A stretch of 64,000 nt of DNA, taken from Paenisporosarcina sp. FSL H8-0542 (lineage in GTDB: Bacteria > Bacillota > Bacilli > Bacillales_A > Planococcaceae). Position 1 is the stretch's first letter; each line of letters begins with the position of its first letter. A program made the position numbers and the translations under genes. Positions 1 to 64,000 of the stretch are shown here, one piece after another. The DNA is taken from contig NZ_CP152050.1 of the NCBI RefSeq assembly GCF_038632915.1, positions 1,643,001 through 1,707,000 on the forward strand, read 5' to 3'. The notes beneath the pieces are model-generated. The model worked only from the letters and a program-made list of their open reading frames with translations. It made no database searches and was not told the DNA's origin.

Positions 1-1324
1 AATATCGTTCGAAAATATAAGGAATTTCTGGTTCTGCAATCCCTTTACCATTATCTAATATATCAAGGTATAGCTTTTTGTCTTCAATAGTCATGCTTAA
101 GGTGATTTTAGTAGTTTCTGCTCCTGCACTATTCATTAAGAGATTAAGTAGAATTTGCTTAATTTGACCTCTATCTGCTACTATTTTCAGTGGTTTGATT
201 AAAGGAGAGGCATCAAAGTCTATATCTTTAAAACCTTCTATAGAATGAACCTGTTGCATTACCTCTTCTATTACCTCCCAGAGAGGGAATAATACAAACT
301 CTCCATGAACAGTGCTGGATTCTAATGACGCAAAATCTAATAAATCTTCTACCATTTTTTGCATTCTCTTAGCTTCTTCTAACGTTGTTAATAAAAATTG
401 ATCTGCTGTTTCCCCTGTGACAATGCCTCCTTGGACGGCTTGAATCATCCCACGAATCGAAGTAACAGGGGTTCTTAATTCATGAGAAACGCCTGCAAGT
501 AAATCAGTTCTCATTTGTTCAAGTTGTTGCAAACGCTTTGTCATTATCTTAAAAGAAGAAAATAGTTGTTGTAATTCAGCCTCTTTTACTTTCGATGCTG
601 AAGGAAGATTCGGTGAGTAATCTCCTTCTGAAACTTTTCTCGCAGCTTCAGTTAATTGATGTAAGGGAAGTATTAATTTTCTAGAAAGATGATATATTAC
701 AAGCCAACCTCCAAATGCGACACCTAAAATAATAAGTACAAGAAGTCCATAAGTTTCTATATTTTCCGAAAACAATTCTGGTGAAGGGGTACTTAAATAT
801 AAAGCACCAATAACATTCCCATCTATACTTAGAGGCATGCCAACACGGAGCCATGTAACATCTTTATATTCAATTTTTTCTTTAGTTTTTTTACCGCTTA
901 GAACACTTTCTATAGTAGGTGGTGTTTTAGCAAGAGTCTCGGATATTGATATATCTAGACTCGAAAAGTTAACAAGATTATGACCCTCTTCATTAAAAAT
1001 TTGCATAAAATCTTGAGCAACAGGACGGACTACTTCCGTTGGTAAAGCAGGTATAGGAACGGGAGTGGAAGGTACGCTAGGTATTTGACCTTGGTGAAAA
1101 CTGGGTTGTGATTGCACCATATTGGTAGCGTGTATGTATGAAGCGCTAAGTTGTTCAGCTCTCGCCTGGAGTATTTGAAAACTTTGTTGATTTTGATTTA
1201 CTTTTAGCAATACACCAGCGATAATCCCTAAAATGATAAGAATGGCTATTAGTACACCCGCATATCTTCGAGTCCAAAAACGAAGTAAAGGGATACTTTT
1301 ATCAGACTGTAAGCTAGTTAACAC
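1..1324 (-). CDS. Sensor histidine kinase, C-terminus cut by window edge
   Basis: Membrane sensor kinase that phosphorylates the response regulator encoded immediately upstream. The 441 visible residues hold a first membrane helix (about 22-40), an extracytoplasmic sensor region of about 150 residues, a second helix (about 190-211), HAMP, the H-box SHELRTP with phospho-acceptor His281, and the start of the ATPase domain with the N/G1 box LDNGKGIAEPE. The left edge of the window removes the end of the ATP-binding domain. The GTG start at 1324 overlaps the regulator's stop by 11 bp, the usual arrangement for translationally coupled OmpR-type pairs, with a purine-rich GGAACGGGG upstream; a slightly later start is possible. 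The stimulus cannot be read from the sequence. Confidence 0.88.
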   Translation of the reverse strand, partial: MLTSLQSDKSIPLLRFWTRRYAGVLIAILIILGIIAGVLLKVNQNQQSFQILQARAEQLSASYIHATNMVQSQPSFHQGQIPSVPSTPVPIPALPTEVVRPVAQDFMQIFNEEGHNLVNFSSLDISISETLAKTPPTIESVLSGKKTKEKIEYKDVTWLRVGMPLSIDGNVIGALYLSTPSPELFSENIETYGLLVLIILGVAFGGWLVIYHLSRKLILPLHQLTEAARKVSEGDYSPNLPSASKVKEAELQQLFSSFKIMTKRLQQLEQMRTDLLAGVSHELRTPVTSIRGMIQAVQGGIVTGETADQFLLTTLEEAKRMQKMVEDLLDFASLESSTVHGEFVLFPLWEVIEEVMQQVHSIEGFKDIDFDASPLIKPLKIVADRGQIKQILLNLLMNSAGAETTKITLSMTIEDKKLYLDILDNGKGIAEPEIPYIFERY

Positions 1325-1991
1325 GTATCATATACCCCGTTCCACGTACTGTTTTAATTTCGCCCTCATCTGAAGACCAATCACACAAGTGTTGACGAAT
1401 TCTTTTAATTGAAGCATCTACAGCTCTATCTGCACCGTTATAATTCATACCCCAAACATAATCCAAGAGTTGATCACGAGTAAAGCATTGATTTGGGTGT
1501 TTTCCTAGGAAAGCAAGCAGTCCCCAATCACGTGGTGACAAAGGAATTAATTCATCATAAAAAGAGGCAGTATGAGTTGTAAGATTTATTACAAGATGGC
1601 CTAATCTAATTAATTCATTATCTTCTAAATGTGAGGAACGGCGTAATACAGCTTGAACTCGAGCCACAACTTCCTCAGGATCGAATGGTTTTGTGATATA
1701 ATCATCAGCCCCTTGTCCAAGCCCTGCTAGTCTTTCGGGCACACTACCTCTAGCTGTTAGGATAATGACAGGACAACTACCATATTGACGGATTTGTTTT
1801 AGAATCTCTAGCCCATCATTTTGAGGCAACATCAAATCCAAAAGTACCAATGAAGGTTTATAATTTAAAAAAAATTGAACTACATTACCTTCGCCTGAAT
1901 GGGAAGCAACCGAAAAATCCTTTCTTTCCAAATATACTTTTAATATCTGAACAATTGGTAACTCGTCCTCAATAAGTAAGATGCGCTTCAC
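1314..1991 (-). CDS. OmpR/PhoB-family response regulator
   Basis: A 225-residue DNA-binding response regulator. The receiver domain (about 1-115) has the acidic pair E8/D9, phospho-acceptor Asp52 in LLDLMLPQNDG, the conserved Thr in VIILTARG and Lys in DDYITKPFDP. The C-terminal winged helix (about 130-225) ends in the typical RGTGYMIRV. It is first in a two-gene operon with the overlapping kinase and is transcribed away from the secreted repeat protein at 2241. A role in controlling that divergent gene is a guess from position only. Confidence 0.93.
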   Translation of the reverse strand: MKRILLIEDELPIVQILKVYLERKDFSVASHSGEGNVVQFFLNYKPSLVLLDLMLPQNDGLEILKQIRQYGSCPVIILTARGSVPERLAGLGQGADDYITKPFDPEEVVARVQAVLRRSSHLEDNELIRLGHLVINLTTHTASFYDELIPLSPRDWGLLAFLGKHPNQCFTRDQLLDYVWGMNYNGADRAVDASIKRIRQHLCDWSSDEGEIKTVRGTGYMIRVN

Positions 1992-2240
1992 TACAAAACA
2001 TCCTTTCTACGATACTTTGAAAAAAAAGCTAAGTCGTTAGTGTATAGCTTGAATATGTCGGTAAAATGACAACGCTTCATTATTTTCTATCTAAGCAATT
2101 GATTTAACTGTAGGTTACTGCCCGTGTGTCAGGGTGATACACTACATTTTTTACATCGTCATATTGTTGTCACATTAATTAGATAAATTTGAAGTGTGGG
2201 AAACAACATCCCATACTAAAAATAAGGAGGAATTATTAAA
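1992..2240. promoter_or_regulatory. Divergent intergenic region between the two-component operon and the secreted repeat protein
   Basis: About 250 bp, AT-rich, that must carry the promoters of both flanking transcription units. TTGTCA near 2168 followed by AT-rich sequence is a possible -35 for the rightward gene. A clean AAGGAGG lies about 2224-2230, suitably spaced for ATG 2241. No confident operator could be picked out by eye. Confidence 0.4.
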
Positions 2241-2576
2241 ATGAAAAAAATTCTATTATTAGGCGCAACGACATTAGCAGTTTCAGTATTTGCAGGATCG
2301 GCTTTAGCTTCTCCACTTTTTGAAAAGGAATCGACACCAGCCGTAGAATCGACACCAGCAGTAAAAGTGACACCAAAAGAAGAAAAGACAACAAAAGAGG
2401 AATCGACACCAACAGTTGAATCCACACCAGCAGCAGTAGTGACACCAGCAGTAAAAGTGACACCAAAAGAAGAAAAGAACACAAAAGAGGGATCGACACC
2501 AACAGTTGAATCTACACCAGCAGCAGTAGTGACACCAGCATTTGAAGCGACAAAAAAAGAAACTGTAACAAAGTAG
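2241..2576 (+). CDS. Small secreted Thr/Pro/Glu-rich repeat protein
   Basis: A 111-residue protein with a clear signal peptide (MKK, hydrophobic core, cleavage expected after SALA at about residue 24). The mature part is low-complexity, built from STPxVESTPA, VxTP and KVTPKEEK blocks; the unit containing KVTPKEEK recurs with a 90-bp (30-residue) period, seen at 2361 and again at 2451. It has no Cys, no anchor and no recognisable domain, so it is probably released or loosely wall-associated. A strong AAGGAGG precedes the ATG. It faces the two-component operon. I do not recognise the family; spacer, wall-binding or adhesive roles are possible but unsupported. Confidence 0.75.
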   Translation: MKKILLLGATTLAVSVFAGSALASPLFEKESTPAVESTPAVKVTPKEEKTTKEESTPTVESTPAAVVTPAVKVTPKEEKNTKEGSTPTVESTPAAVVTPAFEATKKETVTK

Positions 2577-2920
2577 AAATCCAAATCAAAAAATTTTAGT
2601 GATCAGAGCTTTAAAGAGTATCCTTAACTTGGTTGCAGGTACAGAACCTCAACCAACAAAAGAAATTCGGTGCATCTAGTTAGAAACTAATCCGAATCAG
2701 CTCACTCTTTATCTGTTCAACGAAGTAGAAGTAACTGATTAGATAGTACTTTATCAACTCTTACATTAGTTGAAGACAATTCCAACTGATTGCCATGTCC
2801 TAAAAAAAACTAATTAAAGTATAGAGCAAAGCGCCCATGTGAAAACTTGGGCGCTATTTGACATTTACGAAGAAATGATTCACTACGGCTCTTAGTCATG
2901 TACATGTTTTGATCACGACC
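2577..2920. other. Intergenic region with a weak terminator-like hairpin
   Basis: No convincing reading frame. An 8-bp stem GC-rich hairpin at 2830-2855 (AGCGCCCA paired with TGGGCGCT) is followed by only a weak T tract and could end transcription from either side. Confidence 0.5.
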
Positions 2921-3365
2921 CACTTTTTAAGATGACATGAAAGCAAGTTCCGTTACTTTCATTGTCAGTAACATTAATCGTACCGTTATGCTTGTTGATA
3001 ATGCTGTCAACAATTGAATGACCTAAGCCTGAACCACCCAGTTGACGGGAGCGTGATTTGTCAACACGATAAAAAGATTCAAATATTTTCTGTTTGTATT
3101 TGTCGGCATGCCGATGCCTGTATCTATAATTTTGATTGAAACCTGTTCCTTACTTAATCTGTTTACAATAACCTCAACTGTTCCGCAGTCAATATTGTAC
3201 TTAATTCCGTTTTCCACCAAGGTTAAAAAGCACGATACAATAGGTCAGTGTTTCCAAAAACAACACTATATTCACAATCTAAGGTCATTGTAACATTCTT
3301 ATCTTTAGTGATACGAGAAAGCTCGGAAATAATATCCTCAAAAAATCCTTTACGTAAATGCGCTG
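2921..3365 (-). pseudogene. Decayed 3' part of a sensor histidine kinase
   Basis: On the minus strand this matches the ATPase half of the intact kinase at 8752-9948, at roughly nine bases in ten by eye. The recognisable core reads MVENGIKYNIDCGTVEV, with VSIKIIDTGIG further on. Relative to the intact gene there are single-base losses near 3105 and 3226 and a rearranged triplet near 3268, so no open frame survives. The 5' half of the kinase (membrane, HAMP and H-box regions) is absent: similarity stops near 3365, after the EDIISELS segment, and the next 150 bp are unrelated to the intact gene. Confidence 0.85.
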
Positions 3366-3830
3366 TAGCTTTAAGGTGAATAGCTTTTTCTTTTGACCAT
3401 CTGTTTGATCGACTTTTACATAGTCCAAATATCTTGTCTGTAATTATTTCTTCACTTGCTCTTAAAAAATCCTCGTTCTTCGATGTTAGGACGACAGGAG
3501 TTTGATAATGTCCTGACTCTTATTATGTCACTCTTGGTATAGCACTTTTGTTTTATATAGGTATAGTACCAATGACAACAAAAGTTACTACCTAAGTTTA
3601 ATTTTCAGAAAAGTAGAAATGTGGGATGATGAAATTAATTGATTGATAGTTCTGAATATTTAATAACTGGTTAATAAACTCAGTAGATGCTAGATTAGTT
3701 GAAAAATTTTAATAACCTGATGTTGAAAGACAGATCAGTGTACTAAATGTGAAGTTAAGTCATACACGAAACCACCACATTTTTACAAATATATTAATCT
3801 ACTATTTAGTAAGGAAAAGGGGGAAATTTT
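3366..3830. other. Non-coding gap upstream of the first large protease
   Basis: No intact gene. 3366-3500 reads on the minus strand as broken coding-like sequence joined to the kinase remnant; one frame carries KSRSNRWSKEKAIHLKATA, which I do not recognise. 3520-3595 on the plus strand contains a short hydrophobic tail-like frame ending at TAA. The last 250 bp are AT-rich and must hold the promoter of the protease; AAAGGGGG lies just before ATG 3831. Confidence 0.5.
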
Positions 3831-6800
3831 ATGAGAAAGAGGAGAAACAAAAAAATTGTTAATGTAATGACCGCAGGATTGGTATCTGCAGTACTTTTGT
3901 CTACAAGTACTGTTCACTCATTTGCTTATGATGCCACCACCTCCAAAACGCCGGCCAACCAGGCGTCCAAGCAACTGCAGAACAACATGGTTGTCGACTC
4001 GCACACTGTTACCCTTATCACGGGCGAAGTTGTGACGCTGGAAAAAAACGCCGACGGCTTGCAATCAGCAACGCTTGCTCCAAACCCTGATGGAACCGAA
4101 GTAGGTGTAACCACGTTGAGTCTGGGAGACGATTTCTACCTCATCCCGGATAAGGCACAACCGTACCTAGCAGCAAATGAGCTTGACCGCGAGTTGTTTA
4201 ATATCACCAAGTTGGTCGAGTACGGCTACGACGACGCTCACGTCTCCGATATCCCGTTGATCGCGACTTACTCAGGCACAGAAAGTCATACGGACGAAGC
4301 GTTAGAACAGGCTGCTCCGGCAGGTTCAAAAAAGGACAAGGTATTAGATAGCGCTAATGGTGTGGCGCTAAAGGCGAGCAAATCGATGTCGGCGAAGTTC
4401 TGGGAAGCGGTAGACGATGACAGCGCCAAAGCTGCGACCGCACCGAAACTTGCCGATGGCATAAACAAGTTGTGGCTTGACAAACCGGTGCAAGTGATGT
4501 TGGACAAGAGTGTTCCACAAATTGGAGCACCTACAGCATGGGCAGCAGGGTATGATGGCACAGGTGTGAAAGTGGCTATCTTAGATACTGGGATCGATCC
4601 GAATCATGCTGATGTTAAAAATGCTATCGCTGAAGCGAAGAGTTTCGTACCGGGTGAAGATTATGTAGATCACCACGGGCACGGTACGCATGTTGCTTCG
4701 ACTGTCGCGGGATCAGGCGCTGCTTCTGGAGGTAAATATAAGGGCGTAGCTCCTGGTGCAAAACTTCTAATTGGGAAGGTGCTTAGCAACGCAGGATCAG
4801 GTTCTACATCTAGTATCATCGAAGCAATGCAGTGGGCAGTTCAGGAAAAGGCCGATGTTGTCAGTATGAGCCTTGGTTCGGATGAACCAAGCGACGGAAC
4901 AGATCCACTGAGTCAAGCGGTCAACAATTTGAGTGATACAAGCAACACACTATTTGTTATTGCTGCAGGTAATGCGGGTCCAGATAAGAGTACCATTGGT
5001 GCGCCAGGGGTAGCCGAAAAAGCATTGACCGTTGGGGCAGTTGACAAAAGCGCAAACGAATTTTTGGCTAATTTCTCAAGTCGCGGTCCTGTTATCAATA
5101 ATTTCAGAGCTAAACCTGAGATTACGGCACCAGGAGTAGCAATCGTAGCTGCTCGTGCAGCAGGAACCACTATGGGTACGGCCGTTGATAACTACTACAC
5201 TAGTGCCAATGGTACATCAATGGCTACACCACATGTTTCCGGTGCTGCAGCCATTCTGAAACAAAGACACCCTGATTGGTCAGGAGACCATATTAAGCAG
5301 GTATTAACTGGTACTGCAGTAGCAAATACCCGCTACTCAGCTAATCAACAAGGTGGCGGACGTGTAGATATCACGAAAGCCTTAGAGGCTAACGTGTATA
5401 GCAGTCCTGCAGTTGTCAGTATGGGAGCCGGGTTTGTTGATACTAAACTAATAGAAAAGACATATAATTATGTCAACCCAACTGACAGTGATATGACATT
5501 GAATCTCGTCATGACAGCCAAGAATGAGAATCAAACAGCGGCACCGGCTGGAATGTTCACACTCAGCAAGTCAGTGGTCACTGTCCCAGCACATGGCAAC
5601 AGTGAGATGAAGGTAACATTTGATACATCGCTTGGCACTATTGCAGATTATCAAGCAGTGGTAAAAGCTACTTCAAGTGACGGTAAAATCATTAACACGA
5701 CTATTGGTGGAACAAAAACAGAACCGTTAGTTGATTTAGTAATTAATGAGATCGATCGCAACGGAAAACCGGCTGGAGGCGATATGGTGTGGTTCAACCA
5801 TGACACGGGGGTTGGTAAACAGGTATATCCTAATAGCAGCGGGAAGACCAGATTATCCTTGCAGCCGGGACGTTACGCGGTAATTAGTACACTAAACACA
5901 AATGACGAGGCCGGAATACCTCAGAACTATACCCTAGCCTCAGTGCCTATGATAGAGCTAAAGAGTAATGAGAAGCAAGAGATCACGTTTGATGCCCGAT
6001 TAGCCAAGGAGATCAAAGTTACAACGCCTAAGGAGTCCGAAAAGCACGGTTGGAAATTCGGAGTCCGCGAGCGGATGGACACAAACCACTTCGGATTTGA
6101 CTACATGAGGAATTTTATTGGCGAAACTCACGCCTACGTGTTACCAGTCAAGGCGCCAAATAATGTTGGTTTGTTCGAGTTCAACTTCCATTCGCGCAAC
6201 TACGCCCCTGCTATCAAGGCAACCTATGATGACAATATGAACGAGTCGATTCCGCTTCTGCCAGTGCACTTTGCGCCTAAGTTGGACGGCGATAAGACAC
6301 TCCAAGCGGTCAACGTCGGCGTGGCACTACCAGCGGATCTCAGCGGCATAGACATCCATGGAAAGCTAGCGGTCATCACCAGCGATTCGAAACAGAATCC
6401 GAGAGACCAAATAAAAGCAGTGATGGGTGCTGGCGCCGCAGGAGTGATCGTCGTCAATAACAACGGGGAGAGGTTCAATCTAGGTGTATATATAATTGAC
6501 AACGTCGTCATCCCGGCCTATACTCTTGGCCAAAGCGACGGAGAAGTGCTCTTCAACAGAATCGCCAATGGTCCTACCTGGATCAAGCTTCATGGAATCG
6601 CCAACAGTCCGTACGTGTACAATTATGCGTTGATGATTAATGGTGAAATTCCGGATAATCCTGTCGACGCGGTGACAGAAGAAAACTCTACCGTTGTGAA
6701 GGCCCACTACCGCGGGCCAAATGGCTGGTTGAAGTCTGGCGACTGGGCCGTGGCATTACGTAAGGACGAAGGTGGCTTTTTTGCATTCCTTGATAAATTC

Positions 6801-7646
6801 GAGGAAAAAACACCGGACCGGGAAGAGTGGTACTCCACAGGCAACAAAACCGATATAAAGATTTTCAGATGGGCCCATCAGTTCTATCCAGACGTTACTG
6901 ATCTTACGGGTAACATGAAGGACTCATATCGCATCTACTCGCCGGGCGACAAGAAAGAAGAGACTTGGATGGGCGCGGCGAACGCTCCATCTGGACCGGA
7001 GAATACCTCGGCGTATCGCGAGGGAGACACCTTAAACCTAAACATGAATGATTTCGGTGATAGCGAGGCGGGGCACTACGGCTGGTTTTATTCAAATAGT
7101 AAAAACAAGGTCACTTGGAGGTTGTACCAAGACGGGAATCTCAGCTCTCAGTTAGCGGACCAAAGTTTGCGTAAGTTTGCGGTCAGCTCAAACCCGGCGA
7201 CTTATAAGATCACAGCGGACACATCGCACCCAGAATGGTTCGGGTTCTCTCTGGCTACAACGACCAGCACAGCTTGGACATTCAAGTCCCAGCGACCAAC
7301 AGATGGGCAAGAAAACCTTGCGCTACTGTGGCCGAGGTATAACATTGGCCTAGATAATGAGAACCAGGCAAAGGGTGGCATTACCGACCACTTTGACCTG
7401 TCATTCGTCACTCAATCAGGTGCTACTCCAGACATTCAAGGGGTAGAGGTCGAAGTATCTACGGACGACGGCAACACATGGAGCAAAACAAAAGTGGATA
7501 ACAGGAAAGATGGCCACTACAAAGTGTGGGTGAAAAACCCAGACACTGGCTACGTTTCGCTTCGCGTCAAGGCATGGGACGCAAACGGTAGCCAGATCGA
7601 ACAGACTATAATTAAGACCTACGCTGTGGGCAAACACAAGCGGTAG
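3831..7646 (+). CDS. Very large secreted S8 (subtilisin-like) serine protease with PA domain
   Basis: A 1271-residue exported endopeptidase. Signal peptide at 1-32, then a prodomain with the VTLITGEVVTLEK motif, then the S8 catalytic domain (about 225-540): catalytic Asp252 (ILDTGIDP), His284 (GHGTHVAS), oxyanion Asn381 (AAGNAG) and Ser463 (NGTSMATPH), so it should be active. A protease-associated (PA) domain follows the catalytic domain (about 800-920, GAAGVIVVNNNG) instead of being inserted into it. A beta-rich C-terminus has no sortase or membrane anchor. It is a clear paralogue of the protein at 16952. The layout resembles large actinomycete S8 proteases. Base composition is uneven: signal-peptide and catalytic segments look like the rest of the window, while 3930-4480 and about 6000-7640 are visibly G+C-richer with many NNC/NNG codons. 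Confidence 0.93.
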   Translation: MRKRRNKKIVNVMTAGLVSAVLLSTSTVHSFAYDATTSKTPANQASKQLQNNMVVDSHTVTLITGEVVTLEKNADGLQSATLAPNPDGTEVGVTTLSLGDDFYLIPDKAQPYLAANELDRELFNITKLVEYGYDDAHVSDIPLIATYSGTESHTDEALEQAAPAGSKKDKVLDSANGVALKASKSMSAKFWEAVDDDSAKAATAPKLADGINKLWLDKPVQVMLDKSVPQIGAPTAWAAGYDGTGVKVAILDTGIDPNHADVKNAIAEAKSFVPGEDYVDHHGHGTHVASTVAGSGAASGGKYKGVAPGAKLLIGKVLSNAGSGSTSSIIEAMQWAVQEKADVVSMSLGSDEPSDGTDPLSQAVNNLSDTSNTLFVIAAGNAGPDKSTIGAPGVAEKALTVGAVDKSANEFLANFSSRGPVINNFRAKPEITAPGVAIVAARAAGTTMGTAVDNYYTSANGTSMATPHVSGAAAILKQRHPDWSGDHIKQVLTGTAVANTRYSANQQGGGRVDITKALEANVYSSPAVVSMGAGFVDTKLIEKTYNYVNPTDSDMTLNLVMTAKNENQTAAPAGMFTLSKSVVTVPAHGNSEMKVTFDTSLGTIADYQAVVKATSSDGKIINTTIGGTKTEPLVDLVINEIDRNGKPAGGDMVWFNHDTGVGKQVYPNSSGKTRLSLQPGRYAVISTLNTNDEAGIPQNYTLASVPMIELKSNEKQEITFDARLAKEIKVTTPKESEKHGWKFGVRERMDTNHFGFDYMRNFIGETHAYVLPVKAPNNVGLFEFNFHSRNYAPAIKATYDDNMNESIPLLPVHFAPKLDGDKTLQAVNVGVALPADLSGIDIHGKLAVITSDSKQNPRDQIKAVMGAGAAGVIVVNNNGERFNLGVYIIDNVVIPAYTLGQSDGEVLFNRIANGPTWIKLHGIANSPYVYNYALMINGEIPDNPVDAVTEENSTVVKAHYRGPNGWLKSGDWAVALRKDEGGFFAFLDKFEEKTPDREEWYSTGNKTDIKIFRWAHQFYPDVTDLTGNMKDSYRIYSPGDKKEETWMGAANAPSGPENTSAYREGDTLNLNMNDFGDSEAGHYGWFYSNSKNKVTWRLYQDGNLSSQLADQSLRKFAVSSNPATYKITADTSHPEWFGFSLATTTSTAWTFKSQRPTDGQENLALLWPRYNIGLDNENQAKGGITDHFDLSFVTQSGATPDIQGVEVEVSTDDGNTWSKTKVDNRKDGHYKVWVKNPDTGYVSLRVKAWDANGSQIEQTIIKTYAVGKHKR

Positions 7647-7699
7647 TTACAATAGTTTTGCATAAAGTTCAGTGGCTTTATATAAAAAGCTACCAAGTA

Positions 7700-7792
7700 A
7701 ATACCGGTTGCTTTAGTTAAAGATCGTGGAGTTGCTTTGGCAACTCCTTTTCTTATTGAACTCCCATATGGGTGCTCCATTATTCAACAAAT
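7700..7792. repeat. Degenerate copy of the TAACGGG composite palindrome
   Basis: Contains the GGTTGCTTTAGTTAAAGATC half-element, a central terminator hairpin and the TTCTTATTGAACT block that mark fuller copies near 43.4-45.6 kb, but the stems are degraded. Confidence 0.45.
7728..7751 (+). terminator. Rho-independent terminator of the first protease gene
   Basis: Perfect 8-bp stem GGAGTTGC / GCAACTCC with a 4-base loop, followed by TTTTCTT. It lies within the degenerate palindromic element just after the stop codon. Confidence 0.8.
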
Positions 7793-7887
7793 GAGTAGTA
7801 GCATAGTCTTTTATATGCAATATTTAAAAGTAGAAGTGGAAAACCGTTAGATTGAGGTTTTAAAAAGTACGCAGAGTTGGAGAGGAA

Positions 7888-8731
7888 GTGGTTGAAGAAG
7901 TAGCTGGACAGTTAGTAGAGACACTGAAAGAAACGATGTGTGTGAAGAATATATGTACACACTTAGGGATTGCACGATCTACCTACTATCGTTGGAAACA
8001 GGCATCTACTGATGCAAGATCTCGTCAGGCAATTGAGCGACGTATTGATGAACTTTGCCGAGAACATAAATTTCAATATGGTTATCGGAAAATTACTGCA
8101 CTCTTACGTCAAGAAATACGCGTGAATCATAAAGTCATACAACGCATCATGCAAAAATATGGTTGGCAGTGTCGAGTGAAAATGAAAAAACGTAAACTAA
8201 CTAGACAACCCTACTATTTCGAAGCTAATTTATTGAACCGTAATTTTGAAGCAACTGCACCTTTACATAAGCTCGTAATAGACATTACTTACTTGTCATT
8301 TGGTCAGAAACAGTTGTATCTTTTAAGTATCCAAGATTTATATAATGGCGAGATTATCGCCTATTCGATTGGTGATTGCCAAGATACTGATTTTGTGTTG
8401 AATACCTTGCCCCAATTAGATAATTTGCCCGAAGGGTGTACGCCGTACAGTGACCAAGGTTCGGTTTACACATCTTATCGATATCAACAAGCTGTTAAAG
8501 CAAAAGACATTATCATGAGCTTGTCCCATAAAAGTATGCCCGCTGATAATGCCCCCATCGAATCGTTTCATTCAGCATTAAAGTCTGAAACGTTCTACTT
8601 TGACAGTTTGTTCTACGAAGGCAATCGTAGAACAAACTGTCAAAGACTATTTAAAGTATTATAACTATATCCGAATACCAACGAAACTAAACAACCAGTC
8701 GCCGGTACATCACCGACAACTGGTTGGATAA
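7888..8731 (+). pseudogene. IS3-family OrfB transposase, frameshifted
   Basis: DDE integrase-type transposase. An N-terminal HTH_21-like region (CREHKFQYGYRKIT) precedes the catalytic core with Asp in VIDITYL, Asp in YSDQGSVYTS and Glu in IESFHSALKSE. The frame opened by the GTG at 7888 ends at 8664. The true C-terminus (VKDYLKYYNYIRIPTKLNN and following residues, ending LVG at 8731) lies in another frame from about 8625. The shift coincides with a perfect 21-bp inverted repeat at 8598-8645. As read, the protein lacks its last 30 or so residues and is fused to a short nonsense tail. Confidence 0.85.
8598..8645. repeat. Perfect 21-bp inverted repeat with 6-base loop inside the transposase gene
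   Basis: Left arm 8598-8618, loop AGGCAA, right arm 8625-8645; the arms are exact reverse complements. The right arm encodes the expected IVEQTVK of IS3 OrfB, whereas the left arm encodes a sequence unlike the family at that place, so the left arm looks like a copy of the right. Confidence 0.9.
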
Positions 8732-8751
8732 ATGCTTTTTTGACCTCTGTC

Positions 8752-9948
8752 TTAAATACAGGGGTCAGTCCTTTTTTTTTGTAAAGACTCACTATTTAAG
8801 ATGACATGAAAGCAAGTTCCGTTACTTTCATTGTCGGTAACAGTAATCGTACCGTTATTCTTTTTGAGAATACTGTCAACAGTTGAAAGACCTAAGCCTG
8901 TACCACCCAGTTGGCGGGAGCGTGATTTGTCAACACGATAAAAAGGTTCAAATATTTTATTTTTGTCTTTGTCGGCAATGCCGATACCAGTATCTATAAT
9001 CTTGATTGAAACCTGTTCCTTACTTAATCTGTTTACAAGTACTTCAACAGTGCCGCCGTCAATATTGTACTTAATTCCGTTTTCCACAAGGTTGTAAAAA
9101 GCACGATACAATAGGTCAGTGTTTCCAAAAACAACGCTATTATCACAATCTAAGGTCATTGTAACATTCTTATCTTTCGTGATAAGAGAAAGCTCGGAAA
9201 TAATATCCTCAAAAATATCTTTTAAGCAAATGCTGCGTTGCTCACGCTTATCGTCCAAATTCGTCATATCTAAAAGGCTAGAGACGAGTCCTCTCAAGCG
9301 CTTTGTCTGCTTCTCAATAACGTAAATAAGAGCATCGTATTCCTCGGTTGTATGTGTTTTTTTCTTCTTAAATACATCAACTTTTGTTTGTAACACAGCA
9401 AGAGGTGTTCTAAGCTCGTGGGCGGCACTTAGGGAAAATCTTTGTTGCATCATAAAAGAATCATTCAATTTATCCGTCATTTCATTAAATGTACTAGTAA
9501 GCTCAGCAATTTCATCATTTGTAGGCGGCACGGACAATGTTTCAAATAAATTATGCACATTTATGTTTTTTACTTGATCATTTAGCGTATCAAGTGGCTT
9601 CAATGCCTTCCCCGAAAGATAGTAGGTTGAAAATCCCCCGCTAATAATAACTAAAAGCATATAAATAATACTTTCAATTCTAAAATCTATTTTTGCTTTT
9701 TGGGAAACCTCTGATGAAACGGAAGGGGTCATACTGCTAGACGCTGCTGGAGTGCTTTCATGAATCCATCCTTCTTCGCCGACTTCTTGTGCCGGTAATA
9801 CGGCACTTGCATCAATTATTGTAGCCATTTTAATAGCAGAATAATTTAATATTAAAGTAATTCCTACACAACAGACAGTTAAAAGAGCAACGGTCATAAC
9901 AGTAAGTCGTAATCGAATGGGCATTTTTTTAAGCATTTTCATTACCAC
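8752..9948 (-). CDS. Sensor histidine kinase of the ABC-linked two-component system
   Basis: A 398-residue kinase. First membrane helix about 14-34, a short (about 55-residue) Ser/Thr-rich extracytoplasmic part, second helix about 92-112, HAMP, H-box AAHELRTPLAV with His177, N-box NLVENGIKYN, G1 IIDTGIGIAD, F-box FEPFYRVD and G2 GGTGLGLS. All catalytic boxes are intact. Its ATG overlaps the regulator's 3' end by 20 bp. The last residues (QKKRTDPCI) and the TAA stop are read from the end of the adjacent IS3 element, so the native C-terminus has been replaced; the change is outside the catalytic core. A decayed partial duplicate lies at 2921-3365. Confidence 0.93.
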   Translation of the reverse strand: MVMKMLKKMPIRLRLTVMTVALLTVCCVGITLILNYSAIKMATIIDASAVLPAQEVGEEGWIHESTPAASSSMTPSVSSEVSQKAKIDFRIESIIYMLLVIISGGFSTYYLSGKALKPLDTLNDQVKNINVHNLFETLSVPPTNDEIAELTSTFNEMTDKLNDSFMMQQRFSLSAAHELRTPLAVLQTKVDVFKKKKTHTTEEYDALIYVIEKQTKRLRGLVSSLLDMTNLDDKREQRSICLKDIFEDIISELSLITKDKNVTMTLDCDNSVVFGNTDLLYRAFYNLVENGIKYNIDGGTVEVLVNRLSKEQVSIKIIDTGIGIADKDKNKIFEPFYRVDKSRSRQLGGTGLGLSTVDSILKKNNGTITVTDNESNGTCFHVILNSESLQKKRTDPCI

Positions 9949-10618
9949 TCTTTTCTAATAAAAAGTAACCTTCACCGATTTTCGTTCCAATGGGGTCATA
10001 GTTTAATACAGCTTTTAGCTTCTTTCGGAGAGTTGCAATATGAACCCGAATAGCACCACTAAAGATATCTGCATTCTGATCCCAAACATGTTCAATCAGT
10101 TCTTCTTGGCTAACCACTCTATCTTTATGAAGCAAAAGATATTCAAACAATGCAAATTCTTTTTTTGTAAGTGCTATTTCATTGTCGTTAACAACTGCAA
10201 TACGCTTTGATAAATTGACCTTAATTACATCGAATGAAAGCATACTATTTTCTTGTGCAAATTTTCGTCTTAACAAGTTTCGTATTCTTGCCTCCAACTC
10301 GGCAAAATCAAATGGCTTCGCCAAATAATCATTTCCACCTATGTCTAAGCCCTTCACTTTGTCATTAACACTACTTCTTGCACTGAGAATAAGTACCTTT
10401 AATTCAGGCTTTTCATCTCGTATCTTTTCTAAAACCTCTAGCCCATCCATTTGCGGGAGGTTTAAGTCAAGTACAACCAAATCGTAATTCACTTCATATA
10501 AAAGCTCGTAAGCATCTTCACCGTTGTCACAGGTATCAACTGCATATCCATCTATTCTAAGCCCATCTGCAATTGCTTCCTGCAAATCAAGCTCGTCTTC
10601 TACAACTAGTATTCTCAT
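9929..10618 (-). CDS. OmpR-family response regulator of the ABC-linked system
   Basis: A 229-residue regulator. Receiver domain with E7/D8, phospho-acceptor Asp51 (VVLDLNLPQMDG), Ser in LILSARS and Lys in DYLAKPFDF; winged-helix output domain (about 130-225) with the GEGYFL ending. It is transcribed away from the two ABC genes and probably controls them through the paired direct repeats at 10657-10699, as in VanRS- or CesRS-like systems next to exporters. Confidence 0.93.
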   Translation of the reverse strand: MRILVVEDELDLQEAIADGLRIDGYAVDTCDNGEDAYELLYEVNYDLVVLDLNLPQMDGLEVLEKIRDEKPELKVLILSARSSVNDKVKGLDIGGNDYLAKPFDFAELEARIRNLLRRKFAQENSMLSFDVIKVNLSKRIAVVNDNEIALTKKEFALFEYLLLHKDRVVSQEELIEHVWDQNADIFSGAIRVHIATLRKKLKAVLNYDPIGTKIGEGYFLLEKSGNENA

Positions 10619-10656
10619 CCAAAAACACCTCTTATTCTATTGTACTGTAAGTATGC

Positions 10657-10717
10657 GTTAAATCTATGTTAAGCGAACATCACTTAACAAGGATTTAACG
10701 TCCATTGATATACAATA
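10657..10717. promoter_or_regulatory. Paired OmpR-type operator and promoter of the ABC operon
   Basis: GTTAA occurs at 10657 and 10668 and its reverse complement TTAAC at 10684 and 10695. Each pair has the 11-bp period expected for tandem binding of winged-helix regulators, and the two pairs face each other across a short spacer. TACAAT at about 10712-10717 can serve as a -10 for the ABC genes. This is the only shared control region between the divergent regulator and transporter operons. Confidence 0.6.
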
Positions 10718-10815
10718 GTGATACAAGTTCAGTTGAACAAAAAATGTATGTTCAAGAAAACGTAATTAATAAGATTGATTAATTAAAAACTAACATAGTA
10801 GATAGGAGTAAACAG

Positions 10816-12738
10816 ATGTTTGAAATTAAGAATGTATCGAAACAATACAACGGCGAATTCGCTTTGAATAATATTTCCTTTACGATGGGAAAAGGGCTGA
10901 ATTTTATAGTTGGTGCATCGGGTAGTGGTAAAACGACTCTTTTGAAAATCATCAGCGGTATGGAACAAGATTTTGATGGAGAAGTTTACTATTGCGGAAA
11001 GAATATTAAAGAATTAACATCTAATGAAAAAAGCTATTTTTACAACAATACCTTTGGATTTGTTTGGCAGGACTTTAATTTGCTCGAAGATTTATCGGTT
11101 TTAGACAATGTGTTGATACCACAGTATTTAAAAAATAAACAAAATCATAAGAACGCGGAAAAGGTTTTAAAAGAACTCAAAATATTTGACCTTGCACAAC
11201 GAAAAGTGAACTCTCTTTCGGGCGGTCAAAAACAGCGTGTTGCCATCGCAAGAGAGCTTATGAAAAACCCAAAGGTTATTATCGCTGACGAGCCAACAAG
11301 TGCACTGGATGAAAAAAACTCAGAAACAACAATGGATATTCTGAAAGCTATTTCTAAAAACAGGACAGTTATCGTTGTAACCCACGATGTCAACTTAATT
11401 GACAGTAATTCAAACGTAATAGATTTAGATGAGGGAGAATTTGTAGCATTACCACAAAAAAATGTAACGAAAACAGAAAAACTCACATATGGTGAAAGTC
11501 ATCGCTTATCGATTAAAAATGCTTTTTCAATGACCAAATCGAATGTTAAAAGTAAATTTGGCCGATTTTTAGTATCAGCCCTTTCTCTAATGATTGCAGG
11601 TATCCTTTTGCTTACAACTGTAAGTGGGACAATCGAGAGCAGCAGCCAAGGTGATTTTGACGAGCTGATTGATACTTATGGTGATGGACTTAAAGATATT
11701 AGTATAGTTGGTAGCTTTACCAGTGCAGAAGGCGCAGGCGATAATCAGGAAGAAAAGCCGAACGCTGATATATCACAGGATATTGGTGGCTTATATGATC
11801 AATATGTAGGCGATGAGCGCGTTGATTTTACTGCTTTTTTACAAGCATTTGATAATATAAAAGTAACTGTTAGCGGGAAAGAATATCAAATACAAGGATC
11901 AGGTACTGTTCCGACAATCAATAAGTTAGTAGCAGGAAATATGCCGACAGGCAAAGACAATGAGGTTGTTGTTCCAAAAAGTTTTGTTAAAATGTTGGGC
12001 ATATCAAACGAGCAAGCAATCGGCAAAGAAATTGATTTTAGCAGCGGTATTTTCAATTGGGACACAGGTGAGCCTGTTATAAAAGACGCATCCATTACCG
12101 CAACAATCGTAGGTGTTGCAGATAATACTGTCTCTTCTGAGTTTACTGTTGACGACTCTTTCTTCTTCAGCAAAGCTGCACTTGATGATTTGAGAAGACA
12201 AGCAGGAATTGAAAATAACGCAATGAATTTTCTTATTCGAGCGAAGACGCCAACTGATATGATTTCCATAAAAGATGAGCTTAACGCACAAGGCATTGTA
12301 CCTCTTGGTCAATTTGAACTTGTCGAGGATATTGTTAGATTAAATGAGCAAACAACCGAACAGTCAGGCTCAGCAAGTATGTTCATAGGGATTTTGGCTG
12401 TCGTTATGGTTATTGCTATTTCTCTGATCACAGGTTTTATGAGACAGAGAGAATTTGCAATTTATAAAGTCAGCGGCTTTAATAGTGCTCATTTTAGTCT
12501 GCTTAACTTGACAGAAAAGATAACGGAAATCATGACAGCAATTTTGTTAATGCTTGTTACATCACCCCTTATCAATATAGCTACTAAAGGCTTGTTTAGC
12601 GCAAGTATTTTAAATTCTAAGATGTTGATTTCGGGCGTGATATTCATTGCTTTAGTAGGGGCTGCAGCTTTCTTTACAACGGCTATTTCCTTCATAATGA
12701 CCAAGACAGCAATAGCTTTGAAGACAGGTGACAGATAG
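10816..12738 (+). CDS. ABC transporter, fused ATPase and MacB/FtsX-type permease (first of pair)
   Basis: 640 residues. ATPase domain 1-225 with Walker A GASGSGKTT (33-41), signature LSGGQKQRVA, Walker B VIIADEPTSALD and switch His in VVTHD. It is fused to a permease: membrane helix about 248-270, an extracytoplasmic domain of roughly 230 residues, then three C-terminal helices (about 515-535, 560-585, 603-632), as in MacB/FtsX exporters. The next gene begins on the last base of this one's stop codon, so the pair is probably a heterodimer. With the divergent kinase and regulator the set resembles peptide-antibiotic or envelope-stress sensing-efflux modules. It is not a classic BceB, which has ten helices and a separate ATPase. 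Confidence 0.9.
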   Translation: MFEIKNVSKQYNGEFALNNISFTMGKGLNFIVGASGSGKTTLLKIISGMEQDFDGEVYYCGKNIKELTSNEKSYFYNNTFGFVWQDFNLLEDLSVLDNVLIPQYLKNKQNHKNAEKVLKELKIFDLAQRKVNSLSGGQKQRVAIARELMKNPKVIIADEPTSALDEKNSETTMDILKAISKNRTVIVVTHDVNLIDSNSNVIDLDEGEFVALPQKNVTKTEKLTYGESHRLSIKNAFSMTKSNVKSKFGRFLVSALSLMIAGILLLTTVSGTIESSSQGDFDELIDTYGDGLKDISIVGSFTSAEGAGDNQEEKPNADISQDIGGLYDQYVGDERVDFTAFLQAFDNIKVTVSGKEYQIQGSGTVPTINKLVAGNMPTGKDNEVVVPKSFVKMLGISNEQAIGKEIDFSSGIFNWDTGEPVIKDASITATIVGVADNTVSSEFTVDDSFFFSKAALDDLRRQAGIENNAMNFLIRAKTPTDMISIKDELNAQGIVPLGQFELVEDIVRLNEQTTEQSGSASMFIGILAVVMVIAISLITGFMRQREFAIYKVSGFNSAHFSLLNLTEKITEIMTAILLMLVTSPLINIATKGLFSASILNSKMLISGVIFIALVGAAAFFTTAISFIMTKTAIALKTGDR

Positions 12739-14534
12739 TGATACAGATAAATAAACTTACAAAACGATATGATCATTCACTTATTTTGGAGGATACAAGT
12801 TTTAACTTTCCAAGCCAAGGACTTGTTTGTCTTTTAGGAGCATCGGGTTCCGGTAAAAGCACTCTGCTTAATTTGGTTGCAGGCTTCGACAGTGATTACA
12901 GTGGTGATATTACGGTTTGTGGTACTTCTATCAGCAAGATGCATGCCGATGAATTGTGTGCGTATCGCAGAGAAAATATCGGGTTTATCTTTCAAAACTA
13001 CCATCTTTTAAGAGGATATACCGTTCTTGAAAACATCTTGCTTTCTTGTGAGCTAAATACTGCAAGTGAAGAAGAAAATAGAGAAAATGCCAAAGAGCTG
13101 CTAAATAAACTGGGATTATCACAAAAGACTAATGAAAAAATCGAAAATCTTTCAGGCGGTCAAAAGCAACGAGTTGCTTTTGCAAGAGCGTTGATTAGTA
13201 ATCCTCGTATTATCTTGGCGGATGAGCCGACAGGAGCATTAGACCGTAGAAACTCCAGTGAAATTATGGGACTTTTAAAAGAGATTTCAAAAGAACGTTT
13301 GGTGATTGTGATTACGCATGACCAAAAGATTTGTAGTTTTGCAGATGAAGTCGTTCATATTGAGAAAGGGAAAATTATTGCAAAAAATACCAACACTCAA
13401 AAAGCTGTTGCTTGTGATGATAAACTCAGTTTAAATAACGCTAGTAAAGTATCTGCTTTCAAGCGGGGGCTTAAGAACTTCAAAGTGAATATTACACGCT
13501 ATATGGCTGTCAGTTTGGCAATTTCCATCGGTATCCTTGTATTTATGTTGTCTTTATCTTCCGGGAATATAATGGACAAGAATATTGCGCATTTTCAAGA
13601 TAAAAACACTGCCTTTAACAACGGTTATATTAAAGGTGAGGATGATGGAACAGTTATTGAATTGTTGAAATCCGATGAGCGTATCGAAAATGTGTATTAC
13701 CAATACAAAATAACGGATATTACTTTAAGGATAGGCGATAAAACTGAAGCTTTAGCAGAAAAATACCCAATGGCAAAGGCTACTGAAAAGATGTCATATG
13801 GTGCTATGCCTAAAACAGGCAAAAAAGAAATAGCACTTAGTCCGAGCCTTGCTAAAAAATTTGAAAATGATATTAGTAGTTTGCTTGGTAAAGAAGTTAC
13901 CTTAAATTATGGAGATAAAGAATACACGCTTACGATAAGCGGCGTCTTTAACGCAGACTACGATGATTTCTTTGTAAGCTCCGATATCGAACAGGAATTT
14001 TACCAAAATGTGAAAAACGAAAAAAACTACTCCATCAGTTATGATGTAAAGAACTTTGAAGATATTGTGCCAGTCAGTCAAATGCTAGTTGACAAAAAAA
14101 TCGACAGTAAAACTGCAGCCAAAGAAGTAGAATTTTTGCAAAATACATTTAACAATCTTAGCCGTTTGTTCTTAATCGTTTCTATTTTAATCTTAGCAAT
14201 TGGTTTGTTTATCAGTTCCGTATTACTGATCAAACTGCAAAATTCAAGATACAAGGAAATAGGGCTACTGTCCGCTTTGGGATATAATAAAGGAACAATA
14301 CGGAAAATGATTGTCAGTGAAAATTTACTTTTAGCAACAATGTCAGCTCTATCTCAAGCTGTCCTTATTGGCTGTACGTATTTAGTCGGCATGATTTTCA
14401 ATTTGGCAATTATCATCAACCCAGTACAAATCGTACTATCAATACTTTCCACAGGCGTTGTTGTAATTGTAATTAGCATGATAGCAAGCCACAAGTTAAT
14501 TTCTACAGAGCCTGCAGTAGCGTTGAGAAAGTAA
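12738..14534 (+). CDS. ABC transporter, fused ATPase and MacB/FtsX-type permease (second of pair)
   Basis: 598 residues with the same plan as its upstream partner: ATPase 1-225 (Walker A GASGSGKST, signature LSGGQKQRVA, Walker B IILADEPTGALD, VITHD), helix about 250-275, an extracytoplasmic domain of about 200 residues, and three C-terminal helices (about 475-500, 530-555, 560-585). The GTG start overlaps the preceding TAG by one base, implying coupled translation. Both ATPase sites look complete. The substrate is unknown. Confidence 0.9.
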   Translation: MIQINKLTKRYDHSLILEDTSFNFPSQGLVCLLGASGSGKSTLLNLVAGFDSDYSGDITVCGTSISKMHADELCAYRRENIGFIFQNYHLLRGYTVLENILLSCELNTASEEENRENAKELLNKLGLSQKTNEKIENLSGGQKQRVAFARALISNPRIILADEPTGALDRRNSSEIMGLLKEISKERLVIVITHDQKICSFADEVVHIEKGKIIAKNTNTQKAVACDDKLSLNNASKVSAFKRGLKNFKVNITRYMAVSLAISIGILVFMLSLSSGNIMDKNIAHFQDKNTAFNNGYIKGEDDGTVIELLKSDERIENVYYQYKITDITLRIGDKTEALAEKYPMAKATEKMSYGAMPKTGKKEIALSPSLAKKFENDISSLLGKEVTLNYGDKEYTLTISGVFNADYDDFFVSSDIEQEFYQNVKNEKNYSISYDVKNFEDIVPVSQMLVDKKIDSKTAAKEVEFLQNTFNNLSRLFLIVSILILAIGLFISSVLLIKLQNSRYKEIGLLSALGYNKGTIRKMIVSENLLLATMSALSQAVLIGCTYLVGMIFNLAIIINPVQIVLSILSTGVVVIVISMIASHKLISTEPAVALRK

Positions 14535-14613
14535 TGTATTTTAGTTAATCAAAATGAATTGTTAATTTCACCTAGTGTTTTAAAACTATCTTATTGTAAA
14601 TCTATATTCTCGA

Positions 14614-14645
14614 ATACAACAGCCTTTTGGGTTGTGGTATTTTTG
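14614..14645 (+). terminator. Probable terminator of the ABC operon
   Basis: Imperfect stem around CAGCC TTTT GGGTTG, extended by ATAC/GTAT, followed by TTTTT about 80 bp after the stop codon. Confidence 0.5.
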
Positions 14646-14738
14646 TGCGCACAGCAGGAAATAGTGGGTGTAATAGAAGAACACCCTACTAAAGACAATC
14701 AACAGTATTATCTTTCAAAGAGACTGACTTATTAATAT

Positions 14739-14772
14739 CTTCTTCAACTAACGGGTGCTTTAGTTGAAGAAG
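14739..14772. repeat. TAACGGG palindrome (type A)
   Basis: Perfect 12-bp stem CTTCTTCAACTA / TAGTTGAAGAAG with loop ACGGGTGCTT. Best-preserved single copy of the family seen across the window. Confidence 0.85.
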
Positions 14773-14805
14773 GAGCAAGAAAAACAAGTGTATTAGTTGA
14801 AGAGA

Positions 14806-14831
14806 AGCTATCCTATGAGGATAGCTTTTTC
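14806..14831 (+). terminator. Terminator-like hairpin
   Basis: Stem AGCTATCC / GGATAGCT with a 5-base loop and a TTTTTCTT tail, placed downstream of the palindrome as in the composite copies near 44 kb. The remainder of 14535-15111 holds no gene; it should contain the promoter for the regulator at 15112. Confidence 0.65.
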
Positions 14832-15111
14832 TTATTACCCACAAGAGGTCGTTAAAGTGTGGTTTACAAAGAGAACGTTCATAAAAAGATATTATAGTTT
14901 TGCGAACTATATAAATGACTAAATAGGGGCACTTCAAAGCAGTTCGTAAAAGTGTACTTTTCCGAACATCGCATTGGGGGTAGGTTATATTTTAATTAAA
15001 AATTAGAAGAGTAATTTTCATTCTCATCAGACATCCTTCCTCCCTTCTTCCATAGACTAAAGAGATATACTTCCCTATAATAAATAGAAAATTGATTACC
15101 TGGGGTGTATT

Positions 15112-16356
15112 ATGATTGAAGGAAAATTAATAAAATTCTATCGCGAAGAGTCAGGGCTAACTCAAGGCCTACTTGCTCAAGGAATTTGTTCCGTCACACA
15201 TCTTAGCAAAATAGAACGCGGGATTACGGAGTATTCTCATGAAATTACGGATTTACTTGCAAAAAAACTTGGGATAACAATGAATATTGAACGCTCTCGC
15301 TATTTTTTCCTAAAAGAAAAACTGTTCAAATGGAATAACGCATTGATTATGATAGACTCAAAAGAAATCTATCAACTTAAAGAAGAAATAGAAAACGAAT
15401 CTTTAAGATTTCTAGCTGACTTTAAAAATCAATACTATCTAATATTGGCAAGGTATTATTTATTTGTAAATGAAAAGCCTAAAACAAAAAAAATCATAGA
15501 AACGATGAGGAATCAGTACAATGACCTTGATTCTGATGAACAAAATTTCTTAAACCACATAGACGGTATCTACATGTTTCTGACAGGTAATTTCAAGTCT
15601 TGCATTGAAACATTAAAGAAAATTGATAACAATTATTCAAACTTAGAATACTATTATCATTTGGCAATAGCCTACCATTCAATTCAATCAACTATCTTTT
15701 CCTATTTTTATGGACAAAAGGCTTTACAATTTTTCAAAAGCACATTAAATATCTTAAGAATTATTGATACAGAAACCCTACTTTTAGTCCAGCTTAATTC
15801 CAAGGAACCTTATGATATGGATGAAACCAAACAACAATACGAAAAGTTGCTGAAAGTCTGTGAATCAGTCAACTGTATTGATAGAGCGTCTAAAGTCTAT
15901 CACAATATAGCATTTGAATATTTTAGAAGAAAACGATACTCCGAGGCTAAACAGTCGTATGAAAAAGCATTGGAACTAATAACTGAAAAGACACCTCATT
16001 ATCTAACATCACTTAATGGGTATATTTCTACCTGCTATGAAGGGAGGCTCCTTCCCGAAGAAGAGCTTATCGAACTTTCGAAAAAAGGATTAAAATTAAC
16101 AAAGCAAAATCAAGATCCTAGACAAATGGATTTTGAAATCCAACTTCATACTATCTATCAAAATGAAAAGGAGCTATATGAGTATATTGAGAAAACAGCC
16201 ATTCCCATTCTCATCGCCAACGGAAATCAGTTTGTAAAACTACATTATGAAAAAAAACTGTTTTTGTATTATGTTAAATCGAACCAAAAAGAAAAAGCCT
16301 TTCAACTAGCATCCGATAAAATGACAAGTGAAAAAAGTTATTATCATTTTGAATGA
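15112..16356 (+). CDS. HTH-TPR transcriptional regulator (RRNPP-like peptide-pheromone receptor type)
   Basis: 414 residues. N-terminal XRE-type helix-turn-helix (about 5-58, LTQGLLAQGICSVTHLSKIERG) followed by about 340 residues of helical TPR-like repeats, clearest at YHNIAFEYFRRKRYSEAKQSYEKALEL (from about residue 262). This is the architecture of PlcR, NprR and Rgg/Rap-type regulators, which bind imported signal peptides. It lies 600 bp upstream of, and in line with, the second large protease; NprR and PlcR control extracellular proteases, so control of that gene is a reasonable inference. A GTG-started 29-codon frame overlaps its 3' end (16328-16417). Alternatively, the run of six A at 16331-16336 could hide a frameshift that would add that tail to this protein. 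Confidence 0.82.
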   Translation: MIEGKLIKFYREESGLTQGLLAQGICSVTHLSKIERGITEYSHEITDLLAKKLGITMNIERSRYFFLKEKLFKWNNALIMIDSKEIYQLKEEIENESLRFLADFKNQYYLILARYYLFVNEKPKTKKIIETMRNQYNDLDSDEQNFLNHIDGIYMFLTGNFKSCIETLKKIDNNYSNLEYYYHLAIAYHSIQSTIFSYFYGQKALQFFKSTLNILRIIDTETLLLVQLNSKEPYDMDETKQQYEKLLKVCESVNCIDRASKVYHNIAFEYFRRKRYSEAKQSYEKALELITEKTPHYLTSLNGYISTCYEGRLLPEEELIELSKKGLKLTKQNQDPRQMDFEIQLHTIYQNEKELYEYIEKTAIPILIANGNQFVKLHYEKKLFLYYVKSNQKEKAFQLASDKMTSEKSYYHFE

Positions 16357-16417
16357 AGATATTAATGATAATGAACTACTGATAGAAAGTTGTATACCTG
16401 ATCCATACATAGAATAG
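16328..16417 (+). CDS. Candidate short peptide gene overlapping the HTH-TPR regulator
   Basis: A 29-residue frame starting at GTG: MKK, then VIIIL, then an acidic stretch, ending ESCIPDPYIE. Overlap with the regulator's 3' end in another frame is where pheromone precursors such as NprX and PapR sit. Against it: the hydrophobic part is very short for a signal peptide and there is no good ribosome-binding site. It could equally be the regulator's displaced C-terminus. Confidence 0.25.
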   Translation: MKKVIIILNEDINDNELLIESCIPDPYIE

Positions 16418-16457
16418 TTAAACACCACGTTTTGCTGATTCACAGTCCGTTAAAACA

Positions 16458-16498
16458 AAAGCCGATTATTCCTACGCTAAGGAGTAATCGGCTTTTTA
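16458..16498 (+). terminator. Rho-independent terminator of the regulator gene
   Basis: 11-bp perfect stem AAAGCCGATTA / TAATCGGCTTT with a further TCCT/AGGA pairing inside, followed by a T run. Confidence 0.85.
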
Positions 16499-16951
16499 TC
16501 TAGAAATCTACTTAACGTATGTTTCATCATCTTGTTGGTAGGCCACTTTGACCGAAATGATTTTAATGGTTTAGGAAAATAAATAGTCAAAAGACCCTGT
16601 AAAAAAACCCCTTTTATAGTAGTTCGGATATAGACGTCAACTTTTTTAAAAAATAAAAGCTGTTTTTGATAAAATTATTAGTCCTAAAACCCTCTTAAAT
16701 AACCCCCATCGACTGCTTAAATCAAGAGGTATAGAATTCTATTAAATTCAGTGCCTATTAAATATCAACTGATCCTTCATCTAGAACAACATACTCCTGT
16801 TCAGAATCTTTAATTGGCCAAAGGAGGTTTTTTCTTTCCACATACTAGCAAACTATTAACTCCCGTATTTGTTTTAACAGTGAGTTCCCTACATCAAGAC
16901 AGATCTTACTAGATGCATTTGTTTTATAAATTGCTTTTTTAGGAGGAAAAT
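16499..16951. promoter_or_regulatory. Long leader upstream of the second large protease
   Basis: 450 bp without a reading frame, AT-rich. It must hold the protease promoter and any regulator site. A GGCCAAAGGAGG followed by TTTTTTC at about 16817-16835 resembles either an abandoned ribosome-binding site or part of a weak terminator. AGGAGG at about 16941 serves ATG 16952. No clear palindromic operator was found. Confidence 0.45.
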
Positions 16952-19900
16952 ATGTTGAAAAAAAAGAACATGAAGACAGTTATAGCAACCTCTTTATCTA
17001 CAGTTATGCTTGCCTCAACCTTTTATAACGTTAAAGCAATTGATAAAACATCGCTTGAAAAGACACTTGAAACCTCTTCTATTGTAAACAGTATCAATGG
17101 CGCAGATGAAAAAAAGATCACGCTTATTACAGGTGATGTCGTGACCATTAAAAAGATTGAAGGCGGTAAAAGCGTAATTAACGTGGAACCTGTTGATCGG
17201 AATGGTGCAGGTGCTCAGATTCTGAATATTGGTGAAGATACGTATGTTATTCCAGGGTCAGCTATGCCTTACCTCGCTGCGGATAAGTTAGATAAGGATT
17301 TGTTTAATGTAACGGAATTGATCGAAAATGGCTATGATGACAAAACGCTTTCGTCTCTACCCGTTATCGTAGAATATACAGAAAAAAAAGGCAAAGCCGT
17401 TCAAGTAAAAGCTGAACCAAAAGGAGCTAAAATAGTTCGCGTGTTAGAGAGTATTAACGCTGTTGCCCTCTCTGCTACCAAAAATAAAGCGGATACGTTC
17501 TGGGAAGATATCACACCTGAGGTTGAATCAAACACGGCTTTATTTGAGCAGGACATTGAAAAAATCTGGCTGGATGGCAAAGTGGAAGCCACTTTAGACA
17601 ACAGCGTACCTCAGATCGGTGCCCCAACGGCTTGGGAATCTGGTTTTACAGGTAAAGGTGTTAAGGTGGCGGTACTCGATTCAGGTATCGATCCTAATCA
17701 TCCTGATCTGGCAAGTCAGATAGACGAGGCGAAAAGTTTTGTACCTGGAGAAACGGTGGATGATGCTCATGGACACGGCACACACGTTGCTTCAACAGTA
17801 CTGGGAACAGGTGCAGCATCTGGAGGGAAGAACAAAGGGGTTGCTCCGGAAGCTCGGTTGCTCGTTGGTAAAGTATTAAACGACTCAGGAAGCGGTTTGG
17901 ATTCTTGGATTATTGATGGTATGGAATGGGCTTCAGACAACGCCAAGATTGTAAGCATGAGTTTGGGAAGCAGCGAGCCAAGTGACGGAACAGATCCTAT
18001 GGCTCAAGCGGTAAACAGTCTAAGCAAAGACAAAGGGACACTCTTTGTCATAGCTGCCGGAAACTCAGGTTATGAAGGGGCCATCGGTTCACCAGGAGCT
18101 GCAGATGCTGCATTAACAATCGGTGCCGTTGATAAGTCAGACAACATTGCTTATTTCACTTCCAAAGGGCCTCGTTATGGAGACATGGGATTGAAACCTG
18201 ACCTGTCTGCACCGGGTGTTGACATCGTTGCAGCTCGATCTGGTCTTTCATCAGGAAGCGGATCTTACAAAAGCATGAGTGGTACATCCATGGCAACTCC
18301 ACATGTGGCGGGTGCTGCTGCAATCCTTCTGCAGAAGAACCCTGAGTGGAATGGAACTCAACTAAAAGAAGCGTTGATGAGTACGTCAAAAAAATTAGAT
18401 TACTCGCCTTATCATATCGGATCGGGTCGATTGGATGTACCAGCAGCTGCATTCAGCACAGTGAGAGCAACTGGTTCTATATCATTTGGATTTTTCAAAT
18501 GGCCACATGATAATGCTCAGCCTGTACAGAAAACGGTCACGTATACAAACGACAGTGACTCCGCTTTAACCTTAAATCTTCAAGCAGATTTTAAGAATAC
18601 AAAAGATGATGCCGCACCAAATGGTATGTTAACCGTTTCTGAGAGTGAAATTACTATCCCGGCAAAAGGTACGAAAGACGTAACGGTAACGTTGAACCCG
18701 ACACTTGGTGAATTAGGCTCTCGTTATGAAGGACACCTGACAGCAACAGATGCCGATGGCAAACAAGTGGCTCATACTTCAATGGGTATGGTAAAGGAAG
18801 AGGAAAAGTATCCGTTAACGTTTAACGCTACTGACCGTAACGGGAACCCTACCCTTACGTATGTTGGACTCGTTAACAAAAACATGGATCCTGAATTTGC
18901 TGCTGTAAACGGAACAACAGAAGTTCGTTTACCCGCTGGAACCTATTCAGCTATGTCTATGATGGAAGTAGATACTGAAACAGATCACCAAGGTGTGGCA
19001 TTGGTTGGTACACCAGAGATTAAATTAGACGGTCCTCAAACAGTAGAACTTGATGCTCGACAAGCAAAAGAAATTTCAGCAGAAGTGCCGAAGAATACAG
19101 AACCAAGCTATCAGCGCATGGAATACTACCGTTCTCTTGATGGCAAAACAATGAATCACATTTATTTAATGCCTGTGTGGAACGATAAAATGTATGCTGT
19201 CCCAACAAAGGAAGTTAAGACAGGAGACTTCGAATTTTTGACTCGCTGGCGTTTAATAAAACCTTCCCTTGAGATCAATTTTAAAGGAAAAGTGTTGGAT
19301 GATATTCCGTTGGCTGGAAGTACACGTCTTGATGGAAAATATAACTTATCAACCGTTTATGCAGGAAAAGGAACGGCAGTTGACTATGAGCGTCTGAAAG
19401 CAAAAGGCAAAGCGGTTGTCGTCGATCGCAACACGGAAGTTACGCCATCTGAGCAGGCCGTTGCGGCATATGCAGCGGGTGCAAAGCTGTTGATTATCGT
19501 AAACAATGAAGATAAGGAATTCAATGTGTTTGTAGGAAATCCAGATTATACAGATATTCCTCTTGCCGTTGCTGGAATCAGTAAAAGTGAAGGCGATAAA
19601 GTGATTTCAGCAGCACGTTCCGGTGACCTGAAATTGTTTGTTGAAGGTGAAGTAAATACACCTTATGTCTATGATCTAATGGATGTGCATCAAGACCAGA
19701 TTCCAAAGAATTTAAAATATGCACCATCTAACAATGAATTAGTTAAGATTGATACGCGTTACAAATCAGACCGTGAAGCACCTGGCGGAGAGTTCCGTTA
19801 TGATCTGCGTCCATACACAAGAGGAGCTGTTGGGTTTTTATACAAATTACAATTGCCATCTGTTCGAACAGAGTGGGTTTCAGCAGTGAAAGATACACTC

Positions 19901-20674
19901 TGGTATCACCATGCAGAAGTATTAGACAGTCCTTGGGAAGTTCGCCAGCCTGCTGTTACCTATGAAAAAGGTCAAAAGCTTCAAGAAGACTGGTTCTCAC
20001 CAGTAGCTCGTCCTCGTTTGGGAGTTGGTTATTGGGCACCTAACCGCCAAGGGAACTATTTACAATTTAATATTCCTGCTTGGGCAGATTCAGGGAATGG
20101 CTCTACAGGCGGTATCGGTTATGATGATTCCGTGAAAAATCAAACTCTAAAATTGTTCCAAGGAGATACCCTTCTTAGCGAAAGAAAAGGACAGGCTTTA
20201 TATTTATTTAATCCAGTCCCAGAAGAAAAAACACAATACCGGTTAGTAAGTGATGCAAAGCGTGATCCGAATCGGTGGACAACATCTTTAAGTACTCATA
20301 CGGAATGGACATTCTGGTCTGGAAAAGGTGAGGATTTCCAAACGTCGCTTCCGTTCTATTCTCTTGACTACAAAGTTGCAACAGATATGAACGGCAATGC
20401 ATTAGCTGCACCATCCACTGCAATCGAACTTTCTGTTGCAAAACTTGATGATGTAGCGGGTTACGGTAAATTAGAGGGAGCTACATTAGAGGTTTCCTTT
20501 AATGAAGGAGAGTCATGGAAAAAAGTAAAACTTGAGCGTACAGCGGATGATCGTTGGACAGCTAAGATTAACAATCCTACGACAAACAAATATGTTTCCC
20601 TCCGTGCAACCGCTTGGGATGACCAAGGAATCAAAATTTCTCAGGAAATTATTAAGGCTTATGGTTTGAGATAA
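16952..20674 (+). CDS. Very large secreted S8 serine protease with PA domain (paralogue of 3831-7646)
   Basis: 1240 residues. Signal peptide about 1-30; prodomain with KKITLITGDVVTIKK; catalytic domain with Asp243 (VLDSGIDP), His275 (GHGTHVAS), Asn371 (AAGNSG) and Ser446 (SGTSMATPH); PA-like segment (about 800-890, AAGAKLLIIVNNE) after the catalytic domain; then a beta-rich C-terminus with no anchor. It aligns with the protein at 3831 from the prodomain to the last residues, with many identical motifs (PQIGAPTAW, SFVPGE, LGSxEPSDGTDP). Codon use here is uniform and AT-leaning like the surroundings, unlike the paralogue. It follows the HTH-TPR regulator, which may control it. Confidence 0.93.
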   Translation: MLKKKNMKTVIATSLSTVMLASTFYNVKAIDKTSLEKTLETSSIVNSINGADEKKITLITGDVVTIKKIEGGKSVINVEPVDRNGAGAQILNIGEDTYVIPGSAMPYLAADKLDKDLFNVTELIENGYDDKTLSSLPVIVEYTEKKGKAVQVKAEPKGAKIVRVLESINAVALSATKNKADTFWEDITPEVESNTALFEQDIEKIWLDGKVEATLDNSVPQIGAPTAWESGFTGKGVKVAVLDSGIDPNHPDLASQIDEAKSFVPGETVDDAHGHGTHVASTVLGTGAASGGKNKGVAPEARLLVGKVLNDSGSGLDSWIIDGMEWASDNAKIVSMSLGSSEPSDGTDPMAQAVNSLSKDKGTLFVIAAGNSGYEGAIGSPGAADAALTIGAVDKSDNIAYFTSKGPRYGDMGLKPDLSAPGVDIVAARSGLSSGSGSYKSMSGTSMATPHVAGAAAILLQKNPEWNGTQLKEALMSTSKKLDYSPYHIGSGRLDVPAAAFSTVRATGSISFGFFKWPHDNAQPVQKTVTYTNDSDSALTLNLQADFKNTKDDAAPNGMLTVSESEITIPAKGTKDVTVTLNPTLGELGSRYEGHLTATDADGKQVAHTSMGMVKEEEKYPLTFNATDRNGNPTLTYVGLVNKNMDPEFAAVNGTTEVRLPAGTYSAMSMMEVDTETDHQGVALVGTPEIKLDGPQTVELDARQAKEISAEVPKNTEPSYQRMEYYRSLDGKTMNHIYLMPVWNDKMYAVPTKEVKTGDFEFLTRWRLIKPSLEINFKGKVLDDIPLAGSTRLDGKYNLSTVYAGKGTAVDYERLKAKGKAVVVDRNTEVTPSEQAVAAYAAGAKLLIIVNNEDKEFNVFVGNPDYTDIPLAVAGISKSEGDKVISAARSGDLKLFVEGEVNTPYVYDLMDVHQDQIPKNLKYAPSNNELVKIDTRYKSDREAPGGEFRYDLRPYTRGAVGFLYKLQLPSVRTEWVSAVKDTLWYHHAEVLDSPWEVRQPAVTYEKGQKLQEDWFSPVARPRLGVGYWAPNRQGNYLQFNIPAWADSGNGSTGGIGYDDSVKNQTLKLFQGDTLLSERKGQALYLFNPVPEEKTQYRLVSDAKRDPNRWTTSLSTHTEWTFWSGKGEDFQTSLPFYSLDYKVATDMNGNALAAPSTAIELSVAKLDDVAGYGKLEGATLEVSFNEGESWKKVKLERTADDRWTAKINNPTTNKYVSLRATAWDDQGIKISQEIIKAYGLR

Positions 20675-20687
20675 CATCAATTAGATT

Positions 20688-20727
20688 AATAGCATACCCC
20701 TCACTAGCTGAGGGGTATGCTATTTTT
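20688..20727 (+). terminator. Rho-independent terminator of the second protease gene
   Basis: Perfect 16-bp stem (20688-20703 with 20709-20724), 5-base loop CTAGC, T run. One of the strongest terminators in the window. Confidence 0.92.
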
Positions 20728-20775
20728 AGTGATATTTACTAGTGCTTTAAATAGTCTATATAGCTATATCTCCTC

Positions 20776-21006
20776 TCACAATAAGAATCCTTTGTCCTCG
20801 AAATATTGGACAACTGGCGTATGATAATGTCCTGTGGATTCCAACACAATGGGTGGACGTTCTCCAGATACATCTTCTATTTCCCTAATAAATTCTAGAA
20901 GGCTTGTCAGCCCCTCAAGCGTATGCGCTACTTTAAAGCTCTTTTTGTACGGTTGCTTTTTATCCAAGAATGCTTGAACCTGACTTTCACCTTTTGGAAG
21001 TAACAT
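20776..21006 (-). pseudogene. IS110-family transposase fragment
   Basis: About 75 residues matching the DEDD RuvC-like N-terminal region of IS110 transposases: KGESQVQAFLDKK near the start, and further on PPIVLESTGHYHTP, whose Glu is the second acidic residue of the DEDD set. The first residues (containing the first Asp, normally GLDVAKGE) are replaced by MLLPKGE, and everything after EDKGFLL is missing, so it is inert. Confidence 0.8.
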
Positions 21007-21038
21007 TAGGTGAAAAAATCATTCTTCAAACATATTCA

Positions 21039-21068
21039 TCTTCAACTAACGGATGCTTTAGTTGAAGA
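21039..21068. repeat. TAACGG palindrome (type A)
   Basis: 10-bp perfect stem TCTTCAACTA / TAGTTGAAGA with loop ACGGATGCTT; one base differs in the loop from the copy at 14739. Confidence 0.8.
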
Positions 21069-21580
21069 ACAGGAAATCGTCAGAGAGGTTCTTTAATGCA
21101 CAGGATCAAGGAATGTAAGGACCATTCGGCCATTAATATTATATTTCTACATAATGAATACATGAACTAAATACCATATACGTTTCTAGTTCTTTATATA
21201 CTCATTTTAATAAATTGTTGAATTTTCATAAAATTCTACCTATTATGTTTATTTCCCCCAATTTAAGAGAAAATACTCTCACTAATATTTTTGATTTCGA
21301 CAAAATCAGAAATGTTTTTCCTGATAATAACTTAAAATTCTATTTTAAATGACAATCTTTTTTATGGAATCTTTTACATATAAGTCTATCGAACTATGCT
21401 ATATTCCCCCAATTTACTGTTTTTTATGTTGTATGTACAATTTGTAGTGTAATTATTCACTCAGTAGGGTTAGCATTATTCGTAAAGTTATTATTCCATA
21501 ATTTTATTAAATTTCTAAACTCATAATTGTAGTGAAATAATTATAAAACTCAAAGATAAATAATAAAAGGAGAGATGTGA
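21069..21580. promoter_or_regulatory. AT-rich leader upstream of the third protease
   Basis: About 510 bp with no gene. The 11-mer TCCCCCAATTT occurs twice, near 21252 and 21413, about 160 bp apart, and could be a repeated regulator site. AAAAGGAGAG lies just before ATG 21581. Confidence 0.4.
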
Positions 21581-24500
21581 ATGTACAAGAGTAAATTAAT
21601 GGCATTTAAAGTGATGACTACTGCAGCTGTAACATCCTTACTTCTTTCATCAATCTCAGTTTTTGCGGAAACGAATGACACATCAACCGAGTCACAATTG
21701 ACTAACCAAGTATTTGAGTCTAATTTAACAGAAGCAACTACAGATGAACCAGGGACATTAGACCAAGCCCACAAGCCAGTTGATACTCAATATGCTCCTA
21801 ACGATTCTGTACGAGTGATTGTGGAAATGACAGGAGAACCTGTACACAGTGCCAAGGGAAATGAATCTGAAAAGAAAAAATTAAAGCAAGCTCAAAAATC
21901 ATTAATCCAAGAGATGAAAGAAACGAAAAAGTGGAATGTGAAAGAGCGACATCACTTTGTAACAGGTATTAATGGCTTCAGTATGGATACAGAGTTCAAA
22001 AATATCAAAGAAATCGAAAAACTATCTGGAGTGGCTAGTGTACAGATTGCAGAGACTTATCAACAAACGATGAGCAGTAGTAAATCCATGGTACAAGCGA
22101 AAAAAGTATGGGAAGAGTTAGGTTACCATGGTGAGGGGATGGTGGTTGCTGTTGTCGATACCGGAGTGGACTATCGCCATCAAGATCTTACTATGTCTGA
22201 CAGAGGAAAAGCGAAAGCCAAGTGGAACCCTACTAATATTCAAGAAAAATTAGCTGAAACAGCTGTAGAAGATCGCTGGTATTCAGATAAAGTACCAGCT
22301 GGTTACGATTGGGCTGACCGAGATCAAGATGTTCTTCCATATGCTACATCACATGGAATGCATGTAACTGGAACGATTGGGGCCAATGGAACCGATGAAA
22401 TCGACGGGGTAAAAGGGATTGCACCCGATGTGCAGATCCTAGCGGAAAAAGTCTTTTCCGATTATTGGAATGGGGCATATGCAGACGATATCATAGCAGG
22501 AATCAATCATGCGGTTGAAATGGATGCCGATGTCATCAACTTAAGCTTAGGGTCTGATGCTGATTTTGTGGATGAGAACAATCCTATCCAAAAAGCAGTT
22601 CGTATTGCTACAGAACAAGGAGTATTAGTAGTAGCAGCAGGTGGAAATGCATTCTACAGTACCAAAAGTGGATCCAACGCTTATAATCATCCACCCTATG
22701 CTCAAAATCCTGATATTGGAGTAGTAGGAGCACCTGGTTCAAGTCCATATGCTTTACAAGTAGCTTCTTATGAAAATGATCAAATCCATATGAACACACT
22801 TACTCTTTCAGATGGGAAACCACTTATTTACCAACGCCATTCAGGCAATGTTCAAATGGAAAATGTTTTTGCTCCAGGTGAAGAGATTGAGTTAGTTTAT
22901 GTAGGTTATGGTCGTACTGAGGATTACACAGGAAAAGACGTAAAAGGCAAAATCGTGGTGGCTGAACAACAATTCGTGGGCAGTGAACAATTCATACAAA
23001 ATCCTGCTTACCAGAGAGAAGCAAAAGGAGTAATAATGGTTCCTTTAGCAGAACAAGGAGATTATGCTAAATTGCTTTTTTCCCCTTATGGCAACGTTCC
23101 AGGAGTTAGTATTCAGATCGCTGAAGGAAAGGCCTTGATTCAACGTTTGAAAGATGGTGAAAAGATTAAGGTTAAAGTGGGTAAGGGAACCTTGATAGAT
23201 AATAAAAACAAGGGGACTATGTCTGGATTCTCATCATATGGAGCACCGCACACCCTTGATTTTAAACCTGAAATCACCGCACCTGGTGGTAAGATTTATT
23301 CTACTGTCATGGATAACAAATATGATACGTATAGCGGAACTTCGATGGCTTCTCCACATGTAGCGGGTGCAGGAGCTCTAGTGTTACAGTCGCTCTATGA
23401 AAAAGGCGTGACGAGAGGTACAGATGCTATTTATCGAGCGAAAACAGCTTTGATGAATACAGCTCAAATCTTAATGGACCCTACAACAGAAAGTAAAATT
23501 CCATATTCACCACGTAAACAAGGCTCAGGGATGATGCAGATTGCTAATGCACTAAAAACACCTGTATTAGTCAAAGATAAGTTTGCTAAGCCAGAAAATG
23601 CAGCTGCTGTGGAGTTAAAAGAGATTAAGCAAGATAAAGTAAAATTTATGCTGGAGTTAGAGGTGTTAACTGGTAAATCTTCTCAAGAAGAGATTACCTA
23701 TGATGTTTATCTAGATCTTTTAACAGATGATACCGAGCAGAAAGATCTAGATTTAAATCGCGATGGGAAAATTGATAAAACGATGGAAGTGCTAAAGCTA
23801 ACAAGTAAGCGGGTCGAAGGAGCAACAGCGAAAATCAACGGAAAAGATTTTAGCGACATAACACCTGCCACCTTTACCGTGAAAAAAGGTCATCTGCAAG
23901 ATTTAGAGGTGGATATTAAACTTCCAGATGGATTGAAGAAAAATATATTTGTTGAAGGATTTGTTCGCTTTGTTCCGAAAAATGGAGATCAAGCTTCGAT
24001 TCCGTCTTTAACTATTCCGTATATGGGCTTTTATGGAGACTGGGATCAACCTCAGAACTTAGATGCACCGATGTGGGAAGAAAATGCATTTTTACAAGAA
24101 ACAGCTTTATTTCCATACTATGGTAATAAAAATTGGCTTGGCAAACCAGCTATAGCACTTGGTTATGATAAAGTGACCAAAACATTCGCAGAAGAAAGAA
24201 TGGCCAGCTCTCCACATGCTGCGAATCAAGGTGTTTATTCGATGTTTACCACCTTGCGCAATGTAAAACTGGTGCAAATGTACATTGAAGATGCATCAGG
24301 TAATCGAGTTCGTTATCTTGGAGATTACAGTCAAGGTACTATAACAGGAGAACCATGGAAATTCAGAAAAAATGTAATGTCAAGAAGCGAGTTCTTTAAT
24401 CCTGGATATGGATGGGATTTGAAATCAGAGGATGGAAAATACGTTCCGGACGGAAAGTATCAATTTATTATTGAGAGCACATTAGATTATGAAGGAGCAC

Positions 24501-25093
24501 GACCACAAACGATTAAGCTCCCAATTAGTGTAGATTCTGTTGCACCAAAAGTAGAAAATATTCAAGTCAACAAAACACCAGAAAATAAGTATCTGGTTAG
24601 TTGGGACATGAAGGATAATGCAGGGGGAAGCGGCTTAACAAAATCGATGGTTTATGTTGATGGCATTTATAAACCTATTTCTGCAACACAATCGTCCTTA
24701 ATTGTAAATACAGAACCGAAAAGTGTAATCGTAGTGCCATTTGACTGGGCAGGTAATGTCACTTTTGAAATATACGGAGATCACTCGTATTTAAATGAGT
24801 TTTTATTCCTTTCAGCGTGGGATGTATGGGCTAGACCAATAACGCAAAAGGAGCCAGGTCATATTTTGGGAATTGGCTTGAAAAAATTGAACTGGACCAT
24901 TACAATCCAAGATCCTGAAGGAAAAGTGGTTCATACTTATAAAGAAGCGAATACAGAGACTGCTTATATAAAATGGACTCCATCTGCTGATCTACCTAGT
25001 GGGAAATATAAAGTGATCGCAGAGATGGAAGAAATTGAAACGGGACTAAAGATCACAACAACTCCACGTTATATGACGGTGGTGCAACCTTAA
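21581..25093 (+). CDS. Large secreted S8 protease, lactocepin/C5a-peptidase-like
   Basis: 1170 residues. Signal peptide about 1-29; inhibitor I9-type prodomain (about 70-160); catalytic domain with Asp193 (VVDTGVDY), His258 (SHGMHVTG), Asn356 (AAGGNAF) and Ser588 (SGTSMASPH). A PA domain is inserted between Asn and Ser (about 415-540), as in cell-envelope proteinases. Fn3-like beta domains follow (about 640-1170), including DLDLNRDGKIDK at about residue 724, which has the spacing of a calcium-binding EF-hand/dockerin loop. No LPXTG or anchor helix, so probably secreted. Unlike the two upstream proteases it belongs to the lactocepin-type branch. Confidence 0.92.
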   Translation: MYKSKLMAFKVMTTAAVTSLLLSSISVFAETNDTSTESQLTNQVFESNLTEATTDEPGTLDQAHKPVDTQYAPNDSVRVIVEMTGEPVHSAKGNESEKKKLKQAQKSLIQEMKETKKWNVKERHHFVTGINGFSMDTEFKNIKEIEKLSGVASVQIAETYQQTMSSSKSMVQAKKVWEELGYHGEGMVVAVVDTGVDYRHQDLTMSDRGKAKAKWNPTNIQEKLAETAVEDRWYSDKVPAGYDWADRDQDVLPYATSHGMHVTGTIGANGTDEIDGVKGIAPDVQILAEKVFSDYWNGAYADDIIAGINHAVEMDADVINLSLGSDADFVDENNPIQKAVRIATEQGVLVVAAGGNAFYSTKSGSNAYNHPPYAQNPDIGVVGAPGSSPYALQVASYENDQIHMNTLTLSDGKPLIYQRHSGNVQMENVFAPGEEIELVYVGYGRTEDYTGKDVKGKIVVAEQQFVGSEQFIQNPAYQREAKGVIMVPLAEQGDYAKLLFSPYGNVPGVSIQIAEGKALIQRLKDGEKIKVKVGKGTLIDNKNKGTMSGFSSYGAPHTLDFKPEITAPGGKIYSTVMDNKYDTYSGTSMASPHVAGAGALVLQSLYEKGVTRGTDAIYRAKTALMNTAQILMDPTTESKIPYSPRKQGSGMMQIANALKTPVLVKDKFAKPENAAAVELKEIKQDKVKFMLELEVLTGKSSQEEITYDVYLDLLTDDTEQKDLDLNRDGKIDKTMEVLKLTSKRVEGATAKINGKDFSDITPATFTVKKGHLQDLEVDIKLPDGLKKNIFVEGFVRFVPKNGDQASIPSLTIPYMGFYGDWDQPQNLDAPMWEENAFLQETALFPYYGNKNWLGKPAIALGYDKVTKTFAEERMASSPHAANQGVYSMFTTLRNVKLVQMYIEDASGNRVRYLGDYSQGTITGEPWKFRKNVMSRSEFFNPGYGWDLKSEDGKYVPDGKYQFIIESTLDYEGARPQTIKLPISVDSVAPKVENIQVNKTPENKYLVSWDMKDNAGGSGLTKSMVYVDGIYKPISATQSSLIVNTEPKSVIVVPFDWAGNVTFEIYGDHSYLNEFLFLSAWDVWARPITQKEPGHILGIGLKKLNWTITIQDPEGKVVHTYKEANTETAYIKWTPSADLPSGKYKVIAEMEEIETGLKITTTPRYMTVVQP

Positions 25094-25108
25094 AAAAAGA
25101 AACCATAA

Positions 25109-25160
25109 GATAAAATCTCAATCCTTTATGATGTTTAGAAGGGTTGAGGTTTTATCATGT
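25109..25160 (+). terminator. Terminator of the third protease gene
   Basis: 18-bp stem with only G-U type irregularities (GATAAAATCTCAATCC against GGGTTGAGGTTTTATC), 16 bp after the stop codon. Confidence 0.75.
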
Positions 25161-25324
25161 ACGAATCCTGGATGTTTCATATAAAAAAGAGCCCCACTTT
25201 ATCCTTTAAAAACTCAACTAATAAATAGCTTTAAATCTGCTATCAATAGTAGTAAGTAATTAAAATAAATAATCCTGTTAAATGAGTTGTCGAACGTAGT
25301 GAAGACAAAGGGCTTTGCCCTAAT

Positions 25325-25364
25325 CCCTCTAATGGTCTTTAATGGCTGTTAGAGGGCTTTTTTA
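25325..25364. terminator. Rho-independent terminator hairpin
   Basis: CCCTCTAA / TTAGAGGG stem followed by CTTTTTTT. Preceded by a small AAGGGCTTTGCCCT hairpin at about 25308-25321. The rest of 25161-25582 has no recognisable gene. Confidence 0.7.
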
Positions 25365-25582
25365 TTTGTCTAAATCCCCTAGCTTTTAACGGTCACTGTG
25401 GAAGATTTACCGTCAGAATCACGCCATTATTTAACCTCAGATGAAGAAAAATAATTCTTGAATTACAGAAATCGATTTGAGGAATTGTTTGTAATTACTT
25501 TACTGTTCAATTTTCCACCTAAGACAATTAACCAAGTTACTGGCACGAACATAAACTGAATAAAATATTAAGGATGTGTCTA

Positions 25583-25981
25583 ATGGAAACTTTCAACACT
25601 CTTTGTCAACAGTTCGGCCAAATTCTTAACGGAAAACCAGATATCGAAAATGGTATTTGCTCCGTAGAAATTAATCGTGATATTCCAGTCACAATTCAAG
25701 GACGTCCAGTTCGAGGAAACATTGAGACTGAAATCATGTTTGAAGATTTAGATCAATACGGGTACGCTCTTAATCGCGGAGTAACAGTTATTCTTGAAAA
25801 AGAAGTCCCTTATTTTGTTAACACACTTGTGAAAAATGGAATAATTATCAGTGCATTGCATAACAATTGGCTTTATACGAAACCCAACATCCTTTATATT
25901 AATTTTCAATCTGTAGAACCACCATTAACTTTTGCTCATAAAGTTGCAGAAGCGCTAAGGACTCTAAGGGTAAGTAGATAA
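25583..25981 (+). CDS. DUF1259 family protein (LppY/LpqO-like)
   Basis: 132 residues from the chosen start. The pattern FGQILNGKP, then ALNRGVTVILEKEV, then ALHNNWL and a final FAHKVAEALRTL matches the single-domain form of DUF1259, known from mycobacterial lipoproteins LpqO/LppY; biochemical function unknown. I place the start at the ATG 25583 because TAAGGATG lies 8 bases upstream, whereas the in-frame ATG 9 bases earlier overlaps that ribosome-binding site. No signal peptide. Monocistronic. Confidence 0.75.
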   Translation: METFNTLCQQFGQILNGKPDIENGICSVEINRDIPVTIQGRPVRGNIETEIMFEDLDQYGYALNRGVTVILEKEVPYFVNTLVKNGIIISALHNNWLYTKPNILYINFQSVEPPLTFAHKVAEALRTLRVSR

Positions 25982-26484
25982 AATACTTTATTTAACGTAC
26001 CACGGTCTCCTGTGATTTTACTTTGTATAATAGGTCTTCTATGACAAACAACCCTGTTTTTCTTATTAAACGATTATCGACTTAGGGGATGAGTAAATGC
26101 TAGGAGAAAAAGTAATACAAACGATTACATCTGGACATGTTGGTCAAGAAGCAGATAAGTGAACTTTCTATTTTCAAACTCTATTCCATTAAAGAATATC
26201 TTAAGACTGAGTCATTGAAATGTGAAATAAAGTCGATAATTACTGGAATAACAAAAAGAATTAAGTTCAGGTTGGGTGCTTAAAGGTTCAGAGTAATAAA
26301 ATGAATAGTTTAAAGTTATAAAGCATTTCCATGTAATGAGGAATGCTTTTTATTTTGTCGAAAATTAATAGGATTCTTCGAAAACAATAATAATGTAATT
26401 GAAATCAATATTTTTTTATTTTAAAACGATAAATCATGTGGTAAAGTCATATTGACAAAAATAAAATAAGGGAGGCGCTTTTTT
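25982..26484. other. Gap upstream of the yoaS-like gene
   Basis: A 21-codon frame at 26098-26163 (MLGEKVIQTITSGHVGQEA) looks like the start of a lost gene. A terminator-like hairpin (AAAGCATT / AATGCTTTTT, 26320-26352) follows. GGGAGG at 26470 serves the next gene. Confidence 0.4.
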
Positions 26485-26970
26485 ATGAAACGTAAACAAG
26501 GATCAATAATTTTCTTAAAGTTAGTTATTTTTCTTATTGGAATTACAGTGCTTGCTTTGTGTCTATTTTGGTTGCCTTGGATAGCCAGTAGAGATGCAGA
26601 AGCGAATCCAGAGACTGCTTACTTGCAATATCCCTTTTTAGTGTGTGGGTATGTATTGTCTATTCCATTTTTTGTTGCGTTGTATCAAGCATTTAAACTT
26701 TTAACCTACATAGATTGGAACAAGGCTTTCTCGGAAGTATCTGTTAACGCTTTGAGGTATATAAAATACTGTGCAATCATAATCAGTACCTTAATTGTAT
26801 TAGGAATAATATTCGTAGTTTTATTTATTGATGGTGATGTAGCAAGTGTTATAGGACTGGGATTAATGTGCACTTTTGCTTCAAGCGTAATTGCAACCTT
26901 TGCGGCTGTTCTTTAAAAGCTTTTAAAAGAAGCTATTGATAAAAAATCAGAAAATGCTTTAACGGTATGA
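26485..26970 (+). pseudogene. yoaS: DUF2975 membrane protein (YoaS-like), premature stop
   Basis: Four-helix membrane protein of the DUF2975 family. The frame reads 143 residues to a TAA at 26914-26916, but coding continues in the same frame (KLLKEAIDKKSENALTV) to TGA 26970, which matches the family's usual C-terminus. The TAA sits where relatives have Gln (CAA), so this is a single nonsense mutation. The truncated protein keeps all four helices and may still fold. Its partner HTH gene is also broken. The symbol rests on the neighbouring yozG- and yoaT-like genes. Confidence 0.75.
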
Positions 26971-27187
26971 GTGAATAACACGGAAATTACAATTAATATT
27001 GATGTGATGCTGGCAAATTTGCCTAATAGGGGTATTAGCGTTACAAAACTTTTGGAGAGGGTTGGAAGGTAATCATTCAAAGGCAAAGGGGATTCGATTA
27101 TCAACTTTAGAGGAGATTTGTAAGGCTTTAGAATATCAACCCGGAGATGTTTAAGAATACCGAAGTGATGAAGACACCCAAGATTAA
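26971..27187 (+). pseudogene. yozG: YozG-like small XRE regulator, decayed
   Basis: The GTG start abuts the stop of the preceding DUF2975 frame. ITINIDVMLA at the start and IRLSTLEEICKALEYQPGD at the end match the roughly 70-residue YozG-type Cro/CI proteins that accompany DUF2975 genes. The middle of the helix-turn-helix is corrupted by frameshift and stop codons, and GDV is followed by a stop where EYRSDED should continue. Confidence 0.75.
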
Positions 27188-27305
27188 TAAAGTGGAAATA
27201 CATAACATTCGGCGGTGAACCTATGTACATAACCCTAAATCTATTTAACTACTTTACTAAGCAGGACTTACAAATATTCAGTAAACACCTTAGGAGGCAC
27301 AAATC

Positions 27306-28076
27306 ATGAGAGCACTAAAAAAACTCGTTCGTTTTGGTTGGGAGCAGGCTTTATCATGTTTGTTTCCTGTCGTTATTTTTGCCTCTTTGGCTTTTACACA
27401 GATCATGCCACTTCCATTTCTACCACGGTATGACTGGCTACTCATCATCTGCCTTCTGATGCAGTGGTGGATGATACGTTCTGGGCTTGAAACACGGGAT
27501 GAACTAAAGGTTATCACATTGTTCCACCTTATTGGACTTGCTCTTGAAATTTTCAAGGTACATATGGGCTCTTGGTCTTATCCAGAGGAAGGATATTTCA
27601 AAATTTTTGGAGTGCCTCTCTATAGCGGATTCATGTACGCAAGTGTAGCGAGTTATCTTTGCCAGGCGTGGAGGAGATTTAATGTTGAACTAGTAAAGTG
27701 GCCACCGTTTCTGGTAGTTGTACCTCTTGCAGCTGCGATTTATTTAAATTTTTTCACCCACCATTATTGGATTGACGTTCGTTGGTGGTTATCTGGACTT
27801 GTAATTATCGTCTTTTGGCAATCATGGGTCACTTACGAGGTTGATGGAACTCGTTACCGTATGCCACTCGCTCTTTCTTTTGTGCTCATCGGATTTTTTA
27901 TCTGGATAGCCGAAAATATCGCAACGTTCTTTGGAGCTTGGGAATATCCAAACCAAACCGATGCATGGAGTCTCGTTAACCTAGGAAAGGTGAGTTCATG
28001 GCTCCTATTAGTGATTGTTAGCTTCCTTATAGTAGCGACGTTAAAGCGGGTTAAGGGGAAAATTCCACTAGAATAG
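27306..28076 (+). CDS. yoaT: DUF817 integral membrane protein (YoaT-like)
   Basis: 256 residues, seven or eight hydrophobic helices, with the conserved HMGSWSYPEEGYFKIFGVPLYSGFMY block of DUF817 and the WEYPNQTDAW motif. Function unknown in all relatives. TAGGAGGCAC lies at the right distance from the ATG. In Bacillus subtilis yozG, yoaS and yoaT are neighbours, and the order here preserves that grouping, although the two upstream partners are broken. Confidence 0.85.
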   Translation: MRALKKLVRFGWEQALSCLFPVVIFASLAFTQIMPLPFLPRYDWLLIICLLMQWWMIRSGLETRDELKVITLFHLIGLALEIFKVHMGSWSYPEEGYFKIFGVPLYSGFMYASVASYLCQAWRRFNVELVKWPPFLVVVPLAAAIYLNFFTHHYWIDVRWWLSGLVIIVFWQSWVTYEVDGTRYRMPLALSFVLIGFFIWIAENIATFFGAWEYPNQTDAWSLVNLGKVSSWLLLVIVSFLIVATLKRVKGKIPLE

Positions 28077-28197
28077 ATACTAGACAATTTTTATTACTGT
28101 TCAGATCGCTTTTATAAAAAAGTCGGATAGTAAGGAATTCGACATTTTTAGGTTGAAGTACTCCTAGCGTACAAAATTCTGAATAAGATAAACTGGA

Positions 28198-28227
28198 AAA
28201 AGCAACGTTCGAATTGTTGCTTTTTTC
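28198..28227 (+). terminator. Rho-independent terminator after yoaT
   Basis: AAAGCAAC / GTTGCTTTTTT hairpin with loop around GTTCGAATT. Confidence 0.8.
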
Positions 28228-28837
28228 TTTTTAAATAGCTTTTGATTTAACAATACTCCCGGAATGCATTTATTAGGGGTTCTTGTGAAAATATTCACTT
28301 AAACTTTAGATAGCTTAGTTGTAGATCAGTGGGCTGATAAGTCAGCTGTTACTGTTAATTAAACTAACAGGGCAGGTTAGAAATGTAGGGTTAAGTTCGA
28401 TGTAACTCCATTATTATATAGGATTAATTCAGCGTAAACGTCCATTAATAATAATTTCAGAAAAATCCAAAGACAAACTCAGTAATTTTGAGTGAAATGA
28501 ACCAAATCATACTCCGATATTCTGGAATAGCGTACCAGTACAAGTTCAGGTAAGTTTTTTTAACGGATTCTGTTGATTTAAAATAAAGTTTGATAATTTG
28601 TAAAAAAGTTTGATAAAACCCTGTATTAATATAGGGCTTTCTTTTGACCTTTAAACTCCAGCAGTATTGTTCAATTAAAGGGCCATTTTCTGGAATAAAG
28701 CGATTGCTAAAATCACGGAATTTTGAAATAATTGTTATTAAGTTAAAGGGCAGGATTTTAGAATATGGCCGAAACATATTGTATATAAAAAAATTAACAT
28801 TAGTTTCTTAATTCTTTTTATTAGGAGGAAGAGTCGG
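28228..28837. other. Non-coding region with degenerate palindromic elements
   Basis: 28306-28380 contains TAGCTTAGTTG and AAACTAACAGGGCAGGTTAG, a worn copy of the composite palindrome family. 28664-28700 contains TTGTTCAATTAAAGGGCC, possibly another. An open frame of 106 codons on the minus strand (28457-28777) has no ribosome-binding site and no recognisable domain, so I do not call it a gene. TTAGGAGGAAG precedes the next ATG. Confidence 0.45.
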
Positions 28838-29200
28838 ATGGAAATAAAATGGATAGGTGTTAGCGTCCTCACCGGATTCTTTCTACTGGAGCTTGGTGCA
28901 ATGGCTGCGTTCAGTTACTGGGGTTATCATATCAAGACAGGGGTAGCGGTCAAAATTATACTCGCGGTTGCCACGCCACTAGTCATAGCCACTCTATGGG
29001 GTATGTTTCTCTCCCCGAAGGCGTCGCTCCCCATCTTCTCCTTTCCCATACGAACTACGCTTAAGCTGGTTGTGTTCATCGTTGCTTCCGCAGCTTTGTA
29101 CGCAAGTGGGCAAAGCGCGCTCGCGGTTACTTTTCTGACGGTGTCCCTTCTTATCGTGGCAGCAGTCTTTATCTTGAAGCTTCATAAAGTAAATATGTGA
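28838..29200 (+). CDS. yrdB: YrdB family membrane protein (DUF2568)
   Basis: 120 residues with four hydrophobic helices spread through the whole protein and the early FFLLELGAMAAFSYWGY segment typical of YrdB/DUF2568. Function unknown. Base composition is higher in G+C than its neighbours (GCGGTTGCCACGCC and similar), which hints at separate origin. Monocistronic, with its own ribosome-binding site and terminator. Confidence 0.75.
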   Translation: MEIKWIGVSVLTGFFLLELGAMAAFSYWGYHIKTGVAVKIILAVATPLVIATLWGMFLSPKASLPIFSFPIRTTLKLVVFIVASAALYASGQSALAVTFLTVSLLIVAAVFILKLHKVNM

Positions 29201-29307
29201 AGTGGATTAGTCTAAAACCGAACTTCAATAATCGGGCGTGATTGTTGAGCAACACAGGTAGAAACTGAGCAAGCTTTTTTATAAAAATCGTTCCCGTGAA
29301 ATATTTA

Positions 29308-29354
29308 AAGAGCCTGTTTTGATCAATCTTTTTTTCAAAAGCAGGCTCTTTTAT
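29308..29354 (+). terminator. Terminator after yrdB
   Basis: AAAGAGCCTG-TTTTGA paired with TCAAAAGCAGGCTCTTTT, one bulge. The remaining gap to 29796 holds a NotI-like GCGGCCGCC at about 29531 and a short broken frame (EEQFSRPPVNDYG); nothing I can name. Two tandem copies of TTTGAATTAAAGATA lie at about 29745-29775. Confidence 0.7.
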
Positions 29355-29796
29355 ATTGGGGAAATCAACTTAATAAGACGAATTTTTTGATTAAACTTTT
29401 TTTAAACCAACAGATTCCAAACCCCAAAGCTGCCAAGACTTATTCTTCACCTCTACTATATAAAAGTAGTGCAAACCAATGCCTTGGTTTGAATTATGGA
29501 GGCATTACAACTGATAGAAGAACAATTCTCGCGGCCGCCAGTTAATGATTATGGAATTGGCATCAAGATCAAGATAAGTGAATTACAATATTTTTTTAAA
29601 ATCCAGGCACTTTGCTGTTTTTTTTTTTAGATTCCTGTTTTTCTAATGCTTTTAAAAACCATTTCGTCGTTCCTGTTAAAATGGATACGATCCCTTGGAA
29701 ATCGAACAAAAGTGATGCATTAATTCTAAAATCATGTTATATTTAGTTTGAATTAAAGATATTTGAATTAAAGATATTGTCATTGAAGATAGTTAA

Positions 29797-30243
29797 GTGG
29801 TGATACTATTGGTTTTAACTCAAAAAAAGTTGCTTCCTGTTTCTGTTATTCTTCGTGCAGCCCAATCGATTCAGGAAGTGATCAGAAAAGATGCAGCAAG
29901 ATTTGACTTGAATCCAACAGAGTTTGCTGTATTAGAATTACTCTATTATAAAGGCGATCAACCAATTCAATTGATTGGCAAAAAGGTTCTCATTTCAAGT
30001 AGTAGTATTACTTAATGAGGTAGATAAGCTTGAACAGAAGAAGTTTTTCGTTCATTGAGCATGTCCAAAAGATCGTCGTGTAACTTATGCTAGTCAAACG
30101 ATTCTTGGGAAGGCCTTTATTAATAAAAATTCCCTCAGCATGAAAAGAAACTCAAAGAAATCTTTGAACAGTTAAAAGATAAGATCTGAATTAAATGATT
30201 GAACTACTAAAACATATAAGTCAGCAAGCAAGGAAACTATAAT
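29797..30243 (+). pseudogene. MarR-family repressor (MhqR-like), decayed
   Basis: The first 72 codons (GTG start; RAAQSIQEVIRKDAARFDLN, then PTEFAVLELLYYKGDQPI) match MarR/MhqR-type regulators up to the wing helix (ISSSSIT), then a TAA interrupts. The remaining C-terminal half can be followed in shifted frames (VDKLEQKKF; KDRRVTYA; QHEKKLKEIFEQLKD; final QQARKL-like end at 30241). At least three lesions. MhqR represses quinone/aromatic detoxification operons of the type found immediately downstream. Confidence 0.8.
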
Positions 30244-30257
30244 TTTTTTATTAATTA

Positions 30258-30271
30258 TCTCGAATTCGAGA
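30258..30271. promoter_or_regulatory. Palindromic operator-like site of the dioxygenase operon
   Basis: Perfect 14-bp palindrome TCTCGAATTCGAGA in the short space between the broken repressor and the operon, 34 bp before the first ATG. Its position and ATCTCGA-type half-sites fit an MhqR-type operator; the assignment is inference. Confidence 0.55.
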
Positions 30272-30304
30272 ATTATTAATTTGATATAAAAAGGAGGAAT
30301 CATA

Positions 30305-31288
30305 ATGAATCATTTAAAAGGAATTCACCATGTAACAGCGATTACAAGTAGTGCAGAGAAAAACTATGAATTTTTCACATATGTATTAGGAATGCGTCTA
30401 GTAAAAAAAACAGTAAATCAAGATGATATTCAAACGTATCATTTATTCTTTGCAGACGATAAAGGTTCTGCCGGTACAGATATGACGTTCTTTGATTTTC
30501 CAGGTATTCAAAAAGGAACACACGGAACGAACGAGATTTATAAAACGGCTTTTCGTGTACCGACCGATGCGGCACTTGATTACTGGGTGAAACGTTTTGA
30601 TAAGTACAAAGTAAAACATACAGGCATTAAAGCAGTATTTGATAAGAAAACAATTTCATTTGTTGACTTTGATGATCAACAATATATGTTAATTTCAGAT
30701 GAATTCAATGAAGGTGTTTCATCAGGGACACCTTGGCAGAACGGTCCGGTACCACTTGAATTTGCAATTACAGGTTTAGGACCTATTCATGTTCGTATCG
30801 CTCAGTATGATTATTATAAAGAAGTATTGGAAAAAGTAATGCTAATGCGCGAAATCGCAGAAGAGGGTTCTATGCATTTATTTGAAATGGGCGAAGGTGG
30901 AAATGGTGCACAAGTGATTGTGGAGCACAATACGATTTATCCAGCAGGCCGACAAGGATTCGGTACAGTGCATCACGCAGCCTTCCGCGTGGAAGATACA
31001 AAGGTATTATATGAGTGGATTGAACGTTTGAAAGAATTTGGTTTAGGTACGTCAGGGTATGTTGATCGATTCTTTTTTGAATCACTATATGCACGCGTAG
31101 CACCTGGAATCCTTTTTGAATGGGCAACAGATGGTCCTGGATTTATGGGGGACGAGACTTACGAAACAGTAGGGGAAATATTATCGTTACCACCATTTCT
31201 TGAAGGAAAAAGAGAACGAATTGAGGCATCAGTACGACCAATCAACACGGTTCGAAGCACACTTAAAATTGAAAAAGAGTACTTGTAA
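30305..31288 (+). CDS. Ring-cleaving dioxygenase, glyoxalase/VOC family (MhqA/MhqO-like)
   Basis: 327 residues forming two tandem VOC modules. KGIHHVTAIT begins module one (metal-ligand His in HHV) and GTVHHAAFRV begins module two, followed by FFESLYARVAPGILFEWATDGPGF, typical of the hydroquinone-linked dioxygenases of Bacillus. Predicted to open catechol- or hydroquinone-type rings using Fe(II). AAAGGAGGAATC precedes the ATG. It forms an operon with the flavin reductase 20 bp downstream, the usual pairing in MhqR-controlled loci. Confidence 0.88.
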   Translation: MNHLKGIHHVTAITSSAEKNYEFFTYVLGMRLVKKTVNQDDIQTYHLFFADDKGSAGTDMTFFDFPGIQKGTHGTNEIYKTAFRVPTDAALDYWVKRFDKYKVKHTGIKAVFDKKTISFVDFDDQQYMLISDEFNEGVSSGTPWQNGPVPLEFAITGLGPIHVRIAQYDYYKEVLEKVMLMREIAEEGSMHLFEMGEGGNGAQVIVEHNTIYPAGRQGFGTVHHAAFRVEDTKVLYEWIERLKEFGLGTSGYVDRFFFESLYARVAPGILFEWATDGPGFMGDETYETVGEILSLPPFLEGKRERIEASVRPINTVRSTLKIEKEYL

Positions 31289-31307
31289 GGAGGTGAAATA
31301 ACAAAAA

Positions 31308-31904
31308 ATGGGCTTTTTAACTAAATTATTTGGAGCACAAAAAATGGAGGGAAAAACAATGACAAAATTAAATATAGGTATTATTTTAGGATCAACACGT
31401 GAGGGGCGCGTAAGTCCACAAGTAGGATCATGGGTAAAAGAATTAGCAGATAAACGTGGTGACGCAAATTACACAATTATCGATATCGCGGAATACAAAC
31501 TGCCACTTTTAGGTGAAGCAGGCGGCGATGCATCAGGGGCAGCTGCATGGTCAGAAATCATTGCAAAACAAGATGGATTTGTATTCATCGTTCAAGAATA
31601 CAATCACTCTATTACAGGCGCACTAAAAAATGCATTAGATTACCTACGTGATGAGTGGAATAATAAAGCAGCTGGTATCGTTTCATATGGTTCTGTAGGT
31701 GGGGCTCGTGCAACAGAACATTTACGCGGGATTTTAAGTGAATTACTAGTAGCACATGTTCGTGTACACCCAGCATTATCACTATTTACAGACTTCGAAA
31801 ACGGAACAGTATTCAAACCAGCTGACGTTCAAGCAGCTTCTGTAAACCAAATGTTAGACCAAGTTATCCCTTGGACAACTGCATTAAACACAATACGCAA
31901 GTAA
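31308..31904 (+). CDS. NADPH-dependent FMN reductase / flavodoxin-like oxidoreductase
   Basis: 198 residues with the FMN-binding GSTREGRVSPQVG loop, QEYNHSITGALKNALDYL and YGSVGGARA motifs of the NAD(P)H-dependent FMN reductase family. Probably reduces quinones or supplies reduced flavin in the detoxification operon. Two starts are plausible: ATG 31308 preceded by AAGGAGG, or ATG 31359 preceded by GGAGGG and beginning MTKLNIGIILGS, where family similarity starts. The 17 extra N-terminal residues (MGFLTKLFGAQ) are basic and hydrophobic. I keep the longer form because its ribosome-binding site is the stronger one. Confidence 0.87.
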   Translation: MGFLTKLFGAQKMEGKTMTKLNIGIILGSTREGRVSPQVGSWVKELADKRGDANYTIIDIAEYKLPLLGEAGGDASGAAAWSEIIAKQDGFVFIVQEYNHSITGALKNALDYLRDEWNNKAAGIVSYGSVGGARATEHLRGILSELLVAHVRVHPALSLFTDFENGTVFKPADVQAASVNQMLDQVIPWTTALNTIRK

Positions 31905-31928
31905 TTTTCAAAGATGTAAATCATAACA

Positions 31929-31971
31929 AAAACCCAAAATGTACATGTTATCATGTACATTTTGGGTTTTA
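31929..31971 (+). terminator. Rho-independent terminator of the dioxygenase operon
   Basis: Perfect stem of 18-19 bp centred on TTAT, followed by Ts. The near-symmetry would also allow it to work in the opposite direction. Confidence 0.9.
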
Positions 31972-32264
31972 TTGAAGTTGAATAAATTCTGAGCAAAATG
32001 ATATCAAGATGATTGAAGGTTTTGCTCAGAAATTATTGAGAAAATATTATTTACCGATTTTATAAAGAATATGAGGAAAACATGATGGACAAAATAGCTG
32101 GATAGTTAATGGCATCTAGCGCTTGCTTATCTAATGCTGGTCGGCAATTATATGCACTTAATGTAATAATTTTTCTACACCTTGTGCAAACTTACAAGTA
32201 CTTTAATATAACAATAGGCCTTAGCAGTTAAGAATAACTGGTTTCTTCTCCTTTTGATAAGCAT

Positions 32265-33482
32265 TTAGTTCTCTATTTCTTTCACATCGATGAACTTAAA
32301 TACAAGAAAAGTCAAAATAACACCTAGTGCACCTGCCACCAAATAACTAACATTGAGATAATTGTTCATGACCAGCGCCATGATTGGTGGTCCAGCTGCC
32401 ACGCCAATGAAACGAGCAGAACTGTAGAAAGATGAGACGGTACCGCGTTCTTCTTTATCAATATTCTCCGTTATGAGTGCGTCAAGAACAGGTAGCATGG
32501 CACCTATGGCAATTCCGACAAGGCTGGTAATAGTGAGCAAGACCCAAAGTCGGTCGGACCATATTCCAACCATACTCACGCTCACAGATAAAGCAATTAG
32601 ACAGACTAGCATCATTTTTTTCATCTTGTATAGATTGCCTTTGATCTTGCGGCCCGTAATGAAAGAAGCGATACACAACATTAATAGAGGAATGGCCAGA
32701 ACGTAGCCTTTCTTAATTCCTTTCAATTCGTATTCTTTCTCCAGAATTTCCGATAGAAAGAAAAGTGTGCCGAATAAAATAAGCATAACAAAAATACCAC
32801 TGAGAAAGACGGCTGATAGCCACTTTCCTTCCTCTTGGAATGTCTGCTTACTGTTGCTTAGGAACTCCTTGAATTTCTTTGGCTCCTCTTTTTCATGGGG
32901 TACTTTGATAAAGAAAAAAATAAGAACTATTGAAATAAGACTGAAAAAGGAAATGGAGAAGAATGGAAGGAACCATAAGAAAGAAGCGAAAGTAGCTCCT
33001 AATATTGGACTAATCACTTTTCCGAACGTATTCGAAGTTTCGATGATGCCAAGACATGAACTAGTTTTTTCATCATCGTCTTTATACAAATCCCCAACGA
33101 GTGGGAGGATGATCGGGAAGGCACCAGAGGCACCGATTCCCTGCAAAATTCTCCCGATGATAATCCAGGCGAAGGGGTTATCCAGTTTCCAGGAGGCGAA
33201 ACCGGCAATTAATCCACCAATTAGGGCTAAAATCAAACTAGGCAATATGACAATTTTACGGCCAAATCGATCGGATAGATAGCCTGCAATTGGGATGAGG
33301 AAAATGGCTGCTATTGAGTAACTTGTGATAATCATGCTCGACTGAAACGAAGAAATACCCACCGTTTTTTCCAAAATGGGAAGAACGGGAATTAGCATTG
33401 AATTTCCTAATGTCATTACAAGTGGAATTGAAGCCATACTGACAATGCACCATGTACTGACTTTTTTTTCACTGTTTTCCAT
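32265..33482 (-). CDS. MFS drug:H+ antiporter (DHA1-type), 12 helices
   Basis: 405 residues with twelve hydrophobic segments. Motif A is GYLSDRFGRKIV in loop 2-3 and the motif C region is SPILGATFASFLWFLPF after ETSNTFGKVI, so it belongs to the antiporter group. Substrate unknown; likely export of drugs or metabolites. It lies 76 bp downstream of the LysE-type gene on the same strand and may be co-transcribed. A GAGGTG sits just upstream of the start. Confidence 0.85.
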   Translation of the reverse strand: MENSEKKVSTWCIVSMASIPLVMTLGNSMLIPVLPILEKTVGISSFQSSMIITSYSIAAIFLIPIAGYLSDRFGRKIVILPSLILALIGGLIAGFASWKLDNPFAWIIIGRILQGIGASGAFPIILPLVGDLYKDDDEKTSSCLGIIETSNTFGKVISPILGATFASFLWFLPFFSISFFSLISIVLIFFFIKVPHEKEEPKKFKEFLSNSKQTFQEEGKWLSAVFLSGIFVMLILFGTLFFLSEILEKEYELKGIKKGYVLAIPLLMLCIASFITGRKIKGNLYKMKKMMLVCLIALSVSVSMVGIWSDRLWVLLTITSLVGIAIGAMLPVLDALITENIDKEERGTVSSFYSSARFIGVAAGPPIMALVMNNYLNVSYLVAGALGVILTFLVFKFIDVKEIEN

Positions 33483-33561
33483 ACATACACCTCAGAAAAT
33501 TTCATATAGAGGAACGTATTTAGGGTCTCCAAGACGTACATTTTTATGCGGGTGCGATTTG

Positions 33562-34185
33562 CTAGAAAAGTGAATGATAGGCTTGGACGCCGAAATAAAC
33601 GCCGAAGCAAATCATGGAAAGGGAGGATATCATGGAAATGCCTGTCAGGATGTTATTCGAAAGCACTTTGCTGGCGCTACTGGACAATAAGGACATAGTT
33701 AAATCCACCATCATAATTCCCAATAATATGGCTCCACTGCAAATGAAGATTTCATATCCTGCCAATGGTTCAGAAGACCCTACAAGGAGGGAACCATAAA
33801 TACCTAACCAAAAAAGGACCGTCAAAGGGTTTAGAAACGCCATGAATAAGCCGGCTATGTATGTATGTCGAATTCGATTTGTCTTGGTCATTGTTTTTGC
33901 TTTAGTTTTGTGGAGCACAAGCAGATTTTCAATCCCCGTATAAATGAGGACAAAGCATCCGAAAGACCAGAGCAGCGTTTGCATGAATGGTGAATCGATG
34001 AATTTAGCGATTCCGAAGTACACTAAAAGCATGTACAGGATATCGGAAGACAAGGCTCCAAGACTGAAAATCCATGCACGAAAAAAGCCTTTGTTGATGC
34101 CTGTATTTATCAGCGTAGCTTTTACTGGGCCGATAGGTGCTGCCAATGAAATTCCAAGAAATACATACGTAAAGAATGAATGCAT
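33562..34185 (-). CDS. LysE-family amino-acid exporter / translocator
   Basis: 207 residues, six helices. APIGPVKATLINTGINKGF near the N-terminus and LNPLTVLFWLGIYG in helix 4 are LysE/RhtB signatures. I chose ATG 34185 because GGAGGG lies 6-7 bases upstream; an in-frame ATG 33 bases earlier lacks a ribosome-binding site and would add a non-hydrophobic extension. Substrate unknown. Confidence 0.85.
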   Translation of the reverse strand: MHSFFTYVFLGISLAAPIGPVKATLINTGINKGFFRAWIFSLGALSSDILYMLLVYFGIAKFIDSPFMQTLLWSFGCFVLIYTGIENLLVLHKTKAKTMTKTNRIRHTYIAGLFMAFLNPLTVLFWLGIYGSLLVGSSEPLAGYEIFICSGAILLGIMMVDLTMSLLSSSASKVLSNNILTGISMISSLSMICFGVYFGVQAYHSLF

Positions 34186-34218
34186 GGAAAACCCTCCAAT
34201 AAGATCATGTCTTAGCAT

Positions 34219-34779
34219 CTTATTCAGAAGCCGTATTCTCTACAACTAATATAAAATAGTACACATAAATAATAGAATATCCCGAAAACTAAAACCGACA
34301 CCACCATACCGATGATAATTCATATAATTGAAGATAAGGGCAATCACCATTTTGTATACCAATGTTTAATGATAAACAGGAACTTGTTGCTAAATCTAAA
34401 GCAGTCTTCTATCACCTTGAGTAATCTAATGAAAAATAATCATCAAGCAATATAGAATTTATTGGAAATGAAAATATTTCCATCTATTTATTGAACTGGA
34501 AAAAAAGCAATGGTAAAATTAAATTTACTAAAATTAATGGAGGTTTTCCTTTTGACAGCATCTATGAGACTTAGAATCCGAACTTTGAACCGTTAATTGC
34601 ATATGGTCAAGGCTCTGCTTAAGTATGGAGTAAATGGGATTAGTCTGTCTCTTTAGGAAAACTTTATTTTTATGTTTATCAAAAAATAGTAATGTAACTA
34701 CTCTTTTTCGATTCGAGTAAAAAGACCTTAACCATTTACTTTTCATTGTAGGAAATATACAGAAAAGGTCGTGAAGAAA
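34219..34779. other. Gap between divergent transporter genes
   Basis: No intact gene. GGAGG followed by a TTG-started frame at about 34553 runs only about 14 codons; later frames are broken. This may be the remnant of a small regulator gene ahead of the efflux pump. Otherwise AT-rich. Confidence 0.4.
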
Positions 34780-36030
34780 ATGAATATGGAATATGAAAAT
34801 TGGAAAAAGAATATTATTATCTTTTTAAGTAGCCAGACGATATCACTTTTTGGTTCCTCTCTGGTTCAATATGCGATTATGTGGCATATTACACTTACTA
34901 CACAATCAGGAATGATGATGACACTGTTTATTTTATGTGGATTCATCCCTACTTTTATTTTATCGCCTTTTGCCGGAGTATGGGCAGATCGATACAATCG
35001 AAAGGTACTCATCATCTTATCGGATGGATTAATTGCTGTTGCAACTCTCGTCATGGCAATTGTCTTCTTAATGGGATATGAGGCAGTTTGGCTACTGTTT
35101 GCTATGGCTGGTATTAGAGCTATAGGAGCAGGTATTCAAGGTCCAGCAGTAGGGGCTATTTTACCGCAAATTGTTCCAGAAGATAAACTGACGAAGGTAA
35201 GTGGAATTAACGGAAGTATACAGGCTATTATTATGTTCGTGTCTCCTATGGTAAGTGCGGCAATGCTGACAATGGCCACATTAGAAAGTATTTTCTTTAT
35301 AGATGTGGTAACTGCAGCTATAGCAATCGTAACTTTGCTTGTATTCTTAAAAATTCAGGTACATGCAAAGGCATCCGAGGTACAAACAACAAGCTATCTT
35401 ACTGATTTTAAAGCAGGTTTAACATATATTAATAACCACGCTTTTTTGAAAACGTTCTTTTTGTATTTCGCGATGTTATTTGTTTTGATGGCGCCTGCAG
35501 CATTTTTAACTCCTTTACAAGTGACTCGGAGCTTTGGTGATGATGTATGGCGGTTAACTGCAATTGAAATAGCCTTTTCGATTGGAATGATGGCAGGCGG
35601 AGGTATTATTGCTTCGTGGGGAGGCTTTTCAAATAAGGTGCATACGATGACACTTGCAAGTATTATTATGGGGGTTTGTACGATTGCATTAGGGATTATG
35701 CCAATGTTTTGGGCTTATCTACTCTTCATGGCGATATTCGGAGTGACAATGCCAGTCTTCAATACACCGACGACTGTACTGATTCAAGAGCGAGTCGAGG
35801 GTGATTACTTAGGTAGAGTATTTGGTGTATTTGGGATGATTGCTACATCTATGATGCCGATAGGAATGCTCATTTTTGGACCTATGGCAGATGTTGTGAG
35901 AGTTGAATGGATTCTATTGGGTACGGGAGTGCTTATGTTAATCCTTGGCGTGTTATTAGGAAGAAACAAAGTATTATTAAAAGCAGGTGAGCCTGTAGTT
36001 GTTCCAGAGTCATCTGATTTAACCTTATAA
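34780..36030 (+). CDS. MFS transporter, macrolide-efflux (MefA/DHA3) type
   Basis: 416 residues. FLSSQTISLFGSSLVQYAIMWHIT at the N-terminus, motif A variant GVWADRYNRKVL and the QGPAVGAILPQIVPEDKL block place it in the Mef/DHA3 family of 12-helix exporters. Relatives export macrolides or lipophilic compounds; substrate not predictable. Start: ATG 34780 has AAAAGG 11 bases upstream; the in-frame GTG at 34771 would be only 2-3 bases from it and is unlikely. Confidence 0.88.
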   Translation: MNMEYENWKKNIIIFLSSQTISLFGSSLVQYAIMWHITLTTQSGMMMTLFILCGFIPTFILSPFAGVWADRYNRKVLIILSDGLIAVATLVMAIVFLMGYEAVWLLFAMAGIRAIGAGIQGPAVGAILPQIVPEDKLTKVSGINGSIQAIIMFVSPMVSAAMLTMATLESIFFIDVVTAAIAIVTLLVFLKIQVHAKASEVQTTSYLTDFKAGLTYINNHAFLKTFFLYFAMLFVLMAPAAFLTPLQVTRSFGDDVWRLTAIEIAFSIGMMAGGGIIASWGGFSNKVHTMTLASIIMGVCTIALGIMPMFWAYLLFMAIFGVTMPVFNTPTTVLIQERVEGDYLGRVFGVFGMIATSMMPIGMLIFGPMADVVRVEWILLGTGVLMLILGVLLGRNKVLLKAGEPVVVPESSDLTL

Positions 36031-36105
36031 TAAATACATTTAGAACTTGATAGCCTGGCAGATCTAGCAATTACAAGAAAATTAGAGACTAGATGCCCCT
36101 ACAAG

Positions 36106-36165
36106 TCTAATGGGTGCTTTACTTCAAAAAGGAGTAAAGCATTTTTTTCTTGTTCAACTACACAT
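36106..36165. repeat. Degenerate composite palindrome with terminator
   Basis: TAATGGGTGCTTTACT, then the stem TGCTTTACT / AGTAAAGCA (36115-36141) followed by TTTTTTTCTTGTTCAACTA. This is the A-hairpin / T-tract / B-half order of the family, with the second half incomplete. It should terminate the MFS gene. Confidence 0.65.
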
Positions 36166-36250
36166 GGAGATTAGTTCAATATCACCTCCTCTGTAATTTT
36201 TCTAAAATGTAAATTAATGTTAATATTGAGTATATCTTGGAGGTGTAAAC

Positions 36251-36724
36251 ATGTCTTTTAAAATTATTATCCATTTATCTGTAGCATCAATGGCTTTCAT
36301 CTTTTCTGCTCTAGCTTCATGGTATGAGGGAAGTAAAATATTAGATGTCTCTTGGGAATGGAAACATACAGCTATCTTTTCTGAGATGTTAAATGGTCCT
36401 GTGAAGCAAGCAAGCGATATTTTAACAATTGACTATTTTGTATATGCAGCTAAATTTTTACCTACATTTCCTTTAATTATGTTATTCAGTAGTACATACA
36501 TTCTAATCCTTTTAGGATATATTCTACTCAAACGTAACGATAAGTTGTTTTCGTATTTCCTAACATCTATCGGCGTAATATTCTTGGTATTAAGTGGTTT
36601 TGTATCAAATTCTCCAACTATTGGTTTGAAATATTTTTTCATAAGTTTTTTATTACTAGGGATGATTTCAATTGTTATTGCGTTAAATAGATTTATTAAC
36701 AATAAGACAAGAGAAATATATTAA
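36251..36724 (+). CDS. Small membrane protein, DUF4306-like
   Basis: 157 residues with four predicted helices. The early SALASWYEGSKILDVSWEWKH segment, a Trp-rich loop after the first helix, resembles DUF4306 (YjdJ-type) proteins of Bacillus. Function unknown. TTGGAGGTGTAAAC gives a good ribosome-binding site. It is bracketed on both sides by palindromic repeat copies. Confidence 0.65.
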   Translation: MSFKIIIHLSVASMAFIFSALASWYEGSKILDVSWEWKHTAIFSEMLNGPVKQASDILTIDYFVYAAKFLPTFPLIMLFSSTYILILLGYILLKRNDKLFSYFLTSIGVIFLVLSGFVSNSPTIGLKYFFISFLLLGMISIVIALNRFINNKTREIY

Positions 36725-36730
36725 ATTGTA

Positions 36731-36815
36731 TTACTAGCTGATGCTTTAGTTAAAGATCATCGGGCAATTAAGAAACCCTTTTCCTTATTCAACAAACGCA
36801 ACAGGTTAGTTATAA
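36731..36815. repeat. Degenerate composite palindrome
   Basis: CTGATGCTTTAGTTAAAGATC, then AAACCCTTTTCCTTATTCAAC, then AAACGCAACAGGTTAGTTATAAAAAGG: A half, central T-rich part and B half can be recognised, stems are worn. Confidence 0.55.
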
Positions 36816-36863
36816 AAAGGGTTAGATTTTTTGAGTCAAATATCGGGGTAAGGGGGGATTCAC

Positions 36864-37037
36864 CTGGAAGAATTTCCATATGTAATCTTAATTTCAATTG
36901 TAACGTTTATTAGTTGGATTGATTATAGATAGAAGGTTAAGAAAGCTGAAAGCGAAGAAGAAATAAGACAGGCATTAGTTCCCTTTCTTTTAGTAATGGT
37001 TCTATTCGCTATATCTATTTCAGTATTTCTTACCTAA
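36864..37037 (+). pseudogene. Broken small membrane protein gene
   Basis: Frame LEEFPYVILISIVTFISW, then an in-frame TAG, then KKAESEEEIRQALVPFLLVM and a second hydrophobic segment, stop TAA at 37037. Two hydrophobic segments around a charged middle. AGGGGGG is present upstream but no standard start codon follows it. It looks like a 60-70 residue protein that has lost its start and gained a stop. Confidence 0.55.
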
Positions 37038-37146
37038 TTAAAAGGATGTAAACCTAATAGGAATAGCCTTACTAATTATCGTCGTTTTTTTCTAGTGGTG
37101 CTGCTACAATTTGCATTCATTCATGCTGAGTGATTGATTTCTGATG

Positions 37147-37173
37147 CGTTCGATATTTTTCGAACGTTTTTTT
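37147..37173. terminator. Terminator-like hairpin CGTTCGA-TCGAACG
   Basis: 7-bp perfect stem with a 6-base loop and a run of seven Ts. Confidence 0.65.
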
Positions 37174-37203
37174 CTTTGGGAAATTTATGGGTTTCGTGAT
37201 TTT

Positions 37204-37305
37204 GTGCAACCTGGAGAATCATCGTGTCTACCTGGACGAGTGTTCTGTCTACCTAGATTCCCATTCTGTCTACCTGGAGTGCCATTCCTTCAACCTGAAG
37301 TTACC
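37204..37305. repeat. 21-bp tandem repeats upstream of uvrX
   Basis: TGTCTACCTGGA-type units begin at 37225, 37246 and 37267, an exact 21-bp period, with worn copies on either side (near 37204 and 37288). A short open frame through them (DECSVYLDSHSVYLECHS) is a by-product of the 21-bp period. Confidence 0.7.
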
Positions 37306-37337
37306 TCACCTCAAAAATGAAAATGTTTTCCATCCAT

Positions 37338-37388
37338 TGATTAAGAACATTCGTTCGGGGTATAATTCGTTTAAGAACATTTGTTCGT
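37338..37388 (+). promoter_or_regulatory. SOS promoter with two LexA boxes
   Basis: GAACATTCGTTC at 37346-37357 and GAACATTTGTTC at 37376-37387 both fit the Gram-positive LexA/DinR consensus GAAC-N4-GTTC. A TTGATT (-35, 37338) and TATAAT (-10, 37362) pair spaced 18 bp lies between and over the first box, so LexA would block both promoter recognition and clearance. Confidence 0.85.
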
Positions 37389-37407
37389 TTTGAAGGAGGA
37401 GAACATC

Positions 37408-38664
37408 ATGTATGAACAATATCCCGATCGGAAAATCGTTTGTCTCGATATGCGGTCATTTTATGCAAGCTGTGCGGCAGCGGATGAAGGACTTGACGTG
37501 ATGAAAACCCCGATTGCGATTATTGGGAATCAACAACAGAAGGGAAGCATCGTGTTAGCGGCTTCCCCACCATTAAAAAAAGAATTTGGCGTGAAGACAG
37601 GTACGCGCTTATTTGAAATACCAGATCACCCAGATATTCGGCTGATTGAACCTAAAATGGGCTTTTTCGTGCGGGTATCTATGGAAATTACCCGTTTGCT
37701 CAGTGAGTATGTGCCAAAAGAAGCGATTCATGTCTACAGCGTGGATGAAAGTTTTATTGATTTGGCTGGAACGGAGCGATTATGGGGACCTGTTGAGCAA
37801 ACTATCCAGCGCATTCAGGACGATTTACTGGAGCAGTTTCAATTGCCATCTGCGATGGGCATGGGTCCGAATATGTTGATGTCCAAGCTGGCGCTTGATT
37901 TGGATGCCAAAAAAAAAGGATTCGCTCGTTGGACTTATGACGATGTCCCAACAAAGTTATGGCCAGTATCCCCACTTCGCGAAATGTGGGGCATTGGACC
38001 GCGAATGGAAAAAAACTTGAATGCCATGGGGATTTTTTCAGTCGGAGATCTTGCGAAAACGAAGTTGGCGACGCTTGAAGCAAAATTCGGGGTCATGGGA
38101 AACCAACTGTACCATCACGCCTGGGGAATTGATCTATCCGACCTCGGTGCACCCCTTATCGAAGGGCAAGTCAGTTACGGAAAAGGGCAAATTCTATTTC
38201 GCGATTACCGTAAAAAGGAAGACATTCTCGCAGTTGTCCTGGAAATGACGGAAGACGTGGCAAGACGTGCGCGGGAAGCAGGTAAAGTCGGGCGTACCGT
38301 TCATCTCGGTGCCGAGTACAGTAAAGATGCCTTTGGCGGAGGGTTTCATCGTTCCCGTTCGATGGAAGAAGCCACAAACGACACAATGAAAATTTACAAG
38401 ATGTGTGTGAAGCTGCTGGATGAACATTTTGATGATCGACCCGTCCGACGACTGTCCGTAACTTTATCAAATATGGAGCCTGAGCATTCGATGCAGCTCA
38501 GCCTGTTTGAAGCGGAAAAGTGGCGCAAGCGAAAGCTAGGTTCGGCCATGGATCACATTCGCAGCAAATATGGTTCGGCCGCATTACTGCGTGCCGTTTC
38601 CTATACAGACGCCGGAACAGCCCGAGCCCGTTCCAAGTTAATTGGGGGACATAAAGCCGAATAA
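37408..38664 (+). CDS. uvrX: Y-family DNA polymerase UvrX/YqjW-type
   Basis: 418 residues from ATG 37408 (GAAGGAGGAG 7-12 bases upstream). Palm/finger motifs: CLDMRSFYASC with Asp14, and VYSVDESFIDL with catalytic Asp113/Glu114; helix-hairpin-helix thumb (MWGIGPRMEKNLNAMGI); C-terminal little-finger domain; MQLSLF near residue 366 is a beta-clamp-binding motif. Error-prone lesion-bypass polymerase of the plasmid/phage UvrX class. Two LexA boxes immediately upstream show SOS control. The YolD-type partner that usually follows uvrX/yqjW is absent. Confidence 0.93.
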   Translation: MYEQYPDRKIVCLDMRSFYASCAAADEGLDVMKTPIAIIGNQQQKGSIVLAASPPLKKEFGVKTGTRLFEIPDHPDIRLIEPKMGFFVRVSMEITRLLSEYVPKEAIHVYSVDESFIDLAGTERLWGPVEQTIQRIQDDLLEQFQLPSAMGMGPNMLMSKLALDLDAKKKGFARWTYDDVPTKLWPVSPLREMWGIGPRMEKNLNAMGIFSVGDLAKTKLATLEAKFGVMGNQLYHHAWGIDLSDLGAPLIEGQVSYGKGQILFRDYRKKEDILAVVLEMTEDVARRAREAGKVGRTVHLGAEYSKDAFGGGFHRSRSMEEATNDTMKIYKMCVKLLDEHFDDRPVRRLSVTLSNMEPEHSMQLSLFEAEKWRKRKLGSAMDHIRSKYGSAALLRAVSYTDAGTARARSKLIGGHKAE

Positions 38665-38682
38665 AAGAAGAGGGAGATGTTA

Positions 38683-38740
38683 CACCCTGGCCATTCTAGT
38701 ATGGCCGGGGGGTGGGCGATGTGAGAAAATCCACATCGCT
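38683..38740 (+). terminator. Two hairpins after uvrX
   Basis: CACCCTGGCCAT / ATGGCCGGGGGGTG (38683-38714, imperfect), then GCGATGTG / CACATCGC (38716-38739). Neither has a strong T tract. They could terminate uvrX or form a leader structure for the ABC operon, whose B. subtilis relatives bmrCD are controlled by a leader. Confidence 0.5.
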
Positions 38741-38848
38741 TATTCGAACTATTTCCCAATCCGAATAATTTCTATTTCGTATCTTCTCTAAATTCCGAAC
38801 ATTTGCTAAACTAGTAAAGTCTGAAAAAAAGAATCGGGGGATTACTGC

Positions 38849-40603
38849 GTGAAAGTATTTTTAGATTTAGGGTGGTTTTTTAAAGAGAGAAAGAAACAGT
38901 ATATCTTCGGCATCTTGATGCTGATGGTCGTTGCATTTTTGCAACTGCTGCCACCTAAAATAATAGGATATGTCGTCGATGAAATTAGATTGGGTACTTT
39001 AACAGGCGAAGCACTTGTGAAATGGCTGCTGTTCCTGGCAGGTGCCGCTCTGGCCATGTATATCATTCGTTATTACTGGCGCACGATGATTTTTGGTTCG
39101 GCAATTTTACTTGCTCGTCAATTGCGAGAACGTTTATTCCAACATTTTACCCGCATGTCACCTAGGTTTTATCAAAAGCGCCGTGTTGGCGACTTGATGG
39201 CACATGCGACCAATGATTTATCAGCCGTTCAACAGACGGCAGGAGCGGGTGTCTTGACGCTAGTCGATTCATTGACTACAGGTGGGTTTGTTATAGCTGC
39301 GATGGCAATTACAATCAATTGGAAATTGACGCTCATTGCATTGATTCCCATGCCAATCATGGCGTATTTGACAAATTACTACGGAACAATGTTGCATAAT
39401 CGTTTCCACTTTGCCCAGGAAGCCTTCTCGAATTTGAACGATAAAGCACAGGAAAGTATTTCGGGAATCAAAGTCATTAAAACATTTGGTCAGGAAAAAG
39501 AAGACATCCAAGACTTTGTAAAGTTATCGGATGACGTAGTCGAAAAGAACATACACGTAGCCAAAGTGGATTCACTATTCGATCCAACAATATCGGCAAT
39601 TGTTGGTACTTCGTTCTTCCTATCAATCGTGTTCGGTGCACGATTGATCATGGCAAATGAAATGTCCATCGGGGATTTGATTGCATTTACTGCCTATCTT
39701 GGGTTACTAGTCTGGCCAATGCTAGCATTCGGTTGGTTATTCAACATTGTTGAACGAGGACGTGCTTCTTACGATCGGATTCGCGCATTGCTTGCCGAAC
39801 CAATCGATATTGATGACGCGGAACATGCACTAGATGTAAAAGCGCAAGGTGACCTGGATGTTCATATCGATGAATTTAAATTCCCGGAAGATGACCGCGC
39901 TGCCTTGAAAAATGTTCACTTCACACTGAAACGTGGAGAAACGTTAGGAATTGTCGGCAAGACGGGTTCAGGGAAAACAGCTATCTTGAAATTGTTATTA
40001 CGTGAATTCGAAGGATACGATGGGTGGATTACTTACGGTGGCCATTCCATCAATGCCTACAAAAAAGAACGACTGCGTTCAGCAATTGGTTATGTACCGC
40101 AAGATCATTTCTTGTTTTCAACGACGGTTGCTGGAAATATTGCCTTTGCGAATACAAGTGCTCCAATAGAAGAAGTGTATGAAGCGGCTCAGCTCGCACA
40201 CATTCATGAAGACATACTGAAATTCACGAATGGTTATGAAACCATTGTCGGCGAACGAGGCGTGTCGTTATCTGGTGGACAAAAGCAACGGATTTCGATT
40301 GCCCGTGCATTGATGATGAAGCCGGAGTTGTTAATCTTGGACGATTCGCTATCTGCAGTTGATGCGCGAACAGAAGAAGCAATCCTTGAGTCGTTAAAAG
40401 CATCCCGACTGGATGAAACGACCATTATTACCGCACATCGATTGAGCGCGATTCAACATGCACATCAAATCATCGTGCTTCATGAAGGAACAATTGTTGA
40501 AAAAGGTTCCCATGAAGACCTCATGGACCAAAAAGGACGTTACTACGAAATGTATCAATTACAACAATTAGAAGCACTTGTCGAAATGGGGGGTGAGGTG
40601 TAA
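38849..40603 (+). CDS. bmrC: Heterodimeric multidrug ABC exporter subunit, BmrC/YheI-like
   Basis: 584 residues: six-helix exporter domain (about 1-310) and ATPase (about 335-580). Walker A VGKTGSGKTA, consensus signature VSLSGGQKQRIS, Walker B LLILD498 followed by Asp499 instead of the catalytic Glu, then SLSAVD and switch His in TAHRLS. The Asp replacement marks the non-catalytic site of heterodimeric exporters, as in B. subtilis BmrC. GTG start with GGGGG upstream. The partner gene starts on its last base. Confidence 0.9.
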   Translation: MKVFLDLGWFFKERKKQYIFGILMLMVVAFLQLLPPKIIGYVVDEIRLGTLTGEALVKWLLFLAGAALAMYIIRYYWRTMIFGSAILLARQLRERLFQHFTRMSPRFYQKRRVGDLMAHATNDLSAVQQTAGAGVLTLVDSLTTGGFVIAAMAITINWKLTLIALIPMPIMAYLTNYYGTMLHNRFHFAQEAFSNLNDKAQESISGIKVIKTFGQEKEDIQDFVKLSDDVVEKNIHVAKVDSLFDPTISAIVGTSFFLSIVFGARLIMANEMSIGDLIAFTAYLGLLVWPMLAFGWLFNIVERGRASYDRIRALLAEPIDIDDAEHALDVKAQGDLDVHIDEFKFPEDDRAALKNVHFTLKRGETLGIVGKTGSGKTAILKLLLREFEGYDGWITYGGHSINAYKKERLRSAIGYVPQDHFLFSTTVAGNIAFANTSAPIEEVYEAAQLAHIHEDILKFTNGYETIVGERGVSLSGGQKQRISIARALMMKPELLILDDSLSAVDARTEEAILESLKASRLDETTIITAHRLSAIQHAHQIIVLHEGTIVEKGSHEDLMDQKGRYYEMYQLQQLEALVEMGGEV

Positions 40604-42381
40604 TGGAAGAACAGCCAAAGCTAACAGGAAAAGATCAAGGCATCATCTTAAGAAGGCTCATTTCCTATTTGAAGCCACATAAAAAGGTCATTACATTTGC
40701 GTTATTCCTACTTGGCCTTACCGTAGTCGGGGACGTTGTTGGACCTATTTTGATTAAAACGTTCATAGATGATTATTTGACCGTTCAAAACTTTCCGACA
40801 GGACCGTTAGTCGGACTGGCGAGTGCGTACTTATTCATTCAAATCTCTAATGTTTTCATCAGTTATTTCCAGCTGCTGAAATTCCAGGAGATAGCACTGA
40901 AAATCATTCAGCAAATGCGAATTGATGTTTTTACGAAAGTACAAAACCTCGGAATGCGTTATTTTGATAAAACGCCTGCCGGAAGCATTGTGTCTCGCGT
41001 AACGAATGATACGGAAGCCATTAAAGATATGTTTGTCAGTGTCTTGGTCGGGTTCTTGCAAAGTGGTTTCTTAGTGGTCGGAGTATACATCGCGATGTTC
41101 ATTCTGAATGTTAAACTGGCCCTCGTTACATTATTGCTATTGCCGATATTATTTATGATTATAAAAACGTACCGTCGTTACAGCTCGGTGTTTTACCAAG
41201 ATTTGCGTGAGCGATTGAGTCAATTAAATGCAAAACTGGCTGAATCCTTGCAAGGCATGTCCATGATTCAAGCATTCCGACAAGAACCGAGATTGAAAGA
41301 TGAATTCAATGACATCAATGAACAGCACTGGAAAGCAGGCAAGCGTAATATCAAAATGGATAGTCTGTTGCTGCGTCCCGCGATTGATTTGGTGTATGCA
41401 CTTGCGCTGATTATGTTGCTAAGCTATTTCGGGGTAACTTCATTCAGCAATACGATCGAAGTTGGTGTGATTTACGCCTTCGTGACGTATATTGACCGAT
41501 TCTTTGAACCGATTAATCAAGTCATGCAACGTTTATCGATTTTCCAACAAGCCATTGTAGCGGCTTCCCGTGTTTTCAAGCTACTCGATGAAAAGGAACT
41601 TGTGCCAAGCCAGGCGAACACAAATGCACGGATTGATGCTGGGAAAATTGAATTCAAAAATGTAACATTCTCTTACGATGGACAAACAGATGTATTGAAA
41701 AACATTTCCTTCACCGCGAATCCTGGGGAAACGGTAGCGCTAGTCGGCCATACCGGAAGTGGGAAAAGTTCCATCATCAATTTATTGATGCGTTTTTATG
41801 AGTTTGAACAAGGTGATATTTTGATAGATGGACAATCTGTAAAAGATTTCAAAGCTCAGGAATTACGGGATAAAATGGGACTTGTGCTACAAGATCCGTT
41901 CTTGTTCTTCGGGGATATTGAAAGCAACATTCGTTTGCACAAGCAAAGTATGACGGATGACGAAGTGCGTGCTGCTGCAGAGTTTGTTCAAGCTGACGGC
42001 TTCATCAATCTGTTGCCAGAAGGCTATAAGCAAAAAGTAACCGAGCGAGGCTCAACCTTCTCAAGTGGTCAGCGTCAACTCGTCGCATTCGCCCGTACGG
42101 TGGCAACGGATCCGAAGATTTTGGTGCTGGATGAAGCAACAGCAAACATCGATACGGAAACAGAAGTGGCAATTCAATCAAGTCTTGAAAAAATGCGACA
42201 AGGACGAACAACGATTGCCATTGCCCACCGTTTGAGTACGATTCAAGATGCAGAGCTGATTTTAGTCCTTCATCAAGGCGAGGTTGTTGAACAGGGCAAT
42301 CATCAACAGTTGCTTGCAAAAAAAGGCTTGTATCACAAAATGTACCTGTTGCAGAACGGCATAGTGGAAGAAGCAGTATAA
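40603..42381 (+). CDS. bmrD: Heterodimeric multidrug ABC exporter subunit, BmrD/YheH-like
   Basis: 592 residues: six-helix domain (about 1-330) and ATPase (about 345-590). Walker A VGHTGSGKSS, Walker B ILVLD510E511 with the catalytic Glu present, signature degenerated to TFSSGQRQL. It therefore complements its partner: one complete ATP site forms from this Walker B and the partner's LSGGQ. B. subtilis YheH is longer by about 80 residues, so this is a compact form. Exports drugs by analogy. Confidence 0.9.
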   Translation: MEEQPKLTGKDQGIILRRLISYLKPHKKVITFALFLLGLTVVGDVVGPILIKTFIDDYLTVQNFPTGPLVGLASAYLFIQISNVFISYFQLLKFQEIALKIIQQMRIDVFTKVQNLGMRYFDKTPAGSIVSRVTNDTEAIKDMFVSVLVGFLQSGFLVVGVYIAMFILNVKLALVTLLLLPILFMIIKTYRRYSSVFYQDLRERLSQLNAKLAESLQGMSMIQAFRQEPRLKDEFNDINEQHWKAGKRNIKMDSLLLRPAIDLVYALALIMLLSYFGVTSFSNTIEVGVIYAFVTYIDRFFEPINQVMQRLSIFQQAIVAASRVFKLLDEKELVPSQANTNARIDAGKIEFKNVTFSYDGQTDVLKNISFTANPGETVALVGHTGSGKSSIINLLMRFYEFEQGDILIDGQSVKDFKAQELRDKMGLVLQDPFLFFGDIESNIRLHKQSMTDDEVRAAAEFVQADGFINLLPEGYKQKVTERGSTFSSGQRQLVAFARTVATDPKILVLDEATANIDTETEVAIQSSLEKMRQGRTTIAIAHRLSTIQDAELILVLHQGEVVEQGNHQQLLAKKGLYHKMYLLQNGIVEEAV

Positions 42382-42396
42382 AACCCATAGCTAATC

Positions 42397-42438
42397 AAAA
42401 TGTCTATCAAATTGTAAGTAGATTTGATAGACATTTTT
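42397..42438 (+). terminator. Rho-independent terminator of the exporter operon
   Basis: Perfect 16-bp stem AAAATGTCTATCAAAT / ATTTGATAGACATTTT with a 9-base loop, 15 bp after the stop codon. Confidence 0.9.
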
Positions 42439-42590
42439 ATATAGCAAATAATGTACAAAGGTTTGTTAAATGGAAAAATATTGTATTAATTTAAAGGGGA
42501 ATCAAGGGTTCGTGTCTAATATAGAATTACTGGAAACAGTAAAGTTGTAGACAACCTCTATATGTATATCGAAATGTTGAAGTAGTACTC

Positions 42591-42655
42591 AAAAGGCTTT
42601 ACTTTCTAAGAAAGTAAAGCCTTTTTTCTTATTGAACTAAAGCAGCAGTTTAATT
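42591..42655. repeat. Composite palindrome copy with strong central terminator
   Basis: AAAGGCTTTACTTTC / GAAAGTAAAGCCTTTT hairpin (42591-42627) followed by TTCTTATTGAACTAAAGCAGCAGTTTAATT, the B half of the family with a changed core. 42439-42590 has no gene. Confidence 0.65.
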
Positions 42656-42720
42656 AAAAAATGAAACATTTCTGAAATCTAATCGTACTAAAATAATGTA
42701 ATAGGTAGCAGGGAGGGTTT

Positions 42721-43031
42721 ATTGTTTTTGGAACAATTTTAATCATCGTGTTATTCGTAATGTTAGGAATTATTCTATCGAATGGTAAAGGCTCATTTTT
42801 AATTGCTGGATTTAACACGTTGCCACAAGAAGAAAAAAAAAATATGATACGGTTGCATTCTGTAAGTTTATGGGGAAAATGATGTTCGCTTTATCATTCA
42901 GTATGGTATTTTGGGTACTTAGTGAAGCATATGAAAACAATTGGTTATTTGTTTTTGGTCTCATATTATTTATCGGTATTGTCGTGTTTACTCTTATATA
43001 CGCTAATACAGGGAATCGGTTTAAAAAGTAA
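42721..43031 (+). pseudogene. DUF3784-like membrane protein, frameshifted in a poly-A run
   Basis: Frame one gives FGTILIIVLFVMLGIILSNG, then SFLIAGFNTLPQEEKKN. After a run of ten A (42833-42842) the reading continues one frame over as YDTVAFCKFMGKMMFALSFS and on to NTGNRFKK, stop 43031. Together these make a DUF3784-type three-helix protein of about 103 residues. GGGAGG is well placed, but the in-frame codon after it is ATT, not a usual start. The slip in a homopolymer could be a real mutation, a phase-variable tract or a sequencing error. Confidence 0.7.
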
Positions 43032-43097
43032 ATGTTTATCAGTTAATACTTGAATAGTTAATTTGAAAAATTATTTAAACATTTGTGAAGGATTGTA

Positions 43098-43128
43098 CTT
43101 CAATTAACGGGTGCGTTTGTTCATTAAG
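43098..43128. repeat. TAACGGG palindrome (type A, worn)
   Basis: CTTCAATTAACGGGTGCGTTTGTTCATTAAG: left arm and loop conserved, right arm degraded. Confidence 0.65.
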
Positions 43129-43174
43129 AGCAACCGCTATTGTGCTAACAACCAGGATTGTGGGGAATAAAACT

Positions 43175-43393
43175 TTGGAAGAAAAAAACCAATCGAAACT
43201 AGAAAAATGGAGAACGAAATATGGTTCATTAGCTGTTGCTTCGGGATGTTTATATTCTTTGATAGTTACTTGGGGAGAAGGCTGGTTTTTTACAGCAATA
43301 ATGATTTTAGGGGTCTGCATATGTGGTGCTTTTGCATTTTTTGATTTAAAAATAGTACATACAATCGGATTGATTAAAAAGGTACAAGAATAA
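43175..43393 (+). CDS. Small membrane protein, unknown
   Basis: 72 residues from TTG 43175. A charged N-terminus (LEEKNQSKLEKWRTKYGSLA), two hydrophobic segments (about 25-40 and 43-60) and a basic tail. TGTGGGG lies 8-13 bases upstream. An in-frame ATG at 43085 would read through the palindromic repeat, so I reject it as start. No recognised family. It sits between two repeat copies. Confidence 0.5.
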   Translation: MEEKNQSKLEKWRTKYGSLAVASGCLYSLIVTWGEGWFFTAIMILGVCICGAFAFFDLKIVHTIGLIKKVQE

Positions 43394-43424
43394 TACCAAG
43401 TGTATTATTTGTCGATGTTCCACT

Positions 43425-43506
43425 CTTAAACTAACGGGCGCTTTACTTCAAGAAGGAGTGAAGCATTTTTTCTTGTTGAACTAACGAGACTGTATAGTTG
43501 AGGAAG
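43425..43506. repeat. Composite TAACGGG palindrome
   Basis: CTTAAACTAACGGGCGCTTTACTTCAAGAAGG, hairpin GCTTTACTTC / GGAGTGAAGC, T tract TTTTTTCTTG, then TTGAACTAACGAGACTGTATAGTTGAGGAAG. Full A-terminator-B order. Confidence 0.75.
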
Positions 43507-43541
43507 ATAAATTAGCAAAGGGAAGGGGGATGTCTTAATTC

Positions 43542-43739
43542 ATGAATAAATTTGTAAACATCTTTGTGTTTGTAATTTAATTCTATGTTTTTTATACCTT
43601 GGCTGAGGAGTACGTAGGTTGGATAACGAGCCCTGATCACAATTTACTGTTACAGCTTATGTATCCACTTAGTATTTTTATAGTTGCAATCATAGCTACT
43701 GTGATTTCAATTAAATACATAAAGAGAAATCAAATATGA
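43542..43739 (+). pseudogene. Broken two-helix small membrane protein gene
   Basis: ATG 43542 opens MNKFVNIFVFVI, then TAA. The same frame continues as FYVFYTLAEEYVGWITSPDH, then a second hydrophobic segment (IFIVAIIATVISI) and stop TGA 43739. A single nonsense codon separates the two parts of a 65-residue protein. Flanked by repeat copies. Confidence 0.6.
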
Positions 43740-43752
43740 TTATATGCAATAG

Positions 43753-43786
43753 CTTCTTTAACTAACGGAACAGGTTAGTTGAAGAA
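43753..43786. repeat. TAACGG palindrome (type B)
   Basis: CTTCTTTAACTAA / TTAGTTGAAGAA with loop CGGAACAGG; one mismatch in 12 bp. Confidence 0.75.
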
Positions 43787-43816
43787 CAATTGATTTTAAA
43801 AAGGGGTGCCAAGTGA

Positions 43817-44179
43817 ATGAAGTTAAGATTTTTTTCCTTAACATTAACAGTATTATCAATTTTACTGATTTGTGGTTGTTCGACTAAACAAGATGAAGTG
43901 AATTCCAAAGGCACAGATAGCTATGAAAGAATTAGAAAAGTTGCTTGGGATTTCATCGAAGAAAAAGGTTGGGGTGGCAGTGCTATAGCGGACTGGAAAA
44001 GTGCTGATGTGAAAAAAACGATTGCTGATAATAGCTATGAATTACTGGATAAAACTTATGAAGGGAAAGAAGTATTAAGGGTATCCTTTATAGACCAAGA
44101 GGACGTTGTAGTTGGTCCACCTTTAATACTTGTTGACCCTGAAACCAATGAAGTAATAGGCTATATGCCGGGTGAATAG
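43817..44179 (+). CDS. Small lipoprotein, unknown
   Basis: 120 residues. Lipoprotein signal with lipobox LICGC (Cys about residue 20); the mature part is about 100 residues with AWDFIEEKGWGGSAIADWKSA and a C-terminal LVDPETNEVIGYMPGE that resembles small PepSY-like or YmzC-type folds but is not diagnostic. Expected to be anchored to the outer face of the membrane. AAAGGGGTG precedes the ATG. Single gene between repeat copies. Confidence 0.72.
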   Translation: MKLRFFSLTLTVLSILLICGCSTKQDEVNSKGTDSYERIRKVAWDFIEEKGWGGSAIADWKSADVKKTIADNSYELLDKTYEGKEVLRVSFIDQEDVVVGPPLILVDPETNEVIGYMPGE

Positions 44180-44190
44180 AAATGAATGAT

Positions 44191-44270
44191 CTTCAACTAA
44201 CGGGTGCTTTACTTTAATAAGGAGTAAGACCATTTCTTCTTCAACTAACGCAGCAGTTTAGTTGAAGAAG
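44191..44270. repeat. Composite TAACGGG palindrome, best B stem
   Basis: A half CTTCAACTAACGGGTGCTTT, degraded central hairpin TTACTT / GAGTAAG, then B half with a perfect 13-bp stem CTTCTTCAACTAA / TTTAGTTGAAGAAG (44236-44270). Confidence 0.85.
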
Positions 44271-44316
44271 AAGATTTTTTGGGGAACACCAGAACTTCTA
44301 ATCGGGAGGTAATTTA

Positions 44317-44847
44317 GTGGAAATAGTGGAAAGAAAATATAATTTGTGGTCTTTTCTTTTATGCTTGTTAGTAACGGTTCTTTCTTTACAGACTTTATAT
44401 GCTTCTTATAACCATTCGTGGTCAGTTGCACCACCTGCTTCGGTTTTATTGTTGCTCACGTTTACTACTTGTTTTATGGGTATTTCGGGATTTAGAGACA
44501 AAAGCAACAGGGGAGCAAGATGGAGAAGTTGGATGACTGTCTTAATTGCATTTCCCCTTTCAGCAATTTTTCTATTAGGGATAGTAGTGAATACATTTGC
44601 AAGAGAACCCATTGCAACAACCCAATCACCCGATTCTAAAACGACAATCAACTTCTACACATTAAATGGTGGTGCAGCTACTTCTATTAGTGTAGTAGGA
44701 ATAGTAGATGGTCCCCTTTGGTTCAAGAAGAATATCTACTATGATGACAATATGCACAAGGCAGATGTGGCTTGGACAAATAACGGTATTATTACAATAA
44801 ATAATCACACTTTGAACTTAGATAAAGGGGAAACTTTTTCGGATTAA
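44317..44847 (+). CDS. DUF5412 family membrane protein
   Basis: 176 residues: helices about 10-30, 38-55 and 68-90, then an external domain with SPDSKTTINFYTLNGGAATS, an aromatic-rich segment before KKNIYY, and TNNGIITINNHTLNL, the signature of DUF5412. Function unknown. GTG start with GGGAGG seven bases upstream. Single gene flanked by repeats. Confidence 0.75.
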   Translation: MEIVERKYNLWSFLLCLLVTVLSLQTLYASYNHSWSVAPPASVLLLLTFTTCFMGISGFRDKSNRGARWRSWMTVLIAFPLSAIFLLGIVVNTFAREPIATTQSPDSKTTINFYTLNGGAATSISVVGIVDGPLWFKKNIYYDDNMHKADVAWTNNGIITINNHTLNLDKGETFSD

Positions 44848-44853
44848 TAATTC

Positions 44854-44945
44854 TTTTTACTAACGGTTACTTTAGTAAAAATCTTTGGGCTGTTTTGGTA
44901 GCCCTTTTTTCTTTTTCAACTAACGGGGCAGTTTAGTTGAAGAAA
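44854..44945. repeat. Composite TAACGG palindrome with terminator
   Basis: A half: 10-bp perfect stem TTTTTACTAA / TTAGTAAAAA. Centre: GGGCT / AGCCC hairpin and TTTTTT. B half: TTCAACTAA / TTAGTTGAA around CGGGGCAGT. The A stem has changed on both sides so that pairing is kept. Confidence 0.85.
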
Positions 44946-44970
44946 CACTGAAAAGAAAGGGGCTGTAAAA

Positions 44971-45456
44971 ATGAAATATTTATTATATGAATTGCATTTA
45001 GCTCAAAATATGGATGGCACGAATGATGAAGAATTGGATAAATTAGATAATCAATGGATGGAAAATGCGAAAAAATACAAAGAGGTATTCAATACATTAT
45101 CTGATAGATTGCCTCAAGATATTTTTAATCGTTTTAACTCTTGGGGTTTTCACGATTATAGACTTATAAAAATTGAAATTGAACATAAAAGTCTCCTTCA
45201 CTCAAACATTCACTTCACTGTTTCCAGTGACGATGTTTGGATATTGAGTTTTGACAATGTCTCGTTCTTTCAATTTCAACACTTGAATTATGATAATGAT
45301 AAACCTATTAATAATCGTGAAATAGATGACTGGTTGTTTGAAGAATTATTACCAATTAACGAATCAACATTATCATTTGAAGTCATTTTGTCATCAGGAG
45401 GAAATATACTCTTACACTTCCCAGATAAATCGGTTTCGATGAAAAAGTTAAAATAG
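44971..45456 (+). CDS. Hypothetical cytosolic protein (DUF4085-like?)
   Basis: 161 residues, no signal or helix, acidic. WGFHDYRLIKIEIEHKSLLH and ILSFDNVSFF resemble the C-terminal part of DUF4085-type Bacillus proteins, but the similarity is judged by eye only; an immunity-type protein is another possibility. GAAAGGGGCTG gives a ribosome-binding site. Flanked by repeats on both sides. Confidence 0.6.
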   Translation: MKYLLYELHLAQNMDGTNDEELDKLDNQWMENAKKYKEVFNTLSDRLPQDIFNRFNSWGFHDYRLIKIEIEHKSLLHSNIHFTVSSDDVWILSFDNVSFFQFQHLNYDNDKPINNREIDDWLFEELLPINESTLSFEVILSSGGNILLHFPDKSVSMKKLK

Positions 45457-45466
45457 CTACTGCATT

Positions 45467-45559
45467 ATTGTTCAACTAACGGGTGCTTAGTTGAAGAACA
45501 TCGAGATGCTTAAGCGGTCTTTTTCTCATTGAACTAACGGGGCTGGATAGTTGAACAAG
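45467..45559. repeat. Composite TAACGGG palindrome
   Basis: A half GTTCAACTAACGGGTGCTTA with right arm TTAGTTGAAGAAC, weak centre, then TTGAACTAACGGGGCTGGAT and TAGTTGAACAAG. Its outermost 7-mers are GTTCAAC and GTTGAAC. Confidence 0.8.
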
Positions 45560-45612
45560 AATATTGTCTTATCATAAGGAAATACTACCTTTAAAATTAG
45601 GTAGGTGATTAG

Positions 45613-46122
45613 ATGAAAAAAATATCAGTTATATTTTTGCTATTGCTATTAAGTTTAACAACTCTAATATTTGTAATTTGGGAAAGACCACCAAAAGCAA
45701 AGGCAATAAATGAAGAAAATGATGAATTATTAGAAGTGATTTCAGTGCCCTGTAGCCTAACATTGGAGTCTGTTGATAAAAGTCTGACGAATACAAAAGG
45801 TGTAGCATTAATCTATAAAGTGCAATTAAATCCACCAAGTTTTGCAAGAACTAATATAAGTATTCTCGCTGTTCATCTTCCTGAACCGTCTTCGTATGGA
45901 GACTTCGATAGCTATGAAGGTTTTGCGTTTGTTCCAAAAGAAATAAGTTGGCGTTTTAAGCTTTATCCAACCCCAGAGGAGAATGGTCCAAGTTGGGCTG
46001 GACGATTTGATTTAATTACAGCAGAAATGAAGAATGTCGAAGTTCAGGTGCGTCTCTCAAATTCCAAAACAGGTAAGTTAGGACCAAGTGTTCTAACAAA
46101 CAGTATTAATTATTGTAAATAG
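45613..46122 (+). CDS. Secreted or membrane-anchored hypothetical protein
   Basis: 169 residues. N-terminal hydrophobic segment (about 4-23) that could be an uncleaved anchor, then a soluble beta-rich domain with two Cys (in VPCSLT and near the C-terminus, INYCK) that could form a disulfide outside the cell. TAGGTGATTAG precedes the ATG. No recognised family. Last gene of the repeat-separated row. Confidence 0.6.
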   Translation: MKKISVIFLLLLLSLTTLIFVIWERPPKAKAINEENDELLEVISVPCSLTLESVDKSLTNTKGVALIYKVQLNPPSFARTNISILAVHLPEPSSYGDFDSYEGFAFVPKEISWRFKLYPTPEENGPSWAGRFDLITAEMKNVEVQVRLSNSKTGKLGPSVLTNSINYCK

Positions 46123-46385
46123 TTTCTGCTTCAGCAGCAATCATGCTCATTTTATTTCCATCGATTCCACGACGAGCAAATACTATTGGGGCTGCCCTTT
46201 AATCTGTTCTTTACATCCGTAGTGTACTTTGTAAAAAGATAAAAACGGGAAAAAACAAATTTCAGGAATTTATTTACTTTATTGAATGTTTGTATTATTA
46301 TAATAAATAAGTGAAATTCGTTGATTTCAAAACGAGCAAAACTGATACCATTTAAACCATTAATAAAACTAAATAGTTAATTTCT

Positions 46386-46552
46386 ACTTATCAAGAGAGG
46401 TGGAGGGAAAGGCCCTTTGAAACCTCGGCAACAGACTCATTATGAGCACTGTGCCAATTCCTTCAAGCGATTATGCTTGGAAGATGAGTTGAGATCTTGT
46501 CACATATTTTTAATGATGAGCCTCTTCTTGCTTCCAAGAAGAGGCTTTTTTG
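46386..46552 (+). promoter_or_regulatory. SAM-I riboswitch (S-box) controlling metE
   Basis: The conserved S-box core is present: CTTATCAAGAGAGGTGGAGG, GGCCCTTTGAAACCTCGGCAAC and GTGCCAATTCC. It is followed by a terminator with a perfect 12-bp stem (46519-46530 with 46535-46546), loop CTTC and a T run. High SAM should favour the terminator. A TATAAT at 46299 with TTTACT about 19 bp upstream is a plausible promoter. Confidence 0.95.
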
Positions 46553-46636
46553 TTTTTAGAAATATGGGTTCATTTGCTCTGTTTCAAATAGAAATGGGCA
46601 TGAAAATATAAAAATAGAAGGAGTGTAAAAAATATT

Positions 46637-48937
46637 ATGAGCAAAGTGAAAAGTTCGAATTTAGGTTATCCAAGAATTGGTGTAAAACGTGAATGGAAAA
46701 ATTCACTGGAGCAGTTATGGGCAGGGAAACTAGAAAAAGAATCATTCTTAAAACAAATTGAGGAGATTCGGCTAAACAATCTGCAGAAACAAAAAGATTT
46801 AGGAATTGACTTGATACCAGTTGGAGACTTTAGTTTGTATGATCATGTGCTTGATACAGCCGTTATGTTCGGATTAGTACCGAAACGCTTTGAATACGAC
46901 GGCGGTAAAGTATCGCTTGAAACGTATTTTGATATAGCACGAGGCAATAAAGGTGCTGTTGCATCTGAAATGACAAAATGGTTTAACACAAACTATCACT
47001 ATATTGTTCCAGAGCTTAATGAAGCAGTACCTACTCTTGTTGAAAACCGGCCACTTCAATTTTATAAAGAGGCTAAACAGAAACTTAATATCGAAGGAAA
47101 ACCTGTAATCTTAGGACCTATCACATTTGTAAAACTGTCAAAGGGTTATAGAGAAAATGAATTTAAAGCAGTTGTTGAAAAATTTGTACCGCTTTACGCT
47201 GACATTTTACGTGAATTACAAAAAGAAGGAGTAGAGTGGGTACAAATCGATGAACCGATTTTATCTACAACGATTTCCAAAGAAGATGTTGCGTTATTTA
47301 AGGATATCTATCAAACATTGCATGATGCAGCGCCAAACATAAAGCTGATATTACAAACATATTTTGAAAGCATTGAACATTACGAAGATGTCATCTCACT
47401 TCCTGTTAAAGGAATTGGACTTGATTTTGTATATGATAATGGTCAAAATCTTGCTGCTTTGAAAAAGTATGGTTTCCCAAAAGATAAGGTTCTTGCTGCT
47501 GGTATTATTGACGGGCGAAACATATGGCGTGCGAATCTTAATGATCATTCTGCAATTCTTGCAGAGATTGTGGATGTTGTTTCAAAAGATCGTCTAATTG
47601 TACAATCTTCATCAAGCTTATTGCATGTACCTGTGACAGTTAAAAGTGAAGAAACGCTTGATGACGTCCTAAAAGGAGCATTATCATTTGCTAATGAAAA
47701 ATTACATGAAATTGTTCTACTGACAAAAGGCTTAAACGATGGAAAAGAAGCGATACAAAAAGAAATCAGTGCAAGTACAGAAGCGATTCATGCGTTACAA
47801 AAATCATCATTCCGAAATAACACACAAGTTCAAGAAGCCATTCAAAACTTGCATACGTATAAAGCGGAACGAAAAGCAATATTTAAAGTCCGTCAAGAGA
47901 TACAAAAAGAGGCTTTTCAGTTACCACTGCTTCCAACAACAACAATCGGAAGTTTCCCGCAAACTCAAGAAGTAAGAAAGAACCGATTAAAATGGCGTAA
48001 AGGCGAGTTAACGAATACAGAATATGAAACATATATAAAAGCAGAAATTAAAAAGTGGATTGAAATTCAAGAGGAACTTGGTCTAGATGTGTTTGTACAT
48101 GGAGAATTTGAACGTACAGACATGGTTGAGTATTTTGGTGAAAAATTAGATGGCTTCCAATTCACGAAATTTGGCTGGGTCCAGTCATATGGCTCGCGAT
48201 GTGTGAAACCACCACTTATTTACGGTGACGTGTCATTTATAGAACCGATAACAGTTAAAGAATCCTTATATGCCCAATCAATAACTGACAAACCTGTAAA
48301 AGGAATGCTGACAGGTCCAATTACAATTTTAAACTGGTCGTTTGTTCGCGATGATATTTCACGCTATGTTGTTGCCAATCAAATTGCACTTGCGCTTCGA
48401 AAAGAAGTTGAAACGCTTGAGGAAAATGGAATTCGTATGATTCAAGTTGATGAGCCGGCAATTCGTGAAGGGCTGCCGTTAAAACGTGAAAAATGGGAAG
48501 GGTATCTTGACGCTGCAGTTTATGCGTTTAAACTTGCAACAACGTCAGTACAAAACGATACACAAATTCATACCCATATGTGTTATTCGGACTTTAAAGA
48601 TATTATCGATGCGATTAAAGCACTCGATGCTGATGTTATTTCGATTGAAACATCAAGAAGTCATGGTGAATTAATTCAATCGTTTGAAGAAAACACGTAT
48701 GACAAAGGGATCGGTCTTGGTGTATACGACATTCATAGTCCACGTGTACCAAAGCTTGAAGAGCTGAGTAGAAACATTGATCGTGCCCTACAAGTTCTTG
48801 ATCCAAATCAGTTCTGGATTAATCCTGATTGCGGTTTGAAAACACGAGGTCTTGAAGAAACGGTTGCAGCACTTAAGATAATGGTTGAAGTAGCAAAACA
48901 AACGAGAGAAAAGCTGCTCGTGAATATAGGGTCATAA
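46637..48937 (+). CDS. metE: Cobalamin-independent methionine synthase MetE
   Basis: 766 residues, the family's usual length, two (beta/alpha)8 halves. It transfers methyl from 5-methyltetrahydropteroyl-triglutamate to homocysteine. Zinc ligands in the C-terminal half: His647 and Cys649 (HTHMCYS), Glu671 ([11 protein letters not shown]) and Cys732 ([10 protein letters not shown]). N-terminal [12 protein letters not shown] and [17 protein letters not shown] in the middle are diagnostic. AGAAGGAGTG precedes the ATG. Under S-box control. Confidence 0.97.
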
Positions 48938-49019
48938 ACTTCCAGAGTGGAATATCCGAATAATGAAAGTGAAATAGAAAATCTTGGGACCCTTTCGCAC
49001 AAGCATAGGCTGTTCCTTC

Positions 49020-49126
49020 CATATAAGAACTACCTTTAAAGAGTCTTTGAGACCAAGGCAACCACTGAATCGAATTGTAACAGTGCCAATTACAGCAGAG
49101 TTATTCAAATCTGCTAAATAAGAGGG
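49020..49126 (+). promoter_or_regulatory. Partial SAM-I-riboswitch-like element upstream of the yezD-like gene
   Basis: The 3' half of an S-box is clear: CCAAGGCAACCACTG, CAGTGCCAATTACAGCAGA, TCTGCT and AATAAGAGGG, with pairings CACTG/CAGTG and AGCAGA/TCTGCT. The 5' half (expected TTATC-AGAG-GGTGGAGGGA) is not recognisable, so the P1/P2 strands are missing or changed. Either a degenerate riboswitch or a divergent one. Confidence 0.7.
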
Positions 49127-49168
49127 CCATGTATATTGAGTTAATGTAAGCATATGGGAGTTGAGTGA

Positions 49169-49330
49169 ATGGGAGATTTGGTGAAAGAAGGTAAGGAAAA
49201 GGAAAAGGAAAAGTTTGAAGTTATCGCAAAAGCACTTGAAGGCTTGCATTTTGGAGAGCTACAAATTACGTTTCATGAAGGAAAGATTGTTCAAATAAAT
49301 CGCATAGAAAAGCAACGGTTTTCTGTTTGA
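49169..49330 (+). CDS. yezD: YezD-like small protein (DUF2292)
   Basis: 53 residues: MGDLVKEGKEKEKEKFEVIA, then KALEGLHFGELQITFHEGK, then IVQINRIEKQRFSV. The second half matches the DUF2292/YezD family found in sulfur-assimilation and methionine loci of Bacillus; molecular role unknown. The first half is a lysine/glutamate-rich extension. ATGGGAG supplies a ribosome-binding site. It lies between the SAM-riboswitch-like element and a terminator, upstream of metI. Confidence 0.8.
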   Translation: MGDLVKEGKEKEKEKFEVIAKALEGLHFGELQITFHEGKIVQINRIEKQRFSV

Positions 49331-49368
49331 AAAAATTAAAATATTAAAGAAGCTCACCGGACAACTGG

Positions 49369-49431
49369 AGGCCTCTTGTATTCAGTAAGATTGTTTATTG
49401 ACAATTTTATGGAATCAAGAGGTCTTTTTTA
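49369..49431 (+). terminator. Long-loop terminator between yezD and metI
   Basis: AGGCCTCTTG paired with CAAGAGGTCT (one G-U), loop of about 37 bases with inner ATTC/GAAT pairing, then TTTTTT. Confidence 0.65.
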
Positions 49432-49568
49432 TATCCTAGGGTTAAGAAAATAGATTGGAATAAGTTAACGTTGTAAGAATCTGCAGTGAGAGTATCACTA
49501 ACTGATGATCCACAATGGAGAACGCTGTTTTAAAGTGCATCAACATTATTATTAGAGGAGTGATTGGG

Positions 49569-50681
49569 ATGTATAAAATCGATACACAACTTGCTCAAAT
49601 TGGAAATCGCAGTGATACGGCTACAGGGACTGTGAATCCCCCTGTTTATTTTTCTACGGCCTATCGTCATGAAGGGCTTGGGCAACCGACGGAGTTTGAT
49701 TATAGTCGTACGGGAAATCCAACACGTCAGCTCCTTGAAAATACAATATCAGATTTGGAATATGGTGATCAAGGCTTCGCCTGTAGTTCTGGAATGGCGG
49801 CAATTATGACAGTTTTGTCCCTTTTTCAATCAGGTGATGAATGGTTAGTTAGTGAAGATTTATATGGAGGTACCTATCGTTTATTAGAACAAGGATATAA
49901 AAAATGGGGATTGAAGTGTCAATACGTAAACACATGTTGTCCGGAAGCGATCGAATTAAAGATTACCCCTCAAACAAAAGCCATCTTTCTGGAAACGCCT
50001 ACAAACCCCTTAATGAAGAAAACAGATATTTCCGCTGTTTCGGAAATTGCCAAGAAACACGGAATTATGCTGATTGTCGATAACACTTTCTATACGCCTC
50101 TCTTGCAACAACCAATCACTCTTGGTGCTGACATTGTAATCCACAGCGCAACCAAATATTTAGGCGGTCATAATGATGTTCTTGCTGGCATTATTGTTGC
50201 TAAAGGAAAAAAACTATGTGAGGAACTAGCGCATTACCATAACAGTACGGGAGCTGTGCTTAGTCCATTTGACTCCTGGTTATTGATGCGCGGTATGAAA
50301 ACTTTATCCCTACGAATGAATCGGCATGAGAAAAATGCTCGGGAAGTTGTCCTTTACCTTTCCAATCTTCAAACTGTAACCGACGTTTTTTATGCAGGAA
50401 AAGGTGGAATGATCTCTTTTCGCCTAAAAGAAGAGTCATGGATTAATCCTTTTTTACAAGGTTTATCTCTTATTACATTTGCCGAAAGCCTTGGAGGTAC
50501 AGAAAGCTTCATCACCTACCCTGCCACTCAAACACATGCTGATATCCCTGAAGAGGTTAGAATTCAAGCAGGTGTTTGCAATCGATTATTGCGTTTATCA
50601 GTTGGAATTGAAGATGTAGAAGATTTGCTTTCAGACCTTGATCAAGCTTTTGTGAAAATAAGAGAGGAGATGATTATGTAA
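49569..50681 (+). CDS. metI: Cystathionine gamma-synthase / O-acetylhomoserine thiolase MetI
   Basis: 370 residues, PLP fold type I (Cys/Met metabolism). PLP lysine K196 in HSATKYLGGHND; YSRTGNPTRQLLE and ETPTNPLMK are substrate and cofactor loops. Converts activated homoserine plus cysteine to cystathionine. I chose ATG 49569 (AGAGGAG upstream) over an upstream ATG at 49515 that adds an unmatched 18 residues. Its TAA overlaps the ATG of metC by one base. Confidence 0.94.
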   Translation: MYKIDTQLAQIGNRSDTATGTVNPPVYFSTAYRHEGLGQPTEFDYSRTGNPTRQLLENTISDLEYGDQGFACSSGMAAIMTVLSLFQSGDEWLVSEDLYGGTYRLLEQGYKKWGLKCQYVNTCCPEAIELKITPQTKAIFLETPTNPLMKKTDISAVSEIAKKHGIMLIVDNTFYTPLLQQPITLGADIVIHSATKYLGGHNDVLAGIIVAKGKKLCEELAHYHNSTGAVLSPFDSWLLMRGMKTLSLRMNRHEKNAREVVLYLSNLQTVTDVFYAGKGGMISFRLKEESWINPFLQGLSLITFAESLGGTESFITYPATQTHADIPEEVRIQAGVCNRLLRLSVGIEDVEDLLSDLDQAFVKIREEMIM

Positions 50682-51874
50682 TGGAGAACAGAGAATATTC
50701 CTTTGAAACAAGACTTTTACACAATCGTCATAAGATTGATCCGAATACTGGCGCAGTGAGTGTAGCGATCCAACATGCGTCAACTTTTCATCAATTTGAT
50801 ATCGATCATCTTGGAAAATATGATTACAGTCGCAGCTCTAATCCTACAAGGAATGCACTAGAAGAAGTTATTGCGGAACTAGAAGGTGGAACAAATGGAT
50901 TCGCTTTTTCTTCCGGGATAGCAGCGATTTCAACGGCATTTCTGCTTCTCTCTTCAGGAGATCATGTCGTGATTTCAGAGGATGTTTATGGTGGTACCTA
51001 TCGATTGATCACCGAAGTCCTGTCCCGATACGGAATTGACTATAGCTTTGTCGATATGACGGATCTGATCCAAGTAAAACAAGCCATTAAGCCAAATACA
51101 AAAGTGTTTTATGTTGAAACACCTTCCAATCCTTTATTGAAGGTGACCGACATCAAAGCGGTTAGCAAGTTAGCAAAAGAAAATAATGCCTTAACATTCG
51201 TCGATAACACTTTTCTCACTCCAGCCTTGCAAAAACCACTTGAACTTGGGGCTGATGTTGTGCTGCATAGTGCAACCAAATTTCTATCAGGGCATAGCGA
51301 TGTCGTCGCTGGATTGGCAGTTGTCAAGGATGAAAAATTAGCGAAAAGACTTGGTTTTTTACAAAATTCGTTTGGGGCTATTCTGGGTGTTCAGGACGCA
51401 TGGCTCGTGCTAAGAGGGCTCAAGACGCTTTATGTCCGTCTCGAACAATCACAAAAATCTGCAATATTACTCGCCGAATTTTTACAAGGCCACCCGCTAA
51501 TCGATAAGGTTTATTATCCGGCTCTAGAAAGTCATCCGCAGCATCAGCTTCAAAAAAACCAGGCAGAAGGTCCAGGTGCGGTTTTATCATTTGAACTTGC
51601 CAATGAGGATGCACTTCGTTCATTTGTTTCGAATGTGAAATTCCCTGTATTTGCAGTAAGCCTTGGGTCTGTAGAGTCGATTTTATCGTATCCGACTAAA
51701 ATGTCCCACGCGGCGATGCCAAAAGCGGAAAGAGAAAAACGTGGCATCAAAAATAGCCTTCTTCGCTTATCGGTCGGCCTTGAAAACCCGAATGATCTTA
51801 TCAAGGATTTTTCACAAGCCTTTCAGCACGTTCAAGATAGACAGTTTATTTATCATGGAGGAGAGAGCCAATGA
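50681..51874 (+). CDS. metC: Cystathionine beta-lyase MetC
   Basis: 397 residues of the same PLP family. Lysine K200 in [12 protein letters not shown], with [16 protein letters not shown] and [14 protein letters not shown]. Cleaves cystathionine to homocysteine for MetE or the next gene product. Overlaps both neighbours by 1-4 bases, so metI-metC-yitJ is a coupled operon. Confidence 0.94.
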
Positions 51875-53733
51875 GTTTTTTGGAGAAATTAAAAAACCAA
51901 ATATTAATTGGTGATGGCGCCATGGGAACTCTCCTATACTCGTACGGGACAGATTGCTGCTTTGAGGAACTGAACCTATCCCATCCGGAACAAATTCAAA
52001 ACATCCATAAAGCGTATATAGGTGCAGGTGCGGATGTGATACAGACGAACACGTATGCAGCAAATTATTTAAAGCTGCAAAGGTATGGACTGGAAGATTC
52101 AGTAAAAGAAATCAATAGTGCCGCTGTCCACAATGCCAAAATAGCAGCTAAGAACGACGCTTATGTTTTTGGGACGATTGGTGGTAATCGGGGAGTAAAG
52201 CCCAATTCTATTTCATTAGAGGACCTAAAACGAAGCTTTCGGGAACAGTTATATTGCCTTTTATTAGAAGGGGTTGATGGGATTCTCCTCGAAACTTTCT
52301 ATGACCTTCAAGAGCTTGAAGCCGTTCTTACAATCACTCGTAAGGAAACAAATCTGCCAATCATTTCACAACTAGCACTTCAAGAGCCAGGGATTTTGCA
52401 AGATCAAACACCTGTCAATGAAGCATTTTTGCGGCTCGAAAATCTTGGTGCTGATGTCATAGGTCTGAATTGTCGCCTCGGACCACATCATACGTTGTTA
52501 TCACTTGAACAGATTGAGATTCCAGCACATGCTTATCTTTCTGCCTATCCAAATGCAAGTCTGCCTGCATATACGGATGGGAAATTTCATTATGAAGGTG
52601 ATGCGGAGTACTTTCGAAAGTCAGCACTGGCATTCCGCAATGAAGGAGTTGGTCTTCTTGGAGGATGTTGCGGCACTACACCTGAACATATAAGAGCCAT
52701 TGCTTCCGAATTAAAAAATGTGGTTCCAATTACACAAAAGGTCGTGAAAATAAAACCACCTAAACAAGTTGTGGAAGTAGTTTCAATAAAAAGGGATTTC
52801 CCGCCTCTTGAGAAAATTGTAAAGAAGAAACCATCGATTATTGTTGAGTTAGATCCTCCTCGGAAATTAGATACAACAAAATTTTTCAAGGGAGCAAAAG
52901 CTTTAAAAGAAGTGGGCATTGATGCGATTACACTGGCGGATAACTCGCTTGCCTCTGTTCGTATTTCAAATGAGTCATTGGGTTACCTAGTTAAAACTCA
53001 ACTGGAGATGCGTCCACTTATCCATATAGCTTGCAGGGACCGCAACCTTATCGGTCTGCAATCCCACTTGATGGGCCTACACACTTTAGGGATGAATGAT
53101 GTACTTGCGATAACGGGCGATCCAGCTAGAGTAGGCGATTTCCCAGGAGCATCTTCTGTTTATGATGTGTCATCCTTTGAGCTAATTCAAATGATAAAAC
53201 AACTTAATGAAGGTTTATCTTTTTCAGGAAAAGATCTTGGCCAAAAAACATCTTTTAGCATTGCTGCTGCTTTTAATCCAAATGTCCGTCATCTAGATAA
53301 AGCGGTGCAGCGCCTTGAAAAGAAAGTTCAGCTTGGCGCCGATTATTTTATCTCACAACCTGTATTTTCAGAGGAAAAATTACTCGAAATTTACGAATCT
53401 ACCAAACATCTTAATGCGCCTATATATATTGGTTTAATGCCCTTACTAAGCAGTAAAAACGCTGAGTTTCTTCATAATGAAGTACCGGGAATCAAAATCT
53501 CGAAAACGATTCGTGACCGCATGGCAAAATTTAATGATAACCCGGTTCAGGCGGTACAAGAAGGAATCGAAATTACGAAGTCTTTAATTGATACAGCATT
53601 AGACTTGTTTAATGGGATTTATTTAATTACACCATTTTTACGTTATGAACTAACCGTTGAGTTGGCTCTATATGCCCGTCAGCGTGCAAGCGAATTGCAG
53701 AGGAACAGAATTGCCGTAAGCACTATTCATTAA
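51871..53733 (+). CDS. yitJ: Bifunctional homocysteine S-methyltransferase / methylenetetrahydrofolate reductase
   Basis: 620 residues, close to the 612 of B. subtilis YitJ. N-terminal homocysteine methyltransferase domain (about 1-290) with zinc ligands Cys in GLNCRLGP and the Cys pair in [12 protein letters not shown]; a linker; then a MTHFR barrel (about 330-610) with ELDPPRKL and an [14 protein letters not shown] loop for FAD. Supplies methyl-THF and a second route from homocysteine to methionine. ATGA overlap with metC. Confidence 0.93.
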
Positions 53734-53740
53734 TTCAACT

Positions 53741-53956
53741 ATGCAAACGGTATATCGGGGCAATATTAAATGGATCTTTCTATTTATTTTGTTATATTTC
53801 AGATTATCAGAGCATCCAGGAATGTTTATCAATCTGATTCTTCCATATAGCTTATTAGTAGGGGGATTAAGTGGAATTCTTTATTTTACTCCAATTGAAA
53901 TTATGCGAGCTAGTAAGACCAAAGTGGATCATAGGAACAAAAAAATGTATAAATAG
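53741..53956 (+). CDS. Possible small membrane protein
   Basis: 71 residues, two hydrophobic segments and a basic tail. It starts 8 bp after the yitJ stop without a visible ribosome-binding site, so it could be translated by re-initiation or be chance. No recognised family. Confidence 0.35.
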   Translation: MQTVYRGNIKWIFLFILLYFRLSEHPGMFINLILPYSLLVGGLSGILYFTPIEIMRASKTKVDHRNKKMYK

Positions 53957-54086
53957 ATTTGTTCTTATCTCGGTAGTGATCTGGTGCTGTAAACAGGCAT
54001 GTATTATAATTTAATACTGGAAAATTGATGTTAATTAGTAATAATCGGCAAACGCGTGTTACTTATTTTTAACTATCCAAAAGATT

Positions 54087-54120
54087 AACCCTATAGCGTT
54101 TTATTAACTAAAGGGTTTTT
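54087..54120 (+). terminator. Terminator of the metI operon
   Basis: AACCCT / AGGGTTTTT stem with a loop containing TTATTAACTAA, possibly a worn palindromic repeat. Confidence 0.5.
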
Positions 54121-54131
54121 GTTTTCCTCTA

Positions 54132-54251
54132 TTATATATTCACCAAACACTTCTGGTTCCATTGATGGATTGCATGACGTTCCTTTGCAAATGCTTTATC
54201 TAAAAAAATCATCGTTGTTTCTATCTTTTCGTGGCCAAGAGATATCATGAT
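54132..54251 (-). pseudogene. Tyrosine recombinase (phage integrase) C-terminal fragment
   Basis: MISLGHEKIETTMIFLDKAF, then AKERHAIHQWNQK, corresponds to the last 40 residues of XerD-type integrases. The position normally occupied by the nucleophilic Tyr (MIY) reads Phe, and everything upstream is gone. Confidence 0.65.
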
Positions 54252-54418
54252 GTCGTAATTAACCTGAATTTTCTTGTTCGAGATAACCGGCTTAATCCTC
54301 TGATATACACTGGGTTTTGGCGGTTTTTTATTGTGACATATTGGAATGGTAAGAAGGATCAACGCAAAAAAGGGGGGGAATCCACCCAAAACAGAAGGAA
54401 GGAATGAACACTAGGTCC

Positions 54419-54532
54419 GATTGGTTAAAGAACAGAAACCCGCAAGAATGGCGTGACAAGGTTGTGATTCATAACGAGCATAGTGGAACAATTAAAGTTG
54501 AAATGGGTGAATTGGAACAATGGAGCAATTAG
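54419..54532 (+). pseudogene. Fragment resembling a phage terminase small-subunit C-terminus
   Basis: DWLKNRNPQEWRDKVVIHNE followed by HSGTIKVEMGELEQWSN and a stop. KNRNP-EWRDK is typical of TerS C-termini. No start or upstream domain. Together with the integrase scrap 170 bp away it marks a deleted prophage. Confidence 0.55.
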
Positions 54533-54710
54533 CAGTATTTCACACCATATCGTAAACAGCAACAATATAAAATAATGTAAATTGTTTAATTGAAATAATA
54601 TTTTGTAAATTGAAAAAAATAAGAGGTTATTATACAATATTCGAGAGATTGTAACAAATGCAATACAAATTTTATGAGGTAAATACGCAACAAGAAAGCT
54701 GGTGAATAAG

Positions 54711-55979
54711 ATGAATGCCATTCTTTCCGAAAAAATTTACCAATGTATGCAAAAAATGAAATTAAGCAGAACAGATTTGGCAAAACAATCCGGCATCCAT
54801 TTAAGTGACATAAGCCGTATTTTGAATCATAAACAGTCACTTTCATTGTACAATTTGGATGTAATCACTCTTTCACTCGGGCTGACGGAAGGCGCTTTAT
54901 ATTCTTATTTTGCTGAGGAATGTTTTAATGTTAGCCGGTATTTGGATAAGCGGAAAAGTGAGCAATTTTTATATAAATGTGCAGTGATGGGATTTGAAGA
55001 GCAGCTCCACTCCATTTTGGATGCAGTATTAGAAGAAAGGTCTAAAACTATTCGAAACAAAAATTTCGTTCACATTTTTGCTGTGGCTGAGCAGCTTTTT
55101 GAAGAAGGAAAAGAAGAGAAGGCATTGTCACTGTATGAATTCATCATAGAGAACATGCCCGATCACTTCTCGCAAGAAGTAGCGATTAGTTATTTCAGAC
55201 GGTTTTATATAGTTCGATTGACAGAAGAAGGACAATACGCCCTTGGGCATGTGCTGGAACATATAGCTTATATGCCAGAAGAATTTCAGATATTATCCTA
55301 TATGTGGATAACAGCTACATTTTTTATACGAGAGGAATGGAAAAAAACACTCTATTATGCTCGTAAACTAGAGAAAATAGCTAAAGAAGGGGAACATTAT
55401 GGAAGAGCCCTTGTGTACCAGAGTCTTGCATTACAACGCCTAGGGAACTCTTTAGAAGAAGTATTAGCCCTTATAGATCGTTATGAGCAAGTCAATGATT
55501 ATTATGCAGGTGCAGCTATTGGGAATCGATTTTGTGTTTTTTTAGATTTCGGTCAATTCGAATATGTGGATGAATACTTAAATTGGTTAGAAGGCAGGGA
55601 CGATATGTTTGCCGGTTTACCGCGAGTATTGGAGGCGTATGTCCATCTGCATCGATTAGAGGATGTTGAGCGATTGATATATAGATTTCAAAATGTTATC
55701 CAAGACTTAGCTGTGAGTATTCATCCGCATCAGCAGCAATTATACTTGCGTTTCTGTTATGCTTATGCTTTGTACCATTTTGCAAGCAAGCAATTTTCAG
55801 AAGGGCTGTATGAAGTGTTGGATGTAGCATATGCGGCAAATCAAATCGGAAATAGAGAGAGATTTAAACAATGCATTCTTATTTATTGGGAATATAGAGA
55901 ATACGTCACAGTCGAACATGAAGCAATGTATGTGAAGTTATTCCAAACAGAAAATATGAGCAAACAACTTTTAAAATAA
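54711..55979 (+). CDS. HTH-TPR transcriptional regulator
   Basis: 422 residues from ATG 54711 (a GTG three codons earlier is possible). N-terminal XRE helix-turn-helix (about 5-60, SRTDLAKQSGIHLSDISRIL) and about 360 residues of helical repeats (for example EQLFEEGKEEKALSLYEFII). Same overall plan as the regulator at 15112 but not close in sequence. In Bacillus such proteins often respond to peptides or control secreted enzymes. It lies upstream of the fourth protease with an IS1182 remnant between. No pheromone-like frame is visible at its 3' end. Confidence 0.8.
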   Translation: MNAILSEKIYQCMQKMKLSRTDLAKQSGIHLSDISRILNHKQSLSLYNLDVITLSLGLTEGALYSYFAEECFNVSRYLDKRKSEQFLYKCAVMGFEEQLHSILDAVLEERSKTIRNKNFVHIFAVAEQLFEEGKEEKALSLYEFIIENMPDHFSQEVAISYFRRFYIVRLTEEGQYALGHVLEHIAYMPEEFQILSYMWITATFFIREEWKKTLYYARKLEKIAKEGEHYGRALVYQSLALQRLGNSLEEVLALIDRYEQVNDYYAGAAIGNRFCVFLDFGQFEYVDEYLNWLEGRDDMFAGLPRVLEAYVHLHRLEDVERLIYRFQNVIQDLAVSIHPHQQQLYLRFCYAYALYHFASKQFSEGLYEVLDVAYAANQIGNRERFKQCILIYWEYREYVTVEHEAMYVKLFQTENMSKQLLK

Positions 55980-56198
55980 AAAGCGGTTTATTTTCCTTTA
56001 ATTTGTTGGTTATTCGCACTTAAAAGAAAGAAATCAAGCGGAATTTTTCATTATTAAATTAACCTGCGCATGAATAAGTAATAAAAAAGAGGCCTCAAAG
56101 GAGGGCACTGCAAAACGAATACAGAAATTAGGGAAAAGCGCTAGATTCGCTTTTCCCTTTTTCGTATAAAATAAAAAGCTCTGAAAGTGTGTGTTAAT

Positions 56199-57310
56199 CA
56201 TGTTAAATCAATCAAAACAAACAAACTACTTTATCTTTCCACGCAGAACTTTACATCATTGTTCCAAAAAATCATCAGCAACGACAAATCCACGAAATCA
56301 TAGATTTTAGTTTTGTCCATGACATTGTCAAAAGTTCATATTGTGAATTCTATGGTCGCTCAGCGAATGAACCTGAGTTATTATTCCGCCGGCTTTTTCT
56401 TCAGACATTATCCAATCTTTCTGATGAACGAATCATTAAAGAAGCACAGGTCAATATGGCTTACAAGTGATTTTTAGGATTGAATCCGGATGATTCCTTA
56501 CCAGATTCATCTCAATCAAGCCGTTTCCGAAAGCATCGTTTGGGTGCTCAGAATATCGAGAAAGTTTTAACTGAAATAGTAAAACAAGCACAGGAAAAAG
56601 GACTAATCGGTTCTAAAGGCTTATTTATTGATTCAACCCATACTCTCGCAAACGCAGCGAAAAAAAAGCCATTGGCTTAGTAAGGCTGCCTCTAGACTTC
56701 GAAGAACCGTAAGAAAGCAACACAAAAATCTTTACGACAAACTACCTGCCTATCCAACATTTCCTAAAGAAATATCGGAAGAAGAAAAAGGGAAGATAAT
56801 GATTTCATACCTTGCTCTATTAGGAGAGACTGTTGAGAGAGTAGAGAGCACTTCCGGATGCTGAAGGCGCAATTAAAGAAAAGCTAAAAGTGGCAAAACA
56901 GATTATTGAAGATGAGCGTCTACTTGCGAACAAAGGAATTCGCTCTGCAATTGACCCAGATGCTAGATTTGGATGGAAATCAGTCTCTCGTTCATTTTTT
57001 GGTTATAAATCTCACATCGCCTTGACTGTAGAAGAAATTATTACTCAAGTAAAAGTAACAACTGGACAGAAGATGATTGAAAGCAATTAAAACAATTGGT
57101 GAACCAGACGAAGGCTCAAGCGTTAGAAGTAAACGAAATATTAGCAGATACAGCTTATTCTTCAAAAGATAATTTGAACTACATAGATGGTGAATAAATT
57201 ATAACTACAATTCCCTTAATCCTTCTGTTTACGGCACCAGAGAAGATGACTGTTTTCGTTATGACAAAGAATGTTGCGCTGAAAAATCGTCAATAAACGA
57301 ATAATTTCAT
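56199..57310 (+). pseudogene. IS1182-family transposase, decayed
   Basis: Pieces in several frames follow the order of an IS1182 transposase: IIDFSFVHDIVKSSYCEFYG, then NEPELLFRRLFLQTLSNLSD, a TGA where Trp of YKWFLGL belongs, then GLNPDDSLPDSSQSSRFRKH, GLFIDSTHTLANA (an acidic catalytic position), and IRSAIDPDARFGWKS. Frame changes near 56680 and 56850, further breaks after about 57090, and the last third is unreadable. At least five lesions, so long inactive. Confidence 0.85.
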
Positions 57311-57336
57311 AAAAAGCCCCCTTAAGAGGGCTTTTT
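57311..57336. terminator. Rho-independent terminator
   Basis: AAAAAGCCC / GGGCTTTTT perfect 9-bp stem, probably belonging to the IS1182 remnant. It insulates the protease downstream. Confidence 0.8.
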
Positions 57337-57460
57337 GTATGTCTGAATAGTTCGATTAAAAAATAAATTAGATATTGATGCTTTTTAGCAAAATCAAAAA
57401 TGTCATCAACCCTCTGTATAGTAAGAGAGTAATAAGTAAACAGGGAGAGAAGGAGAAAAT

Positions 57461-60400
57461 ATGAAACAATTTTTCAAAGGGACTGCGATTGTCGCATTGA
57501 GTAGCGGACTGTTATTTAGTTCGATACCAACTAGTCAATTTCATTCGGTTCAAGCAAAATCAACTGAATCAATTGAGCAAGTACTCGCAAAACTTTCACC
57601 AGAACAACGTCAAGCATTAGAAAAACTACAAGTAAGTAGTGAGGAAGGATTACAGTTATCACCTTCAGTAGATTTAGAGAGTTCAGATAATCTATCAGTA
57701 ATTGTAGAATTCAAGGACAAGCCGGCAAAAGTTGCAGTAATTGAAGAAGTAGCAAATGGAAATAGTTTATCACTTTCAGATGCCGAACAAAAAGCAAATT
57801 CCGCACAAGAAACGTTTAAAAGTGATTTACAAACAATTTATAAAGATGATTTAAAACAAAATAATAAATTGTTTAAGATTAAACGCACATATAAAAGCTC
57901 ACTAAATGGGGTATCAATCGAACTGCCAGCAAATAAAGTAAAATCATTATTAAAATCAAAAGTTGTTAAAGCTGTTTGGCCAAATAATGTCTTTAAAGTT
58001 GAGCCACCTACTAGTCCAAAAGGATCTAGTGATTCGAAAAAAGTAGCAACTGAGGTATTTCCAGGAATCAATAAATTACATGACGAGGGATTTACAGGTA
58101 AAGGGATTAAGGTAGGGGTAATTGATACAGGAATTGATTACAACCATCCTGATTTAACGGATGCATATAAGGGATACCGTGCTCAACCAGGTGTTGATCC
58201 GAAAACAATTAGTCCAAGCTCGGTGAAAGGTTGGGATTTTGTCGATAATGATGCCGATCCGATGGAGACTACATACGACGATTGGAAGAAATCAGGCCTC
58301 TCCGAAAAAAATCAAAGGGGATCAACCTTTTATACGGAGCATGGAACTCATGTTTCTGGAATCATTTCTGGACAAGGTAAAAATAATACAGATTACGCCG
58401 TAACAGGTGTAGCTCCAGATGCTGACCTTTATGTTTATCGTGTGTTAGGACAATACGGTTCTGGTTCAACTGAAAGTGTATTAGGCGGAATTGATAAATC
58501 TGTAGCAGATGGAATGGATGTTATCAATTTATCGCTTGGTAGTAATTCGAATGATCCAGAGAATATTGAAAGTCTGGCAGTAAACAATGCTGTACTTTCA
58601 GGTGTTACAGCAATAGTTGCAGCAGGTAATGCTGGAAACGGAATGTACACACTTGGGGCACCAGGTGCATCTGCATTAGCGATTACAGTTGGAGCAAATG
58701 ATACGACTCAAGAAATTGCTACTTCAAAAGCGACTTTGCATGGAATAGAAGAGGTATCTGCGGATTTAAAATTATTAGGTAAAGGTTTTAATGACAAAGT
58801 AGATACATTACAAGGACAAAATCTACCAATCGTCTCAATTCCAAATTCAGGATCACCAAATGATTATAATGGAAAAGATGTAAATGGGAAAATCGTATTA
58901 GTAAATCGAGGTATTACAGCTCTTGTTGATAAAGTGAAAGAAGCACAAAAACACGGAGCTAAGGCAGTAATTATTGCCAATAATGTGGTTGGAGAAGGCT
59001 TTATTCCGACTTATTTAGGTGCAGGGTATGGAATGATTCCAGCGTTCTCCGTATCAAAAGAACAAGCGACTGTCATTCAATCAAAACTTGGTACAGGAAC
59101 ACCAACATTCTCATTTGACGAAATGGGAAAAGAAACTGTACAAGGAAGCAAATTGGCAAGCTTCAGTTCTCGTGGTCCAGCTCGTATCACATACGATATT
59201 AAACCAGAAGTAACGGCTCCAGGTGTATCAGTCTTCTCGACTGTACCATCTTATATGCACGGAGCAGATCAAGTTGGTAATTTTCAATATGCATATGATA
59301 ATTTATCAGGTACTTCAATGGCTACACCAAATGTAGCCGGTGTTGCAGCTTTATTATTACAAGCAAATCCAAATTTAACGCCTGCTCAAATTAAAGAAAC
59401 ATTAATGAATACTGCAGATCCATTAAATGGAGAGTACAGCGTGTATGAAGTAGGCGCAGGGCAAGTTGATCCTTATGAAGCGATGCATTCACAAACAAGA
59501 ATTGAAGTATTAGATGAAACACTAGGAACACATGATAAAAAAGGTAACCTAAAAACAGTGAAAGATTTAACGGGCGCACTTGCATTTGGCGTATTTGCAC
59601 CGGGTGGAGCAAATGTAAGTGAAGAGCGTTCACTATTTTTCTATAATAATAGCAATCAAGCAAAAACATTCGATGTGAACGTTACATTCCAAACAGGTCG
59701 CAGAGGCTCATTGGATGCAGATGCAAATGGAGTCATGATTGAAACAGACAGGTCGATTAAATTAGAACCTAATGCGAAAAAGAAATCAGTTGTTTCGATT
59801 GCAGTTCCTAAATCAGCAGCACTTGGTACGTATGAAGGATATGTTACTTATACAAATCATGAAAATCCAGATGAAACATACCAAGTACCTTTTGCAATCA
59901 AAACAGTCGAAGAAGGAATAAACCCAGTAACAATGAGTCCACAAGCATTTACGCAAGTGTTTGATTCTGCATATAGTGGACAATTAGTTTATACGAATGC
60001 AATTTTTAGCATCAAATCTCATATGCGTACGTTTGATGTTATTCTTGTCGATGGAAAAACCAACAAAGAGCTAGGATTCGTTGGCACGATGAATGGTTTA
60101 GGCATGAGTGAAAATGTGAATTATGGAGTTTCTAAAATATTTAATGGTTTTTACTATAAAGCAACAGGTGATGAAGAGCATCCATTCGCTTATGATCAAG
60201 ATCTAGCGAAACCAGGATACTATAAACTAAAAATAATTGGAACAAATGATGCGGGGCGTACATTCTCTCAAGAAGCACCTTTCTATTTTGATAATACGGC
60301 TCCAAAAATGACGGTTAACAGTCCTGACGTTGTTGAGTATAAAAATGGTCAAAGTACAGTGACGATTACTGGTTCAGTGTATGATAAAGAAACAGATGAG

Positions 60401-61639
60401 ATGAAATCACTTGGCATGAATTTTAATCAAGGAAGTACGAGAGTGTTTTATAAAGACAATCTTGGAGGAAGAGATGTATCTGTTCCTGTCAATGCAGATG
60501 GTACATTCACTGTTAATATTCCAACAAACCCAACAAGAGCAATGTTACCTTCATTCTATGCAATGGACGCAGCATCAAATAAAACATTTAAAGAAGGTAG
60601 AGATATTTTTGTTATTCGAGACGATGTTGCATACGGTTTTATGCAACCTGAAAAACGAACTGCTAAGATGGGCGAAACAGCCCATGCGACGTTAACTTTA
60701 AATAAAGTAAGCAATGTAAAACAAGTTGTTTATAGGTTTTATCATCACACTGATGTTGCGTCAATGAATGTCACACCACATCCAAGTGTGGCAGATAAAG
60801 TCAATGTAAATGTTGCGGAGAAGCTTTTTTCTGGTAATTTATATGAAGCGACTGTAACAGTTACATTAAAAGATGGAGCAACTCCATTATCAGGAAATCT
60901 TTCTTTAGTAGATTTAGGATTTACTATGAGTAACACTTATACTGCACAGCCTGTAATGTGGCCAGCTTATATACCAAGTGTTACGTATACAGATATAAAT
61001 AATACGGCAAAAACAGCATTAAGCGGTAATCCTGCAATTTATTTTATGGAACCAACGTATTCTTTAGCTCGTGGTATCAATCGTGCTGAGGCATTTACGA
61101 TTTATTATGGAACACCAAATCAGCAAGCTAATCAATCATATGATTATTCAAAAATGGGCATTAAAGTAAAAGCAACAAGTTCAAACGGCACGGTATACAA
61201 TGGAGTAATTCCTTCGGGTAAAGGACCTTCAGTAGCATATCAAATACCAAAGTTACCATTAACTGATGATCAATACGAACTTGATTTCAATGTTCCAGGA
61301 CATTTTACAGTACACAAAGACTTTACAATTGGCTTCCATGAAGATGGAAAAGTCACATATCAAAATCTATCCCTAAGACTAAATCCGGCTATTGCAGGTG
61401 ATGTAAATAAAGATGATGTAATCGATGTAATGGATGCATTGTATATCCAAACATATTGGGGAACAAACAATCGTGAAGCAGATATTAACTTTGACGAAAA
61501 GGTTGATGAGAAGGATCTTGCATTTGTAGAAAAGAATTACTTGATGCAAAATCCAACGATCAACTATGCACCTGCTCCAAAGAAGAAATATAAATCACAA
61601 ACATTAGAAACTCTGAAGCGTGCATTAGGAATACAATAA
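57461..61639 (+). CDS. Very large secreted S8 protease (Vpr-like core) with C-terminal dockerin-type repeats
   Basis: 1392 residues. Signal peptide about 1-32; inhibitor I9 prodomain (about 70-185); catalytic domain with Asp222 (VIDTGIDY), His294 (EHGTHVSG), Asn390 (AAGNAG) and Ser619 (SGTSMATPN); PA domain inserted between Asn and Ser (about 440-560), as in Vpr. Beta-rich domains follow (about 680-1290), then GDVNKDDVIDVMDALYIQTY and ADINFDEKVDEKDLAFVEKN (about 1312-1360), two calcium-loop/helix units with the form of a type I dockerin. Vpr of B. subtilis is about 800 residues, so the C-terminal 550 are additional. GGGAGAGAAGGAG precedes the ATG. No cohesin partner in the window. Confidence 0.92.
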   Translation: MKQFFKGTAIVALSSGLLFSSIPTSQFHSVQAKSTESIEQVLAKLSPEQRQALEKLQVSSEEGLQLSPSVDLESSDNLSVIVEFKDKPAKVAVIEEVANGNSLSLSDAEQKANSAQETFKSDLQTIYKDDLKQNNKLFKIKRTYKSSLNGVSIELPANKVKSLLKSKVVKAVWPNNVFKVEPPTSPKGSSDSKKVATEVFPGINKLHDEGFTGKGIKVGVIDTGIDYNHPDLTDAYKGYRAQPGVDPKTISPSSVKGWDFVDNDADPMETTYDDWKKSGLSEKNQRGSTFYTEHGTHVSGIISGQGKNNTDYAVTGVAPDADLYVYRVLGQYGSGSTESVLGGIDKSVADGMDVINLSLGSNSNDPENIESLAVNNAVLSGVTAIVAAGNAGNGMYTLGAPGASALAITVGANDTTQEIATSKATLHGIEEVSADLKLLGKGFNDKVDTLQGQNLPIVSIPNSGSPNDYNGKDVNGKIVLVNRGITALVDKVKEAQKHGAKAVIIANNVVGEGFIPTYLGAGYGMIPAFSVSKEQATVIQSKLGTGTPTFSFDEMGKETVQGSKLASFSSRGPARITYDIKPEVTAPGVSVFSTVPSYMHGADQVGNFQYAYDNLSGTSMATPNVAGVAALLLQANPNLTPAQIKETLMNTADPLNGEYSVYEVGAGQVDPYEAMHSQTRIEVLDETLGTHDKKGNLKTVKDLTGALAFGVFAPGGANVSEERSLFFYNNSNQAKTFDVNVTFQTGRRGSLDADANGVMIETDRSIKLEPNAKKKSVVSIAVPKSAALGTYEGYVTYTNHENPDETYQVPFAIKTVEEGINPVTMSPQAFTQVFDSAYSGQLVYTNAIFSIKSHMRTFDVILVDGKTNKELGFVGTMNGLGMSENVNYGVSKIFNGFYYKATGDEEHPFAYDQDLAKPGYYKLKIIGTNDAGRTFSQEAPFYFDNTAPKMTVNSPDVVEYKNGQSTVTITGSVYDKETDEMKSLGMNFNQGSTRVFYKDNLGGRDVSVPVNADGTFTVNIPTNPTRAMLPSFYAMDAASNKTFKEGRDIFVIRDDVAYGFMQPEKRTAKMGETAHATLTLNKVSNVKQVVYRFYHHTDVASMNVTPHPSVADKVNVNVAEKLFSGNLYEATVTVTLKDGATPLSGNLSLVDLGFTMSNTYTAQPVMWPAYIPSVTYTDINNTAKTALSGNPAIYFMEPTYSLARGINRAEAFTIYYGTPNQQANQSYDYSKMGIKVKATSSNGTVYNGVIPSGKGPSVAYQIPKLPLTDDQYELDFNVPGHFTVHKDFTIGFHEDGKVTYQNLSLRLNPAIAGDVNKDDVIDVMDALYIQTYWGTNNREADINFDEKVDEKDLAFVEKNYLMQNPTINYAPAPKKKYKSQTLETLKRALGIQ

Positions 61640-61648
61640 TCATAGAAA

Positions 61649-61684
61649 AAGAGCAACTACTTGATTCGTAGTTGCTCTTATTTC
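61649..61684 (+). terminator. Rho-independent terminator of the fourth protease gene
   Basis: Perfect 12-bp stem AAGAGCAACTAC / GTAGTTGCTCTT with a 7-base loop, 9 bp after the stop codon. Confidence 0.88.
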
Positions 61685-62151
61685 TGTATGCCAGGCATGT
61701 TCATCAACTAGACAGGGAAAGCCATCGGAAGATTTATTCGACTTCCCTGTTCCTAAAAAAGCTGAAGTAAAAATAATATTTTTGAGTGGTTGGGTAGAAA
61801 ATGTTAAACTATCAGAATTTATACACATAACAGATCAAAATTGATAAAAAACCAGCAATAAAGGGATCCCTAGATGGAGATCTCATTTATTTTTATTATT
61901 TTGATAGTATTTAGAAACGTAAAAATTCATACAAATCTCAATATAATGATAGTGGAAATAAATTTAAGGAGAGAAAATGGTTTTTTAAACTGCTTAAGAG
62001 AATTTATAGAATATTACAACCTTACACAAAGAAAAATTGAAATTCTATTAGCTAACAATGAAAATAATTTTTTTTGAATGTAAGAAGTGAAAGACTCGGC
62101 TTTTCTCTATTATGGATTATACATTTATAAGCAGGGGGGTATACCTAAAGC
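61685..62151. other. Gap with a possible broken small gene
   Basis: AAGGAGAGAAA followed by ATG at 61977 runs only three codons, but one frame over, across a run of six T, it continues as FLNCLREFIEYYNLTQRKIE and stops at 62077. It could be a frameshifted 30-residue gene or chance. GGGGGGT at about 62135 serves the next gene. Confidence 0.35.
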
Positions 62152-62793
62152 ATGATTCAAGTATTTTTAATTGATGATCATACCATTTGGAAACACGGGA
62201 TCTGTAGTGTATTGGACAGTGAACTGGATATTAAGGTAATTGTAAAAGCTTTCTTAGAAGATGAAATTTTGGAAAAGGTGCATCAGTGTGCTCCTGACGT
62301 GATTGTATTAGATATTAATCTGCGTAAGAAAGATGGGATTGAGGTCATTTCACTTGTCAAAAATTATTTTCCAAACTGTAAAGTTCTGGTGTTAACGATG
62401 GATGAACATTATGAGCATTTGATGTCTGCATTTCAGGCTGGGGCCGATGGATATCTGTTGAAAGATACATCATCTAAACAAGTTGTTCATGCCATCCGGA
62501 CGGTATATCATGGGAACTCAATCATTCATCCGAGCATGATGCAAAAACTTATTAACTTTCGTCAGAGTCAAAAAGAATTTACCTTAAATAAGAATGTACT
62601 AACAGATCGAGAAAAAGAAATTTTATCAGGTCTTACTAAAGGAATGAGCAACAAAGAGATTGCTAATACACTGTATATCAGCGATAGTACAGTTAAAAGC
62701 CATATGAGAATAATTTTCAAAAAGCTGAATGTCAATAGACGTTCACAGGCGGTTTACTATGCGATACAAAATCACCTGATTCCGCCTTATTAG
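62152..62793 (+). CDS. NarL/FixJ (LuxR-type) response regulator, orphan in this window
   Basis: 213 residues. Receiver domain with Asp8/Asp9, phospho-acceptor Asp54 (IVLDINLRKKDG), Thr in VLTMDEHYEH and Lys in GYLLKDTSS; LuxR-type helix-turn-helix (about 145-208) with LTDREKEILSGLTKGMSNKE, then IANTLYISDSTVKSHM. No histidine kinase adjoins it on either side within the window. DegU, the protease regulator of B. subtilis, is of this class; control of the neighbouring protease is only a positional guess. Confidence 0.9.
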   Translation: MIQVFLIDDHTIWKHGICSVLDSELDIKVIVKAFLEDEILEKVHQCAPDVIVLDINLRKKDGIEVISLVKNYFPNCKVLVLTMDEHYEHLMSAFQAGADGYLLKDTSSKQVVHAIRTVYHGNSIIHPSMMQKLINFRQSQKEFTLNKNVLTDREKEILSGLTKGMSNKEIANTLYISDSTVKSHMRIIFKKLNVNRRSQAVYYAIQNHLIPPY

Positions 62794-62907
62794 CAAAGAT
62801 ATTTGTGGTCTTGTTTACGAAGGATAACATCTATTATTAGTTAGTGATAGGATGAAATGAAAGCAAAGGAGAAGCGAAAAAAGATTATTGTTTCCTTTCA
62901 AAGGATA

Positions 62908-63027
62908 TTAATGACCGAGATTGATAGTAGAATAGAGCAGAGCTCCTTTTCCGTAACGGTTGAGGGGTTCTTTTTCATATACAGGATTTTCCTTTAACCT
63001 TTCAATTCTGACATGCAGATTTCCCAT
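62908..63027 (-). CDS. Possible 39-residue protein
   Basis: ATG 63027 with AGGAGTGAT directly upstream; MGNLHVRIERLKENPVYEKE, then PLNRYGKGALLYSTINLGH. Composition is protein-like and the ribosome-binding site is good, but no family is recognised and it may be a fragment of a larger lost gene. Confidence 0.3.
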   Translation of the reverse strand: MGNLHVRIERLKENPVYEKEPLNRYGKGALLYSTINLGH

Positions 63028-63288
63028 ATCACTCCTACTAGAGTGGAATCGATTTTTAAATCATCCACATTATCATCCGGATTGAGGACACAAATCCGAA
63101 TTTCCTTGTTTGAAAAAATTTTCTCCCTAAGCCGAAAATAGTGAGGGATGTTGTATGGTAATGCTTTATTACTATTTTATTTTCATACTAATGCGCATAG
63201 AATTTGTGACTTTTGTGTAATTTTACCAATACTGAAAATTTGAAATAATTAAACAAAGTGTTAAGGAATGAGTGAGAGATTAACATAA

Positions 63289-63450
63289 CTATTCTTTGTA
63301 ATACGTAGTGAAGATGAAGAAAAGCCAGATTCGCACTATTCAATCGTACTACAAGGATTGGAATGTTACATACATCACGCTTTGAAGATTAACCAGCACA
63401 ATCAGTTATTTCTTGCACTTTTAAAAATAGGAAGAGAGGAGGCTACTTAA
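63289..63450 (+). pseudogene. C-terminal gene fragment, unknown
   Basis: Open frame without a start: VIRSEDEEKPDSHYSIVLQG, then LECYIHHALKINQHNQLFLA and LLKIGREEAT, then TAA. It reads like a real helical C-terminus, but the upstream part is gone. Confidence 0.35.
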
Positions 63451-63974
63451 ATCATAAATATATAGGTAGTAAAAAAGTGATAGAGAAATGAAGTGAAAAA
63501 GAAGGAATGCATACCTATTTAAGTACTGTTCTGTCACTTAGTACGTTTCCATCATTCAATGATTTCGAAGGTTATATCTACAACTACTGCCATTACTCGA
63601 TCCATTTAAAATGCGGTACAAGCTCTAGGCCATTTTAAATTTTAGTGAGAAGCAATCCAATAGCTAAAAACAGCTGAAGAGAGCGGTCTATTTTTTACAT
63701 GATACCTATTTAGAAAGTGAAATTGAACTACTTGTCATCGAACAATACAAGTCTCATCCTACTATTAGAAAGAATTCATTTGTAAAATAGAGAGAAATCT
63801 GTACGTTTATGGTTCCTGGACTATTAAAGGATGACTGCACTTTCGCTGAGAGCGGATCCCTCTTTTAAAATTCACTTATTGTACAAAGTTAGGTAAGTGG
63901 ACATTTAGTAATGCTTGATTGGGAGAATGATTGAGGTTAAGGAAAATTTATACAAAAAGAGGAGACAGAGTAAG

Positions 63975-64000
63975 ATGAGGGTAAGAAACCGTTATATCAG
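63975..64000 (+). CDS. Start of a gene cut by the right edge
   Basis: ATGAGGGTAAGAAACCG (MRVRNRYI), preceded at good distance by AGAGGAGAC. Only eight codons are visible; the basic start fits a membrane or secreted protein but nothing more can be said. Confidence 0.45.

Follow-up and report, generated by a model that had tools for sequence, protein, structure and literature searches.

Palindromic repeats of Paenisporosarcina as probable recombination sites of an integron-like gene-cassette system with a non-IntI integrase

The hairpins repeated along the 64,000-nucleotide stretch of the Paenisporosarcina sp. FSL H8-0542 genome analyzed here (the window) most plausibly act, with a probability of nearly 0.9, as recombination sites in a system of mobile gene cassettes that resembles an integron but is served by an integrase other than IntI. 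Comparison of sequences suggests that the hairpins, rather than being small transposons, are the places where exchangeable cassettes, most of one gene each, adjoin. A dedicated recombinase apparently shuffles these cassettes, and what appears to move is the stretch from one hairpin to the next, which usually holds a single gene. Each cassette would start with a spacer and right arm and end with a left arm, so that a full site would exist only where two cassettes meet. A XerA-like recombinase, itself encoded in an antisense cassette, would recombine the sites and excise cassettes as circles, the predicted circle junction joining ..CTTATTnAACTAAC to GGGGCAGGTTAGTTnAA.. of the same cassette. Excised cassettes would then insert into other sites at AAC|G, the presumed position of cleavage, nearly always in one orientation, yielding long co-oriented arrays of mostly one-gene cassettes in which A-type mini-cassettes of 50–60 bp, bearing a putative intrinsic terminator, would insulate their neighbors.

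The B site comprises two inverted arms of approximately 14 bp flanking a 7-bp center (AAC|GGGGCAG|GTT), the arms of A sites are spaced one base closer, and the whole site measures around 35 bp. Such a difference in arm spacing is unusual for one recombinase and counts against the cassette-system reading. The hairpin is itself a junction, with its left arm (CTTATTnAACTAAC) forming part of the upstream module and its spacer and right arm part of the downstream one. At the six inner positions of each arm, one base is present in 54–99% of sites, rising to 93–99% for left arms in the genome of the window. With up to two mismatches, TTCAACTAACGGG has 15 matches in the window, two of them on the minus strand (100 shuffles: mean 1.4, largest 4), and AACTAACGGG occurs 86 + 84 times genome-wide, versus 7 + 4 for a reversed control pattern (strand counts made by hand), as anticipated in an earlier note on this DNA that had proposed a many-copy element. 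All the copies which that note had listed were recovered, at seven cluster positions and as outliers at 7700, 14739, 21039, 28306, 36106, and 36731, and they are resolved into sites and modules as follows.

Site cores in the cluster: 42635, 43102, 43429/43479, 43760, 44195/44243, 44858/44918, 45474/45532
42591..42641, + strand: terminator hairpin and left half of a B site (core 42635), possibly a terminator mini-module with an eroded A end
42642..43108, + strand: B-started module, no listed plus-strand ORF of at least 60 aa
43109..43435, + strand: A-started module (low-scoring core 43102, score 24.5), ORF ending at 43393, no Pfam match
43436..43485, + strand: A-started terminator mini-module, 50 bp
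43486..43766, + strand: B-started module, no listed ORF of at least 60 aa
43767..44201, + strand: B-started gene module (43817–44179; 120-aa product without Pfam match that on visual inspection resembles a lipoprotein)
44202..44249, + strand: A-started terminator mini-module, 48 bp
44250..44864, + strand: B-started gene module (44317–44847, DUF5412 protein)
44865..44924, + strand: A-started terminator mini-module, 60 bp, TTTAGTAAAAATC subtype
44925..45480, + strand: B-started gene module (44971–45456, 161 aa, no Pfam match)
45481..45538, + strand: A-started terminator mini-module, 58 bp
45539..46122, + strand: last gene of the cluster (45613–46122, 169 aa, no Pfam match), past the last B site
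Outlier site cores: 7699, 14746, 21044, 28362, 36105, 36791
7692..7725, + strand: solitary A-type site, core 7699
14739..14772, + strand: solitary A-type site, core 14746
21037..21070, + strand: solitary A-type site, core 21044
28306..28389, + strand: eroded A half and terminator, then B-type site (core 28362)
36098..36818, + strand: two low-scoring sites, A (core 36105, score 24.5) and B (core 36791, score 25.5)

The score cut-off was 25 for most counts and 23 in earlier scans, including that behind the listing of the window cluster; scores lie below 25 at cores 43102 and 36105. The copies at 28306 and 36731 have an eroded A half, and their scored sites are the B halves, 56–60 bp further on. 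A DUF4306 gene (36251–36724) lies between the low-scoring sites at 36105 and 36791, and 36098..36818 is possibly a one-gene cassette outside the cluster. No scored site was found between the last cluster gene and the SAM riboswitch at 46385.

The arms do not vary in concert. The copy at 44854 had been taken to show a paired change of both arms, and hence selection on pairing. The TTTAGTAAAAA right arm (one mismatch allowed) is found in nine A sites of the genome, and the TTTTTACTAA left arm accompanies it in just one of them, that at 44854, so the pairing of the two looks like chance. None of four sets of sites showed any covariation between arms (712 distinct arm pairs; z of totals −0.2 to 0.8).

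Sites in eleven regions of the genome are oriented with replication, 279 in one orientation and 2 in the other, and the longest ORF runs in the forward direction in 131 of the 146 modules with an ORF of at least 60 aa (reverse in 15). The common plan previously described, of an A hairpin, a terminator and a B hairpin, recurs, with 69 of 106 A-started intervals shorter than 90 bp and a T run near the end of 61 of those 69, and corresponds to two junctions flanking a terminator mini-module of roughly 50–60 bp. These mini-modules have a start in common with the integrase cassette, GGGTGCTTTAGT, and could be non-autonomous derivatives of it. Sigma-70-like promoter sites were no more frequent than in shuffled sequence, either across the opening 120 bp of 123 B modules (39 versus 42.4) or in the window cluster (7 versus 17.5). 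Six PADLOC defense families were each represented by one member among 137 module proteins, the best being mad2 at 2e-17.

The ends of homology between modules coincide with sites well beyond control levels. High-scoring segment pairs (HSPs) of at least 150 bp and 75% identity numbered 678; of these, 544 were not of IS110 length (1750–1870 bp) and had a site no more than 1500 bp from each end. The family-end test further excluded HSPs covering the integrase gene or joining overlapping loci of one contig (L048/L069 and L052/L073), which left 161, and one HSP was retained for each of 88 module families. Homology ended at a site on the left in 48 of 87 families and on the right in 59 of 88, with control means over 300 shifts of 10.1 (largest 20) and 9.1 (largest 19), respectively. 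Homology breaks within the hairpins, whose halves go with different neighbors, and the right half switches type at 6 of 37 right junctions. Against the cassette reading, at least one end lies away from sites in 53 of 87 families.

Between two strains of the species, 26 of the 38 inner edges of collinear blocks (at least 500 bp and 95% identity) coincide with a site, against a control mean of 3.1 and a maximum of 9; some edges are IS110 insertions. Of the six array pairs compared, one (M2458/H1360) yielded no aligned block at these thresholds. The other 12 edges, including a 14-kb difference at window position 54372, lie off sites and count against the cassette reading. Among 12 non-IS duplications within a genome (at least 250 bp and 96% identity), seven have both ends at sites, two have one and three have neither; those with both include a 760-bp duplication (99.5%) and, in G061, one of 1273 bp (99.2%) that contains the integrase cassette. 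A strict search of 453 sites found no clean one-cassette empty/filled pair between the two strains, which also counts against the cassette reading: of the two sites classed as empty in one strain and filled in the other, the first reflects insertion of an IS110 element and the second a loss of which one edge does not lie at a site; an earlier, broader search was swamped by repeated terminators. The metE block after the ABC transporter was not found in stretches from seven congeners, and the absence of a site there is hence not a clean empty site. Precise exchange of cassettes at sites is seen, on alignment, for part of the edges.

Homologous recombination between dispersed repeats of about 35 bp and terminators of about 60 bp could shuffle genes without a dedicated enzyme. 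The repeats are alike, the same repeat often borders swapped segments and many modules are 80–99% alike between arrays, as such a process would have it, but the stretches in common are short and imperfect, junctions coincide with the AAC|G boundary, at some of them the type of the right half switches, the sites share one orientation, and the arrays contain a recombinase gene that is itself bordered by such sites, which makes this explanation improbable.

We regard as very unlikely the proposal of the earlier note that the repeats are REP/MITE-like non-autonomous units that also act as terminators and are mobilized in trans by a transposase of the Y1/HUH or another type. Like REP/RAYT elements, bcr1 and other MITEs, they are high-copy, intergenic palindromes, partly terminator-like, and the start that mini-modules share with the integrase cassette is what a deletion derivative would show. 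Mobility, copy number and terminator-like parts stand, but the unit does not: unlike those elements, each palindrome here is formed where two modules join, with breakpoints within hairpins that split the supposed 80–95 bp element, orientation is nearly uniform, and the expected Y1/REP-type transposase (PF01797) has no match in the genome (the control was positive in 5 of 14 genomes).

Within arrays of relatives, a tyrosine recombinase of about 280 aa sits antisense as its own cassette. It matches the XerA profile NF040815 (225 bits, cut-off 220) and PF00589 (135 bits), and fails the integron integrase profile TIGR02249 (93 and 97 bits, cut-off 265); its nearest solved structures are XerC-like, XerD and XerA, with IntI4 much weaker. 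R140, K164, H230, R233, H256, and Y265, presumably the catalytic R-K-H-R-H-Y residues of the family, are invariant across all 15 intact integrases. The cassette occurs in 22 different contexts on each side, with its boundary after ...AAC, and lies between ordinary sites, no separate attI having been noticed in a non-systematic look. Antisense sites are nearby at 36 of 37 loci of homologues 45–100% identical and at none of six loci of distant homologues; over all 43 loci, some of them overlapping, 432 sites are antisense and 8 sense. Integrases 78–100% identical to the query occur in several genera, one (93%) is plasmid-borne, and a 266-kb Sporosarcina plasmid carries both integrase and sites. 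Three observations count against the cassette reading: L062, with an integrase 93% identical, has no site within its 11.9 kb; around solitary related integrases (58–65% identical, nine loci) lie 16 sense sites and a single antisense echo, opposite to what is seen in arrays; and 10 of 37 site-rich genomes, that of the window included, have no close integrase. Strains in which the integrase is intact include Paenisporosarcina sp. HGH0030 and Psychrobacillus psychrotolerans DSM 11706. The second strain of the species has two intact copies, while only remnants were found in the window's genome, whose arrays may hence now be frozen.

That genome does contain two recombinases which, from their neighbors, we take to be XerC and XerD, and no intact array integrase, leaving room for the host pair to drive movement, as in Acinetobacter dif modules, with the integrase a mere passenger. 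This is again highly improbable, since nearly all sites share a direct orientation, which differs from the alternation of C and D modules in dif systems (PMC13141974), and a close array integrase tracks site-rich genomes, being present in 27 of the 37 versus 14 of the 224 others (p 1.7e-18; of 261 genomes, 41 with close integrase and 37 site-rich, hand-counted from tables). Three tandem tyrosine recombinases at 2454.8–2457.4 kb, near the array at 2461–2481 kb, form a trio that we take to be of RIT/Tn554 type; they were the first candidate enzyme, rejected because no close homologue of the third protein turned up in 60 other genomes (29% identity for the best by E-value among the matches listed).

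The proposed cassette system shares with integrons long one-orientation arrays of mostly single-gene cassettes, a palindromic site between them, a tyrosine recombinase on the opposite strand and a gene content made up largely of unknown or accessory genes. Insertions of IS110/IS1111-type elements occur at its sites, as at those of integrons. Integron attC sites are conserved in folded structure rather than sequence; the site here is, on the contrary, a short, sequence-conserved palindrome, split at its center and without covariation. Also unlike integrons, the integrase fits a XerA profile, its gene is a cassette inside the array and terminator-only mini-cassettes are common. Gene modules shuffled between short palindromic tyrosine-recombinase sites recall the dif modules of Acinetobacter plasmids, whose sites are likewise targeted by insertion sequences (PMC10132070). 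The pdif sites span 28 bp including a 6-bp spacer, lie in inverse orientation with C and D modules in alternation, and are acted upon by XerCD (PMC13141974), unlike the nearly all direct sites, 7-bp B-site center and putatively dedicated integrase described here.

Integrons are reported to be extremely rare in Firmicutes, Limnochorda pilosa carrying the only complete one reported there (PMC9024848). No description of such a cassette system was found among the top-ranked matches in the open-access literature. The Bacillales probably harbor a separately evolved counterpart of the integron, with a XerA-derived integrase that is carried as one of the cassettes of its own array, sites that exist only as joints and terminator-only insulator cassettes. 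An integron-like system with a different integrase and site would represent a second solution to cassette capture; it would explain the presence of many small accessory genes in these genomes, and its compact site of about 35 bp would serve genetic tools. It would also suggest a route for gene exchange between Bacillales and their plasmids and, if true, reveal a cross-genus gene-exchange network in Gram-positive bacteria, thought to be nearly integron-free.

Within the window, sites form one cluster at 42.6-45.6 kb, together with several solitary ones. The repeated hairpin family described in the earlier note is borne out in the window, where TTCAACTAACGGG has 15 matches with up to two mismatches versus 1.4 expected, and in the organism's own genome (3.63 Mb, one contig), where exact AACTAACGGG occurs 170 times versus 11 for a reversed control pattern. 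Across 11 cluster regions of this genome (413 kb, score ≥25), 279 sites are oriented with replication and 2 against it, these 2 overlapping none of the 279; 20 control stretches of 6 kb contain 0 and 3. That sites point with replication follows from the strand switch of AACTAACGGG (counted by hand, 82 plus and 1 minus up to 1.79 Mb; derived from totals, 4 plus and 83 minus past 2.1 Mb), from the first genes of the contig, which we take to be dnaA, dnaN, recF and gyrB, and from a sign change of GC skew near 1.8-2.0 Mb.

Two site types can be distinguished: the B site, CTTATTnAACTAAC-GGGGCAG-GTTAGTTnAAnAAG, and the A site, with GGGTGCT as its centre instead and the right arm one base nearer. Most intervals started by a B site (124/141) are gene-sized (200-1600 bp), the median of those of at least 200 bp being 616 bp, and 69 of 106 started by an A site are shorter than 90 bp, 61 of these 69 ending near a terminator-like T run. 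An ORF of at least 60 aa is present in 146 of the 147 intervals of 200-1600 bp, the longest running forward in 131 and in reverse in 15. The composite palindromic element proposed earlier thus keeps its hairpin-terminator-hairpin plan and loses its standing as a single unit: it is two junctions flanking a terminator mini-module, with genes lying between junctions.

Self-comparison of the own-genome arrays reveals one module beside varying neighbours, with homology stopping inside the hairpin. Among 52 sequences from this and other genomes, HSPs end at sites in 324 of 540 cases on the left and 367 of 516 on the right, where shifted controls gave 34 (maximum 48) and 41.5 (maximum 62). After integrase HSPs were excluded and each family was reduced to a single HSP, the figures are 48/87 and 59/88 (controls, 10.1 and 9.1), and 34 of 87 module families have both ends at sites. 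The sharpest view of the module boundary comes from the integrase cassette, which starts with GGGTGC on one side and ends with ACTAAC on the other in 22 different contexts each, the bases outside varying with the neighbour. These alignments indicate that the two hairpin halves belong to different modules. REP/RAYT systems involve a Y1-type transposase, in the available text of one study (PMC3733652), and the associated Y1/REP-type enzyme envisaged in the earlier note had no match in the own genome; on both grounds, the REP/MITE-like unit gives way to cassette junctions.

Five of six array pairs shared with a second strain of the same species (G061) consist of collinear blocks above 600 bp (97.4-99.9% identical) broken by unlike segments (512 bp versus 4.1 kb; 649 versus 766 bp; 5.0 versus 1.2 kb; 2.1 versus 19.6 kb, with one edge 166-251 bp away from a site); no collinear block was obtained for the sixth. 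Inner edges of blocks of at least 500 bp coincide with a site in one or the other strain in 26 of 38 cases (control mean 3.1, largest 9), part of them being IS110 insertions into sites, and a 14-kb difference from window 54372 is off any site. Among 453 sites, 87 junctions are the same, 60 are common on one flank only, 2 are empty/filled and 1 is other; in the remaining 303, many in regions without a fetched partner, neither flank is common or the case is ambiguous. A 699-bp duplication (98.4%; array stretches M2104 37468-38166 and P1758 5993-6690) occurs in both strains without bounding sites. Both strains carry the same window cluster, flanked by an ABC transporter and metE. In fetched stretches of seven congeners, a group of sites unlike this cluster lies close to the transporter in G005, the sole site of G003 precedes the transporter, and G001, G002, G004, G006 and G007 have none; these stretches are not clean empty sites, because a metE block was found in none of the seven.

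A search seeded with an unrelated recombinase gave matches inside site clusters of relatives, where array genes encode a tyrosine recombinase of 279-281 aa, a predicted integrase that matches the XerA-like profile NF040815 (225 bits, cut-off 220) and fails the IntI profile TIGR02249 (93 bits, cut-off 265). A search of genome contigs yielded, among the matches listed, at least 43 loci, some overlapping or from one genome, mostly in Psychrobacillus, Lysinibacillus, Paenisporosarcina, Sporosarcina, Viridibacillus, Solibacillus and Bacillaceae genera; around all 43, 432 sites are antisense and 8 sense. Among the same matches, 36 of 37 loci with 45-100% identity have antisense sites nearby, a B core lies 68-78 bp ahead of the integrase start in 22/37 and a site core 60-71 bp beyond its end in 22/37 (A-typed in 18), and six of six distant homologues have none. 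In a survey of the order covering 261 genomes, a homologue reaching E 1e-55 is present in 77 and one or more copies of TTCAACTAACGGG in 117, and a close integrase co-occurs with at least five sites (27/37 versus 14/224, p 1.7e-18). In G061, two arrays each contain an intact copy, the two copies being identical and each lying in a duplicated 1273-bp block that includes the next module; the own genome holds a 65-aa remnant and one degraded copy, with no genome-wide match at E 1e-55.

Array integrases group in a single clade (support 100/100), whose nearest kin are solitary relatives without the antisense pattern, paraphyletic in a tree that flags long branches. Nine such solitary loci (L122-L130; 58-65% identical), several of them alike in the stretch upstream, are accompanied by 16 sites in sense orientation and a single antisense echo. 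Strand-biased repeats beside two of them, CTATGAGCGC at L124 (G226:C1:3085000-3104000; 28 to 0) and TTGATAGAGC at L128 (7 to 0), could represent another array type. The Sporosarcina psychrophila plasmid NZ_CP146247.1 (266 kb; locus L132) has a 93% identical integrase and ten antisense sites in 31 kb, with NUDIX, merA and merR genes between two of them; the plasmid's annotation also places an IS110 transposase among its sites. Three tandem tyrosine recombinases (435, 380 and 325 aa) lie near one own-genome array (C1:2454802-2457416).

The 137 module proteins span 74 Pfam families, none with more than four members, including GNAT acetyltransferases, DinB, colicin-like immunity, glyoxalase, HAD and several DUFs. 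Promoter-like sites are not enriched in modules and so do not account for cassette expression. Directly after the window array lies a SAM riboswitch (46385-46490), followed by what is presumably a methionine synthesis cluster. Two further sequences accompany the sites:

L005 14823, L006 7123, L007 9360, M2515 53382 and 64790 (fetched loci and array stretches): ~200-bp sequence beginning near TGAAGATTCGATTTCCGAAATAATCAAA, after A sites and often near array ends, copies 86-98% alike.
L003 ~6232, L005 ~11091, L007 ~4483, M2104 2218 and 25343, M2458 18214 (own genome, scaffold coordinates): ~1.75-kb element, copies 98.9-99.9% identical, inserted at one position within the B-site centre, with the junction GGGGCAG|CATTCC.

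From its translated end, we take the latter to be IS110; the other strain lacks the insertion at two of these sites. IS1111-attC elements target integron sites, and its insertion into B sites resembles that behaviour.

In having inverted arms about a 7-bp centre, the site resembles a classic tyrosine-recombinase core. The paired change of both arms once noted in one copy is the sole part of the original observation not upheld: 712 distinct arm pairs contain no covariation, which argues against recognition of the folded strand alone, as in attC; that A and B sites differ by one base in arm spacing still leaves room for folded-strand recognition. Recombination confined to the left boundary would account for the centre moving with the downstream module, including where A replaces B (6/37 right junctions).

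In the parts of the sources available, IntegronFinder 2.0 records one complete Firmicutes integron, in Limnochorda pilosa, plus a few CALIN (PMC9024848), and dif modules differ from the present system in site and orientation (PMC13141974). The cassette system was not found described in the open-access literature searched. On sequence comparison, the repeats are best read as probable cassette junctions of an integron-like system.
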